A DNA stretch of 64,000 nucleotides from NCBI RefSeq assembly GCF_000261685.1, contig NZ_AJQE01000042.1, positions 1 through 64,000 of the forward strand, given 5' to 3'. This document shows, piece by piece, positions 1 to 64,000 of this stretch; the stretch's first letter is position 1; each line of letters starts with the position of its first letter. This DNA is from Bradyrhizobium genomosp. I (2014) (GTDB taxonomy: Bacteria > Pseudomonadota > Alphaproteobacteria > Rhizobiales > Xanthobacteraceae). The position numbers and the translations under genes are program-made. The notes under the pieces were generated by a model. That model saw only the letters and a program-made list of their open reading frames with translations. It ran no database searches and had not been told where the DNA came from.

Positions 1-605
1 GCGCCGAGCGAGAAGCCGAGCATGGCGACGAAGCCCGCGAACACCTTCAACGCGATGTGGCCGGCCAGCATGTTCGCGAAGAGACGAACACTGTGGGAGA
101 CCGGCCGCAGGAAGAACGACAGGATCTCGATGAACATGACCAGCGGCAGGATGTAGATGGGGACGCCGTGGGGAACGAAGATCTTGAAGAATTTCAGGCC
201 ATTCTTGGCGACGCCGTAGATCAGGACGGTGAAGAAGACCAGAAGCGCGAGCGCCGCGGTGACGATCAGATGGCTCGACACCGTGAAGGTATAGGGGATG
301 ATGCCGACCAGGTTCGAGACGCAGATGAACATGAACAGCGAGAAGATCAGCGGGAAGAACTTCATGCCTTCCGCGCCGGCCGTCGAACGGATGGTCGAGG
401 CGACGAATTCGTAAGAGATTTCAGCGACCGACTGCAGACGCCCCGGAACCAGCTGCGTGCCGCTGGCAAGCATCAGGATCGAGATGATCGCCACCGCCAC
501 CAGCATGTAGAGCGACGAATTGGTGAAGGCGATCGTGTGATTGCCGATATGGCCCAGGGTGAAGAGAGGCTCGATGTTGAACTGGTGGATCGGGTCGATT
601 TTCAT
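1..605 (-). CDS. atpB: F0F1 ATP synthase subunit a (partial, C-terminus outside window)
   Basis: Membrane subunit a of the F0 sector; it forms the proton half-channels against the c-ring. Translation starts at the ATG whose complement lies at 603-605 (MKIDPIHQFNIEPL...) and runs off the left edge after about 201 residues. The usual length is about 250, so roughly the last 48 residues are missing. The hallmark helix with the essential arginine is present close to the edge (VRLFANMLAGHI). atpI lies 111 bp upstream on the same strand, the usual atpI-atpB order. The intervening gap is GC-rich with short inverted GGCCGG tracts and no gene. Confidence 0.95.
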   Translation of the reverse strand, partial: MKIDPIHQFNIEPLFTLGHIGNHTIAFTNSSLYMLVAVAIISILMLASGTQLVPGRLQSVAEISYEFVASTIRSTAGAEGMKFFPLIFSLFMFICVSNLVGIIPYTFTVSSHLIVTAALALLVFFTVLIYGVAKNGLKFFKIFVPHGVPIYILPLVMFIEILSFFLRPVSHSVRLFANMLAGHIALKVFAGFVAMLGFSLG

Positions 606-716
606 CAGCGCGGCATCTCTTGGTCTGCCGGGCAATGCCGGCGGGTCTCGGTCTGCCGGCCGGGCCGGCCCGTACCGGCGAGGCCGGCACGATATTCCTT
701 TCCTGGTGGGATCGGC

Positions 717-1091
717 TCACGAACCACCGCGCCTGTTTTGACCCGCGCCCGCCGTTCTCACCACGTTCACCACGCCGGCGACGAAGCCCAGCAGCAGGAA
801 CACGATAAATCCGAAAGGCGACGTCGACAGCAAGCGGTCGAAACCCCAGCCAATCCCCGCCCCGACAGCGACGCCGGCGATCAACTCCGAGGATAACCGG
901 AAACCAAGCGCCATCGCCGAGGCTCTGGCCGCTCTGTCTCCATCGTCGCCTGCGGGTTGCTCGGTCCTGGTCCGGCGGTCGCGAAATTCGGACAACCGCT
1001 GATCAAGACTTCCGAGCCGTTCGGAAAGCGCGGCTTCCTCGGACGATCTATCGCGATCCCCATCATCGCCGTGTCCCGTGCCCTGTGTCAT
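717..1091 (-). CDS. atpI: ATP synthase protein I
   Basis: Small membrane protein encoded at the head of many bacterial atp operons and implicated in c-ring assembly or Mg2+ uptake. It has 124 residues: a charged, soluble N-terminal half of about 60 residues, then two hydrophobic segments (ELIAGVAVGAGIGWGFDRLL and FGFIVFLLLGFVAGVVNVV) that fit the AtpI/AtpR hairpin. It is the first gene of the minus-strand atp operon, with atpB next. A good -35/-10 pair lies 67 bp upstream. The long charged N-terminal region is common in alphaproteobacterial AtpI. Confidence 0.9.
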   Translation of the reverse strand: MTQGTGHGDDGDRDRSSEEAALSERLGSLDQRLSEFRDRRTRTEQPAGDDGDRAARASAMALGFRLSSELIAGVAVGAGIGWGFDRLLSTSPFGFIVFLLLGFVAGVVNVVRTAGAGQNRRGGS

Positions 1092-1157
1092 GCAACGAAG
1101 ACCCGAAACGCCGCGGCTGAATGGAAATTACGCCCGTCACCCTCAAAAGCCGCGCGG

Positions 1158-1186
1158 ACCATACTGATGGCCCATAATCAAGTCAA
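1158..1186 (-). promoter_or_regulatory. Putative housekeeping promoter of the atp operon
   Basis: On the minus strand TTGACT (complement at 1181-1186) and TATGGT (complement at 1158-1163) are separated by exactly 17 bp, close to the sigma-70 consensus and well placed 67 bp before the atpI start. The rest of 1092-1443 shows no gene or repeat that I recognise. Confidence 0.45.
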
Positions 1187-1443
1187 GCCAAGTCACGATT
1201 GCGTCGCTTTCGGTCATGTAACTGATTTTATTGACGATATTGGCGTGCGCGACAGCGCCGCACACAGCGTGACGCCGCACCGCAGCAGGTCTGCTCACGA
1301 TCGGCGTATGCTGCTGTCCTTTCGCCACACTGCCGGGATCAAAGCGGCCATCGCGTTCGTTGATTTCAGAGGCGGGTTTTGGGCGGCGAATTGCCTGATG
1401 GGGTGTAGGATTGCGCCGCAGCAGCGCCGTGGCGGAGAGGGCG

Positions 1444-1959
1444 ATGAGACCAGCGACGTCATCCACAACATCATGGTTTGCGGCGGCGGCCGCGCTGATG
1501 GCCGTCAGCGGCGGCTCCGTGGCCGCGCAATCCGCGCCCGACGGCGAAAATGGGCGCTACAGCATGACGCCGATCCCCGAGGGCGTGCTGCGGCTCGATA
1601 CGCGCACCGGCACGGTATCGACCTGCACCAAGAACGATGCCGGCTGGGCCTGCTATGCGGTGCCTGACGAGCGGACCGCACTCGACGCCGAGATCGGCAG
1701 GCTCCAGGCCGAGGTCGAGAGGCTGAAGGGGCAGCTCGCGGCGGGTCCGACGGTGTCGGGCAAGATCGATGAGGCATTGCCGAAATCCGACCCGCTGAAG
1801 AAGGCGGAGCCCAAGGTCGCCGAGGGCGAGCGCAAGATCGAGATCCCGCTGCCGAGCGACCAGGACGTCGATCGCCTGATGTCGTTCCTGGAAAAGGCCT
1901 GGCGAAGGCTGATCGACATGGCCAACCGCGTGCAGAAGGACGTGTCGGGGAAGATTTGA
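1444..1959 (+). CDS. Conserved hypothetical exported protein with a short coiled coil
   Basis: 171 residues. The start at 1444 is chosen over an in-frame ATG at 1411 because it is preceded by GGAGAGG at good spacing and begins a clean signal peptide (MRPATSS..., hydrophobic WFAAAAALMAVSG, cleavage near VAAQS). The mature part has a C-x(6)-C pair (STCTKNDAGWACYAVP), then a heptad-like stretch (LDAEIGRLQAEVERLKGQLA), then an alternating charged segment and an amphipathic end. I do not recognise a named domain. It is probably periplasmic, and similar small proteins are common in Bradyrhizobium. It lies divergent to the atp operon. Confidence 0.75.
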   Translation: MRPATSSTTSWFAAAAALMAVSGGSVAAQSAPDGENGRYSMTPIPEGVLRLDTRTGTVSTCTKNDAGWACYAVPDERTALDAEIGRLQAEVERLKGQLAAGPTVSGKIDEALPKSDPLKKAEPKVAEGERKIEIPLPSDQDVDRLMSFLEKAWRRLIDMANRVQKDVSGKI

Positions 1960-2004
1960 ACGGCCCCTCGCGCCACCGCAGTGTTCGATCGATCGAGACC
2001 TTTC

Positions 2005-2478
2005 ATGACATCAGCCAGATCCGTCACCCGCTCGATACCTTCGTCGGCGCAAGCCGCGACCGTCATATCGTCACTGCTCACTGTGCAGACGCCGGGCCGC
2101 GGCTTCACTGATCTGACCAGCGAGGCGGCAAAATTCGTCGCCGAGGCGCTCGCGCGTGACGGCGCGTTGACGTTGTTCATCCGCCATACTTCGGCTTCGC
2201 TGACGATACAGGAGAACGCCGATCCTTCCGTGCTCGTCGACCTCACGACCGCGCTGTCCCGGCTCGCGCCGGAGAATGCCGGGTGGACCCACGACACCGA
2301 AGGACCGGACGACATGCCGGCGCATGTCAGGACGATGTTGACGGCGACCTCGCTCCAGATTCCCGTCCTCAACGGCAGGCTCGCGCTAGGCACCTGGCAG
2401 GCGATCTATCTGATCGAGCATCGCAAGCGCCCGCACCGGCGCGAGGTGGTGCTGCAATTCGTCGGCGCGACGTCATAA
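2005..2478 (+). CDS. YjbQ/UPF0047 family protein
   Basis: 157 residues, full length for the YjbQ family. Members are annotated as secondary thiamine-phosphate synthase because one complemented a thiE mutant; the physiological role is unclear. The family signatures are present: FIRHTSASLTIQENADPSV near residue 60, HDTEGPDDMPAH in the middle and LGTWQAIYLIEHR near the end. The conserved histidines and acids of the putative active site are intact. The ATG at 2005 is preferred over a GTG at 1981 because it leaves a usual N-terminus. It stands alone, convergent with the MFS gene, with a hairpin between their 3' ends. Confidence 0.88.
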   Translation: MTSARSVTRSIPSSAQAATVISSLLTVQTPGRGFTDLTSEAAKFVAEALARDGALTLFIRHTSASLTIQENADPSVLVDLTTALSRLAPENAGWTHDTEGPDDMPAHVRTMLTATSLQIPVLNGRLALGTWQAIYLIEHRKRPHRREVVLQFVGATS

Positions 2479-2506
2479 CAAAACGGCCGCGGAATCCGCG
2501 GCCGTT
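2477..2506 (-). terminator. Hairpin terminator between yjbQ and the MFS gene
   Basis: A perfect 11-bp stem (AACGGCCGCGG / CCGCGGCCGTT, 2482-2492 and 2496-2506) with a 3-nt loop. Read on the minus strand it is followed by TTGTT, so it fits a rho-independent terminator for the MFS gene. It may also stop plus-strand transcripts from yjbQ. Confidence 0.7.
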
Positions 2507-2546
2507 CGTGTCCGATCGCCGGAGCCTTGGTTCCGGCTGATCTCGA

Positions 2547-4181
2547 CTAGGTCTGCTTGATGTCGACGTCCTTGGTTTCCGGCAGGAACAGGAATCCGAC
2601 CACCAGACTCATCGCGGCGATGGCGACAGGGTACCACAGGCCCGAATAGATGTTTCCCGTCGCCGCGACGATCGCGAAGACCGTCGCCGGCAGGAAGCCG
2701 CCGAACCATCCGTTGCCGATATGGTAGGGCAGCGACATGCCGCTGTAGCGGATGCGGCTCGGAAACAGCTCAACCAGCCAGGCGGCGATCGGTGCATAAA
2801 CCAGGGTCACGTAGATCACGAGAACCCAGAGCAGGACCGTCGTCATGACGTAGTTGATCTCGTTCGGATCGGCGGAAGCCGGATAGCCGTGAGCCTTGAT
2901 CGCCGCGGGCAAAGCCTTGGCGAAATCCGGGGCCGTCGCACTCAGAGCCTGCTCGCCGATCTTGACCTGAGCCGGGGTGCCCTTCGGTGCGTCTTCGGTC
3001 TGGTAGTTCACCGACAGATTCACCAGCGCGGCCTTGGCGATGTCGCATCCCGTCGTGAACTTCTCGGTACCGGTCGCCTTGAACTGGAACGAGCACTCGC
3101 TGGGGTCGGCGATGACCTTCACCGGTGATGCGGCGAGCGCCGCTTCCAGCTTCGGGTTAGCGAAGTGGGTGATGCCCTTGAAGATCGGGAAGTAGGTCAC
3201 CATCGCCAGCAGGAAGCCCGTCAGGATGATCGGCTTGCGGCCGATCTTGTCGGACAGCATGCCGAAGATGACGAAGAAGGGCGTGCCCAGCGCGAGCGCG
3301 ATCACGATCATGATCTGCGCGGTTACGGCCGGGACTTTCAGCGTCTGGGTGAGGAAGAACAGCGCATAGAATTGTCCGCCGTACCACACCACCGCTTCAC
3401 CGGCGGTTGCGCCAAACAACGCCAGGATCGCGATCTTGGCATTATTCCATTCGCCGAAAGCCTCGGTGAGCGGGCGCTTCGAGGTCTTGCCCTCTTCCTT
3501 CATGCGCTGGAATACCGGCGATTCGTTCAGGCTCAAGCGAATCCAGATCGAAACGACCAGCAGAGCGCCAGACAGCAGGAAGGGAATGCGCCAGCCCCAA
3601 TCGCCGAAAGCCTCTTCGCCCATCACGGTGCGGATGCCGAGGATGAGCAGCAGGGCCAGGAACAGGCCGAGGGTCGCGGTGGTCTGAATCCAGGAGGTGT
3701 AGTACCCGCGCCGGTTCTGCGGGGCATGTTCGGCAACGTAAGTCGCCGCACCGCCATATTCACCGCCGAGCGCAAGGCCCTGGACGAGACGCAGGCCGAT
3801 CAACACGATCGGCGCGGCGAGGCCCCAGGTCGCATAGCCGGGCAAGAGACCGATGAAGAACGTGCCCACGCCCATCAGAGTCATGGTCACGAGGAAGGTG
3901 TATTTGCGGCCGATCATGTCGCCGAGGCGGCCGAAGATCAGTGCACCGAACGGGCGAACCGCAAAGCCGGCCGCGAAGGCGAGCAAGGCGAAGATGAAGC
4001 CGACGTTCGGCGGGACGTTAGAGAAGAAATATTTCGCCAGGAACGCACCCAACGTTCCGTAGATATAGAAGTCGTACCACTCGAAAACGGTGCCGAGCGA
4101 GGACGCGAAAATCACTTTTCGCTCCTCGGCAGTCATTCCCCCGGTGCGGACTCCCGAGCCCGCTGTGGCAGCCATTGTCAT
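2547..4181 (-). CDS. MFS transporter, metabolite:H+ symporter (MHS) type
   Basis: 544 residues with twelve predicted membrane segments; a proton-coupled importer of organic acids, osmolytes or similar substrates (ProP/KgtP/ShiA relatives). It begins EERKVIFASSLGTVFEWYDF, the typical MHS entry helix, and carries the cytoplasmic loop motif GRLGDMIGRKYT and its second-half copy GMLSDKIGRKP. An insertion of about 90 residues between TM8 and TM9, with two Cys (PSECSF, TTGCD), is longer than in ProP and is probably periplasmic. The start at 4181 has GGGAGCG upstream; a longer in-frame start at 4223 is less likely. The substrate cannot be read from sequence. Confidence 0.88.
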   Translation of the reverse strand: MTMAATAGSGVRTGGMTAEERKVIFASSLGTVFEWYDFYIYGTLGAFLAKYFFSNVPPNVGFIFALLAFAAGFAVRPFGALIFGRLGDMIGRKYTFLVTMTLMGVGTFFIGLLPGYATWGLAAPIVLIGLRLVQGLALGGEYGGAATYVAEHAPQNRRGYYTSWIQTTATLGLFLALLLILGIRTVMGEEAFGDWGWRIPFLLSGALLVVSIWIRLSLNESPVFQRMKEEGKTSKRPLTEAFGEWNNAKIAILALFGATAGEAVVWYGGQFYALFFLTQTLKVPAVTAQIMIVIALALGTPFFVIFGMLSDKIGRKPIILTGFLLAMVTYFPIFKGITHFANPKLEAALAASPVKVIADPSECSFQFKATGTEKFTTGCDIAKAALVNLSVNYQTEDAPKGTPAQVKIGEQALSATAPDFAKALPAAIKAHGYPASADPNEINYVMTTVLLWVLVIYVTLVYAPIAAWLVELFPSRIRYSGMSLPYHIGNGWFGGFLPATVFAIVAATGNIYSGLWYPVAIAAMSLVVGFLFLPETKDVDIKQT

Positions 4182-4362
4182 CGTTTCGCTCCCAGAGTTA
4201 GTGCAAGCCGCGCGTCCGGCCATGCCGGATCAATTTAGGCTTGCGCGGAAAGTAACATCGGCGTGAAACCAGCCCCAATACGACTTTCGGCCTTGCGCAC
4301 GGACGCGCAGCTGACGAGCGGTATCGGGCGCCGGCGCGCAGTCACGGGGCTCCCGGATTAAC

Positions 4363-4379
4363 CCCTTTGCAGCAAAGGG
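4363..4379. promoter_or_regulatory. 17-nt inverted repeat upstream of the NarL-type regulator
   Basis: CCCTTTGCAGCAAAGGG is a perfect 8-bp inverted repeat with a single central base, 94 bp before the regulator start. It could be an autoregulatory operator. No binding protein can be assigned from sequence alone. Confidence 0.3.
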
Positions 4380-4472
4380 ATATTGTGCACTTGCATGCCA
4401 CGGCCGCTCGGGGAAGAATTGACCGGCTGCGGCGTTGACTCGCCGCCCGGCGTGAACGACAGCAAGAGAACG

Positions 4473-5144
4473 ATGAACGCTCCCTCGACCCATCTCGTCA
4501 TCGCCGATGACCATCCGCTTTTCCGCGACGCGCTGCGGCAGGCGGTGGCCGGCGTTTTGACCTCGGCCAGGATCGATGAGGCGGGATCGTTCGAGGATCT
4601 GACCACGCTCCTGGAACAGACCTCTGAGGTAGACCTGATCCTGCTCGACCTCTCGATGCCCGGGATCTCCGGCTTTTCCGGCCTGATCTATCTGCGCGCG
4701 CAATATCCGGCGATTCCGGTCGTGATCGTCTCGGCCTCCGACGACAGCGCCACGATTCGCCGCTCGCTCGATTTCGGCGCCTCCGGCTTCATTCCAAAGC
4801 GTTTCGGCGTCGAGACGTTGCGCGACGCCATCCTCAAGGTGATGGACGGCGACGTCTGGGTTCCCGCCGACACCGACCTGTCCGCCGCGGCCGACCCCGA
4901 CATGACACGCCTGCGCGACCGTCTGGTGACGCTGACGCCGCAGCAGGTCCGGGTCCTCATGATGCTGTCGGAGGGCCTTCTCAACAAGCAGATCGCCTAT
5001 GAGCTCGGCGTCTCCGAGGCCACCATCAAGGCGCATGTCTCGGCCATCCTGCAAAAGCTCGGCGTCGAGAGCCGCACCCAGGCCGTGATTGCCGCGGCAA
5101 AGATCGCCGGCGGCCAGTGGACGCAGGGCACGCCGACGGGGTGA
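4473..5144 (+). CDS. NarL/FixJ-type response regulator (REC + LuxR HTH)
   Basis: 223 residues. The N-terminal receiver carries the acidic pair (IADDHPLF), the phosphoacceptor Asp in LILLDLSMPG, SAS in place of T/S-A and FIPKRF with the conserved Lys. The C-terminal LuxR helix-turn-helix follows (LTPQQVRVLMMLSEGLLNKQ..., VSEATIKAHVSAILQKLGV). No sensor kinase is adjacent, so it is an orphan regulator here. The ATG at 4473 is chosen because it starts the receiver fold directly; the upstream in-frame extension has no domain character. Confidence 0.9.
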   Translation: MNAPSTHLVIADDHPLFRDALRQAVAGVLTSARIDEAGSFEDLTTLLEQTSEVDLILLDLSMPGISGFSGLIYLRAQYPAIPVVIVSASDDSATIRRSLDFGASGFIPKRFGVETLRDAILKVMDGDVWVPADTDLSAAADPDMTRLRDRLVTLTPQQVRVLMMLSEGLLNKQIAYELGVSEATIKAHVSAILQKLGVESRTQAVIAAAKIAGGQWTQGTPTG

Positions 5145-5146
5145 GG

Positions 5147-5500
5147 TCAGGTCGCTGCAAAAGCACGTTGGCCGCTCTGATATCCGCCGTTTCGGAGCCC
5201 TCGGGTGCTCCATCTGCGCGGCCTCAGTGACGGTCTGTTGCGCCAGTTGCAGCGCGTCCGCGTGCCGGCCCTGCAACCAGAATTCACGCGCCAGCTGCGC
5301 CGCCGTGGCAGCTTGACCGGCGGCAATTCCATCCTCGGTGCGGAGCGCCGTGCTGCCGGAAGTCTCGCCTGCGAGATCGGCGCCACGAAGCAATAGCCGC
5401 GGCCTGAGAGCGTGGTGATGTATCGCGGCAAGTGCGCCGCTGCATCGACACCAGACCACGCATGCAAGCCTTGTGAGGCGCGCGCGTGGTGACCTCACAA
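5147..5500 (-). pseudogene. Remnant of a winged-helix (OmpR/CadC-type) regulator
   Basis: The minus strand encodes a fragment YITTLSGRGYCFVAPIS, the very recognisable end of an OmpR/CadC-type winged-helix domain. A different minus-strand frame (5498 downward) continues with a helical segment, LAREFWLQGRHADALQLAQQ, that resembles the TPR-like region of the large winged-helix/ATPase regulators found in Bradyrhizobium. Neither frame has a start before the DNA-binding domain, and the middle of the protein is missing. I read it as a frameshifted, internally deleted pseudogene. The fragment is short, so the family assignment is moderate. Confidence 0.45.
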
Positions 5501-5572
5501 TTTCTCACAAGTCCAAACGGGTATCCTGCGGTCACCGCTGCTAGTCAGTTGCGCGATGGCAAGGAGACATTC

Positions 5573-5972
5573 ATGACGCAAGCGGCAAAAAGCACTCTAT
5601 ACGGCCAAGACCCACACCAGTGACGGCTGACACGACGGCATATCGCGCAGGTCCGACGGCCGCCTCGACGTCAGGCTGTCGTCGCCAGGTGGCGCAGGGA
5701 TCAGCACCAATCCCGAGGAATTGTTCGCAGCCGGCTGCTCGGCCTGCTTCGAAGGCGCGATGGAAATGGCAGCCCGCAAGCGGAAAATCGTGCTTCCCAG
5801 AAAAAGTGCGATCGATACGGAAATCGATCTTCTTCTCGATGAAGGCACTTATGCCCTCCGGGCGCGCCTCAATGTCAGCCTGCCGGGTCTCGATCGCGAG
5901 ACCGCACAGGGCATCGTCGCTGAAGCGCATCGACGCAGCATCATCAACCACCAGGAGGTCGCAACGCCATGA
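5573..5972 (+). pseudogene. ohr: Broken organic hydroperoxide resistance gene (ohr/OsmC family)
   Basis: Ohr is a Cys-based peroxidase that reduces organic hydroperoxides. Reading begins at ATG 5573 (AAGGAG upstream) with MTQAAKSTLY. The frame must then shift to continue TAKTHTSDG; an in-frame TGA follows, then SDGRLDVRLSS...NPEELFAAGCSACF with the first catalytic-site Cys region, then KRKIVLPRKSAIDTEID and LNVSLPGLDRETAQGIVAEAH. The family normally continues with a second Cys motif (CPYS) and about 25 more residues. Here it ends in unrelated RRSIINHQEVATP, with the TGA overlapping the next gene's ATG. One frameshift, one stop and a lost second cysteine make a functional peroxidase very unlikely. 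Confidence 0.8.
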
Positions 5973-6997
5973 AGCAGCTCATCGATGAGCACCGCCGCCA
6001 GTTTCTCGGCATCGCCACAGGAGCCGTCGCCGTCGGTCTCGGCGTGATCGATTTTGCACGTGCCGAGACGGAACCGTTACGATCCTCCGCATCGAATGCG
6101 TCCTTCGGGGCGATCAAGCAGATCGACGCCGGCGTCCTCAACGTCGGTTATGCGGAGGTGGGGCCCTCGAACGGTCCCGTCGCGATCCTGCTGCACGGCT
6201 GGCCCTACGACATTCACGCCTTTGTCGATGTCGCGCCGATCCTGGCGAAGACCGGCTATCGCGTGATCGTCCCTTATTTGCGCGGCTACGGCACGACGCA
6301 CTTCCTCTCCAGTGAGACGCCGCGCAACGGCGAGCCTGCGGCGATGGCCGTCGACATCATCGCGCTGATGGACAAGCTCGATATCAAGAAAGCCGTCGTC
6401 GCCGGGTTCGACTGGGGCGCGCGCACCGCGGACGTCATCGCCGCGCTGTGGCCCGACCGCTGCCGCGCACTGGTGTCGGTCAGCGGCTATCTGGTTTCCA
6501 GCCAGGCTGCCGGCAGTGCGCCGTTGCCGCCGCAGGCGGAGCTGCAATGGTGGTACCAGTTCTACTTCGCGACCGAGCGCGGCCGCGCCGGATACGAGAA
6601 GTACACGCACGATTTCGCCAAGCTGATCTGGAAGCTCGCCTCGCCGCAATGGAAATTCGACGATGCCACCTTCAATCGCAGTGCGGCGGCGCTTGACAAC
6701 AAGGATCACGTCGCAATCACGATCCACAATTACCGCTGGCGGCTCGGGCTCGCCCAGGGCGAGGCGAAGTACGAGCATCTCGAAAAGAAGCTCGCGGCGG
6801 CTCCGCAGATTGAGGTGCCGACCATCACGATGGAAGGCGACGCCAACGGCGCGCCGCATCCCGATCCGAGCGCCTATGCCGGGAAATTCTCGGGCCGATA
6901 CGAGTTTCGCCTGATCACCGGCGGCATTGGCCACAATCTGCCGCAGGAAGCTCCGCAAGCCTTTGCCAAGGCCGTCGTCGACGCCGACGGCGCCTGA
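5969..6997 (+). CDS. Tat-exported alpha/beta hydrolase, epoxide-hydrolase-like
   Basis: 342 residues. The N-terminus HRRQFLGIATGAVAVGLG is a twin-arginine signal (RRxFLG), so the enzyme probably acts in the periplasm. The hydrolase core follows: oxyanion motif LLHGWPYD, nucleophile elbow AGFDWGAR with Asp rather than Ser (as in epoxide hydrolases and haloalkane dehalogenases), a cap region rich in W/Y, and a late catalytic His in GGIGHNLPQEAP. An excellent AGGAGGT sits 7-14 bp before the ATG. It follows the dead ohr gene with a 4-nt overlap and precedes a P460 gene and an SDR, probably one transcription unit. Confidence 0.85.
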   Translation: MKQLIDEHRRQFLGIATGAVAVGLGVIDFARAETEPLRSSASNASFGAIKQIDAGVLNVGYAEVGPSNGPVAILLHGWPYDIHAFVDVAPILAKTGYRVIVPYLRGYGTTHFLSSETPRNGEPAAMAVDIIALMDKLDIKKAVVAGFDWGARTADVIAALWPDRCRALVSVSGYLVSSQAAGSAPLPPQAELQWWYQFYFATERGRAGYEKYTHDFAKLIWKLASPQWKFDDATFNRSAAALDNKDHVAITIHNYRWRLGLAQGEAKYEHLEKKLAAAPQIEVPTITMEGDANGAPHPDPSAYAGKFSGRYEFRLITGGIGHNLPQEAPQAFAKAVVDADGA

Positions 6998-7068
6998 GCA
7001 TCTGTCAGCACCTCGGTCCAGCCCGGCTGGATCGAGGATGTGCCGCGATCCCAGCCTGAAGAAATGTC

Positions 7069-7632
7069 ATGACTTCTGTCGAACCTGAAAAGAAGCGTCG
7101 CTCTTATGCCACGGCGATCACGCAGGCCGTGCTCGTCCTGGTCGTTCTCCTGACTTGCGTGCCTTACCTGGTCTCGATCGCGCTCGCGGAGGGGCCGGCG
7201 CAAGCTGGCACCGCCGATGCCTCGCCGATCTTCGGCGTCACGATTCCCGCGGGTTACAAGCAGTGGGAGTTGATCGCACCGGCCGAAGAGGCCGCGCCAC
7301 TCGACGAGCTTCGCGCTGTCGTCGGCAACCAGACCGCGATCGACGCGTATCAAGCCGGCAAGCTCCCATTCCCCGACGGCACCATTCTGGTCAAGCGCGC
7401 CTGGAAGCGGAAAAAGTCGCCGGAGTTTGAGGCCGCGACGATCCCCGGTGCCGCCACCACGGTCCAGGTGATGGTCAAGGATTCCAAGAAATACGCTGCC
7501 ACCGGCGGCTGGGGTTTCGGCCGCTTCGTCAACGGCAGGCCGGTGGACGAGGCCCAGCATCGCACCTGCTTCGCCTGCCACGAGGTCCGCGCCAAGAGCC
7601 GCGATTACGTCTTCACGCGCCTGGCGCCCTGA
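7069..7632 (+). CDS. Cytochrome P460 family protein
   Basis: 187 residues. One N-terminal membrane anchor or signal (residues about 16-40) leads to a periplasmic domain with the P460 pattern: IFGVTIPAGYKQWELIAP, FPDGTILVKRAWKRK, VQVMVKDSKKYAATGGWGFGRF and a single c-type haem site CFACH near the C-terminus. Characterised P460 proteins oxidise hydroxylamine or bind NO; many alphaproteobacterial members are uncharacterised. The partner is unknown. Position between a Tat-exported hydrolase and an SDR suggests a periplasmic detoxification role, which is inference only. Confidence 0.85.
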   Translation: MTSVEPEKKRRSYATAITQAVLVLVVLLTCVPYLVSIALAEGPAQAGTADASPIFGVTIPAGYKQWELIAPAEEAAPLDELRAVVGNQTAIDAYQAGKLPFPDGTILVKRAWKRKKSPEFEAATIPGAATTVQVMVKDSKKYAATGGWGFGRFVNGRPVDEAQHRTCFACHEVRAKSRDYVFTRLAP

Positions 7633-7648
7633 GCATCCGGAGACCGTC

Positions 7649-8473
7649 ATGTCGAAAGCATGGTTCATCAGCGGCAGTTCACGCGGGCTTGGCCGGGCCA
7701 TCGTGGAAGCCGCGCTCACAGCGGGAGATCGCGTGCTTGCGTCGGCCCGGCACCCAAAACCGCTTGAACCGCTGCTTGAGCGCTTCGGCGAAAGGCTTCG
7801 GCTTGCAACCCTCGACGTGACCGACGAGGCGGCAGCGCAAGCAGCGGTCGGCCTCGCCGTGCAGACATTTGGCGGCATTGATGTGGTCGTCAACAACGCC
7901 GGTTACGGCGATCTCGGATCGGTCGAGGATACGAGCCTGGAGACGTTCCGTCACCAGATCGAGGTCAACCTGATCGGCACCGTCATCGTCACCAAGGCCG
8001 CGATTCCCGTGCTGCGTCGTCAGCACCGCGGGCACATCGTGCAGGTTTCGTCCGTCGGTGGGCGCATTGGTGCTCCGGCCCGCGCGGCCTATTCGGCCGC
8101 GAAATGGGGGATCGAAGGCTTTTCGGAATCGCTGGCGCGCGAGATGGCGTTGATCGGCGTGAGCGTGACGATCGTCGAGCCCGGCGGCTTTCGCACCGGC
8201 TTTGCCCAGGCTGCGCATGCGGCCGGCGAGGGACGGCCGGAGTACGACGCGGTCGTTGGCGCCGCCGTCAGGATGCAGCGCGACTATGATGGCCGCCAGC
8301 CCGGCGACCCGGCCAAGGCTGCAGCCGTCGTGTTGAAGCTCGTCGACATGGATCGCCCGCCCTTGCGGATTGCCCTCGGCAGCGACGCCGTGAACGCCAT
8401 CGCGGCGGCGGACAGGCTTCGTCTGGAGGAATTGGAGACGTGGCGCGCGCTCAGCGTATCGACCGACTACTGA
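7649..8473 (+). CDS. SDR family NAD(P)-dependent oxidoreductase
   Basis: 274 residues, classical short-chain dehydrogenase. The cofactor motif is GSSRGLG at residues 9-15, with Arg in the motif and after strand 2 (ASARHPK) favouring NADP(H). It has NNAGYG, the catalytic Ser in VQVSSVGG and YSAAK with catalytic Tyr and Lys, followed by VEPGGFRTGF. The start has GGAGA upstream and lies 16 bp after the P460 gene, consistent with co-transcription. The substrate is not predictable. The 3' end is convergent with the large hybrid kinase gene, 10 bp away. Confidence 0.9.
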   Translation: MSKAWFISGSSRGLGRAIVEAALTAGDRVLASARHPKPLEPLLERFGERLRLATLDVTDEAAAQAAVGLAVQTFGGIDVVVNNAGYGDLGSVEDTSLETFRHQIEVNLIGTVIVTKAAIPVLRRQHRGHIVQVSSVGGRIGAPARAAYSAAKWGIEGFSESLAREMALIGVSVTIVEPGGFRTGFAQAAHAAGEGRPEYDAVVGAAVRMQRDYDGRQPGDPAKAAAVVLKLVDMDRPPLRIALGSDAVNAIAAADRLRLEELETWRALSVSTDY

Positions 8474-8483
8474 CCCGCGCGTC

Positions 8484-11400
8484 TCACTCCGCCGCCACCA
8501 TCTGCTGCGTGCGCCACTGACCCAGCAGGGCACGGAGCGAGGCCGGCTTGACGGGCTTGTTGAGCACCGCGATCTTCTCGTCCCGCGCGGCGATCTGCAC
8601 GGCGGGGCTGCGATCGGCCGTGATCAGGATCGCGGGGATGGCGTGGCCGAAGCGGCGGCGGATCTCGCGGATGGCGGCGATGCCGTTGCCGCGATCGAGG
8701 TGATAGTCGACGAGCAGGCCGGTGACGCGCCGTCCGGCCGTTTCGATCGCGGCGATCGCGCCTTCGGGGTCGGCGACCGCGATCACCTCGGCGTCCCAGG
8801 CCTTCAAGAGCGTGCGCATGCCGTCGAGGATCGCCGCATCGTTCTCGATGCAGACGATCAGCGCTCCCGAGATCGGCGTGCGCGCCAGCGGCGTCGCGCT
8901 GGTCACGGCCGCGGTATGGGTGATCGCCTTGGCCGTCGGCACCGTCACGGAGAATACCGATCCGCCGCTGGCATTGGCGTCGATGGCGATGCCGTGCTTG
9001 AGCACGCGCGCCAGGCGTTCGACGATCGAAAGGCCGAGCCCCAGGCCGCGCGCGATCCGCGCCCCCTGCTCCAGGCGGTGGAATTCCTTGAAGATCTCGC
9101 CGCGCTTGACCGTGGGGATGCCGACGCCAGTGTCGTAAACGCAGATCTTCAGCGATTGACCGTGGCGGCGGCAGCCGACCAGCACGCGGCCACGCGGGGT
9201 GTACTTGATCGCGTTAGAGATCAGGTTTTGGAGCAGGCGCCGCAGCAGGAGGCGGTCCGACTTGACCGGGAGGGAGCAGGGCACGAAGGCGAGCTCCAGC
9301 CCCTTGGCACGCGCGATCGGCGCGAACTCGATCTCCAGCGACCGCATCAGGTCGCCGATCTTGAAGCTCGAGATCGAAGTCGTCATCGCGCCGGCATCGA
9401 GCCTGGAGATGTCGAGCAGTGCGCCGAGGATCTCCTCGATCGCTTGCAGCGATTCGTCGATGTTCTCGACCAGCCGCGTCTCCTCGCCGCTGTGCTGGCG
9501 CTCGACCAGGCTCGTGACATAGAGCCGCGCCGCGTTCAGCGGCTGGAGGATGTCGTGGCTGGCAGCGGCGAGGAAACGCGTCTTGGAGATGCTGGCGTCC
9601 TCCGCCGCGCTCTTGGCCAGCGCCAGCTCGGAGTTCAGCCGCGTCAGCTCCTCGGTGCGGTCGCGCACGCGCTTTTCCAGCGTCGCATTGGCGCGCTCCA
9701 GCGCCTCCGCTGCTTCGAAGGTGGGCGTGACATCGGTGAAGGTGATGACGAAGCCGCCGCCGGGCATGCGGTTGGTGAGCACTTCGATCACCATGTGGCG
9801 TTCCGGCAGGCGTTCGAGATAAGGCTCGCTGTCGGTGGTGTAGGCGGCCAGGCGCCGCTTCAGCAGGGCCTCGCGCCCGAGCGGATCGTGCGGATCGCCG
9901 ACACCGATGCATTCCAGGATTTCGCGCAAGGGCGTGCCGAACTGGATGAAATGCGGTGGCACATTGAGGAGATCACCGAACTGCCGGTTGGAGCAGATCA
10001 GTTGCAGATCGGCGTCGAACACGGCGATGCCCTGGCGCACATGGTTGAGCGCGGTCTGGAGGATCTCGCGGTTGAAATGCAGTGCCGCATGCGAGTCGTC
10101 GAGCAGCTTCAGCGCGGCCTTGGCGGAGACCGTCCGCTTGCGCAGCAGCAGCGACATTACGAGGCGGGAGGAGGCCGCGCCGATCGAGGAGGCAATCAGG
10201 TGCTCGGCGTGTTGCAGCAGCTCGAAATCGGCAGGTGCTCCGGGCTCCAGCCGCACGTTTCGCCGCGCGGAGAAGGCCTCGAAGGAATGCCGCGCGCGGT
10301 CGGGTCCGAGATATTGCGCCACCGTGGTCTGGATGTCCTGCACGGTGACGGTGGCGCGCCAGCGGCGGAAGCTGGGGGAGATCGGTGCGAGCGTGTTCGG
10401 CACGAACAGATCGGCCTGCAACAGCTCGATGGAAGACGGCTGGCGCGCCAGCGACAGCAGCACATAGGTCAGGATGTTGAGCGACAGCGACCAGATGACG
10501 CCGTGCATCAGAGGGGGCAGGTCGGCGCCGAACAGCGCCTGCGGCCGCAGCGCCTCGATGCCGAGCGGGCCGTGCTGGAGCAGCAGGATGCCTGATGTCG
10601 ATGAATCCATGAAGCTCGGTATGAACAGCGTGTAGAGCCACACCACGAAGCCGACCAGCATGCCGCCGATGGCGCCGCGCGCGGTCGCGCGCCGCCAGAG
10701 CAGCCCGCCGAAGAAGCTCGGTGCCAGCTGGGCGATGGCGGCAAAGGAGAGCAGGCCGATGGCCGCGAGCTGGGTATTGCCGAGCGCGCGATAATAGAAA
10801 TAGGCCATCACCATGATGGCGAAGATCGCGAGCCGCCGCGAGCGCAGCAGGAAGTCGCTGAAATCGGCACCGCCGGCGCGCCCCTCCGGCCGACGTTGCA
10901 GCACCAGCGGCACCACGAGGTCGTTCGAGACCATGATGGAGAGCGCGACGCATTCGACGATCACCATCGCGGTCGCCGCCGACAGGCCGCCGACGAAGAT
11001 GGCGATGCTGAGCAGATCAGCGCCGCCTTCCATCGGCAGCGCCAGCACGTACATGTCGGGATCGGCGGCGCCGAACGGGAAGATCACGAGGCCGGCGAGC
11101 GCGATCGGGATCACGAACAGATTGATGGCGACGAGGTAGAGCGGGAACAGCCATCGCGCGCGGCCGACCTCGGCATCCGAGGAATTCTCCACCACGCTGA
11201 CGTGAAACTGACGCGGCAGCAGCATGATCGCGCACAGCGACAGCAGCGTCATGGTCAGGAAGTTGCCGATCGACGGGGCGTAGTTGATGGCGCGCACCGC
11301 CTCCGGCGTCTTCATGGCGCGCTCGATCAATTCCTGCGGCGAGAACATCCAGAAGGTGACGAAGATGCCGGCGGCGAGGAAGGCGATCAGCTTGACGATG

Positions 11401-11993
11401 GATTCGGTCGCAACCGCCAGCATCAGGCCGTGCTGGTGCTCGGTGGCGTCGGTCTGCCGCGTGCCGAACAGCACGGCGAAGGCCGCCATCGCCAGCGTCA
11501 CCAGCAGCGCCACGTCGCCGAAGATCGGGATGTGGGAGAAGGCCTGGTCTTCGCCCAGGATCGTTTCGAGCGAGGAGGCGACCGCCTTGAGCTGGAGCGC
11601 GATATAAGGCACCGAGCCGATGATCGCGATCAGCGCGACGGTCGCCGCCACCGCCTGGTTCTTGCCGTAGCGCGCCCCGATGAAGTCGGCGATCGAGGTG
11701 ATGTTCTGGGCTTTCGCGAGCTGGATCACGCGGCGCAACACGCCGGCACCGAGCCCGATCATCAGGATCGGGCCGACATAGATCGCGAGGAAGTCGGTCG
11801 AGGTGCGGGTGGCAAAGCCGACCGAGCCGAAGAAGGTCCAGGAGGTGCAGTAGATCGCCAGCGACAGCGGATAGATCAGCCCGGAGGCGCGACCGCGCCC
11901 GGCCGGCGAGCGGCGGTCGCCATGGCTCGCCACCAGGAACAGGAAGCCGATATAACCGAAAGCGGCGGCGATCACGCCCCAGTCGTGCAGCAT
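8484..11993 (-). CDS. Hybrid sensor: sodium/solute symporter domain - PAS - histidine kinase - receiver
   Basis: 1169 residues. Residues 1 to about 540 form a SLC5/PutP-like membrane domain with about 13 helices (LIYPLSLAIYCTSWTFFGSVG near the start). A PAS domain follows (about 635-755, RQGIAVFDADLQLICSN), then a coiled coil, HisKA with FLAAASHDILQPLNAARLY (phospho-His near 809), HATPase ([29 protein letters not shown]) and a C-terminal receiver (about 1044-1160, LLVDYHLDRGNG, KPVKP). This is the NahK/ErcS/CbrA-like class in which a transporter domain is thought to sense uptake of a substrate. No cognate output gene is adjacent. Confidence 0.92.
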   Translation of the reverse strand: MLHDWGVIAAAFGYIGFLFLVASHGDRRSPAGRGRASGLIYPLSLAIYCTSWTFFGSVGFATRTSTDFLAIYVGPILMIGLGAGVLRRVIQLAKAQNITSIADFIGARYGKNQAVAATVALIAIIGSVPYIALQLKAVASSLETILGEDQAFSHIPIFGDVALLVTLAMAAFAVLFGTRQTDATEHQHGLMLAVATESIVKLIAFLAAGIFVTFWMFSPQELIERAMKTPEAVRAINYAPSIGNFLTMTLLSLCAIMLLPRQFHVSVVENSSDAEVGRARWLFPLYLVAINLFVIPIALAGLVIFPFGAADPDMYVLALPMEGGADLLSIAIFVGGLSAATAMVIVECVALSIMVSNDLVVPLVLQRRPEGRAGGADFSDFLLRSRRLAIFAIMVMAYFYYRALGNTQLAAIGLLSFAAIAQLAPSFFGGLLWRRATARGAIGGMLVGFVVWLYTLFIPSFMDSSTSGILLLQHGPLGIEALRPQALFGADLPPLMHGVIWSLSLNILTYVLLSLARQPSSIELLQADLFVPNTLAPISPSFRRWRATVTVQDIQTTVAQYLGPDRARHSFEAFSARRNVRLEPGAPADFELLQHAEHLIASSIGAASSRLVMSLLLRKRTVSAKAALKLLDDSHAALHFNREILQTALNHVRQGIAVFDADLQLICSNRQFGDLLNVPPHFIQFGTPLREILECIGVGDPHDPLGREALLKRRLAAYTTDSEPYLERLPERHMVIEVLTNRMPGGGFVITFTDVTPTFEAAEALERANATLEKRVRDRTEELTRLNSELALAKSAAEDASISKTRFLAAASHDILQPLNAARLYVTSLVERQHSGEETRLVENIDESLQAIEEILGALLDISRLDAGAMTTSISSFKIGDLMRSLEIEFAPIARAKGLELAFVPCSLPVKSDRLLLRRLLQNLISNAIKYTPRGRVLVGCRRHGQSLKICVYDTGVGIPTVKRGEIFKEFHRLEQGARIARGLGLGLSIVERLARVLKHGIAIDANASGGSVFSVTVPTAKAITHTAAVTSATPLARTPISGALIVCIENDAAILDGMRTLLKAWDAEVIAVADPEGAIAAIETAGRRVTGLLVDYHLDRGNGIAAIREIRRRFGHAIPAILITADRSPAVQIAARDEKIAVLNKPVKPASLRALLGQWRTQQMVAAE

Positions 11994-12144
11994 GGTGAGC
12001 GCGCTTCTCCCTGGGCGCCAACGCGCCCGGTCTCATTTTCCCTGCAAATCTAGCGTGTTGGACGGGTGTAGGCGACAGCGAAATGTCGCGCCGGGGGAGG
12101 AACCGGGCTTGTCGTCAAGGTGCGGGCGTGCACCCACGGGCGCC

Positions 12145-12305
12145 TACCCTCCCCTGGAGGGGGAGGGTCGATCGCGCGCAGCGCGAGCGGGGTGGGGTGA
12201 TCTCTCGGCACGGGCAGCGTTCGAGGTGGAGAGACCGTCACCCCCCCGGCTCACATTTCGCTGCGCTCAATGTGAGCCGACCCTCCCCCTCCAGGGGAAG
12301 GTAAG
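12145..12305. repeat. Dispersed palindromic repeat, family A copy 1
   Basis: Starts TACCCTCCCCTGGAGGGGGA and ends with the inverted counterpart CCTCCCCCTCCAGGGGAAGG; the inside carries GCGCGCAGCGCGAGCGGGG and a smaller hairpin around CACATTTCGCTGCGCTCAATGTG. A close copy in the same orientation is at 27528-27712. It fills most of the 316-bp gap between the hybrid kinase start and the hemA 3' end. Confidence 0.85.
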
Positions 12306-12309
12306 AACC

Positions 12310-13539
12310 CTACTCCGCGGCCAGGGACTTCTCGCGCAGGGGCAGGCCGAGGCGGTCCCAGACTTGGAGCAGCGCTTCGGCGAGCTGATCGATCAGGCCG
12401 TCGTCGTGATAGGGCGAGGGCGTGATGCGCAGGCGCTCGGTGCCCTTGGCAACGGTCGGATAGTTGATCGGCTGGATGTAGATACCGTGCTGCTCGAGCA
12501 GGAGGTCGGAGGCCCGCTTGCACTTCTCGGGATCGCCGACGAACAGCGGTACGATGTGGGTGTCGCTCGACATCACCGGCAGGCCGGCGGCATTGAGGAT
12601 TGCCTTGACGCGGGCGGCGCGGTCCTGATGGCGCTCGCGCTCCCAGCTCGAGGTCTTCAGGTGCCTGATCGCAGCGGTCGCGGCCGAGCAGACCGCCGGA
12701 GGCAGCGCGGTGGTGAAGATGAAGCCCGGGGCGTAGGAGCGTACGGCATCGATGATCTGGCCATTGGCGGCGATGTAGCCGCCGAGACAGCCGAACGCCT
12801 TTGCCAGCGTGCCCTCGAGAATGTCGATGCGATGCATGACGCCATCACGCTCGGCGATGCCGCCGCCGCGCGGGCCGTACATGCCGACGGCGTGGACTTC
12901 GTCGACATAGGTCATCGCGCCATACTGCTCGGCGAGATCGCAGATCCTGGCGAGCGGCGCGACATCGCCGTCCATGGAATAGAGGCTCTCGCAGACGATC
13001 AGCTTCGGCCGGTTCGGGCCGGCCGCTTTCAACAGCTCCTCGAGATGGGCGAGATCGTTGTGGCGGAACACGACCCGCTCGCAGCCGGACTGGCGGATGC
13101 CCTCGATCATCGAATTGTGGTTGAGCTCGTCCGACAGGATCAGACAGTTCGGGATGAGCTTTGCGATGGTCGGGATGCCGGTCTGGTTCGAGACATAGCC
13201 CGAGGTGAACAGCAGCGCGGCTTCCTTGCCGTGGAGATCGGCGAGCTCGGCTTCGAGCTGGACCAGCGGATGGTGCGTGCCGGCGATATTGCGGGTGCCG
13301 CCGGCACCGGTGCCGACGCGGGTCGCGGTCTCGACCATGGCGCCGACCACCTTCGGGTGCTGGCCCATGCCGAGATAATCGTTGGAGCACCAGATCACGA
13401 CGTCGCGCTTGCCCTGGGGCGAGTGCCAGACCGCGTGCGGGAACCGGCCGGCCGTGCGTTCGAGGTCGGCGAACACGCGATAGCGCCGCTCAGCGTGGAG
13501 ACGATCGAGGGCGGAGTCGAAGAACTGGTTGTAATCCAT
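12310..13539 (-). CDS. hemA: 5-aminolevulinate synthase
   Basis: PLP enzyme joining glycine and succinyl-CoA to give 5-aminolevulinate and CO2, the first step of haem synthesis by the C4 route of alphaproteobacteria. 409 residues, full length. It starts [15 protein letters not shown], has the glycine-rich [10 protein letters not shown] and [14 protein letters not shown] motifs, [12 protein letters not shown] with the cofactor-ring Asp, and the PLP lysine in [13 protein letters not shown]. The start at 13539 is chosen because it matches the family N-terminus. A perfect FixK/FNR-type box lies 138 bp upstream, in line with the known oxygen control of Bradyrhizobium hemA. Confidence 0.97.
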
Positions 13540-13676
13540 CGGCAAAACCTGCAACGGAACCCGGCCATGACGGCCGCCCATTTTTAGAGCTTTTCCAGCT
13601 CCGATGTCTATGCGCCAGCACACATTTGAGGCGCGGCGAGCGTGCCAATTGATAACCGCCCGTCCGGCCGCGATTG

Positions 13677-13690
13677 TTGATTTGGATCAA
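13677..13690. promoter_or_regulatory. FixK/FNR-type box between hemA and aroQ
   Basis: TTGATTTGGATCAA matches TTGAT-N4-ATCAA exactly. It is centred about 144 bp from the hemA start (minus) and 183 bp from the aroQ start (plus). Direct FixK2 control of hemA is known in B. japonicum, so hemA is the likelier target. Confidence 0.75.
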
Positions 13691-13866
13691 CCGCCTAACG
13701 CGGCCCTGCCGGCCGGACCGCAGTTGCCGGGAGGCCGGGGCTGCCATGGACATTTTGTCCATGGCACGCACTGCATCCATGATGGCGGAAGCGGTCGCGC
13801 CGGCGCCATGGCGTGGCCGGGACGGCAGGTCGGTCAATCGGACAGCCCATGCGAAAGGAAGCCCCG

Positions 13867-14298
13867 ATGAAGCGTGTCATGATTCTCAATGGTCCCAATC
13901 TCAATATGCTCGGCATCCGCGAGCCGCACATCTACGGCACGACGACGCTCGCAGAGATCGACGCGAGCTGCGAGGAGGCCGCCGCAAGGCTCGGGCTCAA
14001 GCTCGCCTTCCACCAGTCCAACCACGAGGGCGCGCTCGTCGATCTGATCCAGTCGGCCCGGCAGGACGCCGATGCCATCGTCATCAACCCCGCCGGCTTT
14101 TCCTTCACCTCGGTGGCGATCATGGACGCGATCAAGACATTCGAAGGCCCGGTGCTGGAGGTCCACATCTCGAACATCCATGCCCGCGATGAATACCACC
14201 GGCACTCCAGGATCTCGTTCGTGGCGACCGGCGTGATCTGCGGGCTGGGACCGTTCGGCTACATCGCGGCGCTGCACGCGATCGCGAATATGAAGTGA
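13867..14298 (+). CDS. aroQ: Type II 3-dehydroquinate dehydratase
   Basis: Cytosolic shikimate-pathway enzyme that dehydrates 3-dehydroquinate to 3-dehydroshikimate. 143 residues, the usual size of the type II (AroQ) class. Motifs: ILNGPNLNMLGIREPHIYGT with the catalytic Tyr, QSNHEGALVD, INPAGFSFTSVAI and VHISNIHARDEYHRHS with the catalytic His. The start at 13867 has AAGGAAG upstream; a longer in-frame start at 13813 lacks one. It is monocistronic here; its 3' end faces the MBL gene across a short hairpin repeat. Confidence 0.95.
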   Translation: MKRVMILNGPNLNMLGIREPHIYGTTTLAEIDASCEEAAARLGLKLAFHQSNHEGALVDLIQSARQDADAIVINPAGFSFTSVAIMDAIKTFEGPVLEVHISNIHARDEYHRHSRISFVATGVICGLGPFGYIAALHAIANMK

Positions 14299-14321
14299 GT
14301 GGTAGCCGCGGCAGTGGTCTG

Positions 14322-14356
14322 CTCCCTCGCCCCGCTTGCGGGGAGAGGCGAAGAAA
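14322..14356. repeat. Half-copy of palindromic repeat family B, terminator-like
   Basis: CTCCCTCGCCCCGCTTGCGG followed by GGAGAGGCGAAGAA; the core CCCCGC-TT-GCGGGG forms a 6-bp stem. The same ends flank the larger element at 24876-25022, so this looks like a deletion version. It lies between convergent aroQ and the MBL gene and could end both transcripts. Confidence 0.6.
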
Positions 14357-14360
14357 GAGC

Positions 14361-15422
14361 TCACGTCGTCCGAAACTGCAGCACGCCGTCCTGCATCTCG
14401 GCCGCCAGGCGCCCCTCGACGATCATGTAGTTGACATGGGCGACCAGTTCGCCGGCGGCAAAGCCCATCTGGTGCTCGTCCAGCACATGCTTGTTGAACA
14501 CGACAGGCACCAATGCGCGCGAGGTTTGCGGCACCTCGCGGCAGGCTTCCGCGATCAGGCGGCAGCGCTCCTCGTGGTGGTCGGCGAGCTGCTTGATGCG
14601 GGTCTTCAATCCGTAGAACGGCACCCCGTGGCCGGGCAGCACCAGCACGTCGTAGGGAAGCGTCGTGGTGAGGCTGGCGAGCGAGGCCAGATATTCGCCG
14701 AGCGAGTTCTGGTCGGGCTCGACCGCCCAGACGCTGACATTCGGCGAGATCTTGCTCAGCACCTGGTCGGCGGAGAGGAACAGCTTGTCGTCGGCGCAAT
14801 ACAGCATCACCTGGTCGAGCGCGTGGCCTCCGCCGGTGATCACCTTGAAGCGGCGCGTGCCGATCACGACGTCGTCGCCATGCGAGATGCGGCGGTAGGA
14901 CGGCGGCAGCACCGAGACGCGCTTGAGATAGTCCTGGCCGCGGCCGAGCAATTTTTCGGTCAGCGACTCGTCCATGCCGTGGCGGCGGAAGAACAGCCGC
15001 TGCGCCTCGCGCCGCTCCTCGGTGCCGCGGTTCTGGTGATAGACTGATTGCAGATATTCGACCTGCGACATCACCAGCGGGCAGCCGAAGCGCTCGACGA
15101 TCCACCCGGCGAGACCGACATGGTCGGGATGGGAGTGGGTGACGATCAGGCGGGTGATCCTGACGCCCTTCAGCGGTCCGTCGAACAGCCTGGTCCAGGC
15201 CTCGATCGTCTCCTCGTTGCCGAATCCGGTATCGACCATGGCATAGCCGTCGCCGTCGGCGAGCAGGTAGATGTTCACGTGGTTGAGGCGGAACGGCAGC
15301 TTCAGCCGCGCCCACAACACGCCGGGCCGTACCTCCACGATCTCCTCGTGGCCGGGGTGCTGTTCCCAGGGGTAGCGCAGGGCCTCGGCCGAGGACTGTG
15401 CGGTGTCGGTTTTTGAGCTCAT
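14361..15422 (-). CDS. MBL-fold metallo-hydrolase
   Basis: 353 residues. The metal-binding motif THSHPDHVG (HxHxDH) is near residue 105, with a later His in GGGHALDQ, an Asp in FLSADQVL and a final His in LVLPGHGVPF; these complete the dinuclear site of the metallo-beta-lactamase fold. A helical C-terminal domain of about 90 residues (HEERCRLIAEACREVP...) is typical of the LACTB2/thiolesterase-like subgroup, whose substrates include nucleic acids and acyl thioesters. The substrate is unknown. The gene stands alone between two intergenic repeats. Confidence 0.88.
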   Translation of the reverse strand: MSSKTDTAQSSAEALRYPWEQHPGHEEIVEVRPGVLWARLKLPFRLNHVNIYLLADGDGYAMVDTGFGNEETIEAWTRLFDGPLKGVRITRLIVTHSHPDHVGLAGWIVERFGCPLVMSQVEYLQSVYHQNRGTEERREAQRLFFRRHGMDESLTEKLLGRGQDYLKRVSVLPPSYRRISHGDDVVIGTRRFKVITGGGHALDQVMLYCADDKLFLSADQVLSKISPNVSVWAVEPDQNSLGEYLASLASLTTTLPYDVLVLPGHGVPFYGLKTRIKQLADHHEERCRLIAEACREVPQTSRALVPVVFNKHVLDEHQMGFAAGELVAHVNYMIVEGRLAAEMQDGVLQFRTT

Positions 15423-15540
15423 GCTACCCGCTTAAACCCAGCGCGAGCGGGGCGCCAGCCGAAAAAGGACGGCCGTGGTCTCCGCATGGCCGGCATACCG
15501 GCGGTTTTCCGCGGCCCGGATGGAGCGCAGTCAAAAACGC

Positions 15541-15658
15541 CGTCATTCCGGGGCGCGCGTGAGCGTGAACTCTGGTGCGCGGTTGCGCACCAGAGAATCC
15601 GGGGATTGTCGCGCGAGATTTCCAGGTTCGCCTCTTTGAGGCGGCCCCGGGAATGACA
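15541..15658. repeat. Dispersed palindromic repeat, family C
   Basis: Begins CGTCATTCCGGGGCGCGCGT and ends CGGCCCCGGGAATGACA, so the ends are inverted; inside is a strong hairpin TCTGGTGCGC-GGTT-GCGCACCAGA. Elements of this design are common between genes in Bradyrhizobium. It lies between the MBL gene start and the chemoreceptor 3' end. Confidence 0.75.
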
Positions 15659-15659
15659 A

Positions 15660-17816
15660 TCAGGCCGCCCGCATGTCGTTGAGGAACGCATCGATTTCCG
15701 CGCGCAGCATATCGGCCTCGCGCCGGAGCGCGTCCGAGGCGCTCAGCACTTCGCCTGCCGCCGTGCCGGCTTCCGCGGAAGCGGTGGAGACTCCGACGAT
15801 GTTGCTGGAGACTTCGCTGGTGCCGCCGGCGGCATGCTGGATGTTGCGGGCGATTTCACGCGTGGCGGCGCCCTGCTCCTCCACCGCGGCTGCGATCGTC
15901 GTGGTGACGTCGTTGATCTCGCCGATGATCCGGCCGATGCCCTGGATGGCGCCGACCGCGGAGGTCGTGACCGACTGCATGCTGGCGATCTGGGTGCGGA
16001 TCTCGTCCGTCGCCTTGGCGGTCTGGCTCGCCAGGCTCTTCACTTCCGAGGCGACCACGGCGAAGCCGCGTCCGGCCTCGCCCGCGCGCGCGGCCTCGAT
16101 GGTCGCGTTGAGCGCGAGCAGATTGGTCTGCGAGGCGATGGTCTGGATCAGGTCGACGACGACGCTGATGCGGCTCGCGCTGTCTGCGAGGCTCTGCACG
16201 GTGGCGTCGGTCGATCCCGCTTCATCGACGGCCTTCCTGGCGATCTCGGCGGAGGTCACGACCTGGCGGCTGATCTCCTGGATCGAGGAGGACAGCTGCT
16301 CGGTGCCGGCGGACACGGTCTGCACGTTAACCGAGGTCTCCTCCGCAGCGGAGGCGACCGCGTTCACCAGCGCGTTGGACTGGTCGGCGGTGTTCGACAT
16401 GCTCTGCGCGGTCGATTGCATCGAATTGGCCGACTGCGCCAGATTGTCGAGCGCGGAGCGCACCGTGCTTTCGAATTCGGCGATCTTCGCTTCGATGCGC
16501 GCGGCACGCTCGGCCTTGGCGATGCGGTCCTTGTCCTGCTCGTTCGTCAGCGCGCGGGCCTCGATCATGCTCTCCCGGAACACTTGCAGCGTGTTCGCCA
16601 TCACCGAGATTTCGTCGTTGTGGTTCTTCGAGCGGTAGATCTCGGTTTCGATGTCGCCGTTCGCGAGCAGCTGCATCGACTGATGCAGAGCGCCGATCCG
16701 GCGCAGGATGCTGCGGCCGACATAGAGCCAGACGAACAGCGCCGAGCCGACCAGCATCAACGCGCCCAGCGCCAGCATGACTGACGTGGCGAGCGAAATC
16801 TCCTGCCGCGCCTGGAAGGTCGAGGTGTTGGTCTCCTTCTGCACGCCGTCGACGAGCTGCTGCACGCTGATGCCGAGGCCGACATTGAGCTTGCGGGTCT
16901 CGTCCAGGATGGTCTGGCCGTAGTCGATGGAGTCGAGCTCCTTCTCGCGCAGATTGAACACGCCGGTCTTGCCGGTGCCGAGCGCGAGCAGCTTTTCCGC
17001 CGCCTCGCGCAGCATCTTGTTGCCCTGGTTGTCCGGCAACAGATCAAGGTTGGAGCGCAGGCGTCCCTGAGCCGTCTTGAATTCCTTCTGGATGTCGTCG
17101 AGCTTGTCGCTCGTGCTCGCCGACAGCGCCGCGCTCATGTCGGCGGCGGCGAGATTGCCGCTGGCGACGACGTTGCCGAGCTGACCGACGGTCTGCGCGG
17201 CGTCGGTGGCATCTGCGGCGGACAGGTCGGCTGAGCCGAGAATGGCGTTGACCCGGGTCTGTGCGTCCAGCATCGCCGGGCTCGCCGCACCGACGAACGC
17301 ACCCTGCGCGCTGCGAAGCGCATCATATTGCTTCTCATGGAGGGCCGCGATATCGAGCCGTTCGCGGGCGGCCTTCGCCAGGCTCTGAGCCGCCTCGTTG
17401 ATGCTCTTCATCGTGTCGCTGAGTCCGGAGACGACGCTCTTGTCGCCGCCGAGCTCGATGATCTCGGTGAGCTTCTGCTGCGTTTGCTCCTGCAATTCCC
17501 TGAGCTTCTTGGTGCGTTCATTCAGGGCGTCCTCGCTTTGCGCCGCAAGCAGGGCCGGTCCCTGCGCCGCAAGGCTCGCACTCTGTGCCGACAATTGCAG
17601 GCTGGCGGCGAGGCGCGGAATGTCCCGCCCGCTCAGTTCGGTCATGCGTCCGCCGAGATTCTGCAGCGCCAGGCCGGCGCCGGTCGCGATCACGAGCCCC
17701 ATGCCCGCGATCACCGCGAAGGCCGCGAACAGGCTGCCGCGCACGCCCCATTTCGGCATTTTGAAACGAGGACGGAAACGGCCAAGGAATCGGCCAAGGC
17801 CCAGACGGATCGCCAT
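15660..17816 (-). CDS. Methyl-accepting chemotaxis protein
   Basis: 718 residues; an inner-membrane receptor that feeds CheA/CheW. Order: basic N-terminus, TM1 ([21 protein letters not shown], about 28-48), a helical periplasmic domain of roughly 280 residues, TM2 ([20 protein letters not shown]), HAMP, and a C-terminal coiled-coil signalling domain with the conserved hairpin ([20 protein letters not shown]). The start at 17816 has GGGGGA upstream; the same frame is open far beyond this point, but that extension overlaps the outer-membrane protein gene and lacks domain character. No che genes are nearby, so it is an orphan receptor. The ligand is unknown. Confidence 0.92.
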
Positions 17817-17920
17817 CGAAAATTCCCCCAATGTTCTTGCTTCTGTTGTGGCGGCAGTATCGGCGGCACCCGTTAAAAAATCGCAATTGAGGCAACTGCT
17901 TGCGCATGTTCCGCAGAGCG

Positions 17921-17955
17921 AAAAAAAGAAGGGCCGGCAACGAGGCCGGCCCTTC
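17921..17955 (-). terminator. Rho-independent terminator of the outer-membrane protein gene
   Basis: An 11-bp stem (GAAGGGCCGGC / GCCGGCCCTTC) with a 6-nt loop, followed on the minus strand by a run of seven T. It is 26 bp after the outer-membrane protein stop codon and is the clearest terminator in the window. Confidence 0.9.
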
Positions 17956-17980
17956 ATCGTGATAAGATATTGGTAACCGA

Positions 17981-18706
17981 TCAGTAGCTCGCGACGGCCG
18001 GGCTTGCCCAGTTGAAGCGGTAGTTGACGCCCGCCTTGAAGGTGTGGTCGTCGGTGGTGAAGTTGCCGGTGCCCACCAGCGGGCCCGCCGTGAAGTGCGC
18101 ATCGCCGAAATTGTAGTACTGGTACTCGGCCTTGGCGGACCAGTTCGGGGCGAACATGTATTCCAGGCCGGCGCCGACGGTGTAGCCGTTGCGGTGATCG
18201 CCATCGATGATGAACCCGGTCGGCACGCCGCCGACAGTCACCTTCTCGTTGTTGTCCGAATAGGCGTAGCCGCCCTTCACATAGAGCAGGCCGGGACCCC
18301 AGGTATAGCCGACGCGGCCGGTGATCGAGCCGAGGCCGCGCTGGTCGTTGGTATAGGCGATGCCGCCCGGGAAGACTGCGCCGACGCTGCCGGACAGCCA
18401 GGAATACTGGCCTTCGACGCCGACCACGAAGTACGGGTTGAGCTGCCAGTCCGCGCCGACCTGCACGCCGCCGAGGAAGCGGCCATTGCCGTTGCTGCCG
18501 GTGGAGAGACCGTTGAAATTGTTGTCGCTGGAGAACGCGCCGCCGACATGGGCGCCGAGATAGAAGCCCGTCCAATTGTAGATCGGCGCGGCGTAGGCCG
18601 GCGCGGGCGACTTGTAGTAGTTGCGGTTGCCGAGGTCGGCGCCGACGGCCGGCGCAGCCGCGCCCACCACGAGCAGCGCCACGGTCGCAAACAGAATCTT
18701 CTTCAT
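17981..18706 (-). CDS. Outer-membrane beta-barrel protein (Omp25/31-like porin family)
   Basis: 241 residues. Signal peptide [23 protein letters not shown] with cleavage before DLGNRNYYK. The mature chain has the family opening [17 protein letters not shown], alternating amphipathic strands ([45 protein letters not shown]) and a long closing strand ([11 protein letters not shown]); unusually it ends in Tyr after ASPAVAS rather than Phe. It is a small eight-stranded barrel of the alphaproteobacterial Omp25/Omp31 class. The start at 18706 is set by the signal peptide. It is monocistronic with its own terminator. Confidence 0.9.
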
Positions 18707-18931
18707 CGTCTCGAACTCCAACACGTAAGGTCCCCGGCAGGCGCGCTTTCCGCGCCGTCGTTGGTTTTGCAGATAGCTCGCTTTTGATGAAAATGCTGTC
18801 ACATCCATGGCACAGCGACAGCCAGCTTAACTTATTGGGGTGTAAATGATTTTCGTGCTTAATGGCGGCTTAAGAAGTGGTGAAGGAAGGCTTAACGTCG
18901 CGCGTCATGGGTAACTTGCGCGCGCTCCTTG

Positions 18932-19252
18932 TTAACCAAGACGCCGCCGCACCTCATCGCGCATCTGCGCGCGAAAGGCCGCGCGCTTTGTCGGCCGGTC
19001 TTCCTCGCGCACGTCGTGACGATCGAAGATGTCGAACTTCTCGAGGATCGGATACCGCTCGCTCGCCATTGCGAGCACGCGCAGCACCCGGGTCGCCTCC
19101 GGCGTCGGGCCGCTGACCTCCCAGCGCCGGATGGTGTCGGCGCCCCCTCTCTCCGGCAATCCGCAAAGCATGGCCATGTCAGCCGCCGTGAGCTTGCGCT
19201 CGAGGGCATCGGAGAGGTCGTTGCGAAGCTGCTTCAGTTCGGCGCCGGTCAT
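18932..19252 (-). CDS. Small helix-turn-helix protein
   Basis: 106 residues. The first 60 fit a Cro/XRE-like helix-turn-helix: LKQLRNDLSDALERKLTAAD, then MAMLCGLPERGGADTIRRWE as turn and recognition helix, then GPTPEATRVLRVLAMAS. The C-terminal 40 residues are charged (RHDVREEDRPTKRAAF, EVRRRLG). No partner gene, toxin or phage context is seen, so I call it a putative DNA-binding protein without a defined target. The 225 bp upstream of the outer-membrane protein gene hold no recognised element. Confidence 0.65.
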   Translation of the reverse strand: MTGAELKQLRNDLSDALERKLTAADMAMLCGLPERGGADTIRRWEVSGPTPEATRVLRVLAMASERYPILEKFDIFDRHDVREEDRPTKRAAFRAQMRDEVRRRLG

Positions 19253-19435
19253 GCTGTCTTGCGTCCAGGGAAGTCACCGAGCGCAATGCATTAGCGCTGA
19301 TTCGGGTCCATCCGAAGGCGGCGGGTGCGTGCCCCGCGCTGCGTCTCGAAACCGGCCCCCGGTCGGCGTGTCCAACTTGGTCTCCCCCCGGAGCATTGTC
19401 ACGAGACAGAGAGCGAGGCGGAAGCCGGTGGCCGC

Positions 19436-20377
19436 TCAACCTGCGGCACGCACCAGTCCGGAGAGCAGATAGAGTGCGACCAGCAATGTCGCGACCGACA
19501 GCATCGTCGTGATCGAGACCGTGGCCGCGACCAGCTTCTCCTCGACCTTGTGCTCATGCGCGAGGACATACACGGTTTTCGCCGTCGGTACGGCTGCGCA
19601 GACGACGGCCGCAACCATGTACAGAGGGTTGAGGCCCATGACGACGCAGAGTCCGTAGACGATGAGCGGCATGACCACCAGTTTCACCGCCGCGAGTGCA
19701 AACGCCGCCTTCAGGTTGGATCGCAGGCCTTCCACGGACAAGCCAAGCCCGATAGCAAACAGCGCGCACGGCGTGAGCGCGGCAGCGATCATGTTGAGAT
19801 AGGCCGCGACCGGCGCCGGAATCGGCCATCCTGTCACCGCCCACGCGAGCCCAATGAACGTCGACAGCACCATGGGATTGAGCAGGATCTGCTTTGCCAG
19901 CCCCGTGGAGAGCGCGGACGGCCCGCGTGCACCGCGCCTTTCCAGCAGAATTACCGTGATCGGAAACATCACGGCGGCAACGAACACCGTCGCAACAGCT
20001 GCGGGCAGGACGGCGGGTTGGCCGTAGATCGCATGCAGGATCGGCAGCGCGACGAAACCGGTGTTGGTCATCGCCGCCGCCATCCCCTGGATGGTGCTGC
20101 TGGCAAGGTCGTGTTTGCCACCCGTGCGGAGCGGCAGGAACACCAGCGCGAAGCAGATGAGTGAACCGCCGCCGAACGCGAGCAGAAAGCGCCATTCCAA
20201 TAGATTGCGCGCCGGCTCCTGGCCGATCGTGACGATCAGCAGCGCCGGCATCGCCACATTGTAGGCAAAGTGGACCAGGGCATCGGCAAGCGAGCGGGAG
20301 AGATAGCCAACCTCGCCCGCGAGCCAACCGGTGACGATGATCGCGAATACGGGAAGAACGAGGCTGGCGACCTCCAT
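19436..20377 (-). CDS. AEC family transporter
   Basis: 313 residues with about ten membrane helices; auxin efflux carrier-like/malonate permease superfamily, exporting or exchanging organic anions. Family features are the N-terminal VLPVFAIIVTGWLAG, LVHFAYNVAMPALLI with the helix-breaking NxxMPALL in TM2, and a mirrored second half (LTPCALFAIGLGLS, VKLVVMPLIVYG). The conserved PTAKTVYVLAHEH loop lies near the end. The substrate is unknown. It is monocistronic, with a repeat element upstream. Confidence 0.9.
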   Translation of the reverse strand: MEVASLVLPVFAIIVTGWLAGEVGYLSRSLADALVHFAYNVAMPALLIVTIGQEPARNLLEWRFLLAFGGGSLICFALVFLPLRTGGKHDLASSTIQGMAAAMTNTGFVALPILHAIYGQPAVLPAAVATVFVAAVMFPITVILLERRGARGPSALSTGLAKQILLNPMVLSTFIGLAWAVTGWPIPAPVAAYLNMIAAALTPCALFAIGLGLSVEGLRSNLKAAFALAAVKLVVMPLIVYGLCVVMGLNPLYMVAAVVCAAVPTAKTVYVLAHEHKVEEKLVAATVSITTMLSVATLLVALYLLSGLVRAAG

Positions 20378-20471
20378 CCGGCTTCCCCCTTGCTGCCAAC
20401 GGCCGCAACGAGAGGTTACCCCGGCAATGGAGTGACGTCACTGCCCAACGTTCAGCGAGGAGCAGGCTTGG

Positions 20472-20621
20472 TGGCGCGTCCCGGACGCGCGAAGCGCGAG
20501 CCGGGACCCAGGGGCTGCAAGGCTCGGCGCTGCGATGGGCCCCGGCTCTGCAGCGCACCGCTGGACCGGACGATGCTTCGCATCGCCGGGGAAGCGCTGC
20601 GCTGCGTCCGGGGCACGAGAA
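20472..20621. repeat. Dispersed GC-rich palindromic repeat, family D
   Basis: Left arm GCGTCCCGGACGCGCGAAGC leading to GCCGGGACCCAGGGG; right part GCTTCGCATCGCCGGGGAAG leading to GCGCTGCGTCCGGGGCACGA. Several nested inverted repeats are visible (CCGGA/TCCGG, GCGCGAAGCGCG). It fills the gap between the AEC gene start and the pair of small genes. Nothing coding is seen here. Confidence 0.6.
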
Positions 20622-20653
20622 CGGCTTACTCCGCCGAATCGAGACGCCCGAGC

Positions 20654-20863
20654 TTAAATTCCACGGCCGGTCTGTTGACCGATCACGCACCGCCACGCGG
20701 CCAGTCGTTCGGCCGGATGCTGGTTCATCCATTCGGCGAGTTGCGGCGCGCCCATCAGGCAGGACTGCACCGAGACTTGCGCAAAGTCCGAAGTGGTGAC
20801 GATCTGCTCGTGACAATTGGCTGGAGAGGCGAGGCTGCAAAGCACGGCGATGATTTTGATCAC
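20654..20863 (-). CDS. Small conserved exported protein (second gene of a coupled pair)
   Basis: 69 residues starting at GTG (20863). It has a short hydrophobic signal-like N-terminus (IKIIAVLCSLASPANC) followed by a compact domain with two further Cys: VQSCLMGAPQLAEWMNQHPA and RLAAWRCVIGQQ. Patterned conservation of this kind (three Cys, aromatic-rich helix) is typical of real exported proteins, and I believe close relatives occur through Bradyrhizobium. Its GTG overlaps the stop of the upstream micro-gene (GTGA), so translation is probably coupled. Function unknown. Confidence 0.7.
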   Translation of the reverse strand: MIKIIAVLCSLASPANCHEQIVTTSDFAQVSVQSCLMGAPQLAEWMNQHPAERLAAWRCVIGQQTGRGI

Positions 20864-21036
20864 GATACGTTACCCCCGTCGCGGCCGATATATGTGCGAC
20901 CGATCGCCGGTTTGTCCTGCCCTTCGCTCGCCGGATCTGCCGGCGGGAAGATGCTGTCGTAGATGGCGCGTGCCTCCTGAATGAGACGCGCTCGCTCGCG
21001 CTCGGATCTTGAGACAAATCGAATGACTTCGCCCAT
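20860..21036 (-). CDS. 58-residue protein upstream of and coupled to the small exported protein
   Basis: A short reading frame starting at ATG (complement 21034-21036): MGEVIRFVSRSERERARLIQ, then EARAIYDSIFPPADPA, ending GRDGGNVS. It is basic-acidic and helical with a conserved-looking IYDSIFPP segment. Its TGA overlaps the GTG start of the next gene by 3 nt, a strong sign that both are translated. I do not know a function; similar ERERARLI(Q/R)EARAIYDSIFPP micro-proteins appear widespread in the genus from memory. The 360 bp from 21037 to 21396 hold nothing else recognised. Confidence 0.65.
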   Translation of the reverse strand: MGEVIRFVSRSERERARLIQEARAIYDSIFPPADPASEGQDKPAIGRTYIGRDGGNVS

Positions 21037-21396
21037 GCTGACTCCGAATTTCGGCTAGTGAAACGTCATGAGATGACGCTGACCATTCAATGCACATCTA
21101 TGGTGCCGCTTGCGGCTTTGAAGCGGCGCGGTGGTCACGACCGAATAAAAAGCGCGTGACCTCGCTCCCGGCGCCGGTGTTCTCACGCGCTGGGTTGTGA
21201 GGCCGTCCACCACCTCACGTCAGTTGCGCAGCTTCGGCAGCCGAGCGGGCGAATGCCGGTGTCGGCCTGTCCTTGCGCTCGTCAGCGAGGAAAGTCTCAC
21301 GAAGCAAATGCTGCTGGATCGAATATGTTTCGCCTCTTGCGGCGTGCAAATTCTTGGAACCATCTCGAAAGCCGGCAAATCCGTCCGACCGCCCAC

Positions 21397-23019
21397 TCAG
21401 GCTGCAGGCGCCTGCTCCTTGCGACCCGGCACCGCCGCGAGCAGCTCGCGCGTATAGGCATGCTCGGGCGCGCCGAACAGCTGCGCGGTGGGCTTCAACT
21501 CGACGATGGCGCCGCGTTGCATCACCGCGATGCGGTCGCAGATCTGGGCGGCGACGCGCAGATCGTGGGTGATGAACAGCATCGACAGCCCGAGCCGCGC
21601 CTTGAGGTCTTCGAGCAGCTTCAACACCTGCGCCTGTACCGAGACGTCGAGCGCCGAGACGGCCTCGTCGGCGACGATGATCTCCGGCTCGAGCGCGAGC
21701 GCGCGTGCGATGCCGATGCGCTGGCGCTGGCCGCCGGAGAATTCGTGCGGATAACGTTCGAGCGCGCCGGCGTCCAAGCCGACCATCTTGAGGAGATCGC
21801 GGGCGCGGTCGAACGCCATCTTCGGATCGGTGCCGGCTGCGATCGGCCCGTCGGCGATGATGTGGCCGATCTTGCGCCGCGGATTGAGCGAGGCGAACGG
21901 GTCCTGGAAGATCATCTGGATGCGATGGCGCTCGGCGCGCAGCGCCTTGCCCGACAGCTGGGTGAGATCGGTCTCGCCGATCCGCACCGTGCCGCGATCA
22001 GCCTCGATCAGCCGCATCACGAGGCGCGCCACGGAGGACTTGCCGGAGCCGGATTCGCCCACGAGCCCGAGCGTCTCGCCCCTGAGGATGTTGAAATTGA
22101 CCGCCCGTGCGGCATCGACGCGGCGGTCCTCGCGAAACCAGCCGCCTGATGTGACGTAGGTCTTGTCCAGTCCGATCACCTCGACCGCCCTGGCCTGGTC
22201 GTCGAGGGGCTTGCGTGCCGGCGGGTCCATCGAGGGCACGGCGGCGAGCAGCGCCTTGGTGTAATCGTGCTGCGGCTCGCTGAAGACGGTTGCGGCTGGG
22301 CCTTCCTCCACGACCTTGCCGTGGCGGAGCACCACGACCTGGTCGGCGATATCGGCGACGACGCCGAAGTCGTGGGTGATGAACATCACCGCCATGTTGC
22401 GGTTGCGCTGGAGATTGCGGATCAGCTTGAGAATCTGCGCCTGCGTGGTGACGTCGAGCGCGGTGGTCGGCTCGTCCGCGACCAGCACGGCCGGTTCGAG
22501 CGCGAGCGCCATCGCGATCATGGCGCGCTGGCGCTGGCCGCCGGAGAGCTGGTGCGGATAGGCGCGCACGATGCGTTCGGGGTCGGGCAGGCCGACTTCC
22601 CGCGCCAAAGCCAGCGCTCTCGCGCGCCGCTCCTTCGGCGTCAGCAGGCCGTGCGCCTCGAACATCTCCGCCATCTGGTCGCCGATCTGCATCAGCGGAT
22701 TGAGCGCGGTCATCGGCTCCTGGAAGATCATCGCCAGCCGGCGGCCGCGCAGGTCGCGCCAGCCGTCGTCGTCGAGCTTGAGCAGGTCGCGGCCTTCGAA
22801 CTGGATCTCGCCCGAGGCGACCGAGACCGTATCCGGCAGCAGGCCCATCAGCGCATGCGCGCACATCGACTTGCCGGAGCCGGATTCGCCGACCACGCAG
22901 ACGATTTTGCCGGGCCGCAGATCCAGCGAGACGCCGTCGACGGCGAACGGACGTTCGGCGCCCTTGGGCAGCGCGATCCTGAGGTTCCTGATGGTGACGG
23001 CGGGCGGGGCGGTCATCAT
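21397..23019 (-). CDS. ABC transporter, fused double ATP-binding protein (peptide/opine type)
   Basis: 540 residues, two complete nucleotide-binding domains fused in one chain (DppD-DppF-like). Domain 1 has Walker A GESGSGKSMCAH, signature LSGGQRQRAMIA and Walker B VLVADEPTTALD; domain 2 repeats these (GESGSGKSSVA, FSGGQRQRIGIA, IIVADEAVSALD). Each ends with the oligopeptide-type extension (HDYTKALLAAVPSMDP; HAYTRELLAAVPG). The ATG at 23019 overlaps the permease stop by one base (TGATG). It is the last gene of a substrate-binding protein - permease - permease - ATPase operon and energises peptide or related uptake. Confidence 0.94.
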   Translation of the reverse strand: MMTAPPAVTIRNLRIALPKGAERPFAVDGVSLDLRPGKIVCVVGESGSGKSMCAHALMGLLPDTVSVASGEIQFEGRDLLKLDDDGWRDLRGRRLAMIFQEPMTALNPLMQIGDQMAEMFEAHGLLTPKERRARALALAREVGLPDPERIVRAYPHQLSGGQRQRAMIAMALALEPAVLVADEPTTALDVTTQAQILKLIRNLQRNRNMAVMFITHDFGVVADIADQVVVLRHGKVVEEGPAATVFSEPQHDYTKALLAAVPSMDPPARKPLDDQARAVEVIGLDKTYVTSGGWFREDRRVDAARAVNFNILRGETLGLVGESGSGKSSVARLVMRLIEADRGTVRIGETDLTQLSGKALRAERHRIQMIFQDPFASLNPRRKIGHIIADGPIAAGTDPKMAFDRARDLLKMVGLDAGALERYPHEFSGGQRQRIGIARALALEPEIIVADEAVSALDVSVQAQVLKLLEDLKARLGLSMLFITHDLRVAAQICDRIAVMQRGAIVELKPTAQLFGAPEHAYTRELLAAVPGRKEQAPAA

Positions 23020-23858
23020 CAGCGGCCCTCCCGCGACAGGCGCGGATTGAGGGCGTCGTTGAGGCCTTCTCCGATCAGATTGAGCCCGAGCACCGAGATC
23101 AGGATGGCGATGCCGGGGAACACCGTGATCCACCAGGCCTGGCGGATCACGGTGCGGCCGGCGCCGACCATGTAGCCCCAGGAAATCAGATTGGGATCGC
23201 CGAGGCCGAGGAAGGACAGCGAGGATTCCAGGAGGATCGCGGTCGCCACCATCAGCGAGGCCAGCACGATCACGGACGACAATGCGTTGGGCAGGATCTC
23301 GCGCAGGATGATCCAGCCGTTGCTCTGGCCGGTGACCACGGCGGCCTGGACATATTCGCGCGTGCGCAGCGACAGCACCTCGCCGCGGACGAGGCGGGCC
23401 ACCGGCGGCCAGCTCACCACCGCGATCGAGGCCACGATCGAATAGATCGAGGGCTGCAGGATCGCGACCAGCACGATCGCCAGCGCGAAGCTCGGAATGG
23501 TCTGGAAGAACTCGGTGAAGCGCATCAGCGCATCGTCGACCTTGCCGCCGAAATAGCCGGCCATGGCGCCGATCGGCACGCCGACGATCAGGGCGACCAG
23601 GGTTGAGACGAGGCCGACCAGCAGCGACACCCGTGCGCCGAAGATCATGCCGGCGAACACGTCGCGACCGAGCGCGTCGGTCCCGAGCGGCACGGTCGAG
23701 AGCGTGAAGGGGGGCAGGAACGGCCGCTGCACCATGCGCCAGGGGGAGTTCGGGAACAGCATCGGTCCGAACACCGCGACCGAGATCGCAAGCAGCAGGA
23801 TGATGAGCCCGATGACGCCGCTCGGGCTTTTCAGCATCGATTTCCAGAACTGTTTCAT
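23019..23858 (-). CDS. ABC transporter permease (DppC/OppC type)
   Basis: 279 residues, about six membrane helices. It has the usual N-terminal region with SPSGVIGLIILLLAISVAVFG, a periplasmic segment ending PLGTDALGRDVFAGMIFGAR (the hallmark GTDxLGRD), and the EAA loop YVQAAVVTGQSNGWIILREI-LPN that contacts the ATPase. The start at 23858 overlaps the stop of the upstream permease by 4 nt (ATGA). It forms the channel together with the DppB-type partner. Confidence 0.93.
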   Translation of the reverse strand: MKQFWKSMLKSPSGVIGLIILLLAISVAVFGPMLFPNSPWRMVQRPFLPPFTLSTVPLGTDALGRDVFAGMIFGARVSLLVGLVSTLVALIVGVPIGAMAGYFGGKVDDALMRFTEFFQTIPSFALAIVLVAILQPSIYSIVASIAVVSWPPVARLVRGEVLSLRTREYVQAAVVTGQSNGWIILREILPNALSSVIVLASLMVATAILLESSLSFLGLGDPNLISWGYMVGAGRTVIRQAWWITVFPGIAILISVLGLNLIGEGLNDALNPRLSREGR

Positions 23859-24826
23859 GAGGCGAATTCGATGCGTGGGTCGACCAGTCGGTAGACCAGG
23901 TCGGTGATGAGGTTGAAGATCAGGACCATGGCGGAGCAGATCACGAAGACGCCGAGCAACAGATTGTAGTCGCGCTGCAGCAGGGCGTCGTACATCAGGC
24001 GCCCGATGCCGGGCCAAGCGAACACGGTCTCGGTGATGACGGCGCCGCCGATCAGCGTGCCCGAATGGACGCCGGCGAGCGTCACGACGGGAAGCAGCGC
24101 ATTGCGCAGCACGTGGCGGCGCTGGATCACGGCATCGGAGAGACCCTTCGCACGCGCCGTCTTGACGAAGTCGAGCCGCTTCACCTCCAGCATCGAGGCG
24201 CGCGTCATGCGGGTGTAGGTCGCCATGAAGAACAGGCCGAGCGTCATCGCCGGCATGATCAGGTGTTTGGCGACGTCGAGCGCATGGGCAAGGCCGGTGA
24301 GATTGGCACCGACCGTCTCGTAACCGAAGCTCGGCAGCCAGTCGAAGGCGACCGAGAACAGCAGAATGCCCATCAGCGCCACCCAGAAGATCGGCATGGC
24401 GTAGAAGATCAGCGCGAACACGGTGATGCCGGTGTCGAGAAAGGTGCCGGCAAAGCGCGCGGCGAAGGTGCCGAACAGGATGCCGAGCGCGAGCGAGATC
24501 GCAAATGCGGTCAGCGTCAGCAGCAGCGTCGCGGGCAGCCGTTCGCCGATCAGCTTTGCGACCGGCGCCTGCTGGCGGAAGGAGAAGCCGAGGTCGAGGC
24601 CGACGACGCCCTTGACGTAGATGAAGAGCTGCTCCGGGAGCGGCTTGTCGAGGCCGAACTTTTCCCGGAGCTGCTTGACGAAGACCTGATCGCTGGCGCC
24701 GGCCTCGCCAGCCATCACCATCGCGGGGTCGCCGGGCGCAAGCCGGATCAGGAAGAAATTGAGGACGACGATCGCGAGCAGGACGATCACGCCCTTCACG
24801 ACACGCTGAGCGACGAAGGAGAGCAT
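23855..24826 (-). CDS. ABC transporter permease (DppB/OppB type)
   Basis: 323 residues, six helices. N-terminal LNFFLIRLAPGDPAMVMAGE, FVKQLREKFGLDKPLPEQ and YVKGVVGLDLGFSFRQQAPV are standard for DppB. The EAA loop FVKTARAKGLSDAVIQRRHVLRN is present, with VITETVFAWPGIGRLMYDA near the end. It is separated from the upstream substrate-binding protein gene by about 206 bp that carry a palindromic repeat, and is translationally coupled to the next permease. Confidence 0.93.
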   Translation of the reverse strand: MLSFVAQRVVKGVIVLLAIVVLNFFLIRLAPGDPAMVMAGEAGASDQVFVKQLREKFGLDKPLPEQLFIYVKGVVGLDLGFSFRQQAPVAKLIGERLPATLLLTLTAFAISLALGILFGTFAARFAGTFLDTGITVFALIFYAMPIFWVALMGILLFSVAFDWLPSFGYETVGANLTGLAHALDVAKHLIMPAMTLGLFFMATYTRMTRASMLEVKRLDFVKTARAKGLSDAVIQRRHVLRNALLPVVTLAGVHSGTLIGGAVITETVFAWPGIGRLMYDALLQRDYNLLLGVFVICSAMVLIFNLITDLVYRLVDPRIEFAS

Positions 24827-24875
24827 CTAGTGAGTCATATTGGTGATGTGACCTGGAGCCACGGAGGCGGAGTGA

Positions 24876-25022
24876 CTCCCTCGCCCCGCTTGCGGGGAGA
24901 GGGTTGGGGTGAGGGGGGCTCTCCGCGAGGGTATCAGCAGTCGGACTCGTCGAGACTCCCCCTCACCCGAATGTGCGCTATGCGCACATTCGACCTCTCC
25001 CCGCAGACGGGGAGAGGCGAAG
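24876..25022. repeat. Dispersed palindromic repeat, family B, inside the ABC operon
   Basis: Left end CTCCCTCGCCCCGCTTGCGG with GAGAGGGTTGGGGTGAGGGG; right end CCCCCTCACCCGAATGTGCG with CTCTCCCCGCAGACGGGGAG. The halves are inverted copies, so a long foldback can form, with further hairpins inside (TGTGCGC-TA-TGCGCACA). It separates the substrate-binding protein gene from its permeases, where such foldbacks often stabilise or attenuate mRNA. Confidence 0.8.
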
Positions 25023-25032
25023 AAGGACGGGC

Positions 25033-26583
25033 TCACTTGTCGAGCCATGCGTCCTTGAAGCCGTCGTTGACCCCGATCGCCGTGGTGATCAGGTTCTTGA
25101 CCTTGCAGCGCGTGATGGTCGGGAACTGCAGCTCGAGCATCCAGGCCACCGGCACGTCCTCGACCAGGATCTTCTGCGCCTTCTCGTAGATCTCCTTGCG
25201 CTTGGAATCCGGGGTTGCGACCGCGCCGTCGGCGAACAGCTTGTCGATCTCCGGATTGGTGTAGCCCTCGACGTTGTTGAACATCTGGCCCTTGGCGATG
25301 TTGCTGGAGATGTAGTTGCGGCCGACCCCGAGCGCTGGATCGCCGTACTGGTAGAGATAGGTGAAGGCGATGTCGTAGTCCCAGTCGGCGATCTTCTGGT
25401 TGCCGCCGGCAACGTCGGTGGCGATGGTCTCGATGTTCATGCCGACGTCCTGAAGGTTCTGCTTCACGGCTTCACCCCAGCGCTGCCAGGTCTCGCCATA
25501 GGCGAGCGGCAGCAGGCGGATCTTCTCGCCCTTGTAGCCGGCTTCCTTCAGCAGCGCCTTGGCCTTGGCCGGATCGAACGGATATTTCTTCACGTCGTCG
25601 GTGTAGTACTTGATGGTCGAGGCGGACGGACCGGTCGCGACCTTGCCGAGCCCGTTCCAGATCACGTCCTTGGCGAAGTCGCGGTCGATCGCATACATGA
25701 TCGCCTGCCGCACCCGCTTGTCGGCGAGAGGGCCCTGGCGGTTGTTGAGCCACAGCCAGGCCAGCGGCGAGAAGAATTCCCAGCCCGCGCCGGTGACGCA
25801 GGTGTCCTTCAGCTTGGAGAGCCGCGGCACGTCGAAATTCTCGACCGAGCCACCGGGCAGCACGTCGACCTTGCCGGTCTCATACGCCACCGAACGCGCC
25901 GCGGCGTCGGGAATGATCTGCCAGTAGATCTCGTCGATATAGGGCTTGCCCTTCTCGTAATAGTTGGGGTTCTTGACCAGACGGATGAACGAGCCCTTCT
26001 GCCATTCCTTGAACATGAAGGGGCCGGTGCCGACAGGCGCGTTGTTGTAGGGATTGGTCTTCCAGTCGGTGCCTTCGTAGAGATGCTTCGGCACCATCGG
26101 CATCGAGCCGACCTCGAAGATGCCGAGGAAGGGGCCGAATGGCTGCTTCAGCGTGAATACGACGGTGTAGTCGTCTGGCGCCTCGATCTTGTCGACCTGC
26201 GCCAGGTTGGTGCGGGCACGCGCATGCGTCTTCTTCAGCATCTCGATCGAGAACAGGACGTCGGCGGCGGTGAAGGGCTTGCCGTCATGCCAGGTCACGC
26301 CCTTCCTCAGCTTGAAAGTGTAGGTTTTTGCGTCCTCGCTGATGCTCCAGCTCTCGGCAAGCTCCGGCTGCGGCTCGAGCTTCGGGCTGTAGCGCAGCAG
26401 GCCTTCGAAGATGTTGCCCGACACCATCTGGGTCGGGCCATTCTGGACCAGCGCAAGCATCAGGCCGGGCGGTTCGGGTTGGATCACGGCATTGATCGTG
26501 CCACCCGTTTTCGGCTCTTGCGCCAGTGCCGGGGCCGCGAGGCCGCAAGCCAGGAGAAGACCAAGCAACACTCTTTTCGGCAT
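25033..26583 (-). CDS. ABC transporter substrate-binding protein, family 5 (peptide/nickel/opine type)
   Basis: 516 residues, periplasmic. Signal peptide MPKRVLLGLLLACGLAAPALAQ. The SBP_bac_5 signature is intact: a first strand GGTINAVIQPEPPGLML, LAESWSISEDAKTYTFKLRK, GVTWHDGKPFTAADVLFSIE, and the central VRQAIMYAIDRDFAKDVIWN. Ligands of this family range from oligopeptides to opines and metal chelates and cannot be fixed from sequence. First gene of the operon; the permeases and ATPase follow. Confidence 0.93.
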   Translation of the reverse strand: MPKRVLLGLLLACGLAAPALAQEPKTGGTINAVIQPEPPGLMLALVQNGPTQMVSGNIFEGLLRYSPKLEPQPELAESWSISEDAKTYTFKLRKGVTWHDGKPFTAADVLFSIEMLKKTHARARTNLAQVDKIEAPDDYTVVFTLKQPFGPFLGIFEVGSMPMVPKHLYEGTDWKTNPYNNAPVGTGPFMFKEWQKGSFIRLVKNPNYYEKGKPYIDEIYWQIIPDAAARSVAYETGKVDVLPGGSVENFDVPRLSKLKDTCVTGAGWEFFSPLAWLWLNNRQGPLADKRVRQAIMYAIDRDFAKDVIWNGLGKVATGPSASTIKYYTDDVKKYPFDPAKAKALLKEAGYKGEKIRLLPLAYGETWQRWGEAVKQNLQDVGMNIETIATDVAGGNQKIADWDYDIAFTYLYQYGDPALGVGRNYISSNIAKGQMFNNVEGYTNPEIDKLFADGAVATPDSKRKEIYEKAQKILVEDVPVAWMLELQFPTITRCKVKNLITTAIGVNDGFKDAWLDK

Positions 26584-26931
26584 GTCGTATCTTTCTCAAG
26601 CGAGACCAGCCGTAGACGCTTCGCAACGTCCTCGCGTGCAAAGCTACGGTCGGCCCATCCCAGTCCCCATCCGGTATCGAGGCTCACACAGTCTCGTTCG
26701 GCGCCGCAAGATGAAAGTCTCGACAGTGTTCGCACAAAAAATGTACAGCGCGTCCTGTTTTGACGTCGGCTCCTCTGCCACGTCAGGCTGGCTCGGGCGA
26801 CCAGGGGCCTTGAGCAGATGCCGATGGTGATTGCACAAGTGTGCGCCTGCGACCAAAAGCATCAGGCCATCATGCTGTGCCGAGCGCCGGGCTGCCGCTC
26901 GGCAGGCGCCTCAGAGACGGATCCACCGAAT

Positions 26932-26945
26932 TTGATCCGGATCAA
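26932..26945. promoter_or_regulatory. FixK/FNR-type box upstream of the irr-like gene
   Basis: TTGATCCGGATCAA, a perfect palindrome matching TTGAT-N4-ATCAA, ends 83 bp before the irr-like start. That is suitable for an activator site near -40 with a 5' leader of about 45 nt. The remaining 26584-27028 intergenic DNA shows no gene. Confidence 0.7.
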
Positions 26946-27028
26946 AGCCGGGCGACCGCTTTTGCGATTGGATAGCAACTGGATGAGGTGCTGCGCGTTC
27001 TGTTCCCCTTAGCCGTGAGACGTGATCG

Positions 27029-27514
27029 ATGGACACCCAGGCCGCGACCTTTCCTGCGGGCGATGCGAGCGAAACCGACGTCGTCGGCCTCGATGCATCG
27101 CCGGAGGCGGGCGTGCGGCACTGCCTGCAGCTGCTGAACAATGCCGGCCTGCGTCCGACGCGCCAGCGCTTGGCGCTCGGTCAATTGCTGTTCCTGGGCG
27201 GCCATCGTCACGTCACTGCAGAGAGCCTCTATGAAGAGGCGATGGCGGCGAACGCGTATCTGTCGCTCGCGACCGTCTACAACACGCTGAACCAGTTCAC
27301 CGAAGCCGGCCTGCTGCGCAGGATCGCGGCCGACGGCATCAAGTCGTTCTTCGATACCGACACGTCCGTGCATCCGCACTTCTATCTCGAAGGCGAGGAT
27401 ATGCTGGTCGACGTAGCCGACGGCCTGGCTTTCACCAAGGTGCCCGAGGCGCTTCCCGGCCACGAGATCGCGCGGCTCGACGTCATCGTCCACCTGCGCC
27501 GGAAGCGAACGTAG
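27029..27514 (+). CDS. irr: Fur-family regulator, Irr type
   Basis: 161 residues. Irr is the haem-responsive iron regulator of rhizobia. The winged-helix half reads LNNAGLRPTRQRLALGQLLF, HVTAESLYEEAM, YLSLATVYNTLNQFTEAGLL, close to B. japonicum Irr from memory. The second half has FFDTDTSVHPHFYLEGEDML in place of the usual three-His haem site, and no N-terminal Cys-containing haem regulatory motif is seen. It therefore looks like a second Irr paralogue or a haem-insensitive variant. It sits behind a FixK-type box, linking oxygen to iron control, as with hemA in this window. Confidence 0.85.
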   Translation: MDTQAATFPAGDASETDVVGLDASPEAGVRHCLQLLNNAGLRPTRQRLALGQLLFLGGHRHVTAESLYEEAMAANAYLSLATVYNTLNQFTEAGLLRRIAADGIKSFFDTDTSVHPHFYLEGEDMLVDVADGLAFTKVPEALPGHEIARLDVIVHLRRKRT

Positions 27515-27527
27515 CGCCACTGTGCTC

Positions 27528-27712
27528 TTACCCTCCCCTGGAGGGTCCGGGACCAGCGTAGCTCGCCCGTGGTCGATCGCGCGCAGCGCGAGCGGGGCGG
27601 GGTGATCTCTCCACTCGGGCACTGTTGGACGTGGGGAGACCGTCACCCCACCCCGTCTCACATTTCGCTTCGCTCAATGTGAGCCGACCCTCCCCCTCCA
27701 GGGGAGGGTAAG
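27528..27712. repeat. Dispersed palindromic repeat, family A copy 2
   Basis: Same design as 12145-12305: TTACCCTCCCCTGGAGGGT at the left, CCTCCCCCTCCAGGGGAGGG at the right, and the same internal TCGATCGCGCGCAGCGCGAG and ACATTTCGCTTCGCTCAATG blocks. This copy carries a short extra segment after the left arm (TCCGGGACCAGCGTAGCTCG). It lies between the convergent ends of irr and the winged-helix/TPR gene. Confidence 0.85.
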
Positions 27713-27726
27713 AGCAGCGTCGCGCC

Positions 27727-29274
27727 TTACCGCAACCCCGCCCGGCGGAATCCCTCGAGATAGTGCTCGCGATCCCGGTCATTGGCCCACGGCAGTTGCG
27801 TCGCGATCCAGTGCAGCGAGATGCCCGGCTGGGTGCGGCGGAGCTCGCCGAGCGCCATCGCCGCAAGCGTCCCGTCGCCCGTCATGCCGGCGGAGACCGC
27901 GAGGACGCGGTAGGCGCCGGTGAGGTCGCCGCGATGGCGGATCGCCTCGCGCGCCAGCGCGATGGCCTCGTCATAATGCCGTTCGGTGAAGCGCGCATAG
28001 GCGGCGATGCCGTGATAGATCGCCAGTGACGGATCGCGCGGTGACAGCCGGATCGCCCGTTGCGCGGCCTCGAACGAATCCCCGGAACGTCCCGCATAGG
28101 ACAGCGCCAGTGCGTAATAGCTCTGTGCCAGCAAGAAGTTCGGATTGAGCGCGAGCGCCTGCTCGAACTCGGACAGCGCGTCCGCAAGCCTGCGTGTCGA
28201 GAAGCAGACGCTGCCGAGCGCGGCATGCGCCCAGCCGTCCTCATGGTCGCAGCGCACCGCGGCGAGCGCAGCGGCTTCGGCGACCGGGGCGACGGTGGCC
28301 AGCTCGGCCCAGCCGAGATGCACGCCGAACATGTCGTTTACGGCCAGCACCGACAGCGCCTGGCCGTAGTTCGGATCGATTCCGATCGCGCGTTCGAGCA
28401 GCGCCCGCGCGGCCTCGTGATCCCGCCGCGTCACGCGCCAGAAATGCGACAATGCGCGCATCAGCAGGTCCCAGGCGTCCAGGCTCGCCGGCGGCTTGCG
28501 ATGGGCGCGAAAATTCTCCGCCGCATGGATCTGCGGCTCGATCGCCGCGGCGATCGCGTTGGTGATCTCGTCCTGCACGGCGAAGACGTCGACGAGCTCG
28601 CGGTCGTAGCGCTCGGCCCAGAGATGGTTTCCCGACACGGCGTCGTTGAGCTGCGCGGTGATGCGCACCCGGTTGTCCGCCTTGCGCACGCTGCCTTCGA
28701 CGATGTAGCGGACGCCGAGTTCCTCGGCGATCTGCCCGATGTGCACCGCGCGTCCCCTGTAGGTGAAGGACGAGTTGCGGGCGATGACCATGAACCAGCG
28801 CTGCTTCGACAGCGCGGTGAGGATGTCCTCGCTGATCCCGTCGCCGAAATAGTCCTGTGCGGGATCGCCGCTCATGTTTTCGAAGGCGAGCACCGCGATC
28901 GCCGGACGGTCGGCCGCGCGCGGGGGATCAGGCTTGGCTTCCGCCCGCGCCGGGGATGCCGCCGTTTCTTCCCGGACCTCGCCAACGAAGCGAAAGCCCT
29001 TGCGCGGAATGGTCTTGATCAGCCGCTGCGTCGCGCCGTCATCGCCCAGCGCCTTGCGCGCGGCGTTGATCCGGCTGTTCAGGGCGGAATCCGAGACGGC
29101 GCGGTCGCTCCAGATCTGGCTGATCAGGTCACCCTTGCTGACCACACGCTCGCGTTGCGCGACCAGATAAAGCAAGAGATCGAACACCTGCGGCTGCAAC
29201 GGAACAGCTGCCCCGTCGCAAATGAGCTCCCGAAGGTCACCGTCGAGCACGTTGTTTTCAAAGCGAAATCGCAC
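27727..29274 (-). CDS. Winged-helix (CadC/OmpR-type) regulator with TPR sensor region
   Basis: 515 residues. N-terminal OmpR-type DNA-binding wing (FDLLLYLVAQRERVVSKGDL, SALNSRINAARKALGDDG, TIPRKGFRFVGEV, residues about 1-100). A linker follows, then the conserved IAVLAFENMSGDPAQDYFGD region and SVRKADNRVRITAQLNDA of the adenylate-cyclase-associated/TolB-like type, then TPR-like helices (ALLERAIGIDPNYGQALSVL, EFEQALALNPNFLLAQSYYA). There is no transmembrane segment, unlike CadC. It probably binds DNA in response to a ligand or partner bound by the TPR part. Divergent to mddA, 133 bp away. Confidence 0.88.
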   Translation of the reverse strand: MRFRFENNVLDGDLRELICDGAAVPLQPQVFDLLLYLVAQRERVVSKGDLISQIWSDRAVSDSALNSRINAARKALGDDGATQRLIKTIPRKGFRFVGEVREETAASPARAEAKPDPPRAADRPAIAVLAFENMSGDPAQDYFGDGISEDILTALSKQRWFMVIARNSSFTYRGRAVHIGQIAEELGVRYIVEGSVRKADNRVRITAQLNDAVSGNHLWAERYDRELVDVFAVQDEITNAIAAAIEPQIHAAENFRAHRKPPASLDAWDLLMRALSHFWRVTRRDHEAARALLERAIGIDPNYGQALSVLAVNDMFGVHLGWAELATVAPVAEAAALAAVRCDHEDGWAHAALGSVCFSTRRLADALSEFEQALALNPNFLLAQSYYALALSYAGRSGDSFEAAQRAIRLSPRDPSLAIYHGIAAYARFTERHYDEAIALAREAIRHRGDLTGAYRVLAVSAGMTGDGTLAAMALGELRRTQPGISLHWIATQLPWANDRDREHYLEGFRRAGLR

Positions 29275-29407
29275 GTTTTCGTCGTCTCAAGCAAAAATCA
29301 AAGTCGTCTCAGGCGAAAATCAACCCTCCGCGAAAGTCTCAGGACGTCCGATCCGGCATGGTGCGAACACCAAACAGTGTCGATGTCTCGGCACAACGGA
29401 GCGTTTC

Positions 29408-30196
29408 ATGACCCAAATCGATCACCAGGTTCATTCCATCGGCCCGGAGGTTACGGGCTCGCGCATTTTCAGGTTCATCGCCTTTCTTTACGGAATTGCG
29501 GCGTATCTCGTGTTTTTCGTCACCGTTCTCTACGCCATCGGCTTCGTCATGGGAGTGATGGTTCCCAAGACCATCGACACCGGAAGCGATACGCCGACGG
29601 TCGAGGCCGTCATCATCAATCTCCTCCTGATGACGCTGTTCGCCCTTCAACACAGCGTGATGGCTCGCAGGCAGTTCAAGGCCTGGTGGACACAGTTCGT
29701 CCCCAAGGCGGTCGAGCGAAGCACGTACGTGCTGTTCGCGAGCCTGTCACTGCTCCTCCTGTTCTGGCAGTGGCGCCCGCTGCCGTCGATCATATGGAAC
29801 GTCGAGAATCCGGATCTCGCCGTGACACTGGTCACGCTGTCCTTCGCCGGCTGGGTGCTGGTGTTCACCTCGACCTTCATGATCAATCATTTCGAATTGT
29901 TCGGATTGAATCAGGTGACCGACCACCTCGTCGGCAAGGAAGCGGCGCCGCCGCGCTTCAAGACGCCGCTGCTCTACAAGTTCGTCCGTCATCCGATCTA
30001 TCTCGGTTTCATCATCGCGTTCTGGGCGGCGCCGACCATGACGGCGGGTCATCTGCTGTTCGCGGCCGTGACCACGCTCTACATCTTCGTCGGCATCGCG
30101 CTGGAGGAGAGCGATCTCGTCGCTCTCTTCGGCGACGAGTACCGGCAGTACAAACAACGGGTGTCGATGCTTATTCCCTGGCGCCGGTCAGTATAG
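29408..30196 (+). CDS. mddA: Methanethiol S-methyltransferase (MddA)/NnrU-like membrane protein
   Basis: 262 residues with five to six membrane helices. MddA methylates methanethiol with S-adenosylmethionine to give dimethylsulfide. Family features are LLLMTLFALQHSVMARRQFK, the SAM-binding segment LYKFVRHPIYLGFIIAFWAA, and the C-terminal ALEESDLVALFGDEYRQYKQ followed by RVSMLIP. The start at 29408 is used because the longer in-frame extension runs over the neighbouring gene's start and is not membrane-like. The alternative is another isoprenylcysteine-methyltransferase-fold enzyme. Confidence 0.82.
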   Translation: MTQIDHQVHSIGPEVTGSRIFRFIAFLYGIAAYLVFFVTVLYAIGFVMGVMVPKTIDTGSDTPTVEAVIINLLLMTLFALQHSVMARRQFKAWWTQFVPKAVERSTYVLFASLSLLLLFWQWRPLPSIIWNVENPDLAVTLVTLSFAGWVLVFTSTFMINHFELFGLNQVTDHLVGKEAAPPRFKTPLLYKFVRHPIYLGFIIAFWAAPTMTAGHLLFAAVTTLYIFVGIALEESDLVALFGDEYRQYKQRVSMLIPWRRSV

Positions 30197-30285
30197 TCTC
30201 GGCCCCGCCCCGCGCGCCCACCGAAAACCGGACGCGCGGGGCGCCGATGCGCAATAACGATTTTTCATAAAACGGAGACGTCCAA

Positions 30286-30708
30286 ATGAAACATGTCGGA
30301 AACTGCTTCTGTGGCGCGGTCACGGTCGAGGTCACGGGCGCGCCGGAGGCGATGGGCTATTGCCATTGCCGTTCCTGCCGCTCCTGGTCGGGCGGCCCGG
30401 TCAACGCCTTCAGCCTGTGGAAGCCAGAGGCGGTGCGCATCACCGAGGGCGCCCAGAATGTCGAGACCTTCGCCAAGACGCCGCTCAGCCAGCGCAAATA
30501 TTGCAGGAAATGCGGCGGCCATCTCATGACCAACCATCCGCCGCTCGGTCTGGTCGACGTCTTCACCGCCACCATCCCGACCCTCGCGTTCGCGCCCGGC
30601 GTCCACGTCAACTATGCCGAGACCGTGCTGCCGATGCGCGACGGCCTGCCCAAGCTGAAGGATTTTCCGGCCGAGTTCGGCGGCAGCGGCGAGATGATGC
30701 AGGAGTAG
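30286..30708 (+). CDS. GFA family protein
   Basis: 140 residues, the CENP-V/GFA zinc-binding fold (glutathione-dependent formaldehyde-activating-like). Zinc ligands: CFCGAV near the start, YCHCRSCRSWSG at about 26, and YCRKCGGHLMTNHP at about 72. Most members are not true formaldehyde enzymes; the role is unknown. Start preceded by GGAGA. It lies 90 bp after mddA and might share its transcript. Confidence 0.9.
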   Translation: MKHVGNCFCGAVTVEVTGAPEAMGYCHCRSCRSWSGGPVNAFSLWKPEAVRITEGAQNVETFAKTPLSQRKYCRKCGGHLMTNHPPLGLVDVFTATIPTLAFAPGVHVNYAETVLPMRDGLPKLKDFPAEFGGSGEMMQE

Positions 30709-30742
30709 CGGCGCGCCTTCAGGTGAAGGCTGTTCCCTGCGG

Positions 30743-30877
30743 CCATCCTTCGAGACGCCCGCTTCAGGCGGGCTCCTCAGGATGAGGATGGAGTGCGCGG
30801 CAGCAGGTTCGACGGGCGCCGGCGCAGATTAGCCTCATCCTGAGGAGGCGCGTAAGCGCCGTCTCGAAGGACGAGGC
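30743..30877. repeat. Dispersed palindromic repeat, family E (full copy)
   Basis: CCATCCTTCGAGACGCCCGC at the left and GGCGCGTAAGCGCCGTCTCG with AAGGACGAGGC at the right are inverted; CTCCTCAGGATGAGGATGG and CCTCATCCTGAGGAGG give an inner pair. A truncated copy is at 40603-40632. It sits between the GFA gene and the small Cys-rich gene; no gene is seen inside. Confidence 0.8.
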
Positions 30878-30984
30878 GTGCGCCGAGGCCTCTCCAGATG
30901 CCGAGGCCCGGCTTCGGCCTTTTCTCGAGAGGGCGGCAGTGCGCCGCCCTCTCGGCTTTCCTCCCAAGGGAGGCGGATGACGGA

Positions 30985-31209
30985 CTAGCCTCCGCGCGCT
31001 TCGACGACCTTGCGGCAGGAATCCGAGAGCTTCGACTTGTTCTCGCGCAGGCAGGCATTCATCTGCGGCGGCTTGCCGACATGTTCGGCGCAGAATTTGC
31101 TGGCGTCGCCGCGGCAGGCCATTTGCTCCTGGAGCGATGGGCCGGACTGTGCAGCAGCGGGCAGGACGGCCGCAGCGAGCAGCAGCGCGGCAAGAACCGA
31201 AATCTTCAT
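30985..31209 (-). CDS. Small Cys-rich exported protein
   Basis: 74 residues. Signal peptide MKISVLAALLLAAAVLPAAAQ, then a mature domain with four Cys in the pattern MACRGDASKFC...MNACLRENKSKLSDSC, like the cysteine-rich repeat (PF00839-type) short periplasmic proteins frequent in Bradyrhizobium. Two disulfides are likely. AGAGGTG precedes the ATG. Function unknown. Confidence 0.82.
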   Translation of the reverse strand: MKISVLAALLLAAAVLPAAAQSGPSLQEQMACRGDASKFCAEHVGKPPQMNACLRENKSKLSDSCRKVVEARGG

Positions 31210-31444
31210 AAAGCACCTCTTTGGAATTCTCGTTGGTCCCGACCGGGATCACGCGGCCCGGACCATCCCGCGAAGCCGGGGCGCCGGTCCATGCCATGTT
31301 CATGGCGTCGGCTCGGCCTCCCGACCGCCGCACCCCCATTTTCATGGCATGTATCGGCGCGCCGACTTTTGCCATTCAGGCTGCACCTCGGCTGCGAAAC
31401 CCGGTGATTGCATCGGGGCACCGAACGGGAAGCAGGAGAGCAAG

Positions 31445-31735
31445 ATGGCGAAGAGAGCTGGAGCGCTGAGCGCCGGGCTGACGATCATGGCCCTGGCGGG
31501 CGCGGCGATGGTGTCGCTGGGCACCAGCCCGGCGCAGGCGGTGGTCTATTGCAAGACCGTCGGGGTGCCCAAGGGCTGCGTGGCGCGGCCGACTGCGGCG
31601 GTGGTGGTGGCGCCGGGAGCGCCGGTTGCGCGGGCTGCGGTCGCGACCCCCGGTCTCGGCGCGCCCGGCGTCGGCGTGCGCGCAGGTACGCCGATGAATC
31701 GCGGCGGCCCGGTCAATCGCGTCGGCGTGCGCTGA
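31445..31735 (+). CDS. Small exported Ala/Val/Pro/Gly-rich protein
   Basis: 96 residues. Signal-like N-terminus MAKRAGALSAGLTIMALAGA to SPAQA, then VVYCKTVGVPKGCVARPTAA with two Cys, then a low-complexity tail of V/A/P/G (VVVAPGAPVARAAVATPGLG, VGVRAGTPMNRGGPVNRVG). AGGAGAG sits before the ATG at 31445; the frame is open further upstream, but that part is not coding-like. Such VYCK..G.PKGCV proteins recur in Bradyrhizobium from memory; function unknown. Confidence 0.75.
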   Translation: MAKRAGALSAGLTIMALAGAAMVSLGTSPAQAVVYCKTVGVPKGCVARPTAAVVVAPGAPVARAAVATPGLGAPGVGVRAGTPMNRGGPVNRVGVR

Positions 31736-31871
31736 TCGTTTCCATTCGATTGAATTGATTGCATCGCTTCGGGCCAACGGGGCCTGCGGACGAACCCCCC
31801 GTCCTCCGCAGGCAGATGTCCTGGCCCGTCCCCTCTCTCCGTGCGCCTCACACGTTCGGGGAGGGGGCCTT

Positions 31872-33833
31872 TCAGCCCGCAGCCGCGTCGCTGTCGGGGA
31901 AACGCAGCGGCAATTGCAGCCGCACGCGCGTGCCCGAGGCATCGGAATTCAGATCGAGCACAGCGCCGCAGCGCGCGGCGCGGCTTCTCATGTTGCGCAG
32001 GCCGCGCGCGGTCTGGCCCGCGCCCGCGGCCTCGCCATTGCCGGCCATCGCAAAGCCGCTTCCGTCATCCGTGACGCTGATCACGCCGCAAGGCCCCAGG
32101 CCGCCGTCATGCGTTTCGATGGTGACCGCGACGTGGCGGGCCTGCGCATGCTTGACCGCGTTGGTCACCGCCTCGTCGAGGATGCGCACGATCTGGATGA
32201 CGTGCCATGGCCTGAGCTCGGGATGCAGCGGCAGGCCCTGCGGCGTCGCCACGCGCCAGTCGAGCGCGATGTCGTGCGGCCGCAATTGCGCCGTGGCGCG
32301 CTCGCGCCAGGAGCCGAGCGCGAGCATCAGGTCGCCGCCGATGTCGTCCATGGAATCGATGACGAGGCGCAGATCCTTCAGCGCCGCGCGGGCCGCATCC
32401 GTGATGGTCGCGCCCCCGCTGCCGCGCTCGGACAGTGCGACGATGCTCACGAGCTGGCCGCCGAGGCCGTCATGCAGGTCCCGCATCAGGCGCGTGCGCT
32501 CGTTGGCGAGCGCAGCGGCGCGGGCGCGTTCCTCCTCGCGGGCAAAGCTTGCTTTCAGCCGTTCCTCGGCTTCGCGCACGCGCGTCACGAGCTGACCGGC
32601 GAAGCTGTCGACCTGGTTCAACGCGCGGGCAAAGCGCCAGGTCAGCCCGGCGCCGATCGCGACCAGCATCGCCGAATAGGACAGGCGCGAGACGAAGATG
32701 CGATCGTTGGCCGAGATCTCGAGCACGGTGAGCATGTCCTGGATCCAGCAGACCAGCACGATGGTCACCGCGCAGCCGATCGTGAAGCTCGCCGCGTCCT
32801 GCCGCCGCACCACCGCGGTTGCCGTGACGCAGGCCATCAGGAACAGGCAGAGCCCGACGGTGGGGATGCCGAGCACCAGGAAAAGGACGCGCGGCAGCGG
32901 CGGGCCCCCGATCAGCCCGACCACGAACACGACGACGCCGGGCACGAACAGCAGCGTGCCGTAGCGCGGCCAGCGCCAGCCGAAGAACAGCACGCCGAAC
33001 ACGACGATCAGCGCGCTCTCGATCGGTGCGGAAGCCAGCAGCACCGCGGCAAGCCTGGATACCGTGGCCGGCGGCACCGGCGGCGGCGCGAACGCCTGCA
33101 CCACGCCGAGCACCATCGCGGCGGCCAGCACGCCATAGACCGGCTCGTGGCGCCGCATCAGCCACATGATCGCGAGGATGACGGCCAGGATCGCCTGCCA
33201 GGCGGAGAACACCACCGGCAGCGTGACGAACAGCAGCGTGCGTGTCTCATAGGCCGGGCGCAGGGCGGCATCCGGCCCGACATAGACGGTGTCGAGAAAG
33301 CCCTTCAATGGTCCCCACACCAACAGCCGCACCGTGATCTCGTTGCTGCCCTCGCGCAGCAGCGAAGCGGGGATGGCTGCGATCTCAGGTGTGTTGCGGT
33401 CGGGTCGGTTGGCATTGGCATCGCGCCGGGAGTCGAGCACGACGACGCCGTTGACGGCGACCTCCACCGCGTTGCTGAAGCGCGGCAGGTACACCGACCA
33501 GCCCGAGGCCGCATCGGCGCTCCGGAACGTGAAGGCGCCGGTGTAGAACGGCGGGTCGGCCAGGGCGTAGCGCGACGACGTGAAATGCGGCAGCGTCACG
33601 GGGCGCGTCAGGCCGTCTTCCCGCGCCGAAAAATCGCTTAACGCGAAGTCTTCGGGGTCGCTCGGCTGCAGCAGCCGCAGGCCGAGAATGGTGGCGATCA
33701 CGATCAGGGCCTGGAGCAGCAGATAGGGCACGAGGCGCGAGGCCAGCAGCCGGCGCCGTGCGGGTTTGGCCGGTGCCTTCGCAGGTGCCTTCCTGGGTGC
33801 CTTCGTAGGTGCTTTGGCCGCGATCTCGCTCAC
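31872..33833 (-). CDS. 7TM sensor histidine kinase (HisKA_3, NarX-type)
   Basis: 653 residues starting at GTG (33833). Lys/Ala/Pro-rich cytoplasmic leader (KAPTKAPRKAPAKAPAKPAR), TM1, a periplasmic beta domain (about 60-200; GAFTFRSADAASGWSVYLPR), then seven or eight helices (about 210-420), a coiled coil and the HisKA_3 dimerisation helix LMRDLHDGLGGQLVSIVALS with the phospho-His. HATPase follows (ILDEAVTNAVKHAQARHVAV, GVISVTDDGSGF, GLRNMRSRAARCGA). The GTG start overlaps the regulator stop (GTGA), so the pair is co-translated. This is a 7TMR-DISM-like design; the signal is unknown. Confidence 0.92.
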   Translation of the reverse strand: MSEIAAKAPTKAPRKAPAKAPAKPARRRLLASRLVPYLLLQALIVIATILGLRLLQPSDPEDFALSDFSAREDGLTRPVTLPHFTSSRYALADPPFYTGAFTFRSADAASGWSVYLPRFSNAVEVAVNGVVVLDSRRDANANRPDRNTPEIAAIPASLLREGSNEITVRLLVWGPLKGFLDTVYVGPDAALRPAYETRTLLFVTLPVVFSAWQAILAVILAIMWLMRRHEPVYGVLAAAMVLGVVQAFAPPPVPPATVSRLAAVLLASAPIESALIVVFGVLFFGWRWPRYGTLLFVPGVVVFVVGLIGGPPLPRVLFLVLGIPTVGLCLFLMACVTATAVVRRQDAASFTIGCAVTIVLVCWIQDMLTVLEISANDRIFVSRLSYSAMLVAIGAGLTWRFARALNQVDSFAGQLVTRVREAEERLKASFAREEERARAAALANERTRLMRDLHDGLGGQLVSIVALSERGSGGATITDAARAALKDLRLVIDSMDDIGGDLMLALGSWRERATAQLRPHDIALDWRVATPQGLPLHPELRPWHVIQIVRILDEAVTNAVKHAQARHVAVTIETHDGGLGPCGVISVTDDGSGFAMAGNGEAAGAGQTARGLRNMRSRAARCGAVLDLNSDASGTRVRLQLPLRFPDSDAAAG

Positions 33834-34513
33834 AGCTTGATCAGGCCCTGCTGCACCGCCTCGAACACCGCTTCGCTGCGCGTGTGCACTTCGAGCTTGC
33901 GATAGATGTTCTTGATGTGGCCGGGCACGGTCTGCCTGGACAGGCCGAGATGGCTCGCGATCTCGGCATAGCTGAAGCCTTTTGCGATGCCCCACAGGAT
34001 GTCGATCTCGCGCGGGGTCAGCCTCGCCGTGTTGAGCGCAGGCCCGGGCGGCGGCTCCGCCGAATTCTGTGCGGCGCCTTGCGTTCTGCGGACGATGAAA
34101 CGGGCGATCGAGGCCGAGATCGGCGAATGTCCCGCGACCAGGTCGCGCACGGTGGTGGCGATGTCGGTGGGAAAGGCGTCCTTAAGCAGATAGCCGGTGG
34201 CGCCGACCGTGATTGCGGAAATCACGCTCTCCTCGTCGCCGAGCGCGGAGATCACCATGATCTCGGTGTCTGGAGAGCGCTGCCTCATCTCGCGAATCAG
34301 CTCGATGCCGTGCCCGTCGGGCAGCCGCAGGTCGGTCAGCAGCACGCGCGGCGCGCCGCCGCTCAGGGCCTGCCGCGCCTCCGCGAGCGTCCCGGCGCTA
34401 CGCACCTCGTAACTGGCCTTGACCAGCGCATCCTGCAGCCGCCAGCAGGTCGGCGCGTCGTCCTCGACGAGGAGGATGGTGATGGCTTCACCCGTCTCGC
34501 CCTGTTCGGTCAT
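33830..34513 (-). CDS. NarL-type response regulator, partner of the 7TM kinase
   Basis: 227 residues. Receiver: LLVEDDAPTCWRLQDAL, phosphoacceptor in VLLTDLRLPDGHG, MVISALGDEES, GYLLKDAFP with Lys. LuxR output: LTPREIDILWGIAKGFSYAE, LGLSRQTVPGHIKNIYRKLE, with Pro in place of the more usual Lys in the recognition helix. The start at 34513 is preferred (GGGA 8 nt upstream); 34519 is an alternative. It overlaps the kinase gene by 4 nt. The 330 bp upstream to 34846 have no recognised gene. Confidence 0.92.
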   Translation of the reverse strand: MTEQGETGEAITILLVEDDAPTCWRLQDALVKASYEVRSAGTLAEARQALSGGAPRVLLTDLRLPDGHGIELIREMRQRSPDTEIMVISALGDEESVISAITVGATGYLLKDAFPTDIATTVRDLVAGHSPISASIARFIVRRTQGAAQNSAEPPPGPALNTARLTPREIDILWGIAKGFSYAEIASHLGLSRQTVPGHIKNIYRKLEVHTRSEAVFEAVQQGLIKL

Positions 34514-34846
34514 GATCATCGTCCCGCGACCCGCGTGTCCCCCGCGGTGCGAGGCAAGTCTAGCCGCAGCGCGGACGCGGTGACACCCATAATCATGGGG
34601 GCGGCAATGATACGGTCCCCAGGGGGACCAAGGCTCCATGCAGCCTCAGGAACATGTCCTATATTGCTTTGAGAGATATGAACGAATCCGGGTCGCGAGG
34701 TTGAGCCGCATGGCTGACCGTTGACCAAAGGTCAGATGCCAACTTAACGCGCTGCGGCAGATCTCATCGGTAGTCTAGTCTGAGCACGATCAACCCCCTC
34801 TAGAAACCTTGGATCACAACGCGATCGGAACCGTTGGGTCGCTACG

Positions 34847-35350
34847 TTAATGTCCGACGAATTGGCGAGTTTCGCGTGGCAGATGAGCAGTTATCGCTCC
34901 CTGCGTTTCGTGCCCGGAGCACCGTGAATACATTGCTGCAAGCGAGGCTCCGCTCAACAACGTTCCGCGCCGGGTCAGTCCCCCACGCTGATTGATCCAA
35001 CGCTGAACTTCGATCGGGTATAGCGAATACAGAAGGTCGGTAGCTTCGCGTTTGGTTTGCCTGCGGCCATGCGGGGCCGGGTTGTAGGCGGCATGGAACA
35101 GGAGTTCGGCGCGAGAAGTCACGCATATCTTGTCACGAGGAATAATACCGACAACGATCGTGCAGGCGGATGCGCAATACCCGTCGATTACGATCGCATC
35201 GCCTGTGGCCCGCAGACATTCGTCCCGGGCAACATAGTTTCCGATCCCGCCGCCGGGATCGTTCACGATCCGTATCTCGGCATTGCACCCGTCAGCTTTC
35301 ATGAGCAGAAAAGCGGCGAGAAGCTGGGTCATGGCGCTTTTTGCGATCAT
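34847..35350 (-). CDS. Conserved hypothetical exported protein with a ClpP-like motif
   Basis: 167 residues. N-terminus MIAKSAMTQLLAAFLLMKAD is a plausible signal (cleavage near CNA). The core has GGGIGNYVARDECLRATGDA, then IDGYCASACTIVVGIIPRDK, where the Ser within CASACT sits as in ClpP/crotonase-fold serine peptidases, then AELLFHAAYNPAPHGRRQTK with a His at the usual catalytic spacing. Relatives in Bradyrhizobium are annotated hypothetical. It may be an exported peptidase-like protein; the third catalytic residue cannot be assigned. The start is uncertain (35350 or 35332). Confidence 0.7.
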   Translation of the reverse strand: MIAKSAMTQLLAAFLLMKADGCNAEIRIVNDPGGGIGNYVARDECLRATGDAIVIDGYCASACTIVVGIIPRDKICVTSRAELLFHAAYNPAPHGRRQTKREATDLLYSLYPIEVQRWINQRGGLTRRGTLLSGASLAAMYSRCSGHETQGAITAHLPRETRQFVGH

Positions 35351-35425
35351 TCGAAGCCAATCACATCGGGGCTCTGGATCTGGAGAGGGGCGCCTAGGCA
35401 CGTCTACGAGCTGGGTTGGTTGGAG

Positions 35426-36067
35426 TCAGTGCGACGCCGAAGGGCTTCCGCAGATCACGGTCACCGCTTTATGAGCGATCTCCCTCAAGTCCGCGCGTCG
35501 AGCTCCGGCTCGCGCCCGGATTGCGATGGTGTGCATCGTGGCTGACGCAAGCAGTGCAAGTGCCTCCGGATCAGCATCTTGCTTCAACTCGCCTCTCTCG
35601 CGCGCCGTGCGAAACCGGGCCTCGAAATCGCCGTCGAGCATGCGGAGCCCGGCGGCAACACTCTTCCGGATCTCTGCATCTTCGACCGCCTCGGCTACCG
35701 CTGTCCCGATCACAAAGCAGCCGCGCGCGGAGCCTTTGCGCGAAAAATAGAAGGACAGCGCCGCCTCATAGGCAAGCATCAACGCTTCGGCCAAGGGACG
35801 GTCCCCCGCGAGCGCCTCGCGCGTCGCAGCCAGGGTCATCTCCCAATAGCTTGCGAGAGCCTCGAGATAGAGTTCGTGCTTGTTGCCGAATGCCGCATAG
35901 AGGCTCGGCGGGCTCATTCCAGTTGCAGCCGCGATCTTGTCCAGCGGGGTGCCCGAATACCCGGTCCTCCAGAAGGTCTCGGTCGCCTGCTTCAGGGCTG
36001 CCTTCGCATCGTAGGCACGCGGCCGCCCGCGAGGTGCCGCTGCCGTTTCGCTCTTTCTTCGGGGCAT
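35426..36067 (-). CDS. TetR/AcrR family repressor
   Basis: 213 residues. N-terminal helix-turn-helix: AALKQATETFWRTGYSGTPL then DKIAAATGMSPPSLYAAFGN and KHELYLEAL, the usual TetR sequence. The C-terminal ligand/dimer region includes RGCFVIGTAVAEAVEDAEIR, the TetR_C subgroup often next to efflux genes. It lies divergent to a HlyD-DHA2 efflux operon, with a 14-bp perfect palindrome between them, so it most likely represses that operon and itself. The start could also be 36100. Confidence 0.9.
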   Translation of the reverse strand: MPRRKSETAAAPRGRPRAYDAKAALKQATETFWRTGYSGTPLDKIAAATGMSPPSLYAAFGNKHELYLEALASYWEMTLAATREALAGDRPLAEALMLAYEAALSFYFSRKGSARGCFVIGTAVAEAVEDAEIRKSVAAGLRMLDGDFEARFRTARERGELKQDADPEALALLASATMHTIAIRARAGARRADLREIAHKAVTVICGSPSASH

Positions 36068-36102
36068 GTCGAAAATCTCGGTCGTCGTGTGCTGAGGCAT
36101 AT

Positions 36103-36120
36103 TTATAACATCCGCTATAA
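36103..36120. promoter_or_regulatory. AT-rich inverted repeat near the TetR start
   Basis: TTATA-N8-TATAA in an otherwise GC-rich region, just upstream of the TetR gene start. It may be a -10 region or half of a wider operator. Confidence 0.3.
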
Positions 36121-36167
36121 AAAACAACTGGGAGCCCCCTTGATTGTCGTGCCGCTGTGAATTAATT

Positions 36168-36181
36168 GTAACGATCGTTAC
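36168..36181. promoter_or_regulatory. Candidate TetR operator
   Basis: GTAACGATCGTTAC is a perfect 14-bp palindrome, 27 bp before the HlyD start and 101 bp from the TetR start. Size, symmetry and place are typical of TetR-family operators. Confidence 0.7.
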
Positions 36182-36208
36182 GAAATAGAATTGAGGTGAG
36201 GGCTTTCC

Positions 36209-37399
36209 ATGCGGCTAGATCTTTTGCCCGTCGCCGGCTCGAAGGGCGAGCGTGAAGAGTTTAGCGAGAGCTCTGCGGAGGCGCGAGTTGATCGAACTGT
36301 CGACGACTCGCCGCTCGACCGCGCGGTCGCGCTACCCCGAAGGAGCGTGATGGAGCGGTTGCGCCGACCGCTCATGCTCGCTCTGCCTCTCATGGCGGCG
36401 GCACTCGGAGCCGTCGTGTATCTCGTGCAAGAACCTTACGTCTCGACCGACAACGCGTTCGTTCGGGCCGCGAAATTGACCGTCAACGCCCGAGTTTCCG
36501 GCCAAGCGATTGAGATCGCCGTGCACGATAACGAGAATGTCCGGCAGGGCCAGGTCCTGTTCCGAATCGACCCGGAGCCCTACCAGATCGCTGTCGATCA
36601 GGCGGAGGCGCGGCTCGGCAGCGCGCGCCTCCAGATCGAGGGGCTCAAGGCGACTTACCGCCAGCAACAGGCCGAGCTGCAGTCGGCGAGGGATTCCGCC
36701 GACTTCGACGCGCGCGAGTACGACCGCAAAAAGATGCTGGTCGCCTCCGATTTTACCCCGCGTGCGGTCTTCGAGCGAGCCGAGACGAATCTCAAGGTCT
36801 CGCGCCAGCGCATTTCGTCGATTGAGCAACAGATCGCCAGCACAATCGTGGCTCTGGACGGCGATCCGGACATTGACGTCAATCGCCATCCGACGGTTCG
36901 TGCGGCCAAGGCCCAGCTTGATCGTGCCCGCCTCGATCTTTCCTATGCGACGGTGACGGCGCCCGACGACGGTGTCGTCACCAGGGTCGACGATCTACAG
37001 ATCGGCGGCTTCGTCAATGCCGGAGCGCCGGTGTTTTCGCTGCTGTCGAGCCGTCACGTCTGGATCGAAGCAAATTTTCGCGAGACAGGGCTGACCCATA
37101 TGCGTCCGGGTCAGGAGGCAACGATAGAGGTCGACGCGTATCCCGATCGCAAATTCAGGGCGCACATCGTCAGCATGAGCCCCGGCACCGGATCGGATTT
37201 CTCGGTCCTGCCGCCCGAAAATGCGACCGGAAATTGGGTCAAGGTGGTCCAGCGTCTGCCGGTGCGTCTCGAGCTCGATGACTTTGACGCGAGCAGGCCA
37301 TTGTTTTCGGGCATCAGTGTCACCGCGCGGGTCGATACCGGCTATCGTGGGAGCTTGCGCCACCTGCTGCAGCCAACCTACGCGGCGGGGCTCAGATGA
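36209..37399 (+). CDS. HlyD/EmrA-type membrane fusion protein
   Basis: 396 residues; periplasmic adaptor that couples an inner-membrane pump to an outer-membrane channel. A long cytoplasmic N-terminus (about 45 residues) precedes one TM (LMLALPLMAAALGAVVYLVQ). It then has the biotinyl-lipoyl half (YVSTDNAFVRAAKLTVNARV, GQAIEIAVHDNENVRQGQVL), a coiled-coil hairpin, the second lipoyl half (LSYATVTAPDDGVVTRVDDL) and the barrel (VWIEANFRETGLTHMRPGQE). Strong GAGGTGAGGG before ATG. It overlaps the DHA2 pump gene by 4 nt. Confidence 0.92.
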   Translation: MRLDLLPVAGSKGEREEFSESSAEARVDRTVDDSPLDRAVALPRRSVMERLRRPLMLALPLMAAALGAVVYLVQEPYVSTDNAFVRAAKLTVNARVSGQAIEIAVHDNENVRQGQVLFRIDPEPYQIAVDQAEARLGSARLQIEGLKATYRQQQAELQSARDSADFDAREYDRKKMLVASDFTPRAVFERAETNLKVSRQRISSIEQQIASTIVALDGDPDIDVNRHPTVRAAKAQLDRARLDLSYATVTAPDDGVVTRVDDLQIGGFVNAGAPVFSLLSSRHVWIEANFRETGLTHMRPGQEATIEVDAYPDRKFRAHIVSMSPGTGSDFSVLPPENATGNWVKVVQRLPVRLELDDFDASRPLFSGISVTARVDTGYRGSLRHLLQPTYAAGLR

Positions 37400-38892
37400 G
37401 TGCCGTCGTTCCATCGACCGTTGCAGCGGATAGCCATCGGGCCATCTCGCTCGCGGCTCTCATGGCAACCTACATGCAGGCCGTCAACATCTCGCTGCCC
37501 AATGCGGCGCTACCGCATATCCAGGGAACCCTCTCGATGGCCAATGACGAGGTCGGGTGGGTGTTTTCCTCCTATATCGCGGCAAGCGCCGTAGCCATGT
37601 CGGTCACGAGCTGGCTTGCGGGACGCTGTGGACGGAAGTCGGTTTACCAATTCTCCCTCATCATCTTCGCGCTAGGTCTTGTGCTGGATACGCTGGCGAC
37701 GACGTCCGTCCAGTTCGTGCTTGCCCGGATCGTCCAGGGAGTTGCAAGCGGCCCGCTTGCGCCGCTTTCGCTGGCGATCCTGCTTGAGGTGCAGCCACCC
37801 ACGCGGCGTGCCCGCCTGAGCCTGGCCTGGACGGTGTGCTCTCTTCTCGGCATCAGCAGCGGAGCGAGTATCGGCGGCTGGTTCAGTGAATATCTCGGCT
37901 GGCGTTCGATCTTCTATGTCAGCCTGCCAATGACGGCATTCATATTTCTCGCGATGGCGTTCTGGCTTCGCGACAAGAGGGCGGAGCGAACGCAACCCTT
38001 CGACTTTTTCGGTTTGGCGACCTTTTCGCTCGGCATGATCGGCCTGCAAGTGCTGCTCGACCGCGGCGAGCGCCTGGAATGGTTCGACTCCATGGAAATC
38101 TGGATTGAGGCGGTCGTCTCCATTCTGGGATTCTATCTGTTCGTCGTGCACGTCATGACGACGAAGGAGCATTTTCTCCGCACGGCGCTGTTCAGGGATC
38201 GCAATCTCGTCCTCTCGACGATGATCTCCTTCGCCGTCGGCCTCGTCCTGCTGCCGACCTTGGCTTTGACCTCGCCGATGCTGGAGGAGCTGCTCAACTA
38301 CCCGGTCGACACCACGGGCTACATGACGATCCCGCGGGGCGTTGCGCTCGTGGGAGGGGTGCTGTTGACGAGCCTGGTCCCGGCGCAAGTCGACTACCGC
38401 CCGTTTCTGGTTGGCGGAATGGCACTGGTGGTCTACGCCAATTGGCTGATGCTCGGATATTCGCCGGCGATGGATTGGCGCCCGGTCGCCGAGGCCGGCT
38501 CCCTCCAAGGTGCGGGGCTCGGCATGGTGATTCCGGCGCTCGCCAAAGCCGCGTTCAGTACGCTCGATCCGAAGCTCCGCCCGGAAGGCAGTGCACTCAT
38601 CAACCTGTCGCGGCTCTATGGCAGCACGATAGGCATTGCCGTGGTGCAGATCTTCTTCTACGGCAACACCCAGGCCATGCATGTCGCGCTCGCCAAGGAC
38701 CTCATGCCCTACCGGACCGCCGCGCATGTCGCCGGATCAATGGCCAAGCCCGGCCTTGCGGCGCTCAACGGCATGGTTACCCACCAGGCGGCTGTCGTCG
38801 CGGTCATCGGTCAGTTCAAGATTCTGATGTTCGCCATGCTCGTCGTGAGCCCGCTGGTGCTTTTTCTTCGCAAACCGCGGCCGACAGGTTGA
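37396..38892 (+). CDS. DHA2 family MFS efflux pump (EmrB-like)
   Basis: 498 residues with fourteen predicted helices; proton-driven drug or solute export. Features: N-terminal MQAVNISLPNAALPHIQGTL with the DHA2 NxALPxI pattern, the motif A region SWLAGRCGRKSVYQ, and motif C (VCSLLGISSGASIGGWFSEY). It pairs with the HlyD adaptor (ATGA overlap). The outer-membrane channel gene is not in the window. Substrate unknown; regulation probably by the adjacent TetR. Confidence 0.93.
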   Translation: MSAVVPSTVAADSHRAISLAALMATYMQAVNISLPNAALPHIQGTLSMANDEVGWVFSSYIAASAVAMSVTSWLAGRCGRKSVYQFSLIIFALGLVLDTLATTSVQFVLARIVQGVASGPLAPLSLAILLEVQPPTRRARLSLAWTVCSLLGISSGASIGGWFSEYLGWRSIFYVSLPMTAFIFLAMAFWLRDKRAERTQPFDFFGLATFSLGMIGLQVLLDRGERLEWFDSMEIWIEAVVSILGFYLFVVHVMTTKEHFLRTALFRDRNLVLSTMISFAVGLVLLPTLALTSPMLEELLNYPVDTTGYMTIPRGVALVGGVLLTSLVPAQVDYRPFLVGGMALVVYANWLMLGYSPAMDWRPVAEAGSLQGAGLGMVIPALAKAAFSTLDPKLRPEGSALINLSRLYGSTIGIAVVQIFFYGNTQAMHVALAKDLMPYRTAAHVAGSMAKPGLAALNGMVTHQAAVVAVIGQFKILMFAMLVVSPLVLFLRKPRPTG

Positions 38893-38996
38893 GGACCGTG
38901 GAATGGTGAGATGAGACCGCATCGAACAGTCTCAGTCTGTCGCACTCGACGGACGCCGCATCTGCGGCGGCCGAGCTCCAACAAGAAAGCAGGAAC

Positions 38997-39944
38997 ATGA
39001 CAACTTCCAGCGCGCTCCGCTACACGAGGATTTCCACCCACGAATCCGGGACAATTCCCGCTGTCGGATTTGGCACACTCATTCAGGATCAGAACGCAAC
39101 GAAACAAGCCACGAGGGCTGCATTGGAAGCGGGATTTCGACATCTCGATTGCGCGGAACGCTACCGCAATGAGGCAGCGGTAGGCGAAGCTATCCAGGAC
39201 GCCTTCAGGGCGGGAACGCTTCGGCGAGAGGACCTGTTCGTAACCACGAAGCTCTGGAACACAAATCACCGTCCCGAGCGCGTCAAGCCGGCCTTCGACG
39301 CCAGCCGCCGCCGACTGCAACTCGACACGATCGATTGCTATATCGTCCATACGCCGTTTGCTTTTCAACCCGGCGACGAGCAGGACCCGCGGGACGATCG
39401 CGGCCAGGTAATCTATGACCCAGGCGTGACGTTGCTGGAGACATGGCGTGCACTGGAGCGGCTCGTCGACGATGGTGACTGCAAGTCGATCGGTCTATCT
39501 GACATCACGCTGAAGAATTTGCGCGAGATCGTCGCGGCCGCGCGGATCAGGCCCGCGATGGTGCAGATCGAATCGCATCCATATCTGCCCGAATGGGATC
39601 TGCTCGATTTCTGCCAAGAGCACGGAATCGTACTGCAGGCGTTTGCAGCCTTGGGACACGCCATGGAGCCAAGCGTATTGGAAGATCCCGTGATTGCTGC
39701 GATCGCGCAGCGTGTGCACAAAACGCCGGCCCAGGTGGCCTTGGCCTGGGCTGTGCAGCGCGGCACCGCTTTCCTGACCACCTCGACCAAACCACAACGC
39801 ATCCAGGAGAGCTTTGACATTTCCGCCCTGCCCGACGACGCCATGCGGGACATCCGGGAAGCTATCACCACGACCGTCAGGTTCAACGCCGTGGTCGAGA
39901 CCGGCATACCGGGATTTATCCCTCGGGCGAGACGAGTTGAATGA
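38997..39944 (+). CDS. Aldo/keto reductase
   Basis: 315 residues; NADPH-dependent carbonyl reduction on a TIM barrel. The catalytic tetrad is visible: Asp and Tyr in GFRHLDCAERYRNE, Lys in VTTKLWNTNH, and His in CYIVHTPFAF. Cofactor-side segments SIGLSDITLKNLREI and the C-terminal FLTTSTKPQRIQESFDI are typical. RBS GCAGGAA. It follows the DHA2 pump by 104 bp on the same strand and may belong to the same regulon, reducing a compound also exported by the pump (inference). Confidence 0.92.
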   Translation: MTTSSALRYTRISTHESGTIPAVGFGTLIQDQNATKQATRAALEAGFRHLDCAERYRNEAAVGEAIQDAFRAGTLRREDLFVTTKLWNTNHRPERVKPAFDASRRRLQLDTIDCYIVHTPFAFQPGDEQDPRDDRGQVIYDPGVTLLETWRALERLVDDGDCKSIGLSDITLKNLREIVAAARIRPAMVQIESHPYLPEWDLLDFCQEHGIVLQAFAALGHAMEPSVLEDPVIAAIAQRVHKTPAQVALAWAVQRGTAFLTTSTKPQRIQESFDISALPDDAMRDIREAITTTVRFNAVVETGIPGFIPRARRVE

Positions 39945-40203
39945 ACTGCGTCGGCACGATGAGTTTCCGGGCAGGAGGTAGAGAATTGTCTTGAGGCACG
40001 GCGGGGGTACTCGGCGCCAAACTGCTGGTATAGGTTCCCGGTAGCAACTCCGAATGACCCAGTGCTTGCCCGCGTCGCCGTCGCGAGAGAGCGAAATCCC
40101 TCGGCTTCCGAAGTCCGCTACGGGTCACAAGCCGCCGATCACGTCAAGCGAAGTGACTTCCGCCTTCTCTTGCGGGGGCCGGCGTTATGAGTACACACCC
40201 CGC

Positions 40204-40431
40204 TCACGAAAGTTCGACTCGCGGCGGCGGATACCGCTGCGCCAGGACTGACAGCGACAGGGGCCGTTCCTCTTCCGGGAGCTCCAGGTACGCCAGCACG
40301 AGCGGTCGCTTCCAGTCGCCGACGCCGAAATCCATCGCCGTCCATTTCTGCGGCTCGGGCCCCTCGAGCCCCCGGACCCAAACGAAATAGCGGGGAAGGT
40401 CGTCGGCGTCCGTCGTGCGTCTCCTGGCCAT
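40204..40431 (-). CDS. Hypothetical 75-residue protein
   Basis: MARRRTTDADDLPRYFVWVR, then EGPEPQKWTAMDFGVGDWKR and a C-terminal LAYLELPEEERPLSLSVLAQ. The composition (aromatic-rich, few rare codons) is coding-like and the frame stays open upstream, but the part before 40431 looks non-coding. No family recognised. It could be the end of a once longer gene. Confidence 0.45.
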   Translation of the reverse strand: MARRRTTDADDLPRYFVWVRGLEGPEPQKWTAMDFGVGDWKRPLVLAYLELPEEERPLSLSVLAQRYPPPRVELS

Positions 40432-40602
40432 CGAAGCTGTCCGCTGCATCACATCGGTTGCGACAGGATATAGGTACTGGCGCGTGGAAGTCGAACGGCC
40501 ACTGGCGGTTCGGGCGCGACGCTTATCCGGTCGCGCGACGGTCGCGTGGCAGGTGCCGGCTCGCTTCCGCGCTCGGAGGCAACACCCGCACTTGAGAACG
40601 AT

Positions 40603-40632
40603 TTCCCTGTAGCCATCCTTCGAGACGCCCGC
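40603..40632. repeat. Truncated copy of repeat family E
   Basis: Contains CCATCCTTCGAGACGCCCGC, identical to the left end of the element at 30743-30877, then unrelated DNA. The preceding bases (TTCCCTG.. .GCC) also match, so the homology ends sharply on the right side. Confidence 0.7.
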
Positions 40633-40759
40633 CGTTGGCCCTGCGTTGGGGGGCAGCCAAGGCAATGTGCGGGTCTCCGAGATTCCGATTGACCGAAATT
40701 CGGAAATGTCGTATAGGATCTTCATCCCGGCCCAAGGATAAGGGGCGTTTCGCGATCGT

Positions 40760-41250
40760 CACGATACGCGGGCCGGGTGGCGGTGGGCGCGGAGCGCATC
40801 GGCGCGCATGCAATCGCAGGGCGGGTTGGCCCGTGAGCGGTTGAGCGGCGCGCACACGACCGGTGCGATTCCAGCGTACGGCAAAAGCGTGTGGTCCTGA
40901 CGCCCGGGGTCTGTGCGTCAAGGCTTGCGGTGGTGAGGCGGCCCGACCGGGTCCGCGCACCGATCATCCGCAAGACGACGGGGGCAATAGTGCATCGCTC
41001 CCCGGGGAGAGCGCGTCATAAGCCGTCAAACCACTGCGCAGGGAAAGGCCGGGATGTCCGGGCTGCCCTGTATGCCGCTGTGCATCTATTTTCGCGCAAT
41101 TTGCGCACAGCGGACCGCGGGTGCCAGCCGGCGCCCGGCCTTCCCTGCGCCCTTTCCAAGGAAGGGCGTCGTGAGCAGCACAAGACTCGGGCGTCATGCG
41201 TCGCGAGGTCGTGGAGGCGCGCCTTGCTGTTTGAAGATTGAAGTGTCTCC
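40760..41250. other. Gene-free stretch, probable degraded dispersed repeat
   Basis: The 1.1 kb between 40432 and 41550 has no credible gene on either strand. The stretch around 40985-41180 (CTCCCCGGGGAGAGCGCGTC, then AAAGGCCGGGATGTCCGGG, then TTGCGCAATTTGCGCACAG-like blocks with short inverted repeats) resembles sequence I associate with non-coding repeats in Bradyrhizobium genomes. That recollection needs a search. No transposase fragment was found. Confidence 0.35.
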
Positions 41251-41550
41251 GCTCATCCTGCCAATCATCGCCACAAGTCGCAGGTCGCCACGCAGTTGAT
41301 GTCGGCGAGAAGGTCCGTGAAGGAAGAAGCTTCGCGGATTGTTTCCATGATGCCGGATCGAGAATGCGATGAAGCTGCCGACGTGCGGCTGCCAAGGCAG
41401 GCTACCTTGGCCAACCGCAGGAAGGTACGATCCGACGCGAAGCCTGCTTGCGTCGCGCCCGACCGCAGGGTGGAGGACCTTCGCGAACGCGCAATCGCCG
41501 GCGAGGTGGGCTCTCGCCGGCGACGCTTCGCGCTTCAGCAGGGTGCCACC

Positions 41551-42057
41551 CTATTGCCGCGTGAGGCGAACCAGGTCCTGCCGCAGCAGATAGAAGGAGA
41601 CAGCGAGCAGGACGACATCCTTCATCAGGAAGGGCACGTTGCCCGTCATCGCGGGGAAGCCTCCCGCGGCGACGTCCCAACCCTCCGGCATGAAGGGAAT
41701 GATGGTAACGGTCGCGATGAAGGTGCCGGTCGAGCCCAGCGCTCCGAGCACGCCGAGCCGGTGGCTCCAGAAGCCCGCGAGCAACAGTGCGCCGAAGGTC
41801 CATTCCGAGACGCCGAGGAAATAGCTGGCGCCGGCGTGGCCGAACACGGGATAGAGCCACCAGATCAACGGCCCGTTGCTGATGAAGGGGACCAGCCGCT
41901 CGAACTCATATGGAAACCACTTCTGATAGCCGAAGAAGAAGAACATGATCACCATCGAGGCGCGGACGACGTGGTAGTCGAGGTCTTGCGCGAGCAGGCC
42001 GGAGCCGTTCAGCGCACGGACAATCGGGCTTTGGGCAGTTGCGGAAAGCGTAGTCAT
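41551..42057 (-). CDS. DUF417 (RclC/YkgB family) membrane protein, copy 1
   Basis: 168 residues, four or five helices. The E. coli member RclC is an inner-membrane protein of the reactive-chlorine-resistance operon. Motifs: LDYHVVRASMVIMFFFFGYQ, FISNGPLIWWLYPVFGHAGA, GVSEWTFGALLLAGFWSHRL, GSTGTFIATVTIIPFMPEGW, FPAMTGNVPFLMKDVVLLAV. AAAGGA lies 8 nt before the ATG at 42057. It follows the AhpD-like gene by 47 bp, likely one operon, which faces an RclR-like regulator. It is nearly identical in motifs to the copy at 60544. Confidence 0.88.
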   Translation of the reverse strand: MTTLSATAQSPIVRALNGSGLLAQDLDYHVVRASMVIMFFFFGYQKWFPYEFERLVPFISNGPLIWWLYPVFGHAGASYFLGVSEWTFGALLLAGFWSHRLGVLGALGSTGTFIATVTIIPFMPEGWDVAAGGFPAMTGNVPFLMKDVVLLAVSFYLLRQDLVRLTRQ

Positions 42058-42104
42058 GGTCGTGATCCTTTCATGGTTGAGATCTGACACTTCGCTCAGT
42101 GGCT

Positions 42105-42641
42105 TCACGCGACGGCGGGGAAGTCGATCTCGGTGTCGTTGATGCGGTTGAAGACGTTGGTGAACACGGTGGTGGCGAAGGCGAGGCTGATGTCGACGAG
42201 CTGTGCGTCGCTGTAGCCGGCAGCCTTGATCGCGGCGAAATCCTTGTCGCTGACCGTGCCGCTGGTGCGCGCGAGCTTGTCGACGAAGGCGACCAGCGCA
42301 TCACGCTGGGCATCGCCAGTCGGCCGACCGTCGCGGATCTGCTTCAGCACGTCCGGTGTCAGGCCAACGAGCTTTCCGAGATGGCTGTGGGCGGCGACAC
42401 AATAGTCACAGCGGGCGGCCTCGCTGATCACGAGCTTGATGATCTCCCTGTCGGACTTGGTCAGGCCTCCGGAGGCGAGCACGGTGTCTGCAGCGAGGAT
42501 GGCCTTGAGCGCGGCCGGGCCGTGGGCGGCGAGCGCCGCAAAGGTGTTCGGCACGCTGCCGATAGCCTTCTTGATCTGGGCGTAGACCTGGCCGGACGAG
42601 CCGGCGTCGGCTTCGAGGTTCGGGATGGGAAGACGGGACAT
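42105..42641 (-). CDS. Carboxymuconolactone decarboxylase family (AhpD-like) protein
   Basis: 178 residues. The AhpD-type redox centre SEAARCDYCVAAHSHLGKLV (CxxC with following His) is intact, so an alkylhydroperoxidase/thiol-disulfide role is plausible; SDREIIKLVI and VGLTPDVLKQIRDGRPTGDA are typical of the uncharacterised peroxidase-related subgroup. AAAGGAG lies 7 nt before the ATG at 42641. First gene of the apparent operon with DUF417 copy 1, divergent to the RclR-like gene, 117 bp apart. Confidence 0.92.
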   Translation of the reverse strand: MSRLPIPNLEADAGSSGQVYAQIKKAIGSVPNTFAALAAHGPAALKAILAADTVLASGGLTKSDREIIKLVISEAARCDYCVAAHSHLGKLVGLTPDVLKQIRDGRPTGDAQRDALVAFVDKLARTSGTVSDKDFAAIKAAGYSDAQLVDISLAFATTVFTNVFNRINDTEIDFPAVA

Positions 42642-42758
42642 GGTGGCACTCCTTTGGTTGGGGTGGTGAACGATTGCGGAGTGACAATATGGTCCGGGTA
42701 TGAGATATTGAATGCTACAAAGGCTACTATATATGCTCATTCGTCTCGAGAGGGTATG

Positions 42759-43751
42759 ATGGATTGGCTGAGCCGGCTGTTCGAGATGATGCCAGTGCGC
42801 GGTCGCCTGGATCTGCGCTGCTCCTACGGTGCGCCCTGGCGGATCGAGCAGGGGCCGGGCGGGGCGAATGAGATGCCCTATCACGCGGTCGTTGGTGGCT
42901 CGGCCATCTTGGACGACCCGGCCGGCGGCAAGCCGCTGCGGCTGGAAGCCGGAGACATTCTCCTGCTGCCCGGCAATCCACGACATGTCATGCACGACGG
43001 CGGCGGCGCTGCGCCGCTGAAGGCTCACAACCGCGCGTCACTCAACTTCACGATCAGCGAAAATCCCGGCTCGGACGCGCGGCTCGATCTGTTGTGCGGA
43101 CATTTTTCGATCGCCCCGCCGCATGACCGGCTGCTGCGCAGCTATCTGCCGCCGGTCCTCATCGTGCGTGCCAGCTCGCGGGCCGGCGAGCGGGATACTG
43201 CCGGGCAGCTCGCGGGCCTCGTTGCCCTGATGCGCGGCGAGGCGGCAAACGATCATCTCGGTGGCCGTGCGATGCTGAACGCGCTGTCGACGGCGATGTT
43301 CGCGCTCGTGCTCCGCCTCGCCAGCGAGACCGGGGACGCACCGCGCGGGCTGCTTGCTCTGGCAGGTCACCCGCGCCTCGCGCCGGTGGTCGCGGCGATG
43401 TTCAACGAGCCTGCGCGCGCATGGACGCTGCCCGAGTTCGCACAGCTCGCGAATATGTCGCGTGCGACGCTTGCCCGTCAATTCCAGGAGAAGGTCGGAC
43501 GTTCGCCGAGCGATCTGTTGACCGACATCCGGATGACGCTGGCAACGAATGAATTGAGAAAAGGGTCGATCTCGACCGGAGCAGTGGCGGAAACGGTCGG
43601 CTATCTGTCAGAAGCGGCGTTCCAGCGGGCGTTCAAGGCCCATATGGGCCTGACCCCTGCGCAATGGCGAAAGGCGGCGCAGGCTCCAGCGACGATTGAC
43701 GGGCTGGAGTTGGCGAGCGCAGAGGCGATATCGAGGGGCGAAAATGCATAG
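42759..43751 (+). CDS. AraC-family regulator resembling RclR (HOCl sensor)
   Basis: 330 residues. N-terminal cupin (MDWLSRLFEMMPVRGRLDLR then Cys21; LRLEAGDILLLPGNPRHVMH; LLCGHFSIAPP) and C-terminal double helix-turn-helix (LPEFAQLANMSRATLARQFQ; GAVAETVGYLSEAAFQRAFK). From memory E. coli RclR begins MDALSRL, has Cys21, and a second sensing Cys in a CG dipeptide before the same kind of strand. Both positions are present here (Cys21 and Cys113-Gly). The second of two adjacent ATGs is used because it gives this register and better spacing to GAGAGGG. Divergent to AhpD-like/DUF417, as rclR is to rclABC. Confidence 0.85.
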   Translation: MDWLSRLFEMMPVRGRLDLRCSYGAPWRIEQGPGGANEMPYHAVVGGSAILDDPAGGKPLRLEAGDILLLPGNPRHVMHDGGGAAPLKAHNRASLNFTISENPGSDARLDLLCGHFSIAPPHDRLLRSYLPPVLIVRASSRAGERDTAGQLAGLVALMRGEAANDHLGGRAMLNALSTAMFALVLRLASETGDAPRGLLALAGHPRLAPVVAAMFNEPARAWTLPEFAQLANMSRATLARQFQEKVGRSPSDLLTDIRMTLATNELRKGSISTGAVAETVGYLSEAAFQRAFKAHMGLTPAQWRKAAQAPATIDGLELASAEAISRGENA

Positions 43752-43775
43752 GCAAGCGCGCTCGAGGCGGCAACG

Positions 43776-44093
43776 TCAGCATCCACGGCAGATGATCAGC
43801 CTTCGATCCAGCATCTGATCGCGTCGTTGCTGCTCGCGCTCCCAGGCCGACAGAGAACCCGATTGAGGCGCGTCGGCGCGGCTCGGTTGGTGGTGGCCGA
43901 CCGGAGCGAGCCAGGGCAGGTGCGACGTCAGCTCGGCCGAAGCCAAATGCTCGGCCGCACGCGCCGGCAGGTCGGGAAGAACGTCGATGGAGGTGTTTCG
44001 ATCGGCCGCATGCGCGGGCGCCAGTAGCGCGACGAGGACAAGGCCTGCAAACGCGGAACGGATCGAGTTGGTTTGGTTCGAGCTATGGGACAT
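43776..44093 (-). CDS. Small exported protein with ICRGC C-terminus, copy 1
   Basis: 105 residues. MSHSSNQTNSIRSAFAGLVL and VALLAPAHA form a signal peptide; the mature part is polar with PWLAPVGHHQPSRADAPQ, a helix (LSAWEREQQRRDQM) and the end LDRRLIICRGC. The last residues LDxRLxICRGC recur in the protein at 59549-59803. AGGGAG before ATG. It is convergent with the RclR-like gene, 24 bp away. Function unknown; the two terminal Cys could form a disulfide or bind a metal. Confidence 0.78.
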   Translation of the reverse strand: MSHSSNQTNSIRSAFAGLVLVALLAPAHAADRNTSIDVLPDLPARAAEHLASAELTSHLPWLAPVGHHQPSRADAPQSGSLSAWEREQQRRDQMLDRRLIICRGC

Positions 44094-44288
44094 GTTGGCG
44101 CTCCCTTGGTGGAGGCTCGGAATGAGCGGCTCCTTGCGGGGCACGATAGTCATGGAGGCGAAGGGCTGAATGCTGCGCGATCTCGAAGATATGCTCTTTC
44201 GTCTCGCAAGCATCGATGAACGGGACCGGTCGTGGGTCGAAGCGGCCTCTTGCGCCGGGCACGACCTGTCTGGACGTTGCCGCACGCG

Positions 44289-44720
44289 TCAAGCCTTGCG
44301 GTAGCCTCGTTCCTGGAGCACCCAGCTATTGCCATCCGGGTCCGAAAAGTCGGCGAAGCTGGCGTAGTCCCCGCGCGCGGGATCGAGGCCCGGGGCGAAG
44401 CGTCCGTCCCACGCGGCGATCGGCGTCTTGTGCCTGATATCGCTGACCTGAACGCCGCGTTCCAGCAGGTGGCGGCGCGCGGCCTCGAGGTCCGTGACGA
44501 CGAGATAGGCGTTACGAAGCGATCCAGGGGGCGCGTCGGTGATGGCCTTGCCGATCTGGATCGAGCAGCTCGAGCCGGAGGGCGTGAGCTGCACCACGCG
44601 GAATGTGCCATTCGGTGAATAGTCGACGTCGAGCACGAAGCCGACCTGATCGACATAGAAGCGCAGCGCCCGCTCGACGTCCGCCACGGGAACGGTAATC
44701 ACCTCGAACGAAAACTTCAT
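44289..44720 (-). CDS. VOC (glyoxalase/bleomycin-resistance fold) family protein
   Basis: 143 residues, two beta-alpha-beta-beta-beta repeats: VITVPVADVERALRFYVDQV GF... and NAYLVVTDLEAARRHLLER. C-terminal DPDGNSWVLQERG is the usual end with Asn and Glu. The first metal-ligand position is Val-x-Val instead of His, so metal-dependent catalysis is uncertain. It is 28 bp from the following MOSC gene on the same strand and might be its partner downstream in the transcript. Confidence 0.85.
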   Translation of the reverse strand: MKFSFEVITVPVADVERALRFYVDQVGFVLDVDYSPNGTFRVVQLTPSGSSCSIQIGKAITDAPPGSLRNAYLVVTDLEAARRHLLERGVQVSDIRHKTPIAAWDGRFAPGLDPARGDYASFADFSDPDGNSWVLQERGYRKA

Positions 44721-44748
44721 GATGGCCCCGCTGATTGCGCCTTGCGAT

Positions 44749-46512
44749 CTACAAATCGATCACGACGTCCCGAACCGGCTGTGAGCAGCAAATCAGAAGA
44801 TTGCCGTCGGCCGGCTGATCGAGCGGTAGCGGCTCATAGGCCACCGCGCCGGAAATCAAGCCGCTCTCACAATTGTGACAGACGCCCGTCCGGCACGACC
44901 AACGGACCGGAACGTCGCATGCCTCGGCCAACTCCAAAATGCTTGCGTAAGCCGATGGCTTCCAATGGACGGCGATACCGCTTCGCGCGAAGGATACCAG
45001 CGGGCCGCTGTCGGCGGCGTCCTCGGGCGGGTGCGGAGCTCGCATGGCTGCGCCGACGATGCCGGGCGTCAATGATTCGCCGCCATTGAAGATTTCCATA
45101 TGAACCCGCCCGGGAGACATACCGAACGCTGCGAGCGCCTGTTTCATGTCCGCCATGAAACGAGTCGGCCCGCAGAGGTAGACATCCGCCTCATGCGGGA
45201 TGCCGATGTCCTTGAAGGCCGGTTGCGACAGACGGCCAGGAGCATCGAAATCTTCGCCCAACTTGTCGCGGGGATCCGGTCTGCTGTAGCAGACGAAGCT
45301 GCGGCCCTGGGGGAGGGCAAGCATCAGGCGGCGTACTTCATGCGCGAACGGATGATGCCGCCCGTCGCGCGCCGCATGCAGCCAGAAAACCTGTCGTGTC
45401 GCGCGGGCCGCTGCCAGGGCGTACAACATGGCCAGAACGGGCGTTGCCCCGATCCCCGCGCTGAGCAACACCACCGGCCGCTCCCCGGGTTCCAGGGTAA
45501 ATCCTCCTCGCGGAGAACTCACCTCGACAATATCGCCTGCGTGGATGTGCTCGTTCAGGTAATTTCCGGCCGCTCCATTCGGCTCGATCTTGACGCTGAT
45601 CCGATAGCCCTCTGTCGATCGAGGCCCCGAGATTGAGTAGCTGCGAATGAGCGGCGGGCCCTCGGTTCGCGGAAGGCGCAGGACCACGTACTGGCCGGGC
45701 AGAGGCGGCGGCAGTGGCTCACGATCCGGATGCTGCAGTGAAAGAGAGATGACGTCCAAGGCCTCTCGATCGATCGACGTAACGACGAGCGGCCGAAATC
45801 CCGGAGAGACCGGATGTGACGCGGCTGCCGGAGCAAGGCCTGCGTTGCCGCTCCTCCTCGCATCACTCGTCTGGCTCTGAAGCAATGCCTCAAATGACGC
45901 GCGCCATCCCTGCGAAAGCGCCTCGATCCGCAAGGCGCGCTCCAGTCGATCGCGCGGGTGATTGGGCGAATAGAGCAGCGCGTTGATCTCGGCGACGGTT
46001 ATCCGCTCGTCTGCCTCTCCCACCTTCACGATTTCGTCGCCGGCGCCGACCTCGCCTTCGCGCAGGACGCGGAAGTAGAACCCTGGCCGTCCGCTGGACG
46101 TCAGCAGTGCCGGCATCTTCGGCTCGTTGGTCCGAATGCCGACGCGATAGCAGGTCACGCGCGGTTGAGTGACCTCGAACACGGCGCTGCCGATTTGATA
46201 GCGATCGCCTACGCAAACGGCATCGTCGGGCAGTCCTTCGATCGTGAAATTCTCGCCGAACTGCCCGTGGACGAAATCGGTGCGGCCCAACTGCTTCTGC
46301 CAGTGGCGATATGCTTCAATTTGGTAGACGAAGACCGCTCGTTGTTCGCCTCCGTGGCCGCCCAGATCGCCTTGACCATCTCCGTCCAGGTTCAATCGGC
46401 CGACCCGACAGCGGCCATGCACCGGATTTTTCCAGATCCCGGTGCGTATGGTGCGATTCTTCCAGGCGATGTTGCGAGGAAGTCCGACATTCACCGACAG
46501 GAGTCGCGCCAT
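44749..46512 (-). CDS. MOSC - FAD/NAD(P) ferredoxin reductase - 2Fe-2S fusion
   Basis: 587 residues, three modules. MOSC domain (1 to about 215, YiiM-like; GGHGGEQRAVFVYQIEAYRH, FGENFTIEGLPDDAVCVGDR, with a Cys in VTQPRVTCYRVGI). FNR-like FAD domain (about 240-350; LIRSYSISGPRS) and NAD(P) domain (VVLLSAGIGATPVLAMLYAL; DVYLCGPTRFMADMKQ). C-terminal plant-type 2Fe-2S with Cys ligands in WSCRTGVCHNCESGL and a later CC. MOSC proteins act on molybdenum-cofactor N-hydroxylated compounds (YiiM, mARC), so a self-contained N-reductase is likely. GGAG before ATG. Confidence 0.92.
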   Translation of the reverse strand: MARLLSVNVGLPRNIAWKNRTIRTGIWKNPVHGRCRVGRLNLDGDGQGDLGGHGGEQRAVFVYQIEAYRHWQKQLGRTDFVHGQFGENFTIEGLPDDAVCVGDRYQIGSAVFEVTQPRVTCYRVGIRTNEPKMPALLTSSGRPGFYFRVLREGEVGAGDEIVKVGEADERITVAEINALLYSPNHPRDRLERALRIEALSQGWRASFEALLQSQTSDARRSGNAGLAPAAASHPVSPGFRPLVVTSIDREALDVISLSLQHPDREPLPPPLPGQYVVLRLPRTEGPPLIRSYSISGPRSTEGYRISVKIEPNGAAGNYLNEHIHAGDIVEVSSPRGGFTLEPGERPVVLLSAGIGATPVLAMLYALAAARATRQVFWLHAARDGRHHPFAHEVRRLMLALPQGRSFVCYSRPDPRDKLGEDFDAPGRLSQPAFKDIGIPHEADVYLCGPTRFMADMKQALAAFGMSPGRVHMEIFNGGESLTPGIVGAAMRAPHPPEDAADSGPLVSFARSGIAVHWKPSAYASILELAEACDVPVRWSCRTGVCHNCESGLISGAVAYEPLPLDQPADGNLLICCSQPVRDVVIDL

Positions 46513-46571
46513 GTGCCGCTCCGTTTCGACCGATCCGGGGTATCTTTTTAGCCGGTTGCAGCCCGTTTGGG

Positions 46572-47450
46572 CTAGCCCCCAGGCGTCGGCGCGGGAGCCA
46601 CCTCGGCGATGTCGAGATTGCGATCGGGACCGTGTGGAACGACCGACTGGCCCGCCTCGAGGCGCATCTGCGTGCCGTTGAGATGAACTGTCACGATGTC
46701 CGGCTCGAATGACACAAGATTGGAGATACGGCGGACTTCGGGATAGGCGTCGAGGTAAGACCAGGCCGCCTGGCGGGCCTCTCCGATGGAATAATAGCTG
46801 CAGAGCCCCTTGTACGGGCAGAAGGTCTGAAGCTTCACCGGAGTAAGGGCGGACTCATCGACGTCGGCGCGTGGAACGTACCAGCGAGGTGCGAAGCCGG
46901 ACTCGTAGAGGACAAGCGGCCGCTTTGTGTCGGCGATGACCCGACCTTGATGCGCAACTACCAGGTTGCGAGATGCCTGGCGGATGTCGATGCGATGGTA
47001 GGGATCGGCCGCATGGCCGAGGACGCGCTCGTCCTCTTCGTAGAACGCATCCATGGCCCGCCAGGCGAAGGCGATCAAACCCTGCAAATCGCCCGCATGG
47101 GAGGGCAGGTTGGTGTGCTGCCACGCTCCTCGCGCTGCGATGTGTTGCTCGTCCGCCCGCACGCTGTACCAGGACGTGGGCCCAAGGTCCGCATGTTGAG
47201 TGATATGCTCGGTGCGCTCGAGGACTTGGGGCGAAACGTCGGTCGCCGGGAAATAGGCCACGGGATAACGGCCTGGTTCGAACAGCAGGAGGACCTTCTC
47301 GCTGTCGGCAATCCAGTGTCCCCCAAAGTGCACGCGCATGCGGCGGCGTAACGGTTCGACGTATAGTAGTCGCTTGGGCAGCTGCTCGGGGACGAGGAAG
47401 CGGCCGATTGCTCCCGTTGAAAGGGGGCCTTGTTGCCAGGATAGTCCCAC
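46572..47450 (-). CDS. Tandem DUF427 protein
   Basis: 292 residues with two DUF427 units: RRMRVHFGGHWIADSEKVLL ... RYPVAYFPATDVSPQVLERT, and NLVVAHQGRVIADTKRPLVL ... APRWYVPRADVDESALTPVK with YKGLCSYYSI. The domain is a small beta-roll of unknown function common in actinobacteria and rhizobia. GTG start (47450) with GAGGAGGG upstream; an ATG two bases away is in another frame and gives no domain. It lies 59 bp upstream of the MOSC fusion on the same strand, perhaps co-transcribed. Confidence 0.85.
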   Translation of the reverse strand: MGLSWQQGPLSTGAIGRFLVPEQLPKRLLYVEPLRRRMRVHFGGHWIADSEKVLLLFEPGRYPVAYFPATDVSPQVLERTEHITQHADLGPTSWYSVRADEQHIAARGAWQHTNLPSHAGDLQGLIAFAWRAMDAFYEEDERVLGHAADPYHRIDIRQASRNLVVAHQGRVIADTKRPLVLYESGFAPRWYVPRADVDESALTPVKLQTFCPYKGLCSYYSIGEARQAAWSYLDAYPEVRRISNLVSFEPDIVTVHLNGTQMRLEAGQSVVPHGPDRNLDIAEVAPAPTPGG

Positions 47451-47597
47451 ATTTCCCTCCTCGTTGCACGCCAGCGGATGGTGGACCTGTCCCGACCCAT
47501 GTGGCTTCGCCTGAACTATTCGATCGAGTGTATTTCGTGCGCCCTCTGGTCGAGGTTACAGACGATCGCAATATTTTGCGAGGACTCTTGCCTGACG

Positions 47598-48380
47598 CTA
47601 CCCAACGACATCGGAGCATCGGCGCGATGGCGCCACTTGCGGCAGACTCACAGCAAATGTCGCACCGTAAACGGAATTGGGTCTGGCTTGGATCGAACCT
47701 CCGTGAGCAACCATGACGCGCCGGCAGAGCGCGAGACCGAGGCCCATACCGCCCTTTTTCGTGGTGTAGAGGGGATCGAACAGATCTACCCCCGGGTCTT
47801 GGGAAAGGCCAACACCGTTGTCCTCAAATTCGACAATCACAGATTCCGATGAGGTGAACGTTCGAAGGCTCAACGTCCTTTTGCGCTCCGACACCTCTAG
47901 CACGCTGTCAATCGCGTTTTGAATAACGTTCAGCATCACCTGAAGGAGCAGATCCATATTCGCCTTCGCAACCGGCCGGGCCGGATCCTGGCATATTGTC
48001 GTCGTAACTTCTGCGAGGGCAAGTTGCGGCTTAGATATCTGAAGCGCTTCCTCTACAATAGAGTTCAGCGACTGCTCCGTAAAATCGATCAGGATATTCG
48101 CCGACAACAATTGTAGGTCCGCGATGGTCCGCCCGGACCGACCGGCTATGGCACGGATGCGCTGTATGGACCTTGTAGCCGCGGCGACGTTTGGAACGTC
48201 GCGGTCAAGCCAGCGCAAGGCAGCTTCGGCGCTGGAAATGATCGCGCCGAGCGGCTGATTGATCTCATGCATGATCGTTCCAGCGAGTTCCCCGAGTTGC
48301 GTCAGCCGCAATTGGCGATCGCTTTCGCGCTCGGTTCCATGAAGGAGATCCACCGCGGTCTTCAGTTCAAAGAGATCCAT
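47598..48380 (-). CDS. Short soluble sensor histidine kinase
   Basis: 260 residues, only a HisKA (TQLGELAGTIMHEINQPLGA with phospho-His) and HATPase (QVMLNVIQNAIDSVLEVSER; EFEDNGVGL; GGMGLGLALCRRVMVAHGGS). There is no sensor domain or membrane segment, so the input must come from a partner or the gene has lost its 5' part. The start at 48380 is used (GGAG 7 nt upstream); 48422 is possible. Closely related in its H-box to the kinases at 49653 and 61616. Confidence 0.85.
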   Translation of the reverse strand: MDLFELKTAVDLLHGTERESDRQLRLTQLGELAGTIMHEINQPLGAIISSAEAALRWLDRDVPNVAAATRSIQRIRAIAGRSGRTIADLQLLSANILIDFTEQSLNSIVEEALQISKPQLALAEVTTTICQDPARPVAKANMDLLLQVMLNVIQNAIDSVLEVSERKRTLSLRTFTSSESVIVEFEDNGVGLSQDPGVDLFDPLYTTKKGGMGLGLALCRRVMVAHGGSIQARPNSVYGATFAVSLPQVAPSRRCSDVVG

Positions 48381-48658
48381 CACGACGCTCCGCACGCTCA
48401 GCATCGAGCAGACTTCCAACATCGACGCTATTCCCGTCGCAATGCAACATGCGACCGATGCTGGTGACCCGTTTGATTTCAGCAGTCATCCTACTCAAAG
48501 CCGCGTCGCCATTATTGAATAGACCTGACGGTCGCTTTGGACGAATCTGATCGGGTTCAACGACGATCAATGGTTCTCATGTTCATCGAGGACATCGGCT
48601 GACGGATCAGGGGGGCAAGATCTAGCGATCAATCATTGCCGCGGATAGGAGCAAAGTG

Positions 48659-49591
48659 ATGAGAAGTCAGAGCAGGGTGGTGAGAGAGAAGCCGTCGGAT
48701 TTCTTGTCCGATCCCAAGGACGGCATTTGTCAGGTTCGAGAGATCGCTGGCGCAAAGTTCGCCAAAGCCGGCCTTAACGCCGTTCATACCCTCAGGCGCC
48801 GACAAGGCTCGGAAATGACCTCAATGCATCTCCGAGAGAATATGTACATGGTGACCGTATATCTCACGGATCATCCTGAGGCGCAGGACGTCTGGAAGGA
48901 TGGTCATCACGCCATGCGGCCCGCGATGAACGCGGGAGCGATCTCCCTTTTCGACATGCGCTATCATTGGGAAGGCGACAATATGGCGCCGTTCGAAGCA
49001 TTGAACTTCTTCGTGCCCGATCTTGCCTTTGACGAGACTGCACGTGAACTTGGCTCCACCTTCGCCGGCTTCGACTACGATGTCGAACGCGAGTATAGGG
49101 ACGAGGTTACGACCTCGCTTGCCCGCGCCGTCCTACCGGCGTTGAGCCGACCTAGAGAAATTCCAATGCTATTTGTCGATCACGTATTCTCTGCGCTGCG
49201 CACGCGCTTGCTTGTTGCCTACTGTGGATTGCATCCCACTGAAGCCACGACGGGAGCCAAACTTTCGCCCCAGGAGGTAGCGCGCATCAAAGAACTGCTT
49301 CTCGATGATGCCGGCGCAGACCGCTCGGTCGCAGAATTGGCTGGCGCCTGCGGACTTTCCGCAGGGCAGTTCTCGCGTGCCTTCAGGCGGACGCTGGGAA
49401 CCTCACCACACCAGTGGCTCCTTGAGCAGCGGGTGGCACGCGCCAAGTGTCTGCTGCAAGGGAAGCAGTCGATCAGCGACATCGCGTTCGAGTGCGGCTT
49501 TGCGGATCAGAGCCACCTCACTCGCGTGTTCTTGCGAAAGGTTGGAATAACACCCGGCAACTGGAGGCGTGCAAAGTATTCGGACGCTTAG
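48659..49591 (+). CDS. AraC family transcriptional regulator
   Basis: 310 residues. Variable N-terminal domain (about 1-190; MYMVTVYLTDHPEAQDVWKD, GAISLFDMRYHWEGDN) and C-terminal AraC domain with both helix-turn-helix units: SVAELAGACGLSAGQFSRAF, RRTLGTSPHQWLLEQRVARA, SISDIAFECGFADQSHLTRV. ATG at 48659 has AGGAG 7 nt upstream. It is divergent to the short kinase and convergent with the giant kinase gene. Inducer unknown; several Cys are in the DNA-binding half, not placed as in RclR. Confidence 0.9.
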   Translation: MRSQSRVVREKPSDFLSDPKDGICQVREIAGAKFAKAGLNAVHTLRRRQGSEMTSMHLRENMYMVTVYLTDHPEAQDVWKDGHHAMRPAMNAGAISLFDMRYHWEGDNMAPFEALNFFVPDLAFDETARELGSTFAGFDYDVEREYRDEVTTSLARAVLPALSRPREIPMLFVDHVFSALRTRLLVAYCGLHPTEATTGAKLSPQEVARIKELLLDDAGADRSVAELAGACGLSAGQFSRAFRRTLGTSPHQWLLEQRVARAKCLLQGKQSISDIAFECGFADQSHLTRVFLRKVGITPGNWRRAKYSDA

Positions 49592-49652
49592 GAGCAACGA
49601 TATTCAGGCGTCGCAGCGGCGCCGAGTGAGACCATCCTCGCAGGTGGACTGG

Positions 49653-52600
49653 TCATTCTGCTTCCTCCCAAGCGTCGACGCCTAGTCCGTCGTTGATCGG
49701 TAGGGTGAAGTGAAAGACGGCTCCCCGCGGCACATTGGCGGCCGCCCATAGTCGGCCACCCTGCGAAATGATGATCGAACGACATATTGACAACCCGACA
49801 CCCAAACCACTGGGCTTGGTCGTATAAAAGGGTTCGAAGAGCCGCGCGAGGCCTTCTGGAGACAATCCTGGCCCCGAATCCGCGATCGATACGAGTATGC
49901 TCTCCGCATCGGCCCTCCCGGTCCGGATCAGCAGCTCTCGCTTGCCCTCTGTGATTCCGCTCATCGCCTCGATGGCGTTCAGGATCAGGTTGAGCGTCAC
50001 CTGCTGCAGCTCGACGCGATCGCCGATCACCATGGGCAAGCGATCGGCGAATGCCGTCTTGATCGAGACACCATTCCGCGCGGCTTCAGTCTGCGTGAGC
50101 TCGATGACGTGACCGATCACGTTGTTGATCGCCAGGGAATCGCGTTTGGGCGGTGATTTCTTGATCAGGTCGCGGATACGTCCTATGACCTCGCTGGAGC
50201 GGATGCCGTTCTCGATGGCGCGTGTCAGCGCCCTGCGCGTCTGCTCCAGCGCCGGCGGATGATGATCGAGCCAGCTCAATGCTGCCTGCGCGCTGGCGAT
50301 GACGGCGGTGTTCGGCTGATTGACCTCGTGGGCGATCGACGCCGTCAGCTGTCCCATCACCGCCACGCGGTTGGCGTGGGCCAGCTCCATCTGAGCCTCG
50401 CGGTAACGTTGCTCGTTCTCGCGTGCCTCGGTTTCCGCGCGTTTGCGCTCGCTGAGATCGAGCACGAAGGCGACGCCTTGCTCTTGCTCGTCGTCGAACA
50501 AGGCGCCGCCGGTCAGCACCGGCACCCGGTTGCCGTCCTTGTGGAAGAACGCCTTTTCGAACGGCTTGACGATTCGCGTCGCCTTCAATTCGGCCCGGGC
50601 GCGATCGGTGCGCTCCTGCCATTCGGGCGGCGTCAGATCTGCCCAACGCAACCGGCCTGCGCCGAGATCTTCGCGATCATATCCCAGGGTCTTCAGGAAG
50701 GCGTCATTGGCATCGAGAATGTCGGGAGTGTGATCAAAGATGAAAATCCCGATGATGTTGGATTCGACCAGCCGGCGGATCCTCGACTCCCGCTCCTGAA
50801 GCTCTCGATACAGGCGGGCATTGTCGAGCGAGGTCGCGGCTTCGGACGCGAGAAACTTGAGGATCGCGATCCGGGCGGGAGTGAAAGCGCGCGAGGCAAG
50901 ATTGTTCTCGAGATACAAAAACGCCACCGCCCTGCCGTGTTTGATGAGTGGTACGCACAGGGCTGACAGGACGCGCTTCTGCTTGATGTATTCGTCGCCG
51001 CCGAATGCGCTGTTCGTCGAGGCATTGTCGAGCACGACGCTCTCTCGCGTGCGAGCCGTGTAGAGCACGATCGACATCGGCACTTCGGCGGCGGAGATCG
51101 GTGAATCGGCAAGATCCAGAGCGACCGAACCGCCGCCCGTCACCGCCTTCGCCCGAATTCTCAGCTCGGGGCCTCTTGGCAAAATCAGCACGGCGCGTTC
51201 CGCACCCGCGTGCTCGATCGCCGAACGAAGCAGGGTTTCCGTGAGCTTCTCAAGCACGATCTCGCCTGAAACGGCCTCCGACACCTTGAGAACCGTCGCG
51301 AGGTCGAGCTGCTCGACGGGCGCTCCGATCGTGCCTGCGGCATTGAGCGCGGATCCTCGTTCCCGCAGGCCCGGATAGAGTTCCTCGAGCTGGCTCACCT
51401 TTGCCTCGGCGCCCCAGCGCGCGTAGCAATCGCGCGCTTTCATCAGGTAGGACAGAACGACCGTTCGAATGCCGCGCGCCTGGTAGAACCCCGCTGCGCG
51501 CTCGGCGGCGATCGCCTCGATCTGCGCAAATCCGGATTCTTGCGCCAATCGGATCGATTCTTCGTACAGCTGTTCCGCCTCGAGTTCGCGGCCTTCGATA
51601 CGCGCAAGCTCCGCCGCAACGAGCTTCTGCCGGGCGGCGAAGTTCGCCGGGCAGCGGTTGGACCAGACTGTGAGCTTGCGGTGGTGCTCGCGGAGGTCGC
51701 CGAGGCGTCGCTCGCGATCCTCGGGGCGCGATGCGTGATAGGCCCCGGCATGAGCGAGCGCCGTGTAGAACCGGTATTCGGTAAAGTCCGAATAAGCGCG
51801 GGCGCACCAGGAGAGCTCTTCGGCGCGTGCGGCGAGGTCAATCGCGACATCGTCGCGTCCTGCGAGGACCTCGATCTGAATTTGCGTCGCGTAGTAGAAG
51901 AAGGCGGTTAACGGTTCGCTCGCATCCGGGGGCTGAAGCGCACCCGGGCTCTTGAAGGCATTCCTCTCATCGCGCCCCGTAAGGCTCAGCGCCAGATCTC
52001 TTTGCTTGACCAGACCCTCCGCAGCCAGCCGGATACCCAAACCCTCCGCGAATGACAAGGCCCGCTCGGCGCTCGAGCAGACGTCCGCAAGCGAATCGCC
52101 GCAGAAGAGATCGACCGATATCAGTCCGCGATGTGAATACGCCGCGAAAGCCAGCTCCCCAGTCGTCAAACAGAGTGCAAGAGCGCGCTGAATGAACGGC
52201 CGTCCCGATCGGATCGGACGAATCCATGGGGTTACGTGGAGACCGAATACCAAAAGCGCGCGGCCGCTCAACCCTATTTGTGGCTGCCTGTCAGCAAGGG
52301 CTGCGCCAAACTGCGATAATCGGAATCCAAGTTCGGCCTCGGTTGAACTACTCGCGAGCACGCCGAATATGGCGGTCAGCGGATAGCTCGCTTCGGGGCT
52401 GGTCCCGTGTTCGATCGTCAGCCGCGTGGCCTCTACGAGCATGATGTCGGACAGGTTACGATCGGTGAGAAAGGCAGGCGTGACAAGGTCGGCCAAGACG
52501 CCCATCGTTGCCCGATGGTTCGGATCGGTCATTGGCGGTAGCGCATGCAGCTGATCGTCCGACAGTTTTTCGGTCAAACTTCGCAGGTGTCGCCGATCTT

Positions 52601-55190
52601 CATCCACCTCGCTTCGGCTGGGATGAGGGGGCCAGTCAATCCCGGTCTTGCGCAAGAATGCAAGGCAGACGTCGACCGCCCGCTCGAGCTGTCCGGCAGC
52701 GGTGTACAGCTGTGCCTGAAGCCTGGTAACCTCCGCGCTCGCCTGAATGTCCGATCGGCTCTGTGAGAGGATCGTCATTTCTGCTTCGGCTGCGTTCAAA
52801 TCTCCAAGCAGAAATTTGCATTCGGCGTGAAGCAGCCCGATCGCAAAGGCGTCCTGGCTGCAACGCGGATGTCCTTCCTCTCCGAGCAGCTTGCGGGCGA
52901 TCGCGAGGTAGGTTGTTGCCGCGTGGTAAGCCGTTGCATTTCGCGCGCGCCGACCCGCAGCGAGATTGACGGCAATGACCTGGTTGCGTTCGGCGCCGTT
53001 TGCCAGAGCGGCGATGCCGCGGTTCAGCTGGTTGGCAACGACGTAGACGCGCTCGTTGGTTTCGTCAGGGGTCAGCTGCGCTGCCAGGGCCATGCCGATG
53101 CGAAGGTGCAGGGCCGTTCGCCTGTTCTGGTCCGGTTCAAGCGCATAAGCGGCCTCTTGCACGCGATCGTGCGCGAACGCGTAGGAACTCTTGAGGCGTC
53201 TGACCAGCTCGAGACGCGTTGCGTCTCGCATATCGATATGGAGCGTCTGCTCGGATGTTCCGTGCACGAGGCGGAGCACCGCAACCTCGGCGCTGTTGCC
53301 CAAGCAGGCGAGCTGCAGTAGGGCCTGACGCGTCTCGTCGCGCAAACCGCTTAGCCTGCCGACCATAAGATCTGCGACATTTTCGGCATAGCTTTTGTCC
53401 TTGATGCGTTCGAGGTTCCAGTGCCACTGCCTCTTGTCATGATCGAAGGTCAGCAGCTTTTCTTCGGCTAGCGTCTGCAGAAATTGCGTCAGAAAGAACG
53501 GATTGCCGCCCGTCTTCTCGTATGCCACCCCGGCGATAGGCGCGGCGTATGCCGGCTCGCAGTGAAGTGCATCCGCAATGAACTCCCGGACGGCATCCCG
53601 GGTGAGGGGGGCCAGGTCGAATTCGCGCACCCGCTTGCGGGACGCGCGAATTTCGACGAGCCGTTGTGCCAGCAGATGTCTGACGTCGACATCGTTGCGT
53701 CGATACGCGATGACGAGAAGCAGATTTCGCAGGTCCGATCTGTTCAGGAGGTCGTCGATCAGATCCAACGTGGCCACGTCGAGCCACTGCAGGTCGTCGA
53801 GAAACAGCACGAGGGGATGGTGAGGCTTGGCGAAGATGGCAATGAAGCGTCGAACGACGAGCTGGAAGCGTCGCTGTGCGTCCGGCGGGGAGGTCTCCGG
53901 GACAGGTGGTTGATCCCCGATCACCAGCCGCAGCTCCGGAACGAGATCGACCATCAGTTGACCGAGATGCCCGAGCGCTTCGCGCAGTGCCCTGCGCCAG
54001 GGTACCAGATCGGCATCGCTCTTGGCGAGGAGGCCTCGGATCAGGCCCTGAAGCGCATGCGCCAGCGTCGCGTAAGGCATGTCGCGCTTGTGCTGATCGA
54101 ACTTGCCCGACGCGAAGAACCCTCCCAGTGGGACTATAGCCTTGTGCATTTCGTCGACGAGCGCGGACTTGCCGATACCGGAGGATCCGGACACCAGGAT
54201 CAACTCGGGCGTGCCGCTCCGGGTGACGCGATCAAACGAAGCAAGCAGCGCCTCGATCTCGTGCTCCCTGCCGTATAGCCGTTCGGGAATCAACAGGCGG
54301 TCCGGCGTATCGGTTTGGGCCAGAACGAAATCATCGATCCGTCCCTGCGCTTCCCATTCGGCAAGGCAGTGCTCGAGGTCGTTCTTGAGGCCGACGGCGG
54401 TCTGGTAGCGGTCCTCGGCCGTCTTGGCCAGAAGCTTCATGACGATCGCCGAGACGGCACTAGGCACGTCCTTTGTTCGTTCGGCAGGTGGTACCGCTCG
54501 CTTCGCGATGTGGCTGTGCACCCATTCCATCGGATTGGCCGCGGTGAACGGCAATGCGCCCGTGAGCATCCGGTAGAACGTCACGCCGATTGCGTACAGA
54601 TCGCTGCGGGAATCGACGGACCGGTTCATGCGGCCGGTCTGCTCGGGCGCCATGTAGGCCAGCGTGCCCGCGATGGTCTCCGGTGGTTCGAGCTGCTGTC
54701 GCTCGCGCGGCAGGCGGGATGCGAGGCCGAATCCGGTGATCCTGACCTCGTCCGCTCCGGTCACCAGCAGATTTGCGGGCTTCAAGTCCTTGTGGATCAG
54801 ACCCCGCCGATGGAGCTGGTCGACGGCAATGGCGATAGCAAGAGCCAATCGCAAAAAGCGGTCCAGTTTCATCGGCGCGCCGAGCTGCCGCTCGAGCGGC
54901 TCGCCGCCCGGATCTTCCAAGATCAGCAAGGTTCGGCTGCTGTCGCGGATCAGTTCCATCGGCCGTACGGCCCAGCTCGCATCGAGCTCGTCGCGCAAGG
55001 CGTATTCATGGACGAGCCGGTCGAGGACCGCGGCCGGCGCGCGATCCGTAGCGGCTCTTACGGTCAGGACACTGTTGATGTTGCCGTCGGCGCCCCGGCA
55101 CCATTCGCGGCAGAAGACGCGCTCCCCGTCGTGCCACAGCAGTTCGGGACTGGCATCTCCATGTGTGGGGATCGGCGGGGACACATTCAT
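49653..55190 (-). CDS. Giant Ser/Thr kinase - AAA ATPase/TPR - GAF - PAS - histidine kinase
   Basis: 1845 residues, soluble. Eukaryotic-type kinase (about 15-280; GLIHKDLKPANLLVTG, APEQTGRMNRSVDSRSDLYA, with GFG replacing DFG in RITGFGLASRL, as I recall is usual for this family). Then AAA/NACHT-like ATPase (P-loop VSGSSGIGKSALVDEM, LVLFLDDLQWLD), a long helical repeat region (about 650-1270), GAF (about 1280-1430), PAS, HisKA (LTASIAHEVNQPNTAVIASA) and HATPase (NLILNAIEAMSG, DSGPGLSPEG, GLGVGLSI). The H-box has Asn after QP where Leu is usual. A multi-input kinase; no receiver is adjacent. The start could also be TTG 55238. Confidence 0.92.
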   Translation of the reverse strand: MNVSPPIPTHGDASPELLWHDGERVFCREWCRGADGNINSVLTVRAATDRAPAAVLDRLVHEYALRDELDASWAVRPMELIRDSSRTLLILEDPGGEPLERQLGAPMKLDRFLRLALAIAIAVDQLHRRGLIHKDLKPANLLVTGADEVRITGFGLASRLPRERQQLEPPETIAGTLAYMAPEQTGRMNRSVDSRSDLYAIGVTFYRMLTGALPFTAANPMEWVHSHIAKRAVPPAERTKDVPSAVSAIVMKLLAKTAEDRYQTAVGLKNDLEHCLAEWEAQGRIDDFVLAQTDTPDRLLIPERLYGREHEIEALLASFDRVTRSGTPELILVSGSSGIGKSALVDEMHKAIVPLGGFFASGKFDQHKRDMPYATLAHALQGLIRGLLAKSDADLVPWRRALREALGHLGQLMVDLVPELRLVIGDQPPVPETSPPDAQRRFQLVVRRFIAIFAKPHHPLVLFLDDLQWLDVATLDLIDDLLNRSDLRNLLLVIAYRRNDVDVRHLLAQRLVEIRASRKRVREFDLAPLTRDAVREFIADALHCEPAYAAPIAGVAYEKTGGNPFFLTQFLQTLAEEKLLTFDHDKRQWHWNLERIKDKSYAENVADLMVGRLSGLRDETRQALLQLACLGNSAEVAVLRLVHGTSEQTLHIDMRDATRLELVRRLKSSYAFAHDRVQEAAYALEPDQNRRTALHLRIGMALAAQLTPDETNERVYVVANQLNRGIAALANGAERNQVIAVNLAAGRRARNATAYHAATTYLAIARKLLGEEGHPRCSQDAFAIGLLHAECKFLLGDLNAAEAEMTILSQSRSDIQASAEVTRLQAQLYTAAGQLERAVDVCLAFLRKTGIDWPPHPSRSEVDEDRRHLRSLTEKLSDDQLHALPPMTDPNHRATMGVLADLVTPAFLTDRNLSDIMLVEATRLTIEHGTSPEASYPLTAIFGVLASSSTEAELGFRLSQFGAALADRQPQIGLSGRALLVFGLHVTPWIRPIRSGRPFIQRALALCLTTGELAFAAYSHRGLISVDLFCGDSLADVCSSAERALSFAEGLGIRLAAEGLVKQRDLALSLTGRDERNAFKSPGALQPPDASEPLTAFFYYATQIQIEVLAGRDDVAIDLAARAEELSWCARAYSDFTEYRFYTALAHAGAYHASRPEDRERRLGDLREHHRKLTVWSNRCPANFAARQKLVAAELARIEGRELEAEQLYEESIRLAQESGFAQIEAIAAERAAGFYQARGIRTVVLSYLMKARDCYARWGAEAKVSQLEELYPGLRERGSALNAAGTIGAPVEQLDLATVLKVSEAVSGEIVLEKLTETLLRSAIEHAGAERAVLILPRGPELRIRAKAVTGGGSVALDLADSPISAAEVPMSIVLYTARTRESVVLDNASTNSAFGGDEYIKQKRVLSALCVPLIKHGRAVAFLYLENNLASRAFTPARIAILKFLASEAATSLDNARLYRELQERESRIRRLVESNIIGIFIFDHTPDILDANDAFLKTLGYDREDLGAGRLRWADLTPPEWQERTDRARAELKATRIVKPFEKAFFHKDGNRVPVLTGGALFDDEQEQGVAFVLDLSERKRAETEARENEQRYREAQMELAHANRVAVMGQLTASIAHEVNQPNTAVIASAQAALSWLDHHPPALEQTRRALTRAIENGIRSSEVIGRIRDLIKKSPPKRDSLAINNVIGHVIELTQTEAARNGVSIKTAFADRLPMVIGDRVELQQVTLNLILNAIEAMSGITEGKRELLIRTGRADAESILVSIADSGPGLSPEGLARLFEPFYTTKPSGLGVGLSICRSIIISQGGRLWAAANVPRGAVFHFTLPINDGLGVDAWEEAE

Positions 55191-55578
55191 CTGCCGGACT
55201 CCGGAGCTGGCCCTGGAGAGGGCGCGCCATGCGTCCAATCGCCCCCCACCAGCCTACTCCCCGGAAAAGTCATCCACAACAACGGCACCCATCAGAACGA
55301 ACCTGTCAGCTTCACGCTGCTCGCTCCTCTGGCCTCCAATATTCGGGGACGCTGCCACAAAGGTTACGGGCAGATTTGCATTTGATCGGGAACTCTGAGC
55401 TCGGGAACCCTCCCGTGAGCCACCGAATTCCCTGGGCCGAGGTTTTTTGGCTCGGGCTGTAACCAAGCCATGCCCGTCCACGAATGACAGCCCGGATCGT
55501 CCCGATCCGGCGTACGGCGTCACGTGCGCAGACCGTGCATCCTCGGCACGCGGCCGAAGCGAAGATGGAGCTTGCAGC

Positions 55579-56265
55579 ATGTCCGATCTTCCCCTGATCG
55601 TCTTCGACGTCAACGAAACGCTGCTCGATCTTCGGACAATGGAGCCGACGTTCAAGCGCATTTTCGGAGACAAGATCGATATGCGACTCTGGTTCGCCGA
55701 CCTCGTCATGTATTCGCTGGCCCTGACGGCGGCACGCGCTTACGTGCCGTTCACGGAGATCGGTGCTGCCGTCCTGAAGATGCTCGCCGACGCCGAAGGC
55801 ATCAGGATCGAGCGCGCGGACGGCGAGGAGCTCAAGGAAAAATTCTCGACGATGCCGCCCTATCCGGAAGTGCCGGGAGCGTTGCGGAAGCTGCGCGATG
55901 CCGGCTTTCGGCTGTTCACCCTGACAAACAACCTGGCTGAAGTTCAGACCCGCCAGCTGGAACGCGGCGGAATTGCGAAATTCTTCGAAAGGTCGTTCAG
56001 CGTGGACAGCGTCAAGGTCTATAAGCCCTCGCCGCAAACCTACGCTCATGTCGAGAATGAACTGAAGGTCCGTCCGTCGCAGCTCTGCATGATCGCCTGC
56101 CACGCCTGGGATACGCTCGGCGCCGTGGCGGCCGGTTGGGAAGCAGCGTTCATCAGGCGGCCCGGAAACGACATCCTCGGAGTTGGTCCCCAGCCGCAGA
56201 TCATCGGCAACGACCTCGCCGATGTAGCCGAGCAGCTCATCGCCCGGAACACGGGACGAAGGTGA
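55579..56265 (+). CDS. HAD hydrolase, type II haloacid dehalogenase-like
   Basis: 228 residues. HAD motifs: I in LPLIVFDVNETLLDLRTM (nucleophile Asp), II in LFTLTNNLAEV, III Lys in VKVYKPSPQTYAHVEN and IV in ACHAWDTLGA. The overall pattern is the L-2-haloacid dehalogenase type, which hydrolyses 2-haloalkanoates to hydroxyacids; fluoroacetate or phosphatase-like activity is also possible. ATG 55579 with GGAG 8 nt upstream; the longer in-frame extension is not coding-like. Convergent with DUF417 copy 2, 25 bp apart. The 388-bp gap before it holds the divergent promoters of this gene and the giant kinase. Confidence 0.9.
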   Translation: MSDLPLIVFDVNETLLDLRTMEPTFKRIFGDKIDMRLWFADLVMYSLALTAARAYVPFTEIGAAVLKMLADAEGIRIERADGEELKEKFSTMPPYPEVPGALRKLRDAGFRLFTLTNNLAEVQTRQLERGGIAKFFERSFSVDSVKVYKPSPQTYAHVENELKVRPSQLCMIACHAWDTLGAVAAGWEAAFIRRPGNDILGVGPQPQIIGNDLADVAEQLIARNTGRR

Positions 56266-56290
56266 TCCTGCCCTCCAGCGTCAACCGGCG

Positions 56291-56818
56291 CTACCGCATC
56301 GCTTCCTGTCGGACAATCCCGTTCTGGGCCGGGGACAGTTCGGCCGCTGCCCGGAGGATATCCTGCTTGAGCAGATAGACCGAAGCCGCAAGCAGGACGA
56401 CGTCCTTCACGAGGAAGAGGAACGGCAACGTGGCCGCGGGAAAGCCGCCGGCCGGCGCGGCCCAGGCGTCGGGGAAAAACGGAATGATCGTCACGGTGGC
56501 GACATAGGTCGCGCATGAACCCAGCGATCCCAGGATCGCCAGTTTTCGGTTCCAGAAGCCGAGCAGAAGAAGCAATCCGAACGACAATTCCGCGGAACCC
56601 AGGAAGTAGGCCGCCCCGCGCACGCCAAACACCGGATACATCCAGAAGATCAGAGGCCCGTGGCTGATGAAGGGAATCAACGCATGCGCTTCGTAGTCGA
56701 ACCATTTCTGGCAGCCGAAGACGAGGAACACGACGATCATCGCCACACGCGTGGCATGGTAGTCAAAATCGCTTCTGACCAGATCGAGCTCGGACAGTTT
56801 CTTTATGAGATGGTCCAT
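56291..56818 (-). CDS. DUF417 (RclC/YkgB family) membrane protein, copy 2
   Basis: 175 residues, diverged copy: FDYHATRVAMIVVFLVFGCQ, FISHGPLIFWMYPVFGVRGA, GSAELSFGLLLLLGFWNRKL, ATVTIIPFFPDAW and LPFLFLVKDVVLLAASVYLL. Family helices are all kept. The start at 56818 is chosen; 56833 and GTG 56845 are alternatives in frame. It stands next to the haloacid-dehalogenase-like gene rather than to an AhpD-like gene. See copies at 41551 and 60544. Confidence 0.87.
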   Translation of the reverse strand: MDHLIKKLSELDLVRSDFDYHATRVAMIVVFLVFGCQKWFDYEAHALIPFISHGPLIFWMYPVFGVRGAAYFLGSAELSFGLLLLLGFWNRKLAILGSLGSCATYVATVTIIPFFPDAWAAPAGGFPAATLPFLFLVKDVVLLAASVYLLKQDILRAAAELSPAQNGIVRQEAMR

Positions 56819-57090
56819 CTGATGTCGTCTCATCCTCGAGATCACGGATTGACGCCGAGCGGCGCCTCGACGTCCGTCGTGACTTGAACAGTAACCAGGG
56901 TTCGAAAGCCGCGCTGTGCGTGGGTTATCGCGCGTTTCTCAGAATTGTGCTGTTCGGCTGGAGGAGACCGCGGTCGGCTTGGCCGGACCTCACTCGCGTC
57001 CCGGCATCCGCGAATGACATTGCGAGACGACGACGCCGGCTTGCTGCTGCGCGCGCTCCGTCTTCGGTGGTCCGCGTTGCCGCCGCAAAC

Positions 57091-57107
57091 CCATACCAAG
57101 GTATAGG
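57091..57107. promoter_or_regulatory. Palindromic site ATACC-N2-GGTAT, copy 1
   Basis: CCATACCAAGGTATAGG, inverted repeat with 5-bp arms, the same design as the perfect palindrome at 63968-63985. It lies in the 538-bp gap between DUF417 copy 2 and the receiver-sigma-egtD operon. Confidence 0.4.
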
Positions 57108-57117
57108 TTTGTGCATC

Positions 57118-57133
57118 ACAATCGTGAGATTGT
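57118..57133. promoter_or_regulatory. Inverted repeat ACAATC-GTGA-GATTGT
   Basis: Perfect 6-bp arms with a 4-bp spacer, 10 bp after the ATACC site. Together they form a compact candidate control region in the 56819-57356 gap, which has no recognised gene. Confidence 0.35.
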
Positions 57134-57356
57134 AGGGGGCTCGCGCCGAACGCATGTTCCGGGCTCATCTGCGCAACTGCTCCTGGCGCAGCTACTGGAT
57201 TTTCCTCAATTGGGGAGACCGAACATGCGCCTCTCGGGAACAAGCGTCGAACGTCACGACAACTGTCACCTGGTCAGAAGGGGAACGGCTTGCGTGCCGA
57301 TCGCCCCCGTTGCGATCGCGTCTTGATGATGATTGCGCCTTGCGAGGATAAGTCAG

Positions 57357-57722
57357 GTGAAGGTCCCTTTCGTAGGAGTCGTCGATGACGACGAGGCCCT
57401 GTGCCTGTCCTTGGTGGATCTGATGCGATCGATCGGCTACCGCTCGGAGCCGTTCGACAGCGCCGAAGCGCTGCTGAGCTATGCCGACCGCTCGAGCTTC
57501 GACTGCATCATCGCCGACGTTCACATGCCCGGAATGGGCGGGCTCAATCTCGTTCGCGAACTCCAGGAGCAGAAGGTCGGAGCGCCGGTGATTCTCATTA
57601 CGGCGCTCCCTCACAAGCAGCTGGATGCGGAAGCCGCATCGATCGGCGCATTCTGCCTTCTCAGAAAGCCGTTCGAAACAAGCGCGCTGCTTGAGTGTCT
57701 CGACAGGAGCCTTCGAAGATGA
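57357..57722 (+). CDS. Single-domain response regulator (FixJ-type receiver)
   Basis: 121 residues, receiver only: VGVVDDDEALCLSLVDLMRS, phosphoacceptor in FDCIIADVHMPGMGGLNLVR, LITALPHKQ and CLLRKPFETSALLECL with Lys. There is no output domain. GTG start at 57357 behind AGGATAA; a TTG further upstream is possible. Its stop overlaps the sigma factor start (ATGA), so the two are translationally coupled. The receiver may act on the sigma factor directly or through a phosphorelay, which is inference. Confidence 0.88.
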   Translation: MKVPFVGVVDDDEALCLSLVDLMRSIGYRSEPFDSAEALLSYADRSSFDCIIADVHMPGMGGLNLVRELQEQKVGAPVILITALPHKQLDAEAASIGAFCLLRKPFETSALLECLDRSLRR

Positions 57723-58378
57723 AAGCGCTCACCGGTGACGACATCACGTCATTTATGGCTACGCAGTCCTCCGGTGGCGACGAGCTGCGGAGCCCACGGT
57801 CCCGGGAAGATACGGCTCCGCCGCGACATGATCGCGGAAAGACGGCCCGCTGGGAGAGATGGAACGATTGCTCGAAGCGATGGGGCGGGCTCATGCTTGC
57901 GGCGCGGGCAGGGGATGGAGCCGCATATGAGCAATTGCTTCGGGAGCTGGATCTGTGGCTTCGCGCCTACTACGCGCGCCGGCTTCCATATCCCGCTGCC
58001 GACGATGCCCGGCAGGACGTGCTCTTGGCCATTCACGCCAAACGCCACACCTTTACGCCGTCCAAGCCCTTCGGGGCCTGGATCACGGCTATTGCGCGCT
58101 ACAAATGGGTCGATCGCGTTCGCGATGCGTCCCGCTACAGTGCGCTTGCGCTCGACGAGGAAATCGCAGTCGAGGATCACGAAGGTGTCGCCATCAGCGC
58201 TGCCGCGTTGGACCAGTTGCTCGGCAGGCTCAAGCCTGCACAAGAGACCGTGATCCGCCTCGTGAAGCTCAACGGTCTTAGCATCGCGCGGGCGTCCGGC
58301 GCGACCGGCCAGTCGGCGGCCCTGGTCAAGATCAATATCCACCGCGGGCTGAAGAAATTGGCGGCGTTGGTTTCCTGA
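57719..58378 (+). CDS. ECF sigma factor (EcfF/SigF-like) with N-terminal extension
   Basis: 219 residues. Region 2: AAYEQLLRELDLWLRAYYAR, ARQDVLLAIHAKRHTFTPSK, FGAWITAIARYKWVDRVRDA. Region 4: LDQLLGRLKPAQETVIRLVK, NGLSIARASGATGQSAALVK, INIHRGLKKLAAL. This fits the EcfF class, which in other alphaproteobacteria responds to oxidative or heavy-metal stress with an NrsF-type membrane anti-sigma. Unusually, about 60 extra residues precede region 2 (Ser/Arg/Asp-rich, HDRGKTARWERWNDCSKRWG) and no anti-sigma gene follows. It is coupled to the receiver upstream and to egtD downstream. Confidence 0.85.
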   Translation: MKALTGDDITSFMATQSSGGDELRSPRSREDTAPPRHDRGKTARWERWNDCSKRWGGLMLAARAGDGAAYEQLLRELDLWLRAYYARRLPYPAADDARQDVLLAIHAKRHTFTPSKPFGAWITAIARYKWVDRVRDASRYSALALDEEIAVEDHEGVAISAAALDQLLGRLKPAQETVIRLVKLNGLSIARASGATGQSAALVKINIHRGLKKLAALVS

Positions 58379-59415
58379 TGTCATTGCGGCCGCCGTCCGG
58401 GCCGAACGGGACGCCGTGCGAAGGAATAGTGAAGTTGCTTCAAATCCAGAACGAAGTGCGATCCGGCGCGGCCGACCAGACGGCGGCATTCCGTTATGAC
58501 ATCATGGAAGGGTTAAGTCTCGCGCCAAAGGCAATTCCGGCGAGATGGCTTTATGACCGCCGCGGATCGGCGCTGTTCGAGGCCATTACGCTGTTGCCGG
58601 AATACTATCCGACACGAACCGAGCGATCGATCCTCGCGTCCGCGATATCGGAAATCTCCGCGCTCGCGGGGGCGGGACGCGCAGTCATAGAGTTCGGTTC
58701 GGGTTCCTCGGCAAAGACGCGGTTGCTGCTGGCGGAAACGAGGCCCTGCGCCTATGTGCCGATCGACATCTCGGGCGAATTCCTCCGGGAGGTTGCGGCA
58801 GGCTTGTCGCGTGCATTTCCCGGGCTACCGATCTATCCAACCGAGGCCGACTTCACCCATCCCTTTTCGCTGCCGGAAGAGATTACGTCGACTGCGCGCC
58901 TCGGCTTCTTTCCTGGGTCGACGATCGGAAACCTGACCGTCCCTGCGGCGGTGGATTTGCTGCGGGCCATGGCGACCACCCTGGGGGCCGGGTCGATGCT
59001 GCTGATAGGCATCGATCGTATCAAGGATCAGGAAATTCTGCTGCCGGCATATGATGACACGCAAGGGCTGACGGCGGCGTTCAATCTCAACCTCTTGCAT
59101 CGGATCAATCGCGAGCTGGGAGGCTCGATTCCCGTGGGCGCATTTCGCCATGTGGCGCGGTGGAACGATGCGGAAGCGCGTATCGAGATGCATCTGGAAG
59201 CCACTCACGACGTCAGCTTCGAGGTCGATGGTCGGGTCTTTCTTTTGACGAAGGGCGAGACCATCCACACGGAGAACAGCCTCAAATACGGACGGAGGGA
59301 TGCCTTCGTCCTGCTGCAGGCCGGCGGATGGAATCCCATCGCCGATTGGACCGACGACAGGGAGCTTTTCTCCGTCATTCTCGCGGAGCAAAGGCCCGCG
59401 CGAGCGGCACCCTAG
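58378..59415 (+). CDS. egtD: L-histidine N-alpha-methyltransferase (ergothioneine)
   Basis: 345 residues. EgtD adds three methyl groups from S-adenosylmethionine to histidine, giving hercynine, the first step of ergothioneine (thiol antioxidant) synthesis. Motifs: GLSLAPKAIPARWLYDRRGS, LFEAITLLPEYYPTRTERSI, VIEFGSGSSAKTRLLLAE (SAM site), YVPIDISGEFL, FFPGSTIGNL, and the C-terminal IHTENSLKYG. The ATG overlaps the sigma stop by one base (TGATG). EgtB, normally adjacent, is not in this window, so sulfur insertion must be encoded elsewhere or hercynine is the product. Confidence 0.93.
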   Translation: MSLRPPSGPNGTPCEGIVKLLQIQNEVRSGAADQTAAFRYDIMEGLSLAPKAIPARWLYDRRGSALFEAITLLPEYYPTRTERSILASAISEISALAGAGRAVIEFGSGSSAKTRLLLAETRPCAYVPIDISGEFLREVAAGLSRAFPGLPIYPTEADFTHPFSLPEEITSTARLGFFPGSTIGNLTVPAAVDLLRAMATTLGAGSMLLIGIDRIKDQEILLPAYDDTQGLTAAFNLNLLHRINRELGGSIPVGAFRHVARWNDAEARIEMHLEATHDVSFEVDGRVFLLTKGETIHTENSLKYGRRDAFVLLQAGGWNPIADWTDDRELFSVILAEQRPARAAP

Positions 59416-59548
59416 GGCGCATCGAAGGCGCAACCGGAATCATTCCGGCAATATCGCCTCAATCGGCGCAATCCACGAACAGCAAGGCCCGCGATATCCT
59501 GCATACTGCGTGTGTCTTCGTGGCAATCAACTGCGTCGAGGTGCGACC

Positions 59549-59803
59549 ATGCAACTCCGTTCATCCCTCATCCTGAGCTTCGCCGCCATTCCCCTGACTG
59601 CCCTGGCGGATCCTCTCCCCGCGCCGTCGCCGAAAGCGCCGAGCCCGGCTGAGAGCGTACACGTGCAGCCGCGCGGCGATGCGTTCATGCCGAACTCAGT
59701 CGCCGAAGATGCGTTGCAGAAGCGCATAACAGACTTCAATCAGAAGCAGGAAGGCCTGGACGCAGATCTCGACAAGAGGCTGAAAATCTGCCGCGGATGT
59801 TGA
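59549..59803 (+). CDS. Small exported protein with ICRGC C-terminus, copy 2
   Basis: 84 residues. Signal peptide MQLRSSLILSFAAIPLTALA, a Pro-rich linker (DPLPAPSPKAPSPAESV), then a helix DALQKRITDFNQKQEGLDAD and LDKRLKICRGC. The terminal LDxRLxICRGC is shared with the protein at 43776-44093, otherwise the two are unlike. GAGG before ATG. It follows egtD by 133 bp on the same strand, and the HWE kinase and DUF417 copy 3 come next, so it may be in the same transcript. Confidence 0.78.
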   Translation: MQLRSSLILSFAAIPLTALADPLPAPSPKAPSPAESVHVQPRGDAFMPNSVAEDALQKRITDFNQKQEGLDADLDKRLKICRGC

Positions 59804-59828
59804 TCGATATCGGGCTCGGCAAACAGCA

Positions 59829-60524
59829 ATGGGTCTGCACATGAGGCGCACTGTCACCGATTCGTTCCGCGACGGAAGCGGGTGCACGCGCTACGAGCGG
59901 ATTGCCCCGATCCGGGACGACTCGTTCGAGCTGCTCGTCAGGGAATTGCAGCATCGAATGCGCAACATCCTCAGCGTGGTGCTGTGCTTCGTGAACAATA
60001 CCGATGCGAACACGACCGCCGATCTTCGCGCGGCGCTCTCGGCGCGGATCGCGACCCTGTCCGATGCCTACAGGATGATCGGCTCGGTGCGGGAGCAGCG
60101 CGTGTCTCTTGCGGAGCTGCTGGAGCGAACGCTCGAGCCGCACGCGATGTTCCAAACGGGCCGCATTCTGCTGGCGGGGCCGGACCTCACGCTGGAGCCG
60201 CACATCGCCCTGTCGATGCACGTCATCATCCATGAGTTGGCGACGAATGCGAGCAAGTACGGCGCGCTGACCTCGACGACGGGAGCCGTCGAGGTGAGTT
60301 GGGAGAGCCCGCCCTGTCTTGGCGGACAAGGTCTTGCCATCCAGTGGCGCGAACGCGGCGGACCGAGGGTGACCAGGCCGGAGCGCAGAGGTTTCGGCAC
60401 GCAGTTGATCGCAAAGGCCTTGCCGGGTGCGCAGGTCGATCTCGACTTCGCACCCGACGGTCTTGTCTGCCGGCTTCTGATCGATCTCGGCCAGACGTCG
60501 ACTACGCTGGGGGCTGTCAGCTAG
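59829..60524 (+). CDS. HWE/HisKA_2-type histidine kinase without sensor domain
   Basis: 231 residues. The H-box LVRELQHRMRNILSVVLCFV has the HR-N pattern of the HWE class; MHVIIHELATNASKYGALTS is the ATP-lid N-box, and RGFGTQLIAKALPGAQVDLD the G-box region. The N-terminal about 35 residues are too short for a PAS or GAF domain. These kinases often feed PhyR or stand-alone receivers, so the single-domain receiver at 57357 is a candidate partner. No membrane segment. Confidence 0.88.
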   Translation: MGLHMRRTVTDSFRDGSGCTRYERIAPIRDDSFELLVRELQHRMRNILSVVLCFVNNTDANTTADLRAALSARIATLSDAYRMIGSVREQRVSLAELLERTLEPHAMFQTGRILLAGPDLTLEPHIALSMHVIIHELATNASKYGALTSTTGAVEVSWESPPCLGGQGLAIQWRERGGPRVTRPERRGFGTQLIAKALPGAQVDLDFAPDGLVCRLLIDLGQTSTTLGAVS

Positions 60525-60543
60525 GATCAGGAGGATCGACATC

Positions 60544-61059
60544 ATGAGTACATTGACGAGTGTCCCGCGGAAATCGTTCGCAAGCAGGCTGCCGATATCG
60601 GAACTCCTGGCGGGAGATCTGGATTACCACGTGGTCCGAGCGTCGATGGTGATCCTGTTCTTCTTTTTCGGGTATCAGAAGTGGTGGGCGTACGAGGCCG
60701 ATCGTCTGGAACCCTTCATCAGCAACGGTCCCCTGATCTGGTGGCTCTACCCCGTTTTCGGCCATCAAGGTGCCAGCTGGTTTCTCGGCGTCTCCGAATG
60801 GACCTTTGGCGCCTTGATATTCGCGGGCTTCTGGAGCAAGCGCCTCGGCATTCTGGGCGCCCTTGGATCGACCGGTACCTTCATCGCGACGGTCACGATC
60901 ATTCCGTTCATGCCGGATGGTTGGGACGCTTCAGCGGGAGGCTTTCCGGCGATGACAGGCAACGTCCCGTTCCTGATGAAGGATGTCGTGCTGCTCGCGG
61001 TGTCGTTGTATCTTCTAAAGCAGGATGCGGCGCGGGTCCTGAGTCGACCTGAGGCTTGA
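60544..61059 (+). CDS. DUF417 (RclC/YkgB family) membrane protein, copy 3
   Basis: 171 residues: LDYHVVRASMVILFFFFGYQ, FISNGPLIWWLYPVFGHQGA, GVSEWTFGALIFAGFWSKRL, GSTGTFIATVTIIPFMPDGW, FPAMTGNVPFLMKDVVLLAV. Closest to copy 1 at 41551. It follows the HWE kinase by 19 bp on the same strand, so it is probably the last gene of an egtD/ICRGC/kinase/DUF417 transcript. Confidence 0.88.
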   Translation: MSTLTSVPRKSFASRLPISELLAGDLDYHVVRASMVILFFFFGYQKWWAYEADRLEPFISNGPLIWWLYPVFGHQGASWFLGVSEWTFGALIFAGFWSKRLGILGALGSTGTFIATVTIIPFMPDGWDASAGGFPAMTGNVPFLMKDVVLLAVSLYLLKQDAARVLSRPEA

Positions 61060-61290
61060 GATGCACGGCCAGACAGATGCAGATCATGGCCAGCGCGAAC
61101 ATGGGATGGTGCAGCGAGACGGCCGTCGCGGCGACGAAATCGAGCGGGGTAGTTGGGGACCGCGTGCGTATCGTCACGCGTGCCTGGCCCGGAATCTCTT
61201 CGATCGCCGGCCGGTCGGCAGCCTCCCAGCACAGTAATAGGTCGCGTTCACCAGGGCGAAAATGCTGGCGTAGCCCGTGACGGGCAGTGC
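61060..61290 (-). pseudogene. Possible remnant of a small membrane protein
   Basis: Two minus-strand frames give membrane-like pieces: VTGYASIFALVNATYYCAGR (from about 61290) and TPLDFVAATAVSLHHPMFAL AMICICLAVHL (to about 61060). A stop and a frame change lie between them. They may be halves of one decayed membrane protein, or two tiny genes; I do not recognise the family. The rest of 61060-61615 shows no gene. Confidence 0.3.
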
Positions 61291-61615
61291 CGCCCGGCTT
61301 CGAGCTCGCGGTCCGGGCTGTCGAGAACGGCAGCAGCGATACGGAAAGCAGATGCGCGAAGACTCCAGATCAATCGGGGCGTCGCTCTGCACTTTCGTGG
61401 AAGTTCGGAGCAGCCGTCGCATTGGTTACACCTGGTTCGAAAAAATGCGATGCGATGCGAAGCGAAACATCCGTTGCGGGTTCGTGAAGCGCGGCCTCCC
61501 GCAGCCAACCTTGGCAACGTTCGCAAGTCCCGTTACATGTTGCGGCGTACTGACGCCGCGCTCGTCCTCCCCCTCGATGCGCAAGCCGCGGGGTGATGCG
61601 TCGAGACGTCTGGAT

Positions 61616-63289
61616 ATGATGGTCACGACGAGACATCTCGGCATGAGGCTTGATAACGAGACGCACGAGCTGGATCTGGTCGCCAAGGCGTTTCAGATCA
61701 TCTCGAGAGAAATAAGCTATCAGGGATTGGCCAAGGCTCTCCTCATGGAGGCGCTGAGTTATTCGGGGGCCGCTCGGGGGGCGATCCTGCTCAGCGGGCA
61801 AAGAGAGTTGCTTGCCAAAGCCGATGCGAGCTTCCCGCGCGAGAGGGCAGACTTCCTTGCTTCCTTTCCTCTGCAAGCCGACTTCCGTTTGCCGAGCGAC
61901 CTCGCCGAAGAGGTGCTCGATCGGAAGCAGACGGTCGTGAGACAGGCCGGCGCAGAGAGCTCGGCATTGATTGACCCCGCGAAGGCGACGTCTGGAAAGA
62001 TAGCCCAATTGTGCCTGCCGCTGATTCACCAGCACTGGGCGATTGGCGTTCTCTATCTCGAAGCGGATGGAGATGCGGGTATCTTTACCCAGCGGTGTGT
62101 ATGGGTGATTTCTTTGCTTGCCAATCAGGCCGCCGTCTCATTCGAATCGGTACGTCTGTTCGAGGCGCTGCGCGAGACCAATATGTGGATGGTCAGAGGT
62201 CAGCAGATCGGCGGGATGGGCAGCTATCGGTGGAACACGCGGACCTCGCTCTCCCGTGGATCGCGCGAATGTTACCGCATTCTGGATATCGACCTGGATG
62301 TAAACCCCGTGCCGTTCGAGGTGTTCCGTAGTCGGGTCCACCCCGAGGATTATCCCGCGCTGGAGCAGGCTCTCACCGAGGCGATCAGCACGAAGTCTCC
62401 GTTTGCCCACGAGTACCGCGTGATCCACCGGGACGGAAAGACGTTGCATGTCGCAGCCGTCGGACAATTCGACGAGGGGCCGACGGGAGACCTCGAGCTG
62501 GAAGGCATCATCACGGATGTCACGCAGCGGAAGGCGGCGGAGCAGGCGCTCGCCGACGCGCGAAACGAGCTGGCGCGGGCGACGGGGTTGACGTCCCTTG
62601 GCGAGCTCGCCGGCTCGATCATCCACGAGATCGATCAGCCGCTGACGGGAACGATCATGAGCGCGGAAGCCTGCCTCCGGTGGCTTGCCAGGGATCCCAT
62701 TCAGGCTGCGGAGGCCCGGAAGTCGGTGGCGCGCATTATCAGGCAGGCCCGTCGAGCCGCGGAGGTTGTGACCGGGGTCCGGTCTCTCGTGAAGGGCACG
62801 CAGGTCCATTTTGCCGAGTTCGATATCAACGAGGCGGTTGCCGAGGTCCTGCTTCTGTCGAAAAGGGAGATCGAGCGGGCCGGGGTCATCGTCCGAACCG
62901 ACTTCGATCGATCATCGCCTCAAGTCGAAGCAGATCGTGTTCAGGTCCAGCAGGTGGCCCTCAACCTCGTGCGGAACGCGATCGAGGCCATGGCCGGGGT
63001 CGAGGAGGGGAACCGCATTTTGGCCCTCTCTTCGGGGGTCGCCGATGGTATGATTTCCGTGGCGATCGCGGATACGGGGGGTGGCATCAGCCCGTCTGAT
63101 AGAGAGCGGGTCTTCGAGACGCTCTATACGACGAAGGGGGCCGGACTGGGACTCGGACTGTCGATCTGCCGCAAGATAGTGAAACTCCACGGAGGACAGC
63201 TATGGGTGGAAGAAAACGGGAGACGTGGAGCGAGGTTCACCTTCGCTCTCCCGCTTCGCCAAGCGGTTCAGACGTCGGAAAGCCGGTAG
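61616..63289 (+). CDS. GAF-PAS sensor histidine kinase
   Basis: 557 residues, soluble. GAF (about 20-180; [40 protein letters not shown]), PAS_3-like (about 195-315; [40 protein letters not shown]), HisKA ([20 protein letters not shown]) and HATPase ([43 protein letters not shown]). It matches the C-terminal half of the giant kinase at 49653, without the kinase/ATPase part. ATG at 61616 or 61619; the open frame further upstream is not domain-like. Followed 2 bp later by a FixJ-type regulator, its likely partner. Confidence 0.92.
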
Positions 63290-63291
63290 AC

Positions 63292-63906
63292 ATGCCTCCT
63301 TCTGGCGTTGTTCATATCGTCGACGATGACCGCGCAGTTCGCGAGTCGCTTGGCGACCTGCTTGAGTCCCTGCACTACAAGGTCGCGCTGTACGGATCTG
63401 CTTCGGATTTCCTGAAGGTCGAGCTGTCGGATGCTCCCGCGTGCCTGGTGCTCGACGTCAGATTGCCGGGCACGAGTGGTTTGGAGCTGCAGGAGTATCT
63501 GACAAAGATCAATGTCGGGCTCCCGGTGATCCTGATGACCGCTTTCGGCGACATTCCCATGTCCGTGAGAGGCATGAAGCTGGGGGCGGTCGACTTTCTC
63601 ACCAAGCCGATACGGGATCAGGATCTTCTCGATGCGGTCACTGCCGCGATCCGAAGGGACATGGATCGGCGCGACGACAACGCGCACCTTGCACAGTTGC
63701 AGGAGAAGTTTGCGCTCCTGACCACGCGCGAGCGGCAAGTGATGACGCTGGTGGCATCCGGTCTGATGAACAAGCAGGTCGCCAGCGAGCTCTCGATCAG
63801 CGAAGCGACGGTCAAGATGCATCGTGGCAGCGTGATGCGGAAGCTGGGGGCCAAGACCGCGGCAATGCTCGTTCGAATGGCCGAAGCGCTACAACTCCAG
63901 GGCTGA
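63292..63906 (+). CDS. FixJ-family response regulator
   Basis: 204 residues. Receiver: [20 protein letters not shown], phosphoacceptor in [55 protein letters not shown]. Lux[50 protein letters not shown] before the ATG at 63292; it follows the kinase stop by 2 bp. It is the natural output of the GAF-PAS kinase, and a perfect palindrome lies 61 bp after its stop. Confidence 0.93.
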
Positions 63907-63967
63907 AGCTTCGCCTTCGGCACCGGCATCTCGTGCCGAACCATCTCAGTGCCGTCCCCGCACGCGA

Positions 63968-63985
63968 CCCATACCTAGGTATGGG
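63968..63985. promoter_or_regulatory. Perfect 18-bp palindrome, ATACC-N2-GGTAT copy 2
   Basis: CCCATACCTAGGTATGGG is fully self-complementary. It is too short and symmetric for a good terminator (no loop, no T run) and matches the site at 57091, so I favour an operator for a gene that begins beyond the right edge. Confidence 0.5.
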
Positions 63986-64000
63986 CCGAAACAGCATAAG

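Follow-up and report, generated by a model that had tools for sequence, protein, structure and literature searches.

The Rcl systems of Escherichia coli and Pseudomonas aeruginosa are the closest described relatives of the locus analyzed here. In E. coli, the regulator RclR, which has Cys21 and a second cysteine, is encoded divergently from an operon for the flavin disulfide reductase RclA, the small periplasmic protein RclB and the DUF417 protein RclC. RclB belongs to the DUF1471 family and has no cysteines, and the mechanism by which RclB and RclC protect the cell is stated to be unknown in the available part of the source (PMC12096828). In P. aeruginosa, rclR (PA14_07340) adjoins rclX (PA14_07355), a single-gene operon induced by HOCl and HOSCN, whose AhpD-like product has a CxxC motif and four of the five catalytic residues of MtAhpD (PMC7950407). 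According to PMC12096828, none of the E. coli Rcl proteins has a homolog in P. aeruginosa PAO1, which conflicts with the RclR naming in PMC7950407, as far as the available parts of both papers go. Small proteins are also known from the hypochlorite-response regulon of Azospira and Brucella, in which the methionine-rich peptides MrpX and BcrX, expressed from an ECF sigma promoter, have been proposed as a sacrificial sink (PMC8315932).

The locus described below lies in a 64-kb stretch of Bradyrhizobium DNA (the window, at its full length) and comprises the following genes:

41551–42057, minus strand: DUF417 membrane protein of the RclC family (PF04224), following the CMD gene at a distance of 47 bp
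42105–42641, minus strand: AhpD-like/CMD "peroxidase-related" protein, RclX-like, with CxxC at 78–81, Glu66 and His85
42759–43751, plus strand: RclR-like AraC-family regulator (Cupin_6 and HTH_18), with Cys21 and Cys113
43776–44093, minus strand: small protein with a conserved C-terminal LDRxLxICRGC (type-A CRGC protein) and an apparent signal peptide

The divergent AhpD-like gene is an already known arrangement, published for P. aeruginosa RclR–RclX; what is new is the small, apparently exported CRGC protein and the putative control site that its gene has in common with the RclR-like locus. A literature search for this locus in Bradyrhizobium found no relevant paper.

The RclR-like regulator and its cysteines

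The regulator is one of only two proteins with a Cupin_6 match in its own genome. Pairwise alignment with RclR of E. coli MG1655 (27% identity, E 7e-39) places its Cys21 on RclR Cys21 and its Cys113, which is followed by Gly, on RclR Cys89; these are the only two cysteines of the protein, whose N-terminus reads MDWLSRL. Against the NCBIfam RclR equivalog model the regulator scores 140 bits, below the cut-off of 400 bits, and a PDB search matched its DNA-binding part only (query residues from about 198 on). In a tree of 74 rows of cupin AraC proteins, built by a quick method without bootstrap, the window regulator and E. coli RclR, the latter flagged as a long branch, share one set of 21 rows (SH-aLRT 88), nested in a set of 23 rows (96). 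All 21 members of the smaller set keep Cys21, which also occurs in two groups, of 5 and 4 rows, outside it. Judged from sequence, RclR is a nearer relative of the regulator than other Cupin_6 AraC proteins are. An earlier note on this DNA had claimed this kinship as well as the MDWLSRL start and a cysteine pair matching that of RclR, and the tree and the alignment bear it out on these points.

The use of Cys113 and its adjacent glycine as an RclR diagnostic was rejected, since 65 of 72 cupin AraC proteins have a cysteine at the equivalent position. Cys21 discriminates the RclR type better than Cys113, which is general among cupin AraC proteins; in Cupin_6 AraC proteins lacking Cys21, ligand sensing is probably common. 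A CMD gene adjoins the regulator in 15 of 25 sampled Cys21 regulators versus 4 of 44 without Cys21, a link that is bound up with common descent and for which a tree-aware test had three independent pairs only.

The divergent genes and their synteny

The CMD protein matches the TIGR01926 "peroxidase-related enzyme" model with 87.1 bits (cut-off 81.8) and holds CDYC (Cys78 and Cys81), Glu66 and His85, which correspond to CxxC, Glu and His in the AhpD site; by MtAhpD residue numbering, we take the spacing of these four residues to be that of AhpD. A CMD protein from a Pseudomonas plasmid, whose gene also adjoins an RclR-like gene, is 57.6% identical to it. The DUF417 protein scores 94.4 bits against PF04224 (cut-off 27) and 64.7 bits against the NCBIfam RclC equivalog model, below the cut-off of 275, and shares 28% identity with E. 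coli RclC. The two genes, which probably form one operon, are divergent from the regulator gene. No RclA was seen at the window locus; E. coli RclA has four matches in this genome, all on other contigs and 30–32% identical, a level that would be expected of ordinary disulfide reductases. None of six scanned window proteins is MsrPQ. Genes for a glyoxalase-fold protein, a MOSC/ferredoxin-reductase protein and an aldo-keto reductase (the last recognized by eye) are found nearby.

Synteny was surveyed in 45 Bradyrhizobium-type loci fetched by regulator similarity, several of them from the same genome; a 46th locus, a distant Calditrichaeota match, was left out of the count. CMD and DUF417 genes on the expected strand lie within the fetched flanks of 38 of the 45 loci (displaced or split in a few), which is more than chance; five loci have CMD without DUF417, one of them at a contig end, and two have neither gene. 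The pairing of an RclR-like regulator with CMD recurs in alpha-, beta- and gammaproteobacteria, and at RclR-like loci of Neorhizobium and Paraburkholderia an RclA-like gene follows CMD. These intermediate loci, with RclR-like, CMD and RclA-like genes together, bridge the versions known from E. coli and P. aeruginosa. Thus, the earlier note was right about a regulator facing a two-gene AhpD-like (CxxC)/DUF417 unit and about the absence of RclA; its picture of an Rcl variant with a thiol effector of AhpD type and DUF417 is supported as well, but not its view of AhpD in place of RclA as an alphaproteobacterial rewiring, given rclX in P. aeruginosa and a pairing that is widespread in the phylum as sampled.

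CRGC proteins and a putative two-box operator

The type-A CRGC protein has 105 residues with only two Met and is apparently exported, its signal peptide having been judged by eye. It is probably a small disordered protein, and no credible match to the family came from alignment against PDB and Pfam. CRGC proteins were found in 142 of 146 Bradyrhizobium genomes, with as many as 17 matches in a single genome, and in none of the 193 genomes that represent other genera of the order; the family also has a core copy outside the Rcl locus. At the locus itself, the type-A gene was not recognized in the fetched flanks of 30 of the 45 loci. A stress promoter of their own had been considered for the core genes, most of which have a conserved block 85–90 bp upstream; this was rejected, since the block matches the end of the coding sequence of the gene upstream, and the EcfF consensus (PMC3420878), considered in this context, was dropped with it. 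The earlier note had mentioned the small ICRGC protein behind the regulator, which is indeed there, without tying it to the regulator; its promoter carries the same putative operator as the regulator/CMD gap:

42708–42715, plus strand: putative operator box 2, regulator/CMD gap, TTGAATGC, 14 bp before box 1
42730–42748, plus strand: putative operator box 1, regulator/CMD gap, TATATGCTCATTCGTCTCG
44166–44173, plus strand: putative operator box 2, CRGC promoter, CTGAATGC, 14 bp before box 1
44188–44206, plus strand: putative operator box 1, CRGC promoter, GATATGCTCTTTCGTCTCG, 94 bp upstream of the CRGC start, on the strand opposite to the gene

The putative operator is kept upstream of the regulator in 46 loci, and a matrix was built solely from these regulator-upstream regions. 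Only two strong matrix sites are found in the window, with scores of 32.9 at 42730 and 25.8 at 44188, the next best being 6.3. All 31 type-A CRGC copies of a first set have the site (score at least 12.9) on the opposite strand, 92–97 bp upstream, versus 0 of 15 core copies and 0 of 3 type-B copies. In a second set, 8 of 12 type-A copies score at least 12.9 and the other four have a lower best match at the same position, while none of four CRGC copies of other types has the operator, which makes 0 of 22 non-type-A copies in both sets together. In the own genome (7.9 Mb), the 17-mer with at most two mismatches occurs at three places, the two sites in the window and a third within a coding frame, versus none for a reversed-pattern control; at three mismatches there are seven matches versus two. 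Across the genus, a search at three mismatches was discarded as too loose, since 145 of 146 genomes match, with background. The putative operator is sharp enough for predicting regulon members from sequence. It is important to note that similar boxes precede some Cupin_6 regulators without Cys21 (loci L102, L141 and L149); the motif is therefore one of a wider regulator family and no proof of RclR-type sensing. In L018, scored to see whether the operator is shared by the second RclR-like locus (contig C31), no site exceeded 1.1, and resemblance in the E. coli rclA–rclR gap is weak (best score below 0).

It is quite improbable that the motif at the two promoters reflects a general promoter element or arose twice by chance, with the CRGC gene outside the regulon. 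Box 1 does lie only about 25 bp before the regulator start, where it could be part of a core promoter. However, the motif at the CRGC gene points away from that gene, and the next gene on that side (44289–44720) has the orientation of the CRGC gene, so that the motif is not the promoter of a plus-strand gene there. The identical 14-bp spacing at both window sites, the mere three matches at two or fewer mismatches in 7.9 Mb and the lack of the motif in core and type-B CRGC promoters also argue against this explanation.

The proposed regulon and its alternatives

It seems reasonably probable that the locus is an Rcl-type thiol-switch regulon, with an RclR-like activator, two promoters, a shared two-box operator, and AhpD-like, DUF417 and exported CRGC proteins. 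This proposal draws on the homology, cysteine alignment, synteny, operator sharing and operator rarity in the genome, all established at the sequence level. In the cytoplasm, the Cys21/Cys113 pair would sense a thiol-oxidizing compound (HOCl, HOSCN or an oxidant of similar chemistry); oxidation would activate the regulator, which presumably binds the two-box operator. The divergent promoter would drive the RclX-like dithiol oxidoreductase, which may reduce the oxidant or oxidized thiols, and the RclC-like membrane protein. A separate promoter about 1.5 kb away would drive the small CRGC protein, whose C-terminal dithiol could act outside the cytoplasm as an oxidant sink, a thiol-redox relay or a soft-metal ligand, taking the place held in E. 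coli by RclB.

With E. coli RclR–RclABC the window would share the Cys21-containing pair, the divergent operon that includes DUF417 and, as part of the (here putative) regulon, a small exported protein; unlike E. coli, it has an AhpD-like protein and no RclA at the locus, and its small protein has cysteines and a separate promoter. With P. aeruginosa it shares an RclR-homologous regulator adjoining an AhpD-like CxxC protein, whereas for the DUF417 and CRGC genes of the window the available part of PMC7950407 mentions no counterpart at RclR–RclX. MrpX and BcrX are likewise small proteins of an oxidant-response regulon (putative in our case), but the CRGC protein has a terminal dithiol and few Met, and its gene a putative AraC-type site.

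The same layout could also respond to an organic electrophile (quinone, aldehyde or isothiocyanate) or another small ligand, handled by the AhpD-like and DUF417 proteins. We know of no encounter of Bradyrhizobium with neutrophil HOCl in soil or nodules, and both the glyoxalase-fold, MOSC/ferredoxin-reductase and aldo-keto reductase neighbors and the probable ligand sensing of many Cupin_6 proteins lacking Cys21 would fit such a signal. We nevertheless regard it as rather unlikely: the cysteine pair is kept and is the sole one of the regulator, and the type of AhpD-like partner matters for HOCl/HOSCN in P. aeruginosa, according to the available part of PMC7950407. It is similarly doubtful whether the CRGC protein, rather than being a redox effector, is a small peptide that binds soft metals (Cu, Zn, Hg) or is modified, with no more than the promoter element in common with the regulon. 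Metal binding is possible for exported peptides that have CxxC at the C-terminus, and the core copy outside the Rcl locus means that CRGC function need not be tied to the locus; on the other hand, the operator is found specifically with type A, the RclR-linked subtype, and the six window ORFs scanned around the CRGC gene include neither a metal gene nor a peptide-modifying one.

Within the thiol-switch regulon, a further step may be suggested tentatively, as possible though not probable: CRGC proteins could be a new exported dithiol family, core to Bradyrhizobium and locally expanded, and the RclR-like switch would have recruited one subtype of it to act outside the cytoplasm on reactive chlorine or thiocyanate species, as a sink or redox relay; together with DUF417, this subtype would form a cysteine-based equivalent of RclB–RclC. 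In this sense, a relative with DUF417 and an exported terminal-dithiol protein apparently in one regulon would give a direct handle on how RclB and RclC protect the cell, and the putative regulon suggests that bacteria of soil and plants meet stress of a reactive-chlorine-like or thiocyanate-derived kind.

Identity and relationships of the regulator

42759-43751, + strand: RclR-like AraC regulator with Cupin_6 and HTH_18 domains
42105-42641, - strand: AhpD-like (CMD) gene, divergent from the regulator
41551-42057, - strand: DUF417 gene (RclC-family membrane protein), 47 bp beyond the CMD gene and divergent from the regulator
43776-44093, convergent with the regulator: CRGC gene, encoding a small protein with an apparent signal peptide (by eye) and the C-terminus LDRRLIICRGC

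In a pairwise alignment the regulator is 27% identical to E. coli RclR (MG1655 record; E 7e-39), and the two cysteines proposed as a sensor pair in the earlier note fall where it had placed them: Cys21 aligns with RclR Cys21 and Cys113 with RclR Cys89, the residues through whose oxidation RclR is activated, according to excerpts of a review (PMC7464077). The RclR equivalog model gives the protein 140 bits, under its cut-off of 400, and for this reason it is named RclR-like and is not assigned to RclR.

Other cupin AraC proteins were drawn from a phylum sample of 398 genomes, as 29 loci in addition to that of the window and the 40 regulators ranked after them, the ranking being similarity to an alignment that includes the window protein. 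The resulting 72 rows (69 sampled regulators plus the window, E. coli and own-genome contig C31 proteins) have Cys in the Cys113 column in 65 cases; of the 69 sampled regulators, 25 have it in the Cys21 column. Within 1 kb, a neighbour of the CMD family (phmmer E <1e-3; some weak, and one downstream, not divergent) accompanies 15 of the 25 regulators with Cys21 versus 4 of the 44 without it (Fisher p 1e-5). This association mostly reflects common descent; a tree-aware test of it found only 3 independent pairs. In the tree of 74 rows (two Bradyrhizobium rows beyond the 72), the window regulator and E. coli RclR, which is flagged as a long branch, belong to a 21-row set with Cys21 in every row (SH-aLRT 88), and this set plus two rows without Cys21 forms a 23-row set (SH-aLRT 96). 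Two more Cys21 groups lie outside the 21-row set; the larger (five rows) has CMD neighbours and the smaller (four rows) lacks them. Since the window protein and RclR share the 21-row set, the claimed kinship stands against the reading that the regulator is no nearer RclR than other cupin AraC proteins are.

The genome encodes a second RclR-like regulator with Cys21 (L018, contig C31, 62637-67100). Divergent from it lie genes for a SoxC-type sulfite dehydrogenase (above cut-off for TIGR04555), for cytochrome-c-like and DUF302-like proteins (both by eye) and for another DUF417 protein. These genes are possibly another Rcl-type effector set, and the pair of regulator and SoxC-like gene was found again in locus L139.

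Conservation of the locus and AhpD pairings elsewhere

A named-genome scan with the regulator returned 46 loci, by title 44 from Bradyrhizobium, a distant Calditrichaeota match (L064) and one from Thermomonosporaceae (L029), with B. erythrophlei GAS478 represented four times and B. viridifuturi SEMIA 690 and B. stylosanthis BR 446 twice each. In the fetched flanks, leaving out L064, the CMD and DUF417 genes are both present in 38 of 45 loci, CMD alone in 5 and neither in 2. An additional locus lies on a conjugative 900-kb plasmid of Bradyrhizobium sp. CB82. The locus is accessory in Bradyrhizobium, because among the 10 same-genus genomes of the phylum sample the regulator profile has no match at E 1e-20 in four, and E 1e-100 is passed by the own genome and G112 only. 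The L029 contig, labelled as uncultured Thermomonosporaceae, is short and probably mis-binned or chimeric; its Bradyrhizobium-type regulator (82% identical) adjoins an apparent glutaredoxin-thioredoxin reductase fusion.

The pairing with an AhpD-like protein, presented earlier as a new rewiring, is already known from P. aeruginosa, in which, according to parts of one report, the AhpD-like gene rclX adjoins rclR, is RclR-regulated, is among the genes most induced by HOCl and HOSCN and is required for protection against both (PMC7950407). Excerpts of another article state, on the contrary, that none of the E. coli Rcl proteins has a homolog in PAO1 (PMC12096828). The pairing also recurs on plasmids. 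The CMD protein matches 540 plasmid records, and among nine loci inspected from the 25 listed an RclR-like gene lies directly beside CMD in four (Neorhizobium petrolearium L256, Pseudomonas L257, Paraburkholderia caribensis L259 and Bradyrhizobium CB82 L264). The distance is 2.9 kb in L260 and 3.8 kb in L258, where the gene is cut off; L261 and L262 match only weakly, at a GlxA-type regulator at least 2.6 kb from CMD, and L263 has no match. An RclA-like flavoprotein gene follows CMD in Neorhizobium and Paraburkholderia; the Neorhizobium protein is 35% identical to E. coli RclA, although in NCBIfam another oxidoreductase model is best and RclA third, under cut-off. On the Pseudomonas plasmid a DUF417 gene lies two genes away from CMD. 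DUF417, present in 26 of the 398 genomes of the phylum sample, is an optional partner, since it adjoins the matched cupin AraC gene in at least three of the 26 (own genome, G204 and G208). Locus L179 (genome G431, contig C157) is a further CMD-DUF417 pairing, outside the RclR-like class: its CMD gene shares a strand with a gene for a close E. coli-type RclC, and the one AraC match, some 1 kb upstream, is weak (E 7e-12).

A putative operator shared with the CRGC gene

Alignment of the regulator upstream regions (46 loci: the window and 45 others, two without CMD) revealed a strong footprint, which in the window reads, on the regulator strand, TTGAATGC, then 14 bp, then TATATGCTCATTCGTCTC. Scanned with a matrix built solely from these regions, the 64-kb window has two strong sites, at 42730 (32.9) and at 44188 (25.8), the third best scoring 6.3. 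The site at 44188 precedes the CRGC gene by 94 bp, and its second box has the identical 14-bp spacing. All 31 type-A (RclR-linked) CRGC copies, several of them from one genome fetched twice, have such a site on the opposite strand, with scores of 12.9-28.7; it lies 92-97 bp upstream, a distance obtained directly in 29 copies, the script having chosen an upstream ATG and given 34 for the window and L026. No operator site was found in 15 core-type and three type-B copies (best score -0.1). Four further copies unrecognised by the script score 14.0 (L053), 14.0 (L237), 24.1 (L240) and 20.3 (L242). In a further set of 20 loci, with no CRGC tail recognised by the script in four, 8 of 12 recognised type-A copies score at least 12.9 and the other four 7.8, 6.1 and twice below 0, with the best match 95-98 bp upstream; the site is absent from four copies of other types.

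Across the own 7.9-Mb genome, the operator 17-mer at up to 2 mismatches has 3 matches, two at the window sites and the third within a frame resembling an AMP-binding ligase, versus 0 for a reversed-pattern control; at 3 mismatches the counts are 7 and 2. Outside Bradyrhizobium, the box stands ahead of regulators or CMD genes in L082 (19.4), L089 (29.1) and Neorhizobium (28.4), with lower scores for Pseudomonas (9.4), Burkholderia (10.4) and Paraburkholderia (6.7); the E. coli rclA-rclR gap resembles it only weakly (score below 0). Some cupin regulators lacking Cys21 have it too (L102 20.0, L141 9.3, L149 14.7), and it is thus regarded as the site of a wider regulator family. Stray sites occur in L030, at 8966 and 11248, separated by a transposase-like gene from a nearby degenerate CRGC tail, and in L038, at 749 beside an apparent CRGC leader relic.

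The CRGC family and a proposed mechanism

59549-59803: type-B CRGC gene, 0.7 kb from the second DUF417 gene, with a histidine kinase (by eye) between

In an alignment of 16 CRGC sequences the hydrophobic N-terminus, the tail and an HxQP stretch are conserved, with Cys102 and Cys105 invariant. Pfam and PDB searches with the CRGC alignment gave no credible relative, nor did an NCBIfam scan of two members give a match. The family occurs in 142 of 146 Bradyrhizobium genomes, with up to 17 matches per genome, and, in an order sample, in 6 of 6 same-genus genomes and 0 of 193 from other genera (at most 23 candidates per genome scored). Its kinds are a core copy, adjoining a lysine-2,3-aminomutase-like gene (by eye), the operator-bearing type A, and type B, whose neighbour was found again in L284. 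It is expanded in some Bradyrhizobium (17 matches in G595, 13 in G623), and four further G595 copies (L269-L272) all have an operator-like site.

The window stretch 59549-61059 (type-B CRGC, histidine-kinase-like and DUF417 genes) has no operator site upstream of its CRGC gene; its DUF417 gene is 77% identical to that at 41551-42057. A third (56291-56845), 54% identical to the first, adjoins a haloacid-dehalogenase-like gene (by eye), so that three of the four DUF417 genes of the genome lie within 20 kb. At 44749-46512 a MOSC/YiiM part is joined to a flavin/2Fe-2S reductase part, beside a glyoxalase-fold gene; relatives of both are also near a CRGC gene in L231, L235 and L238.

Among the open-licence papers listed in literature searches, none had a title or abstract opening on the Bradyrhizobium locus, the operator or the CRGC family. 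Parts of one article describe E. coli RclB (small, periplasmic) and RclC (DUF417) as thought to work jointly by an unknown mechanism; neither of the two has cysteines (PMC12096828). The same excerpts report that rcl mutants show no difference in periplasmic oxidation by HOSCN (PMC12096828), a reason not to assume a simple periplasmic shield. Oxidation of the Cys21-Cys113 pair would most likely convert the regulator to an activator that acts on two promoters; in the cytoplasm the AhpD-like protein would then most likely reduce the oxidant or oxidised thiols, while DUF417 and the exported CRGC protein would most likely work at and beyond the inner membrane. There the CRGC protein may act as a sink or relay; among small proteins proposed as sinks, the methionine-rich MrpX/BcrX (PMC8315932) come closest in function.
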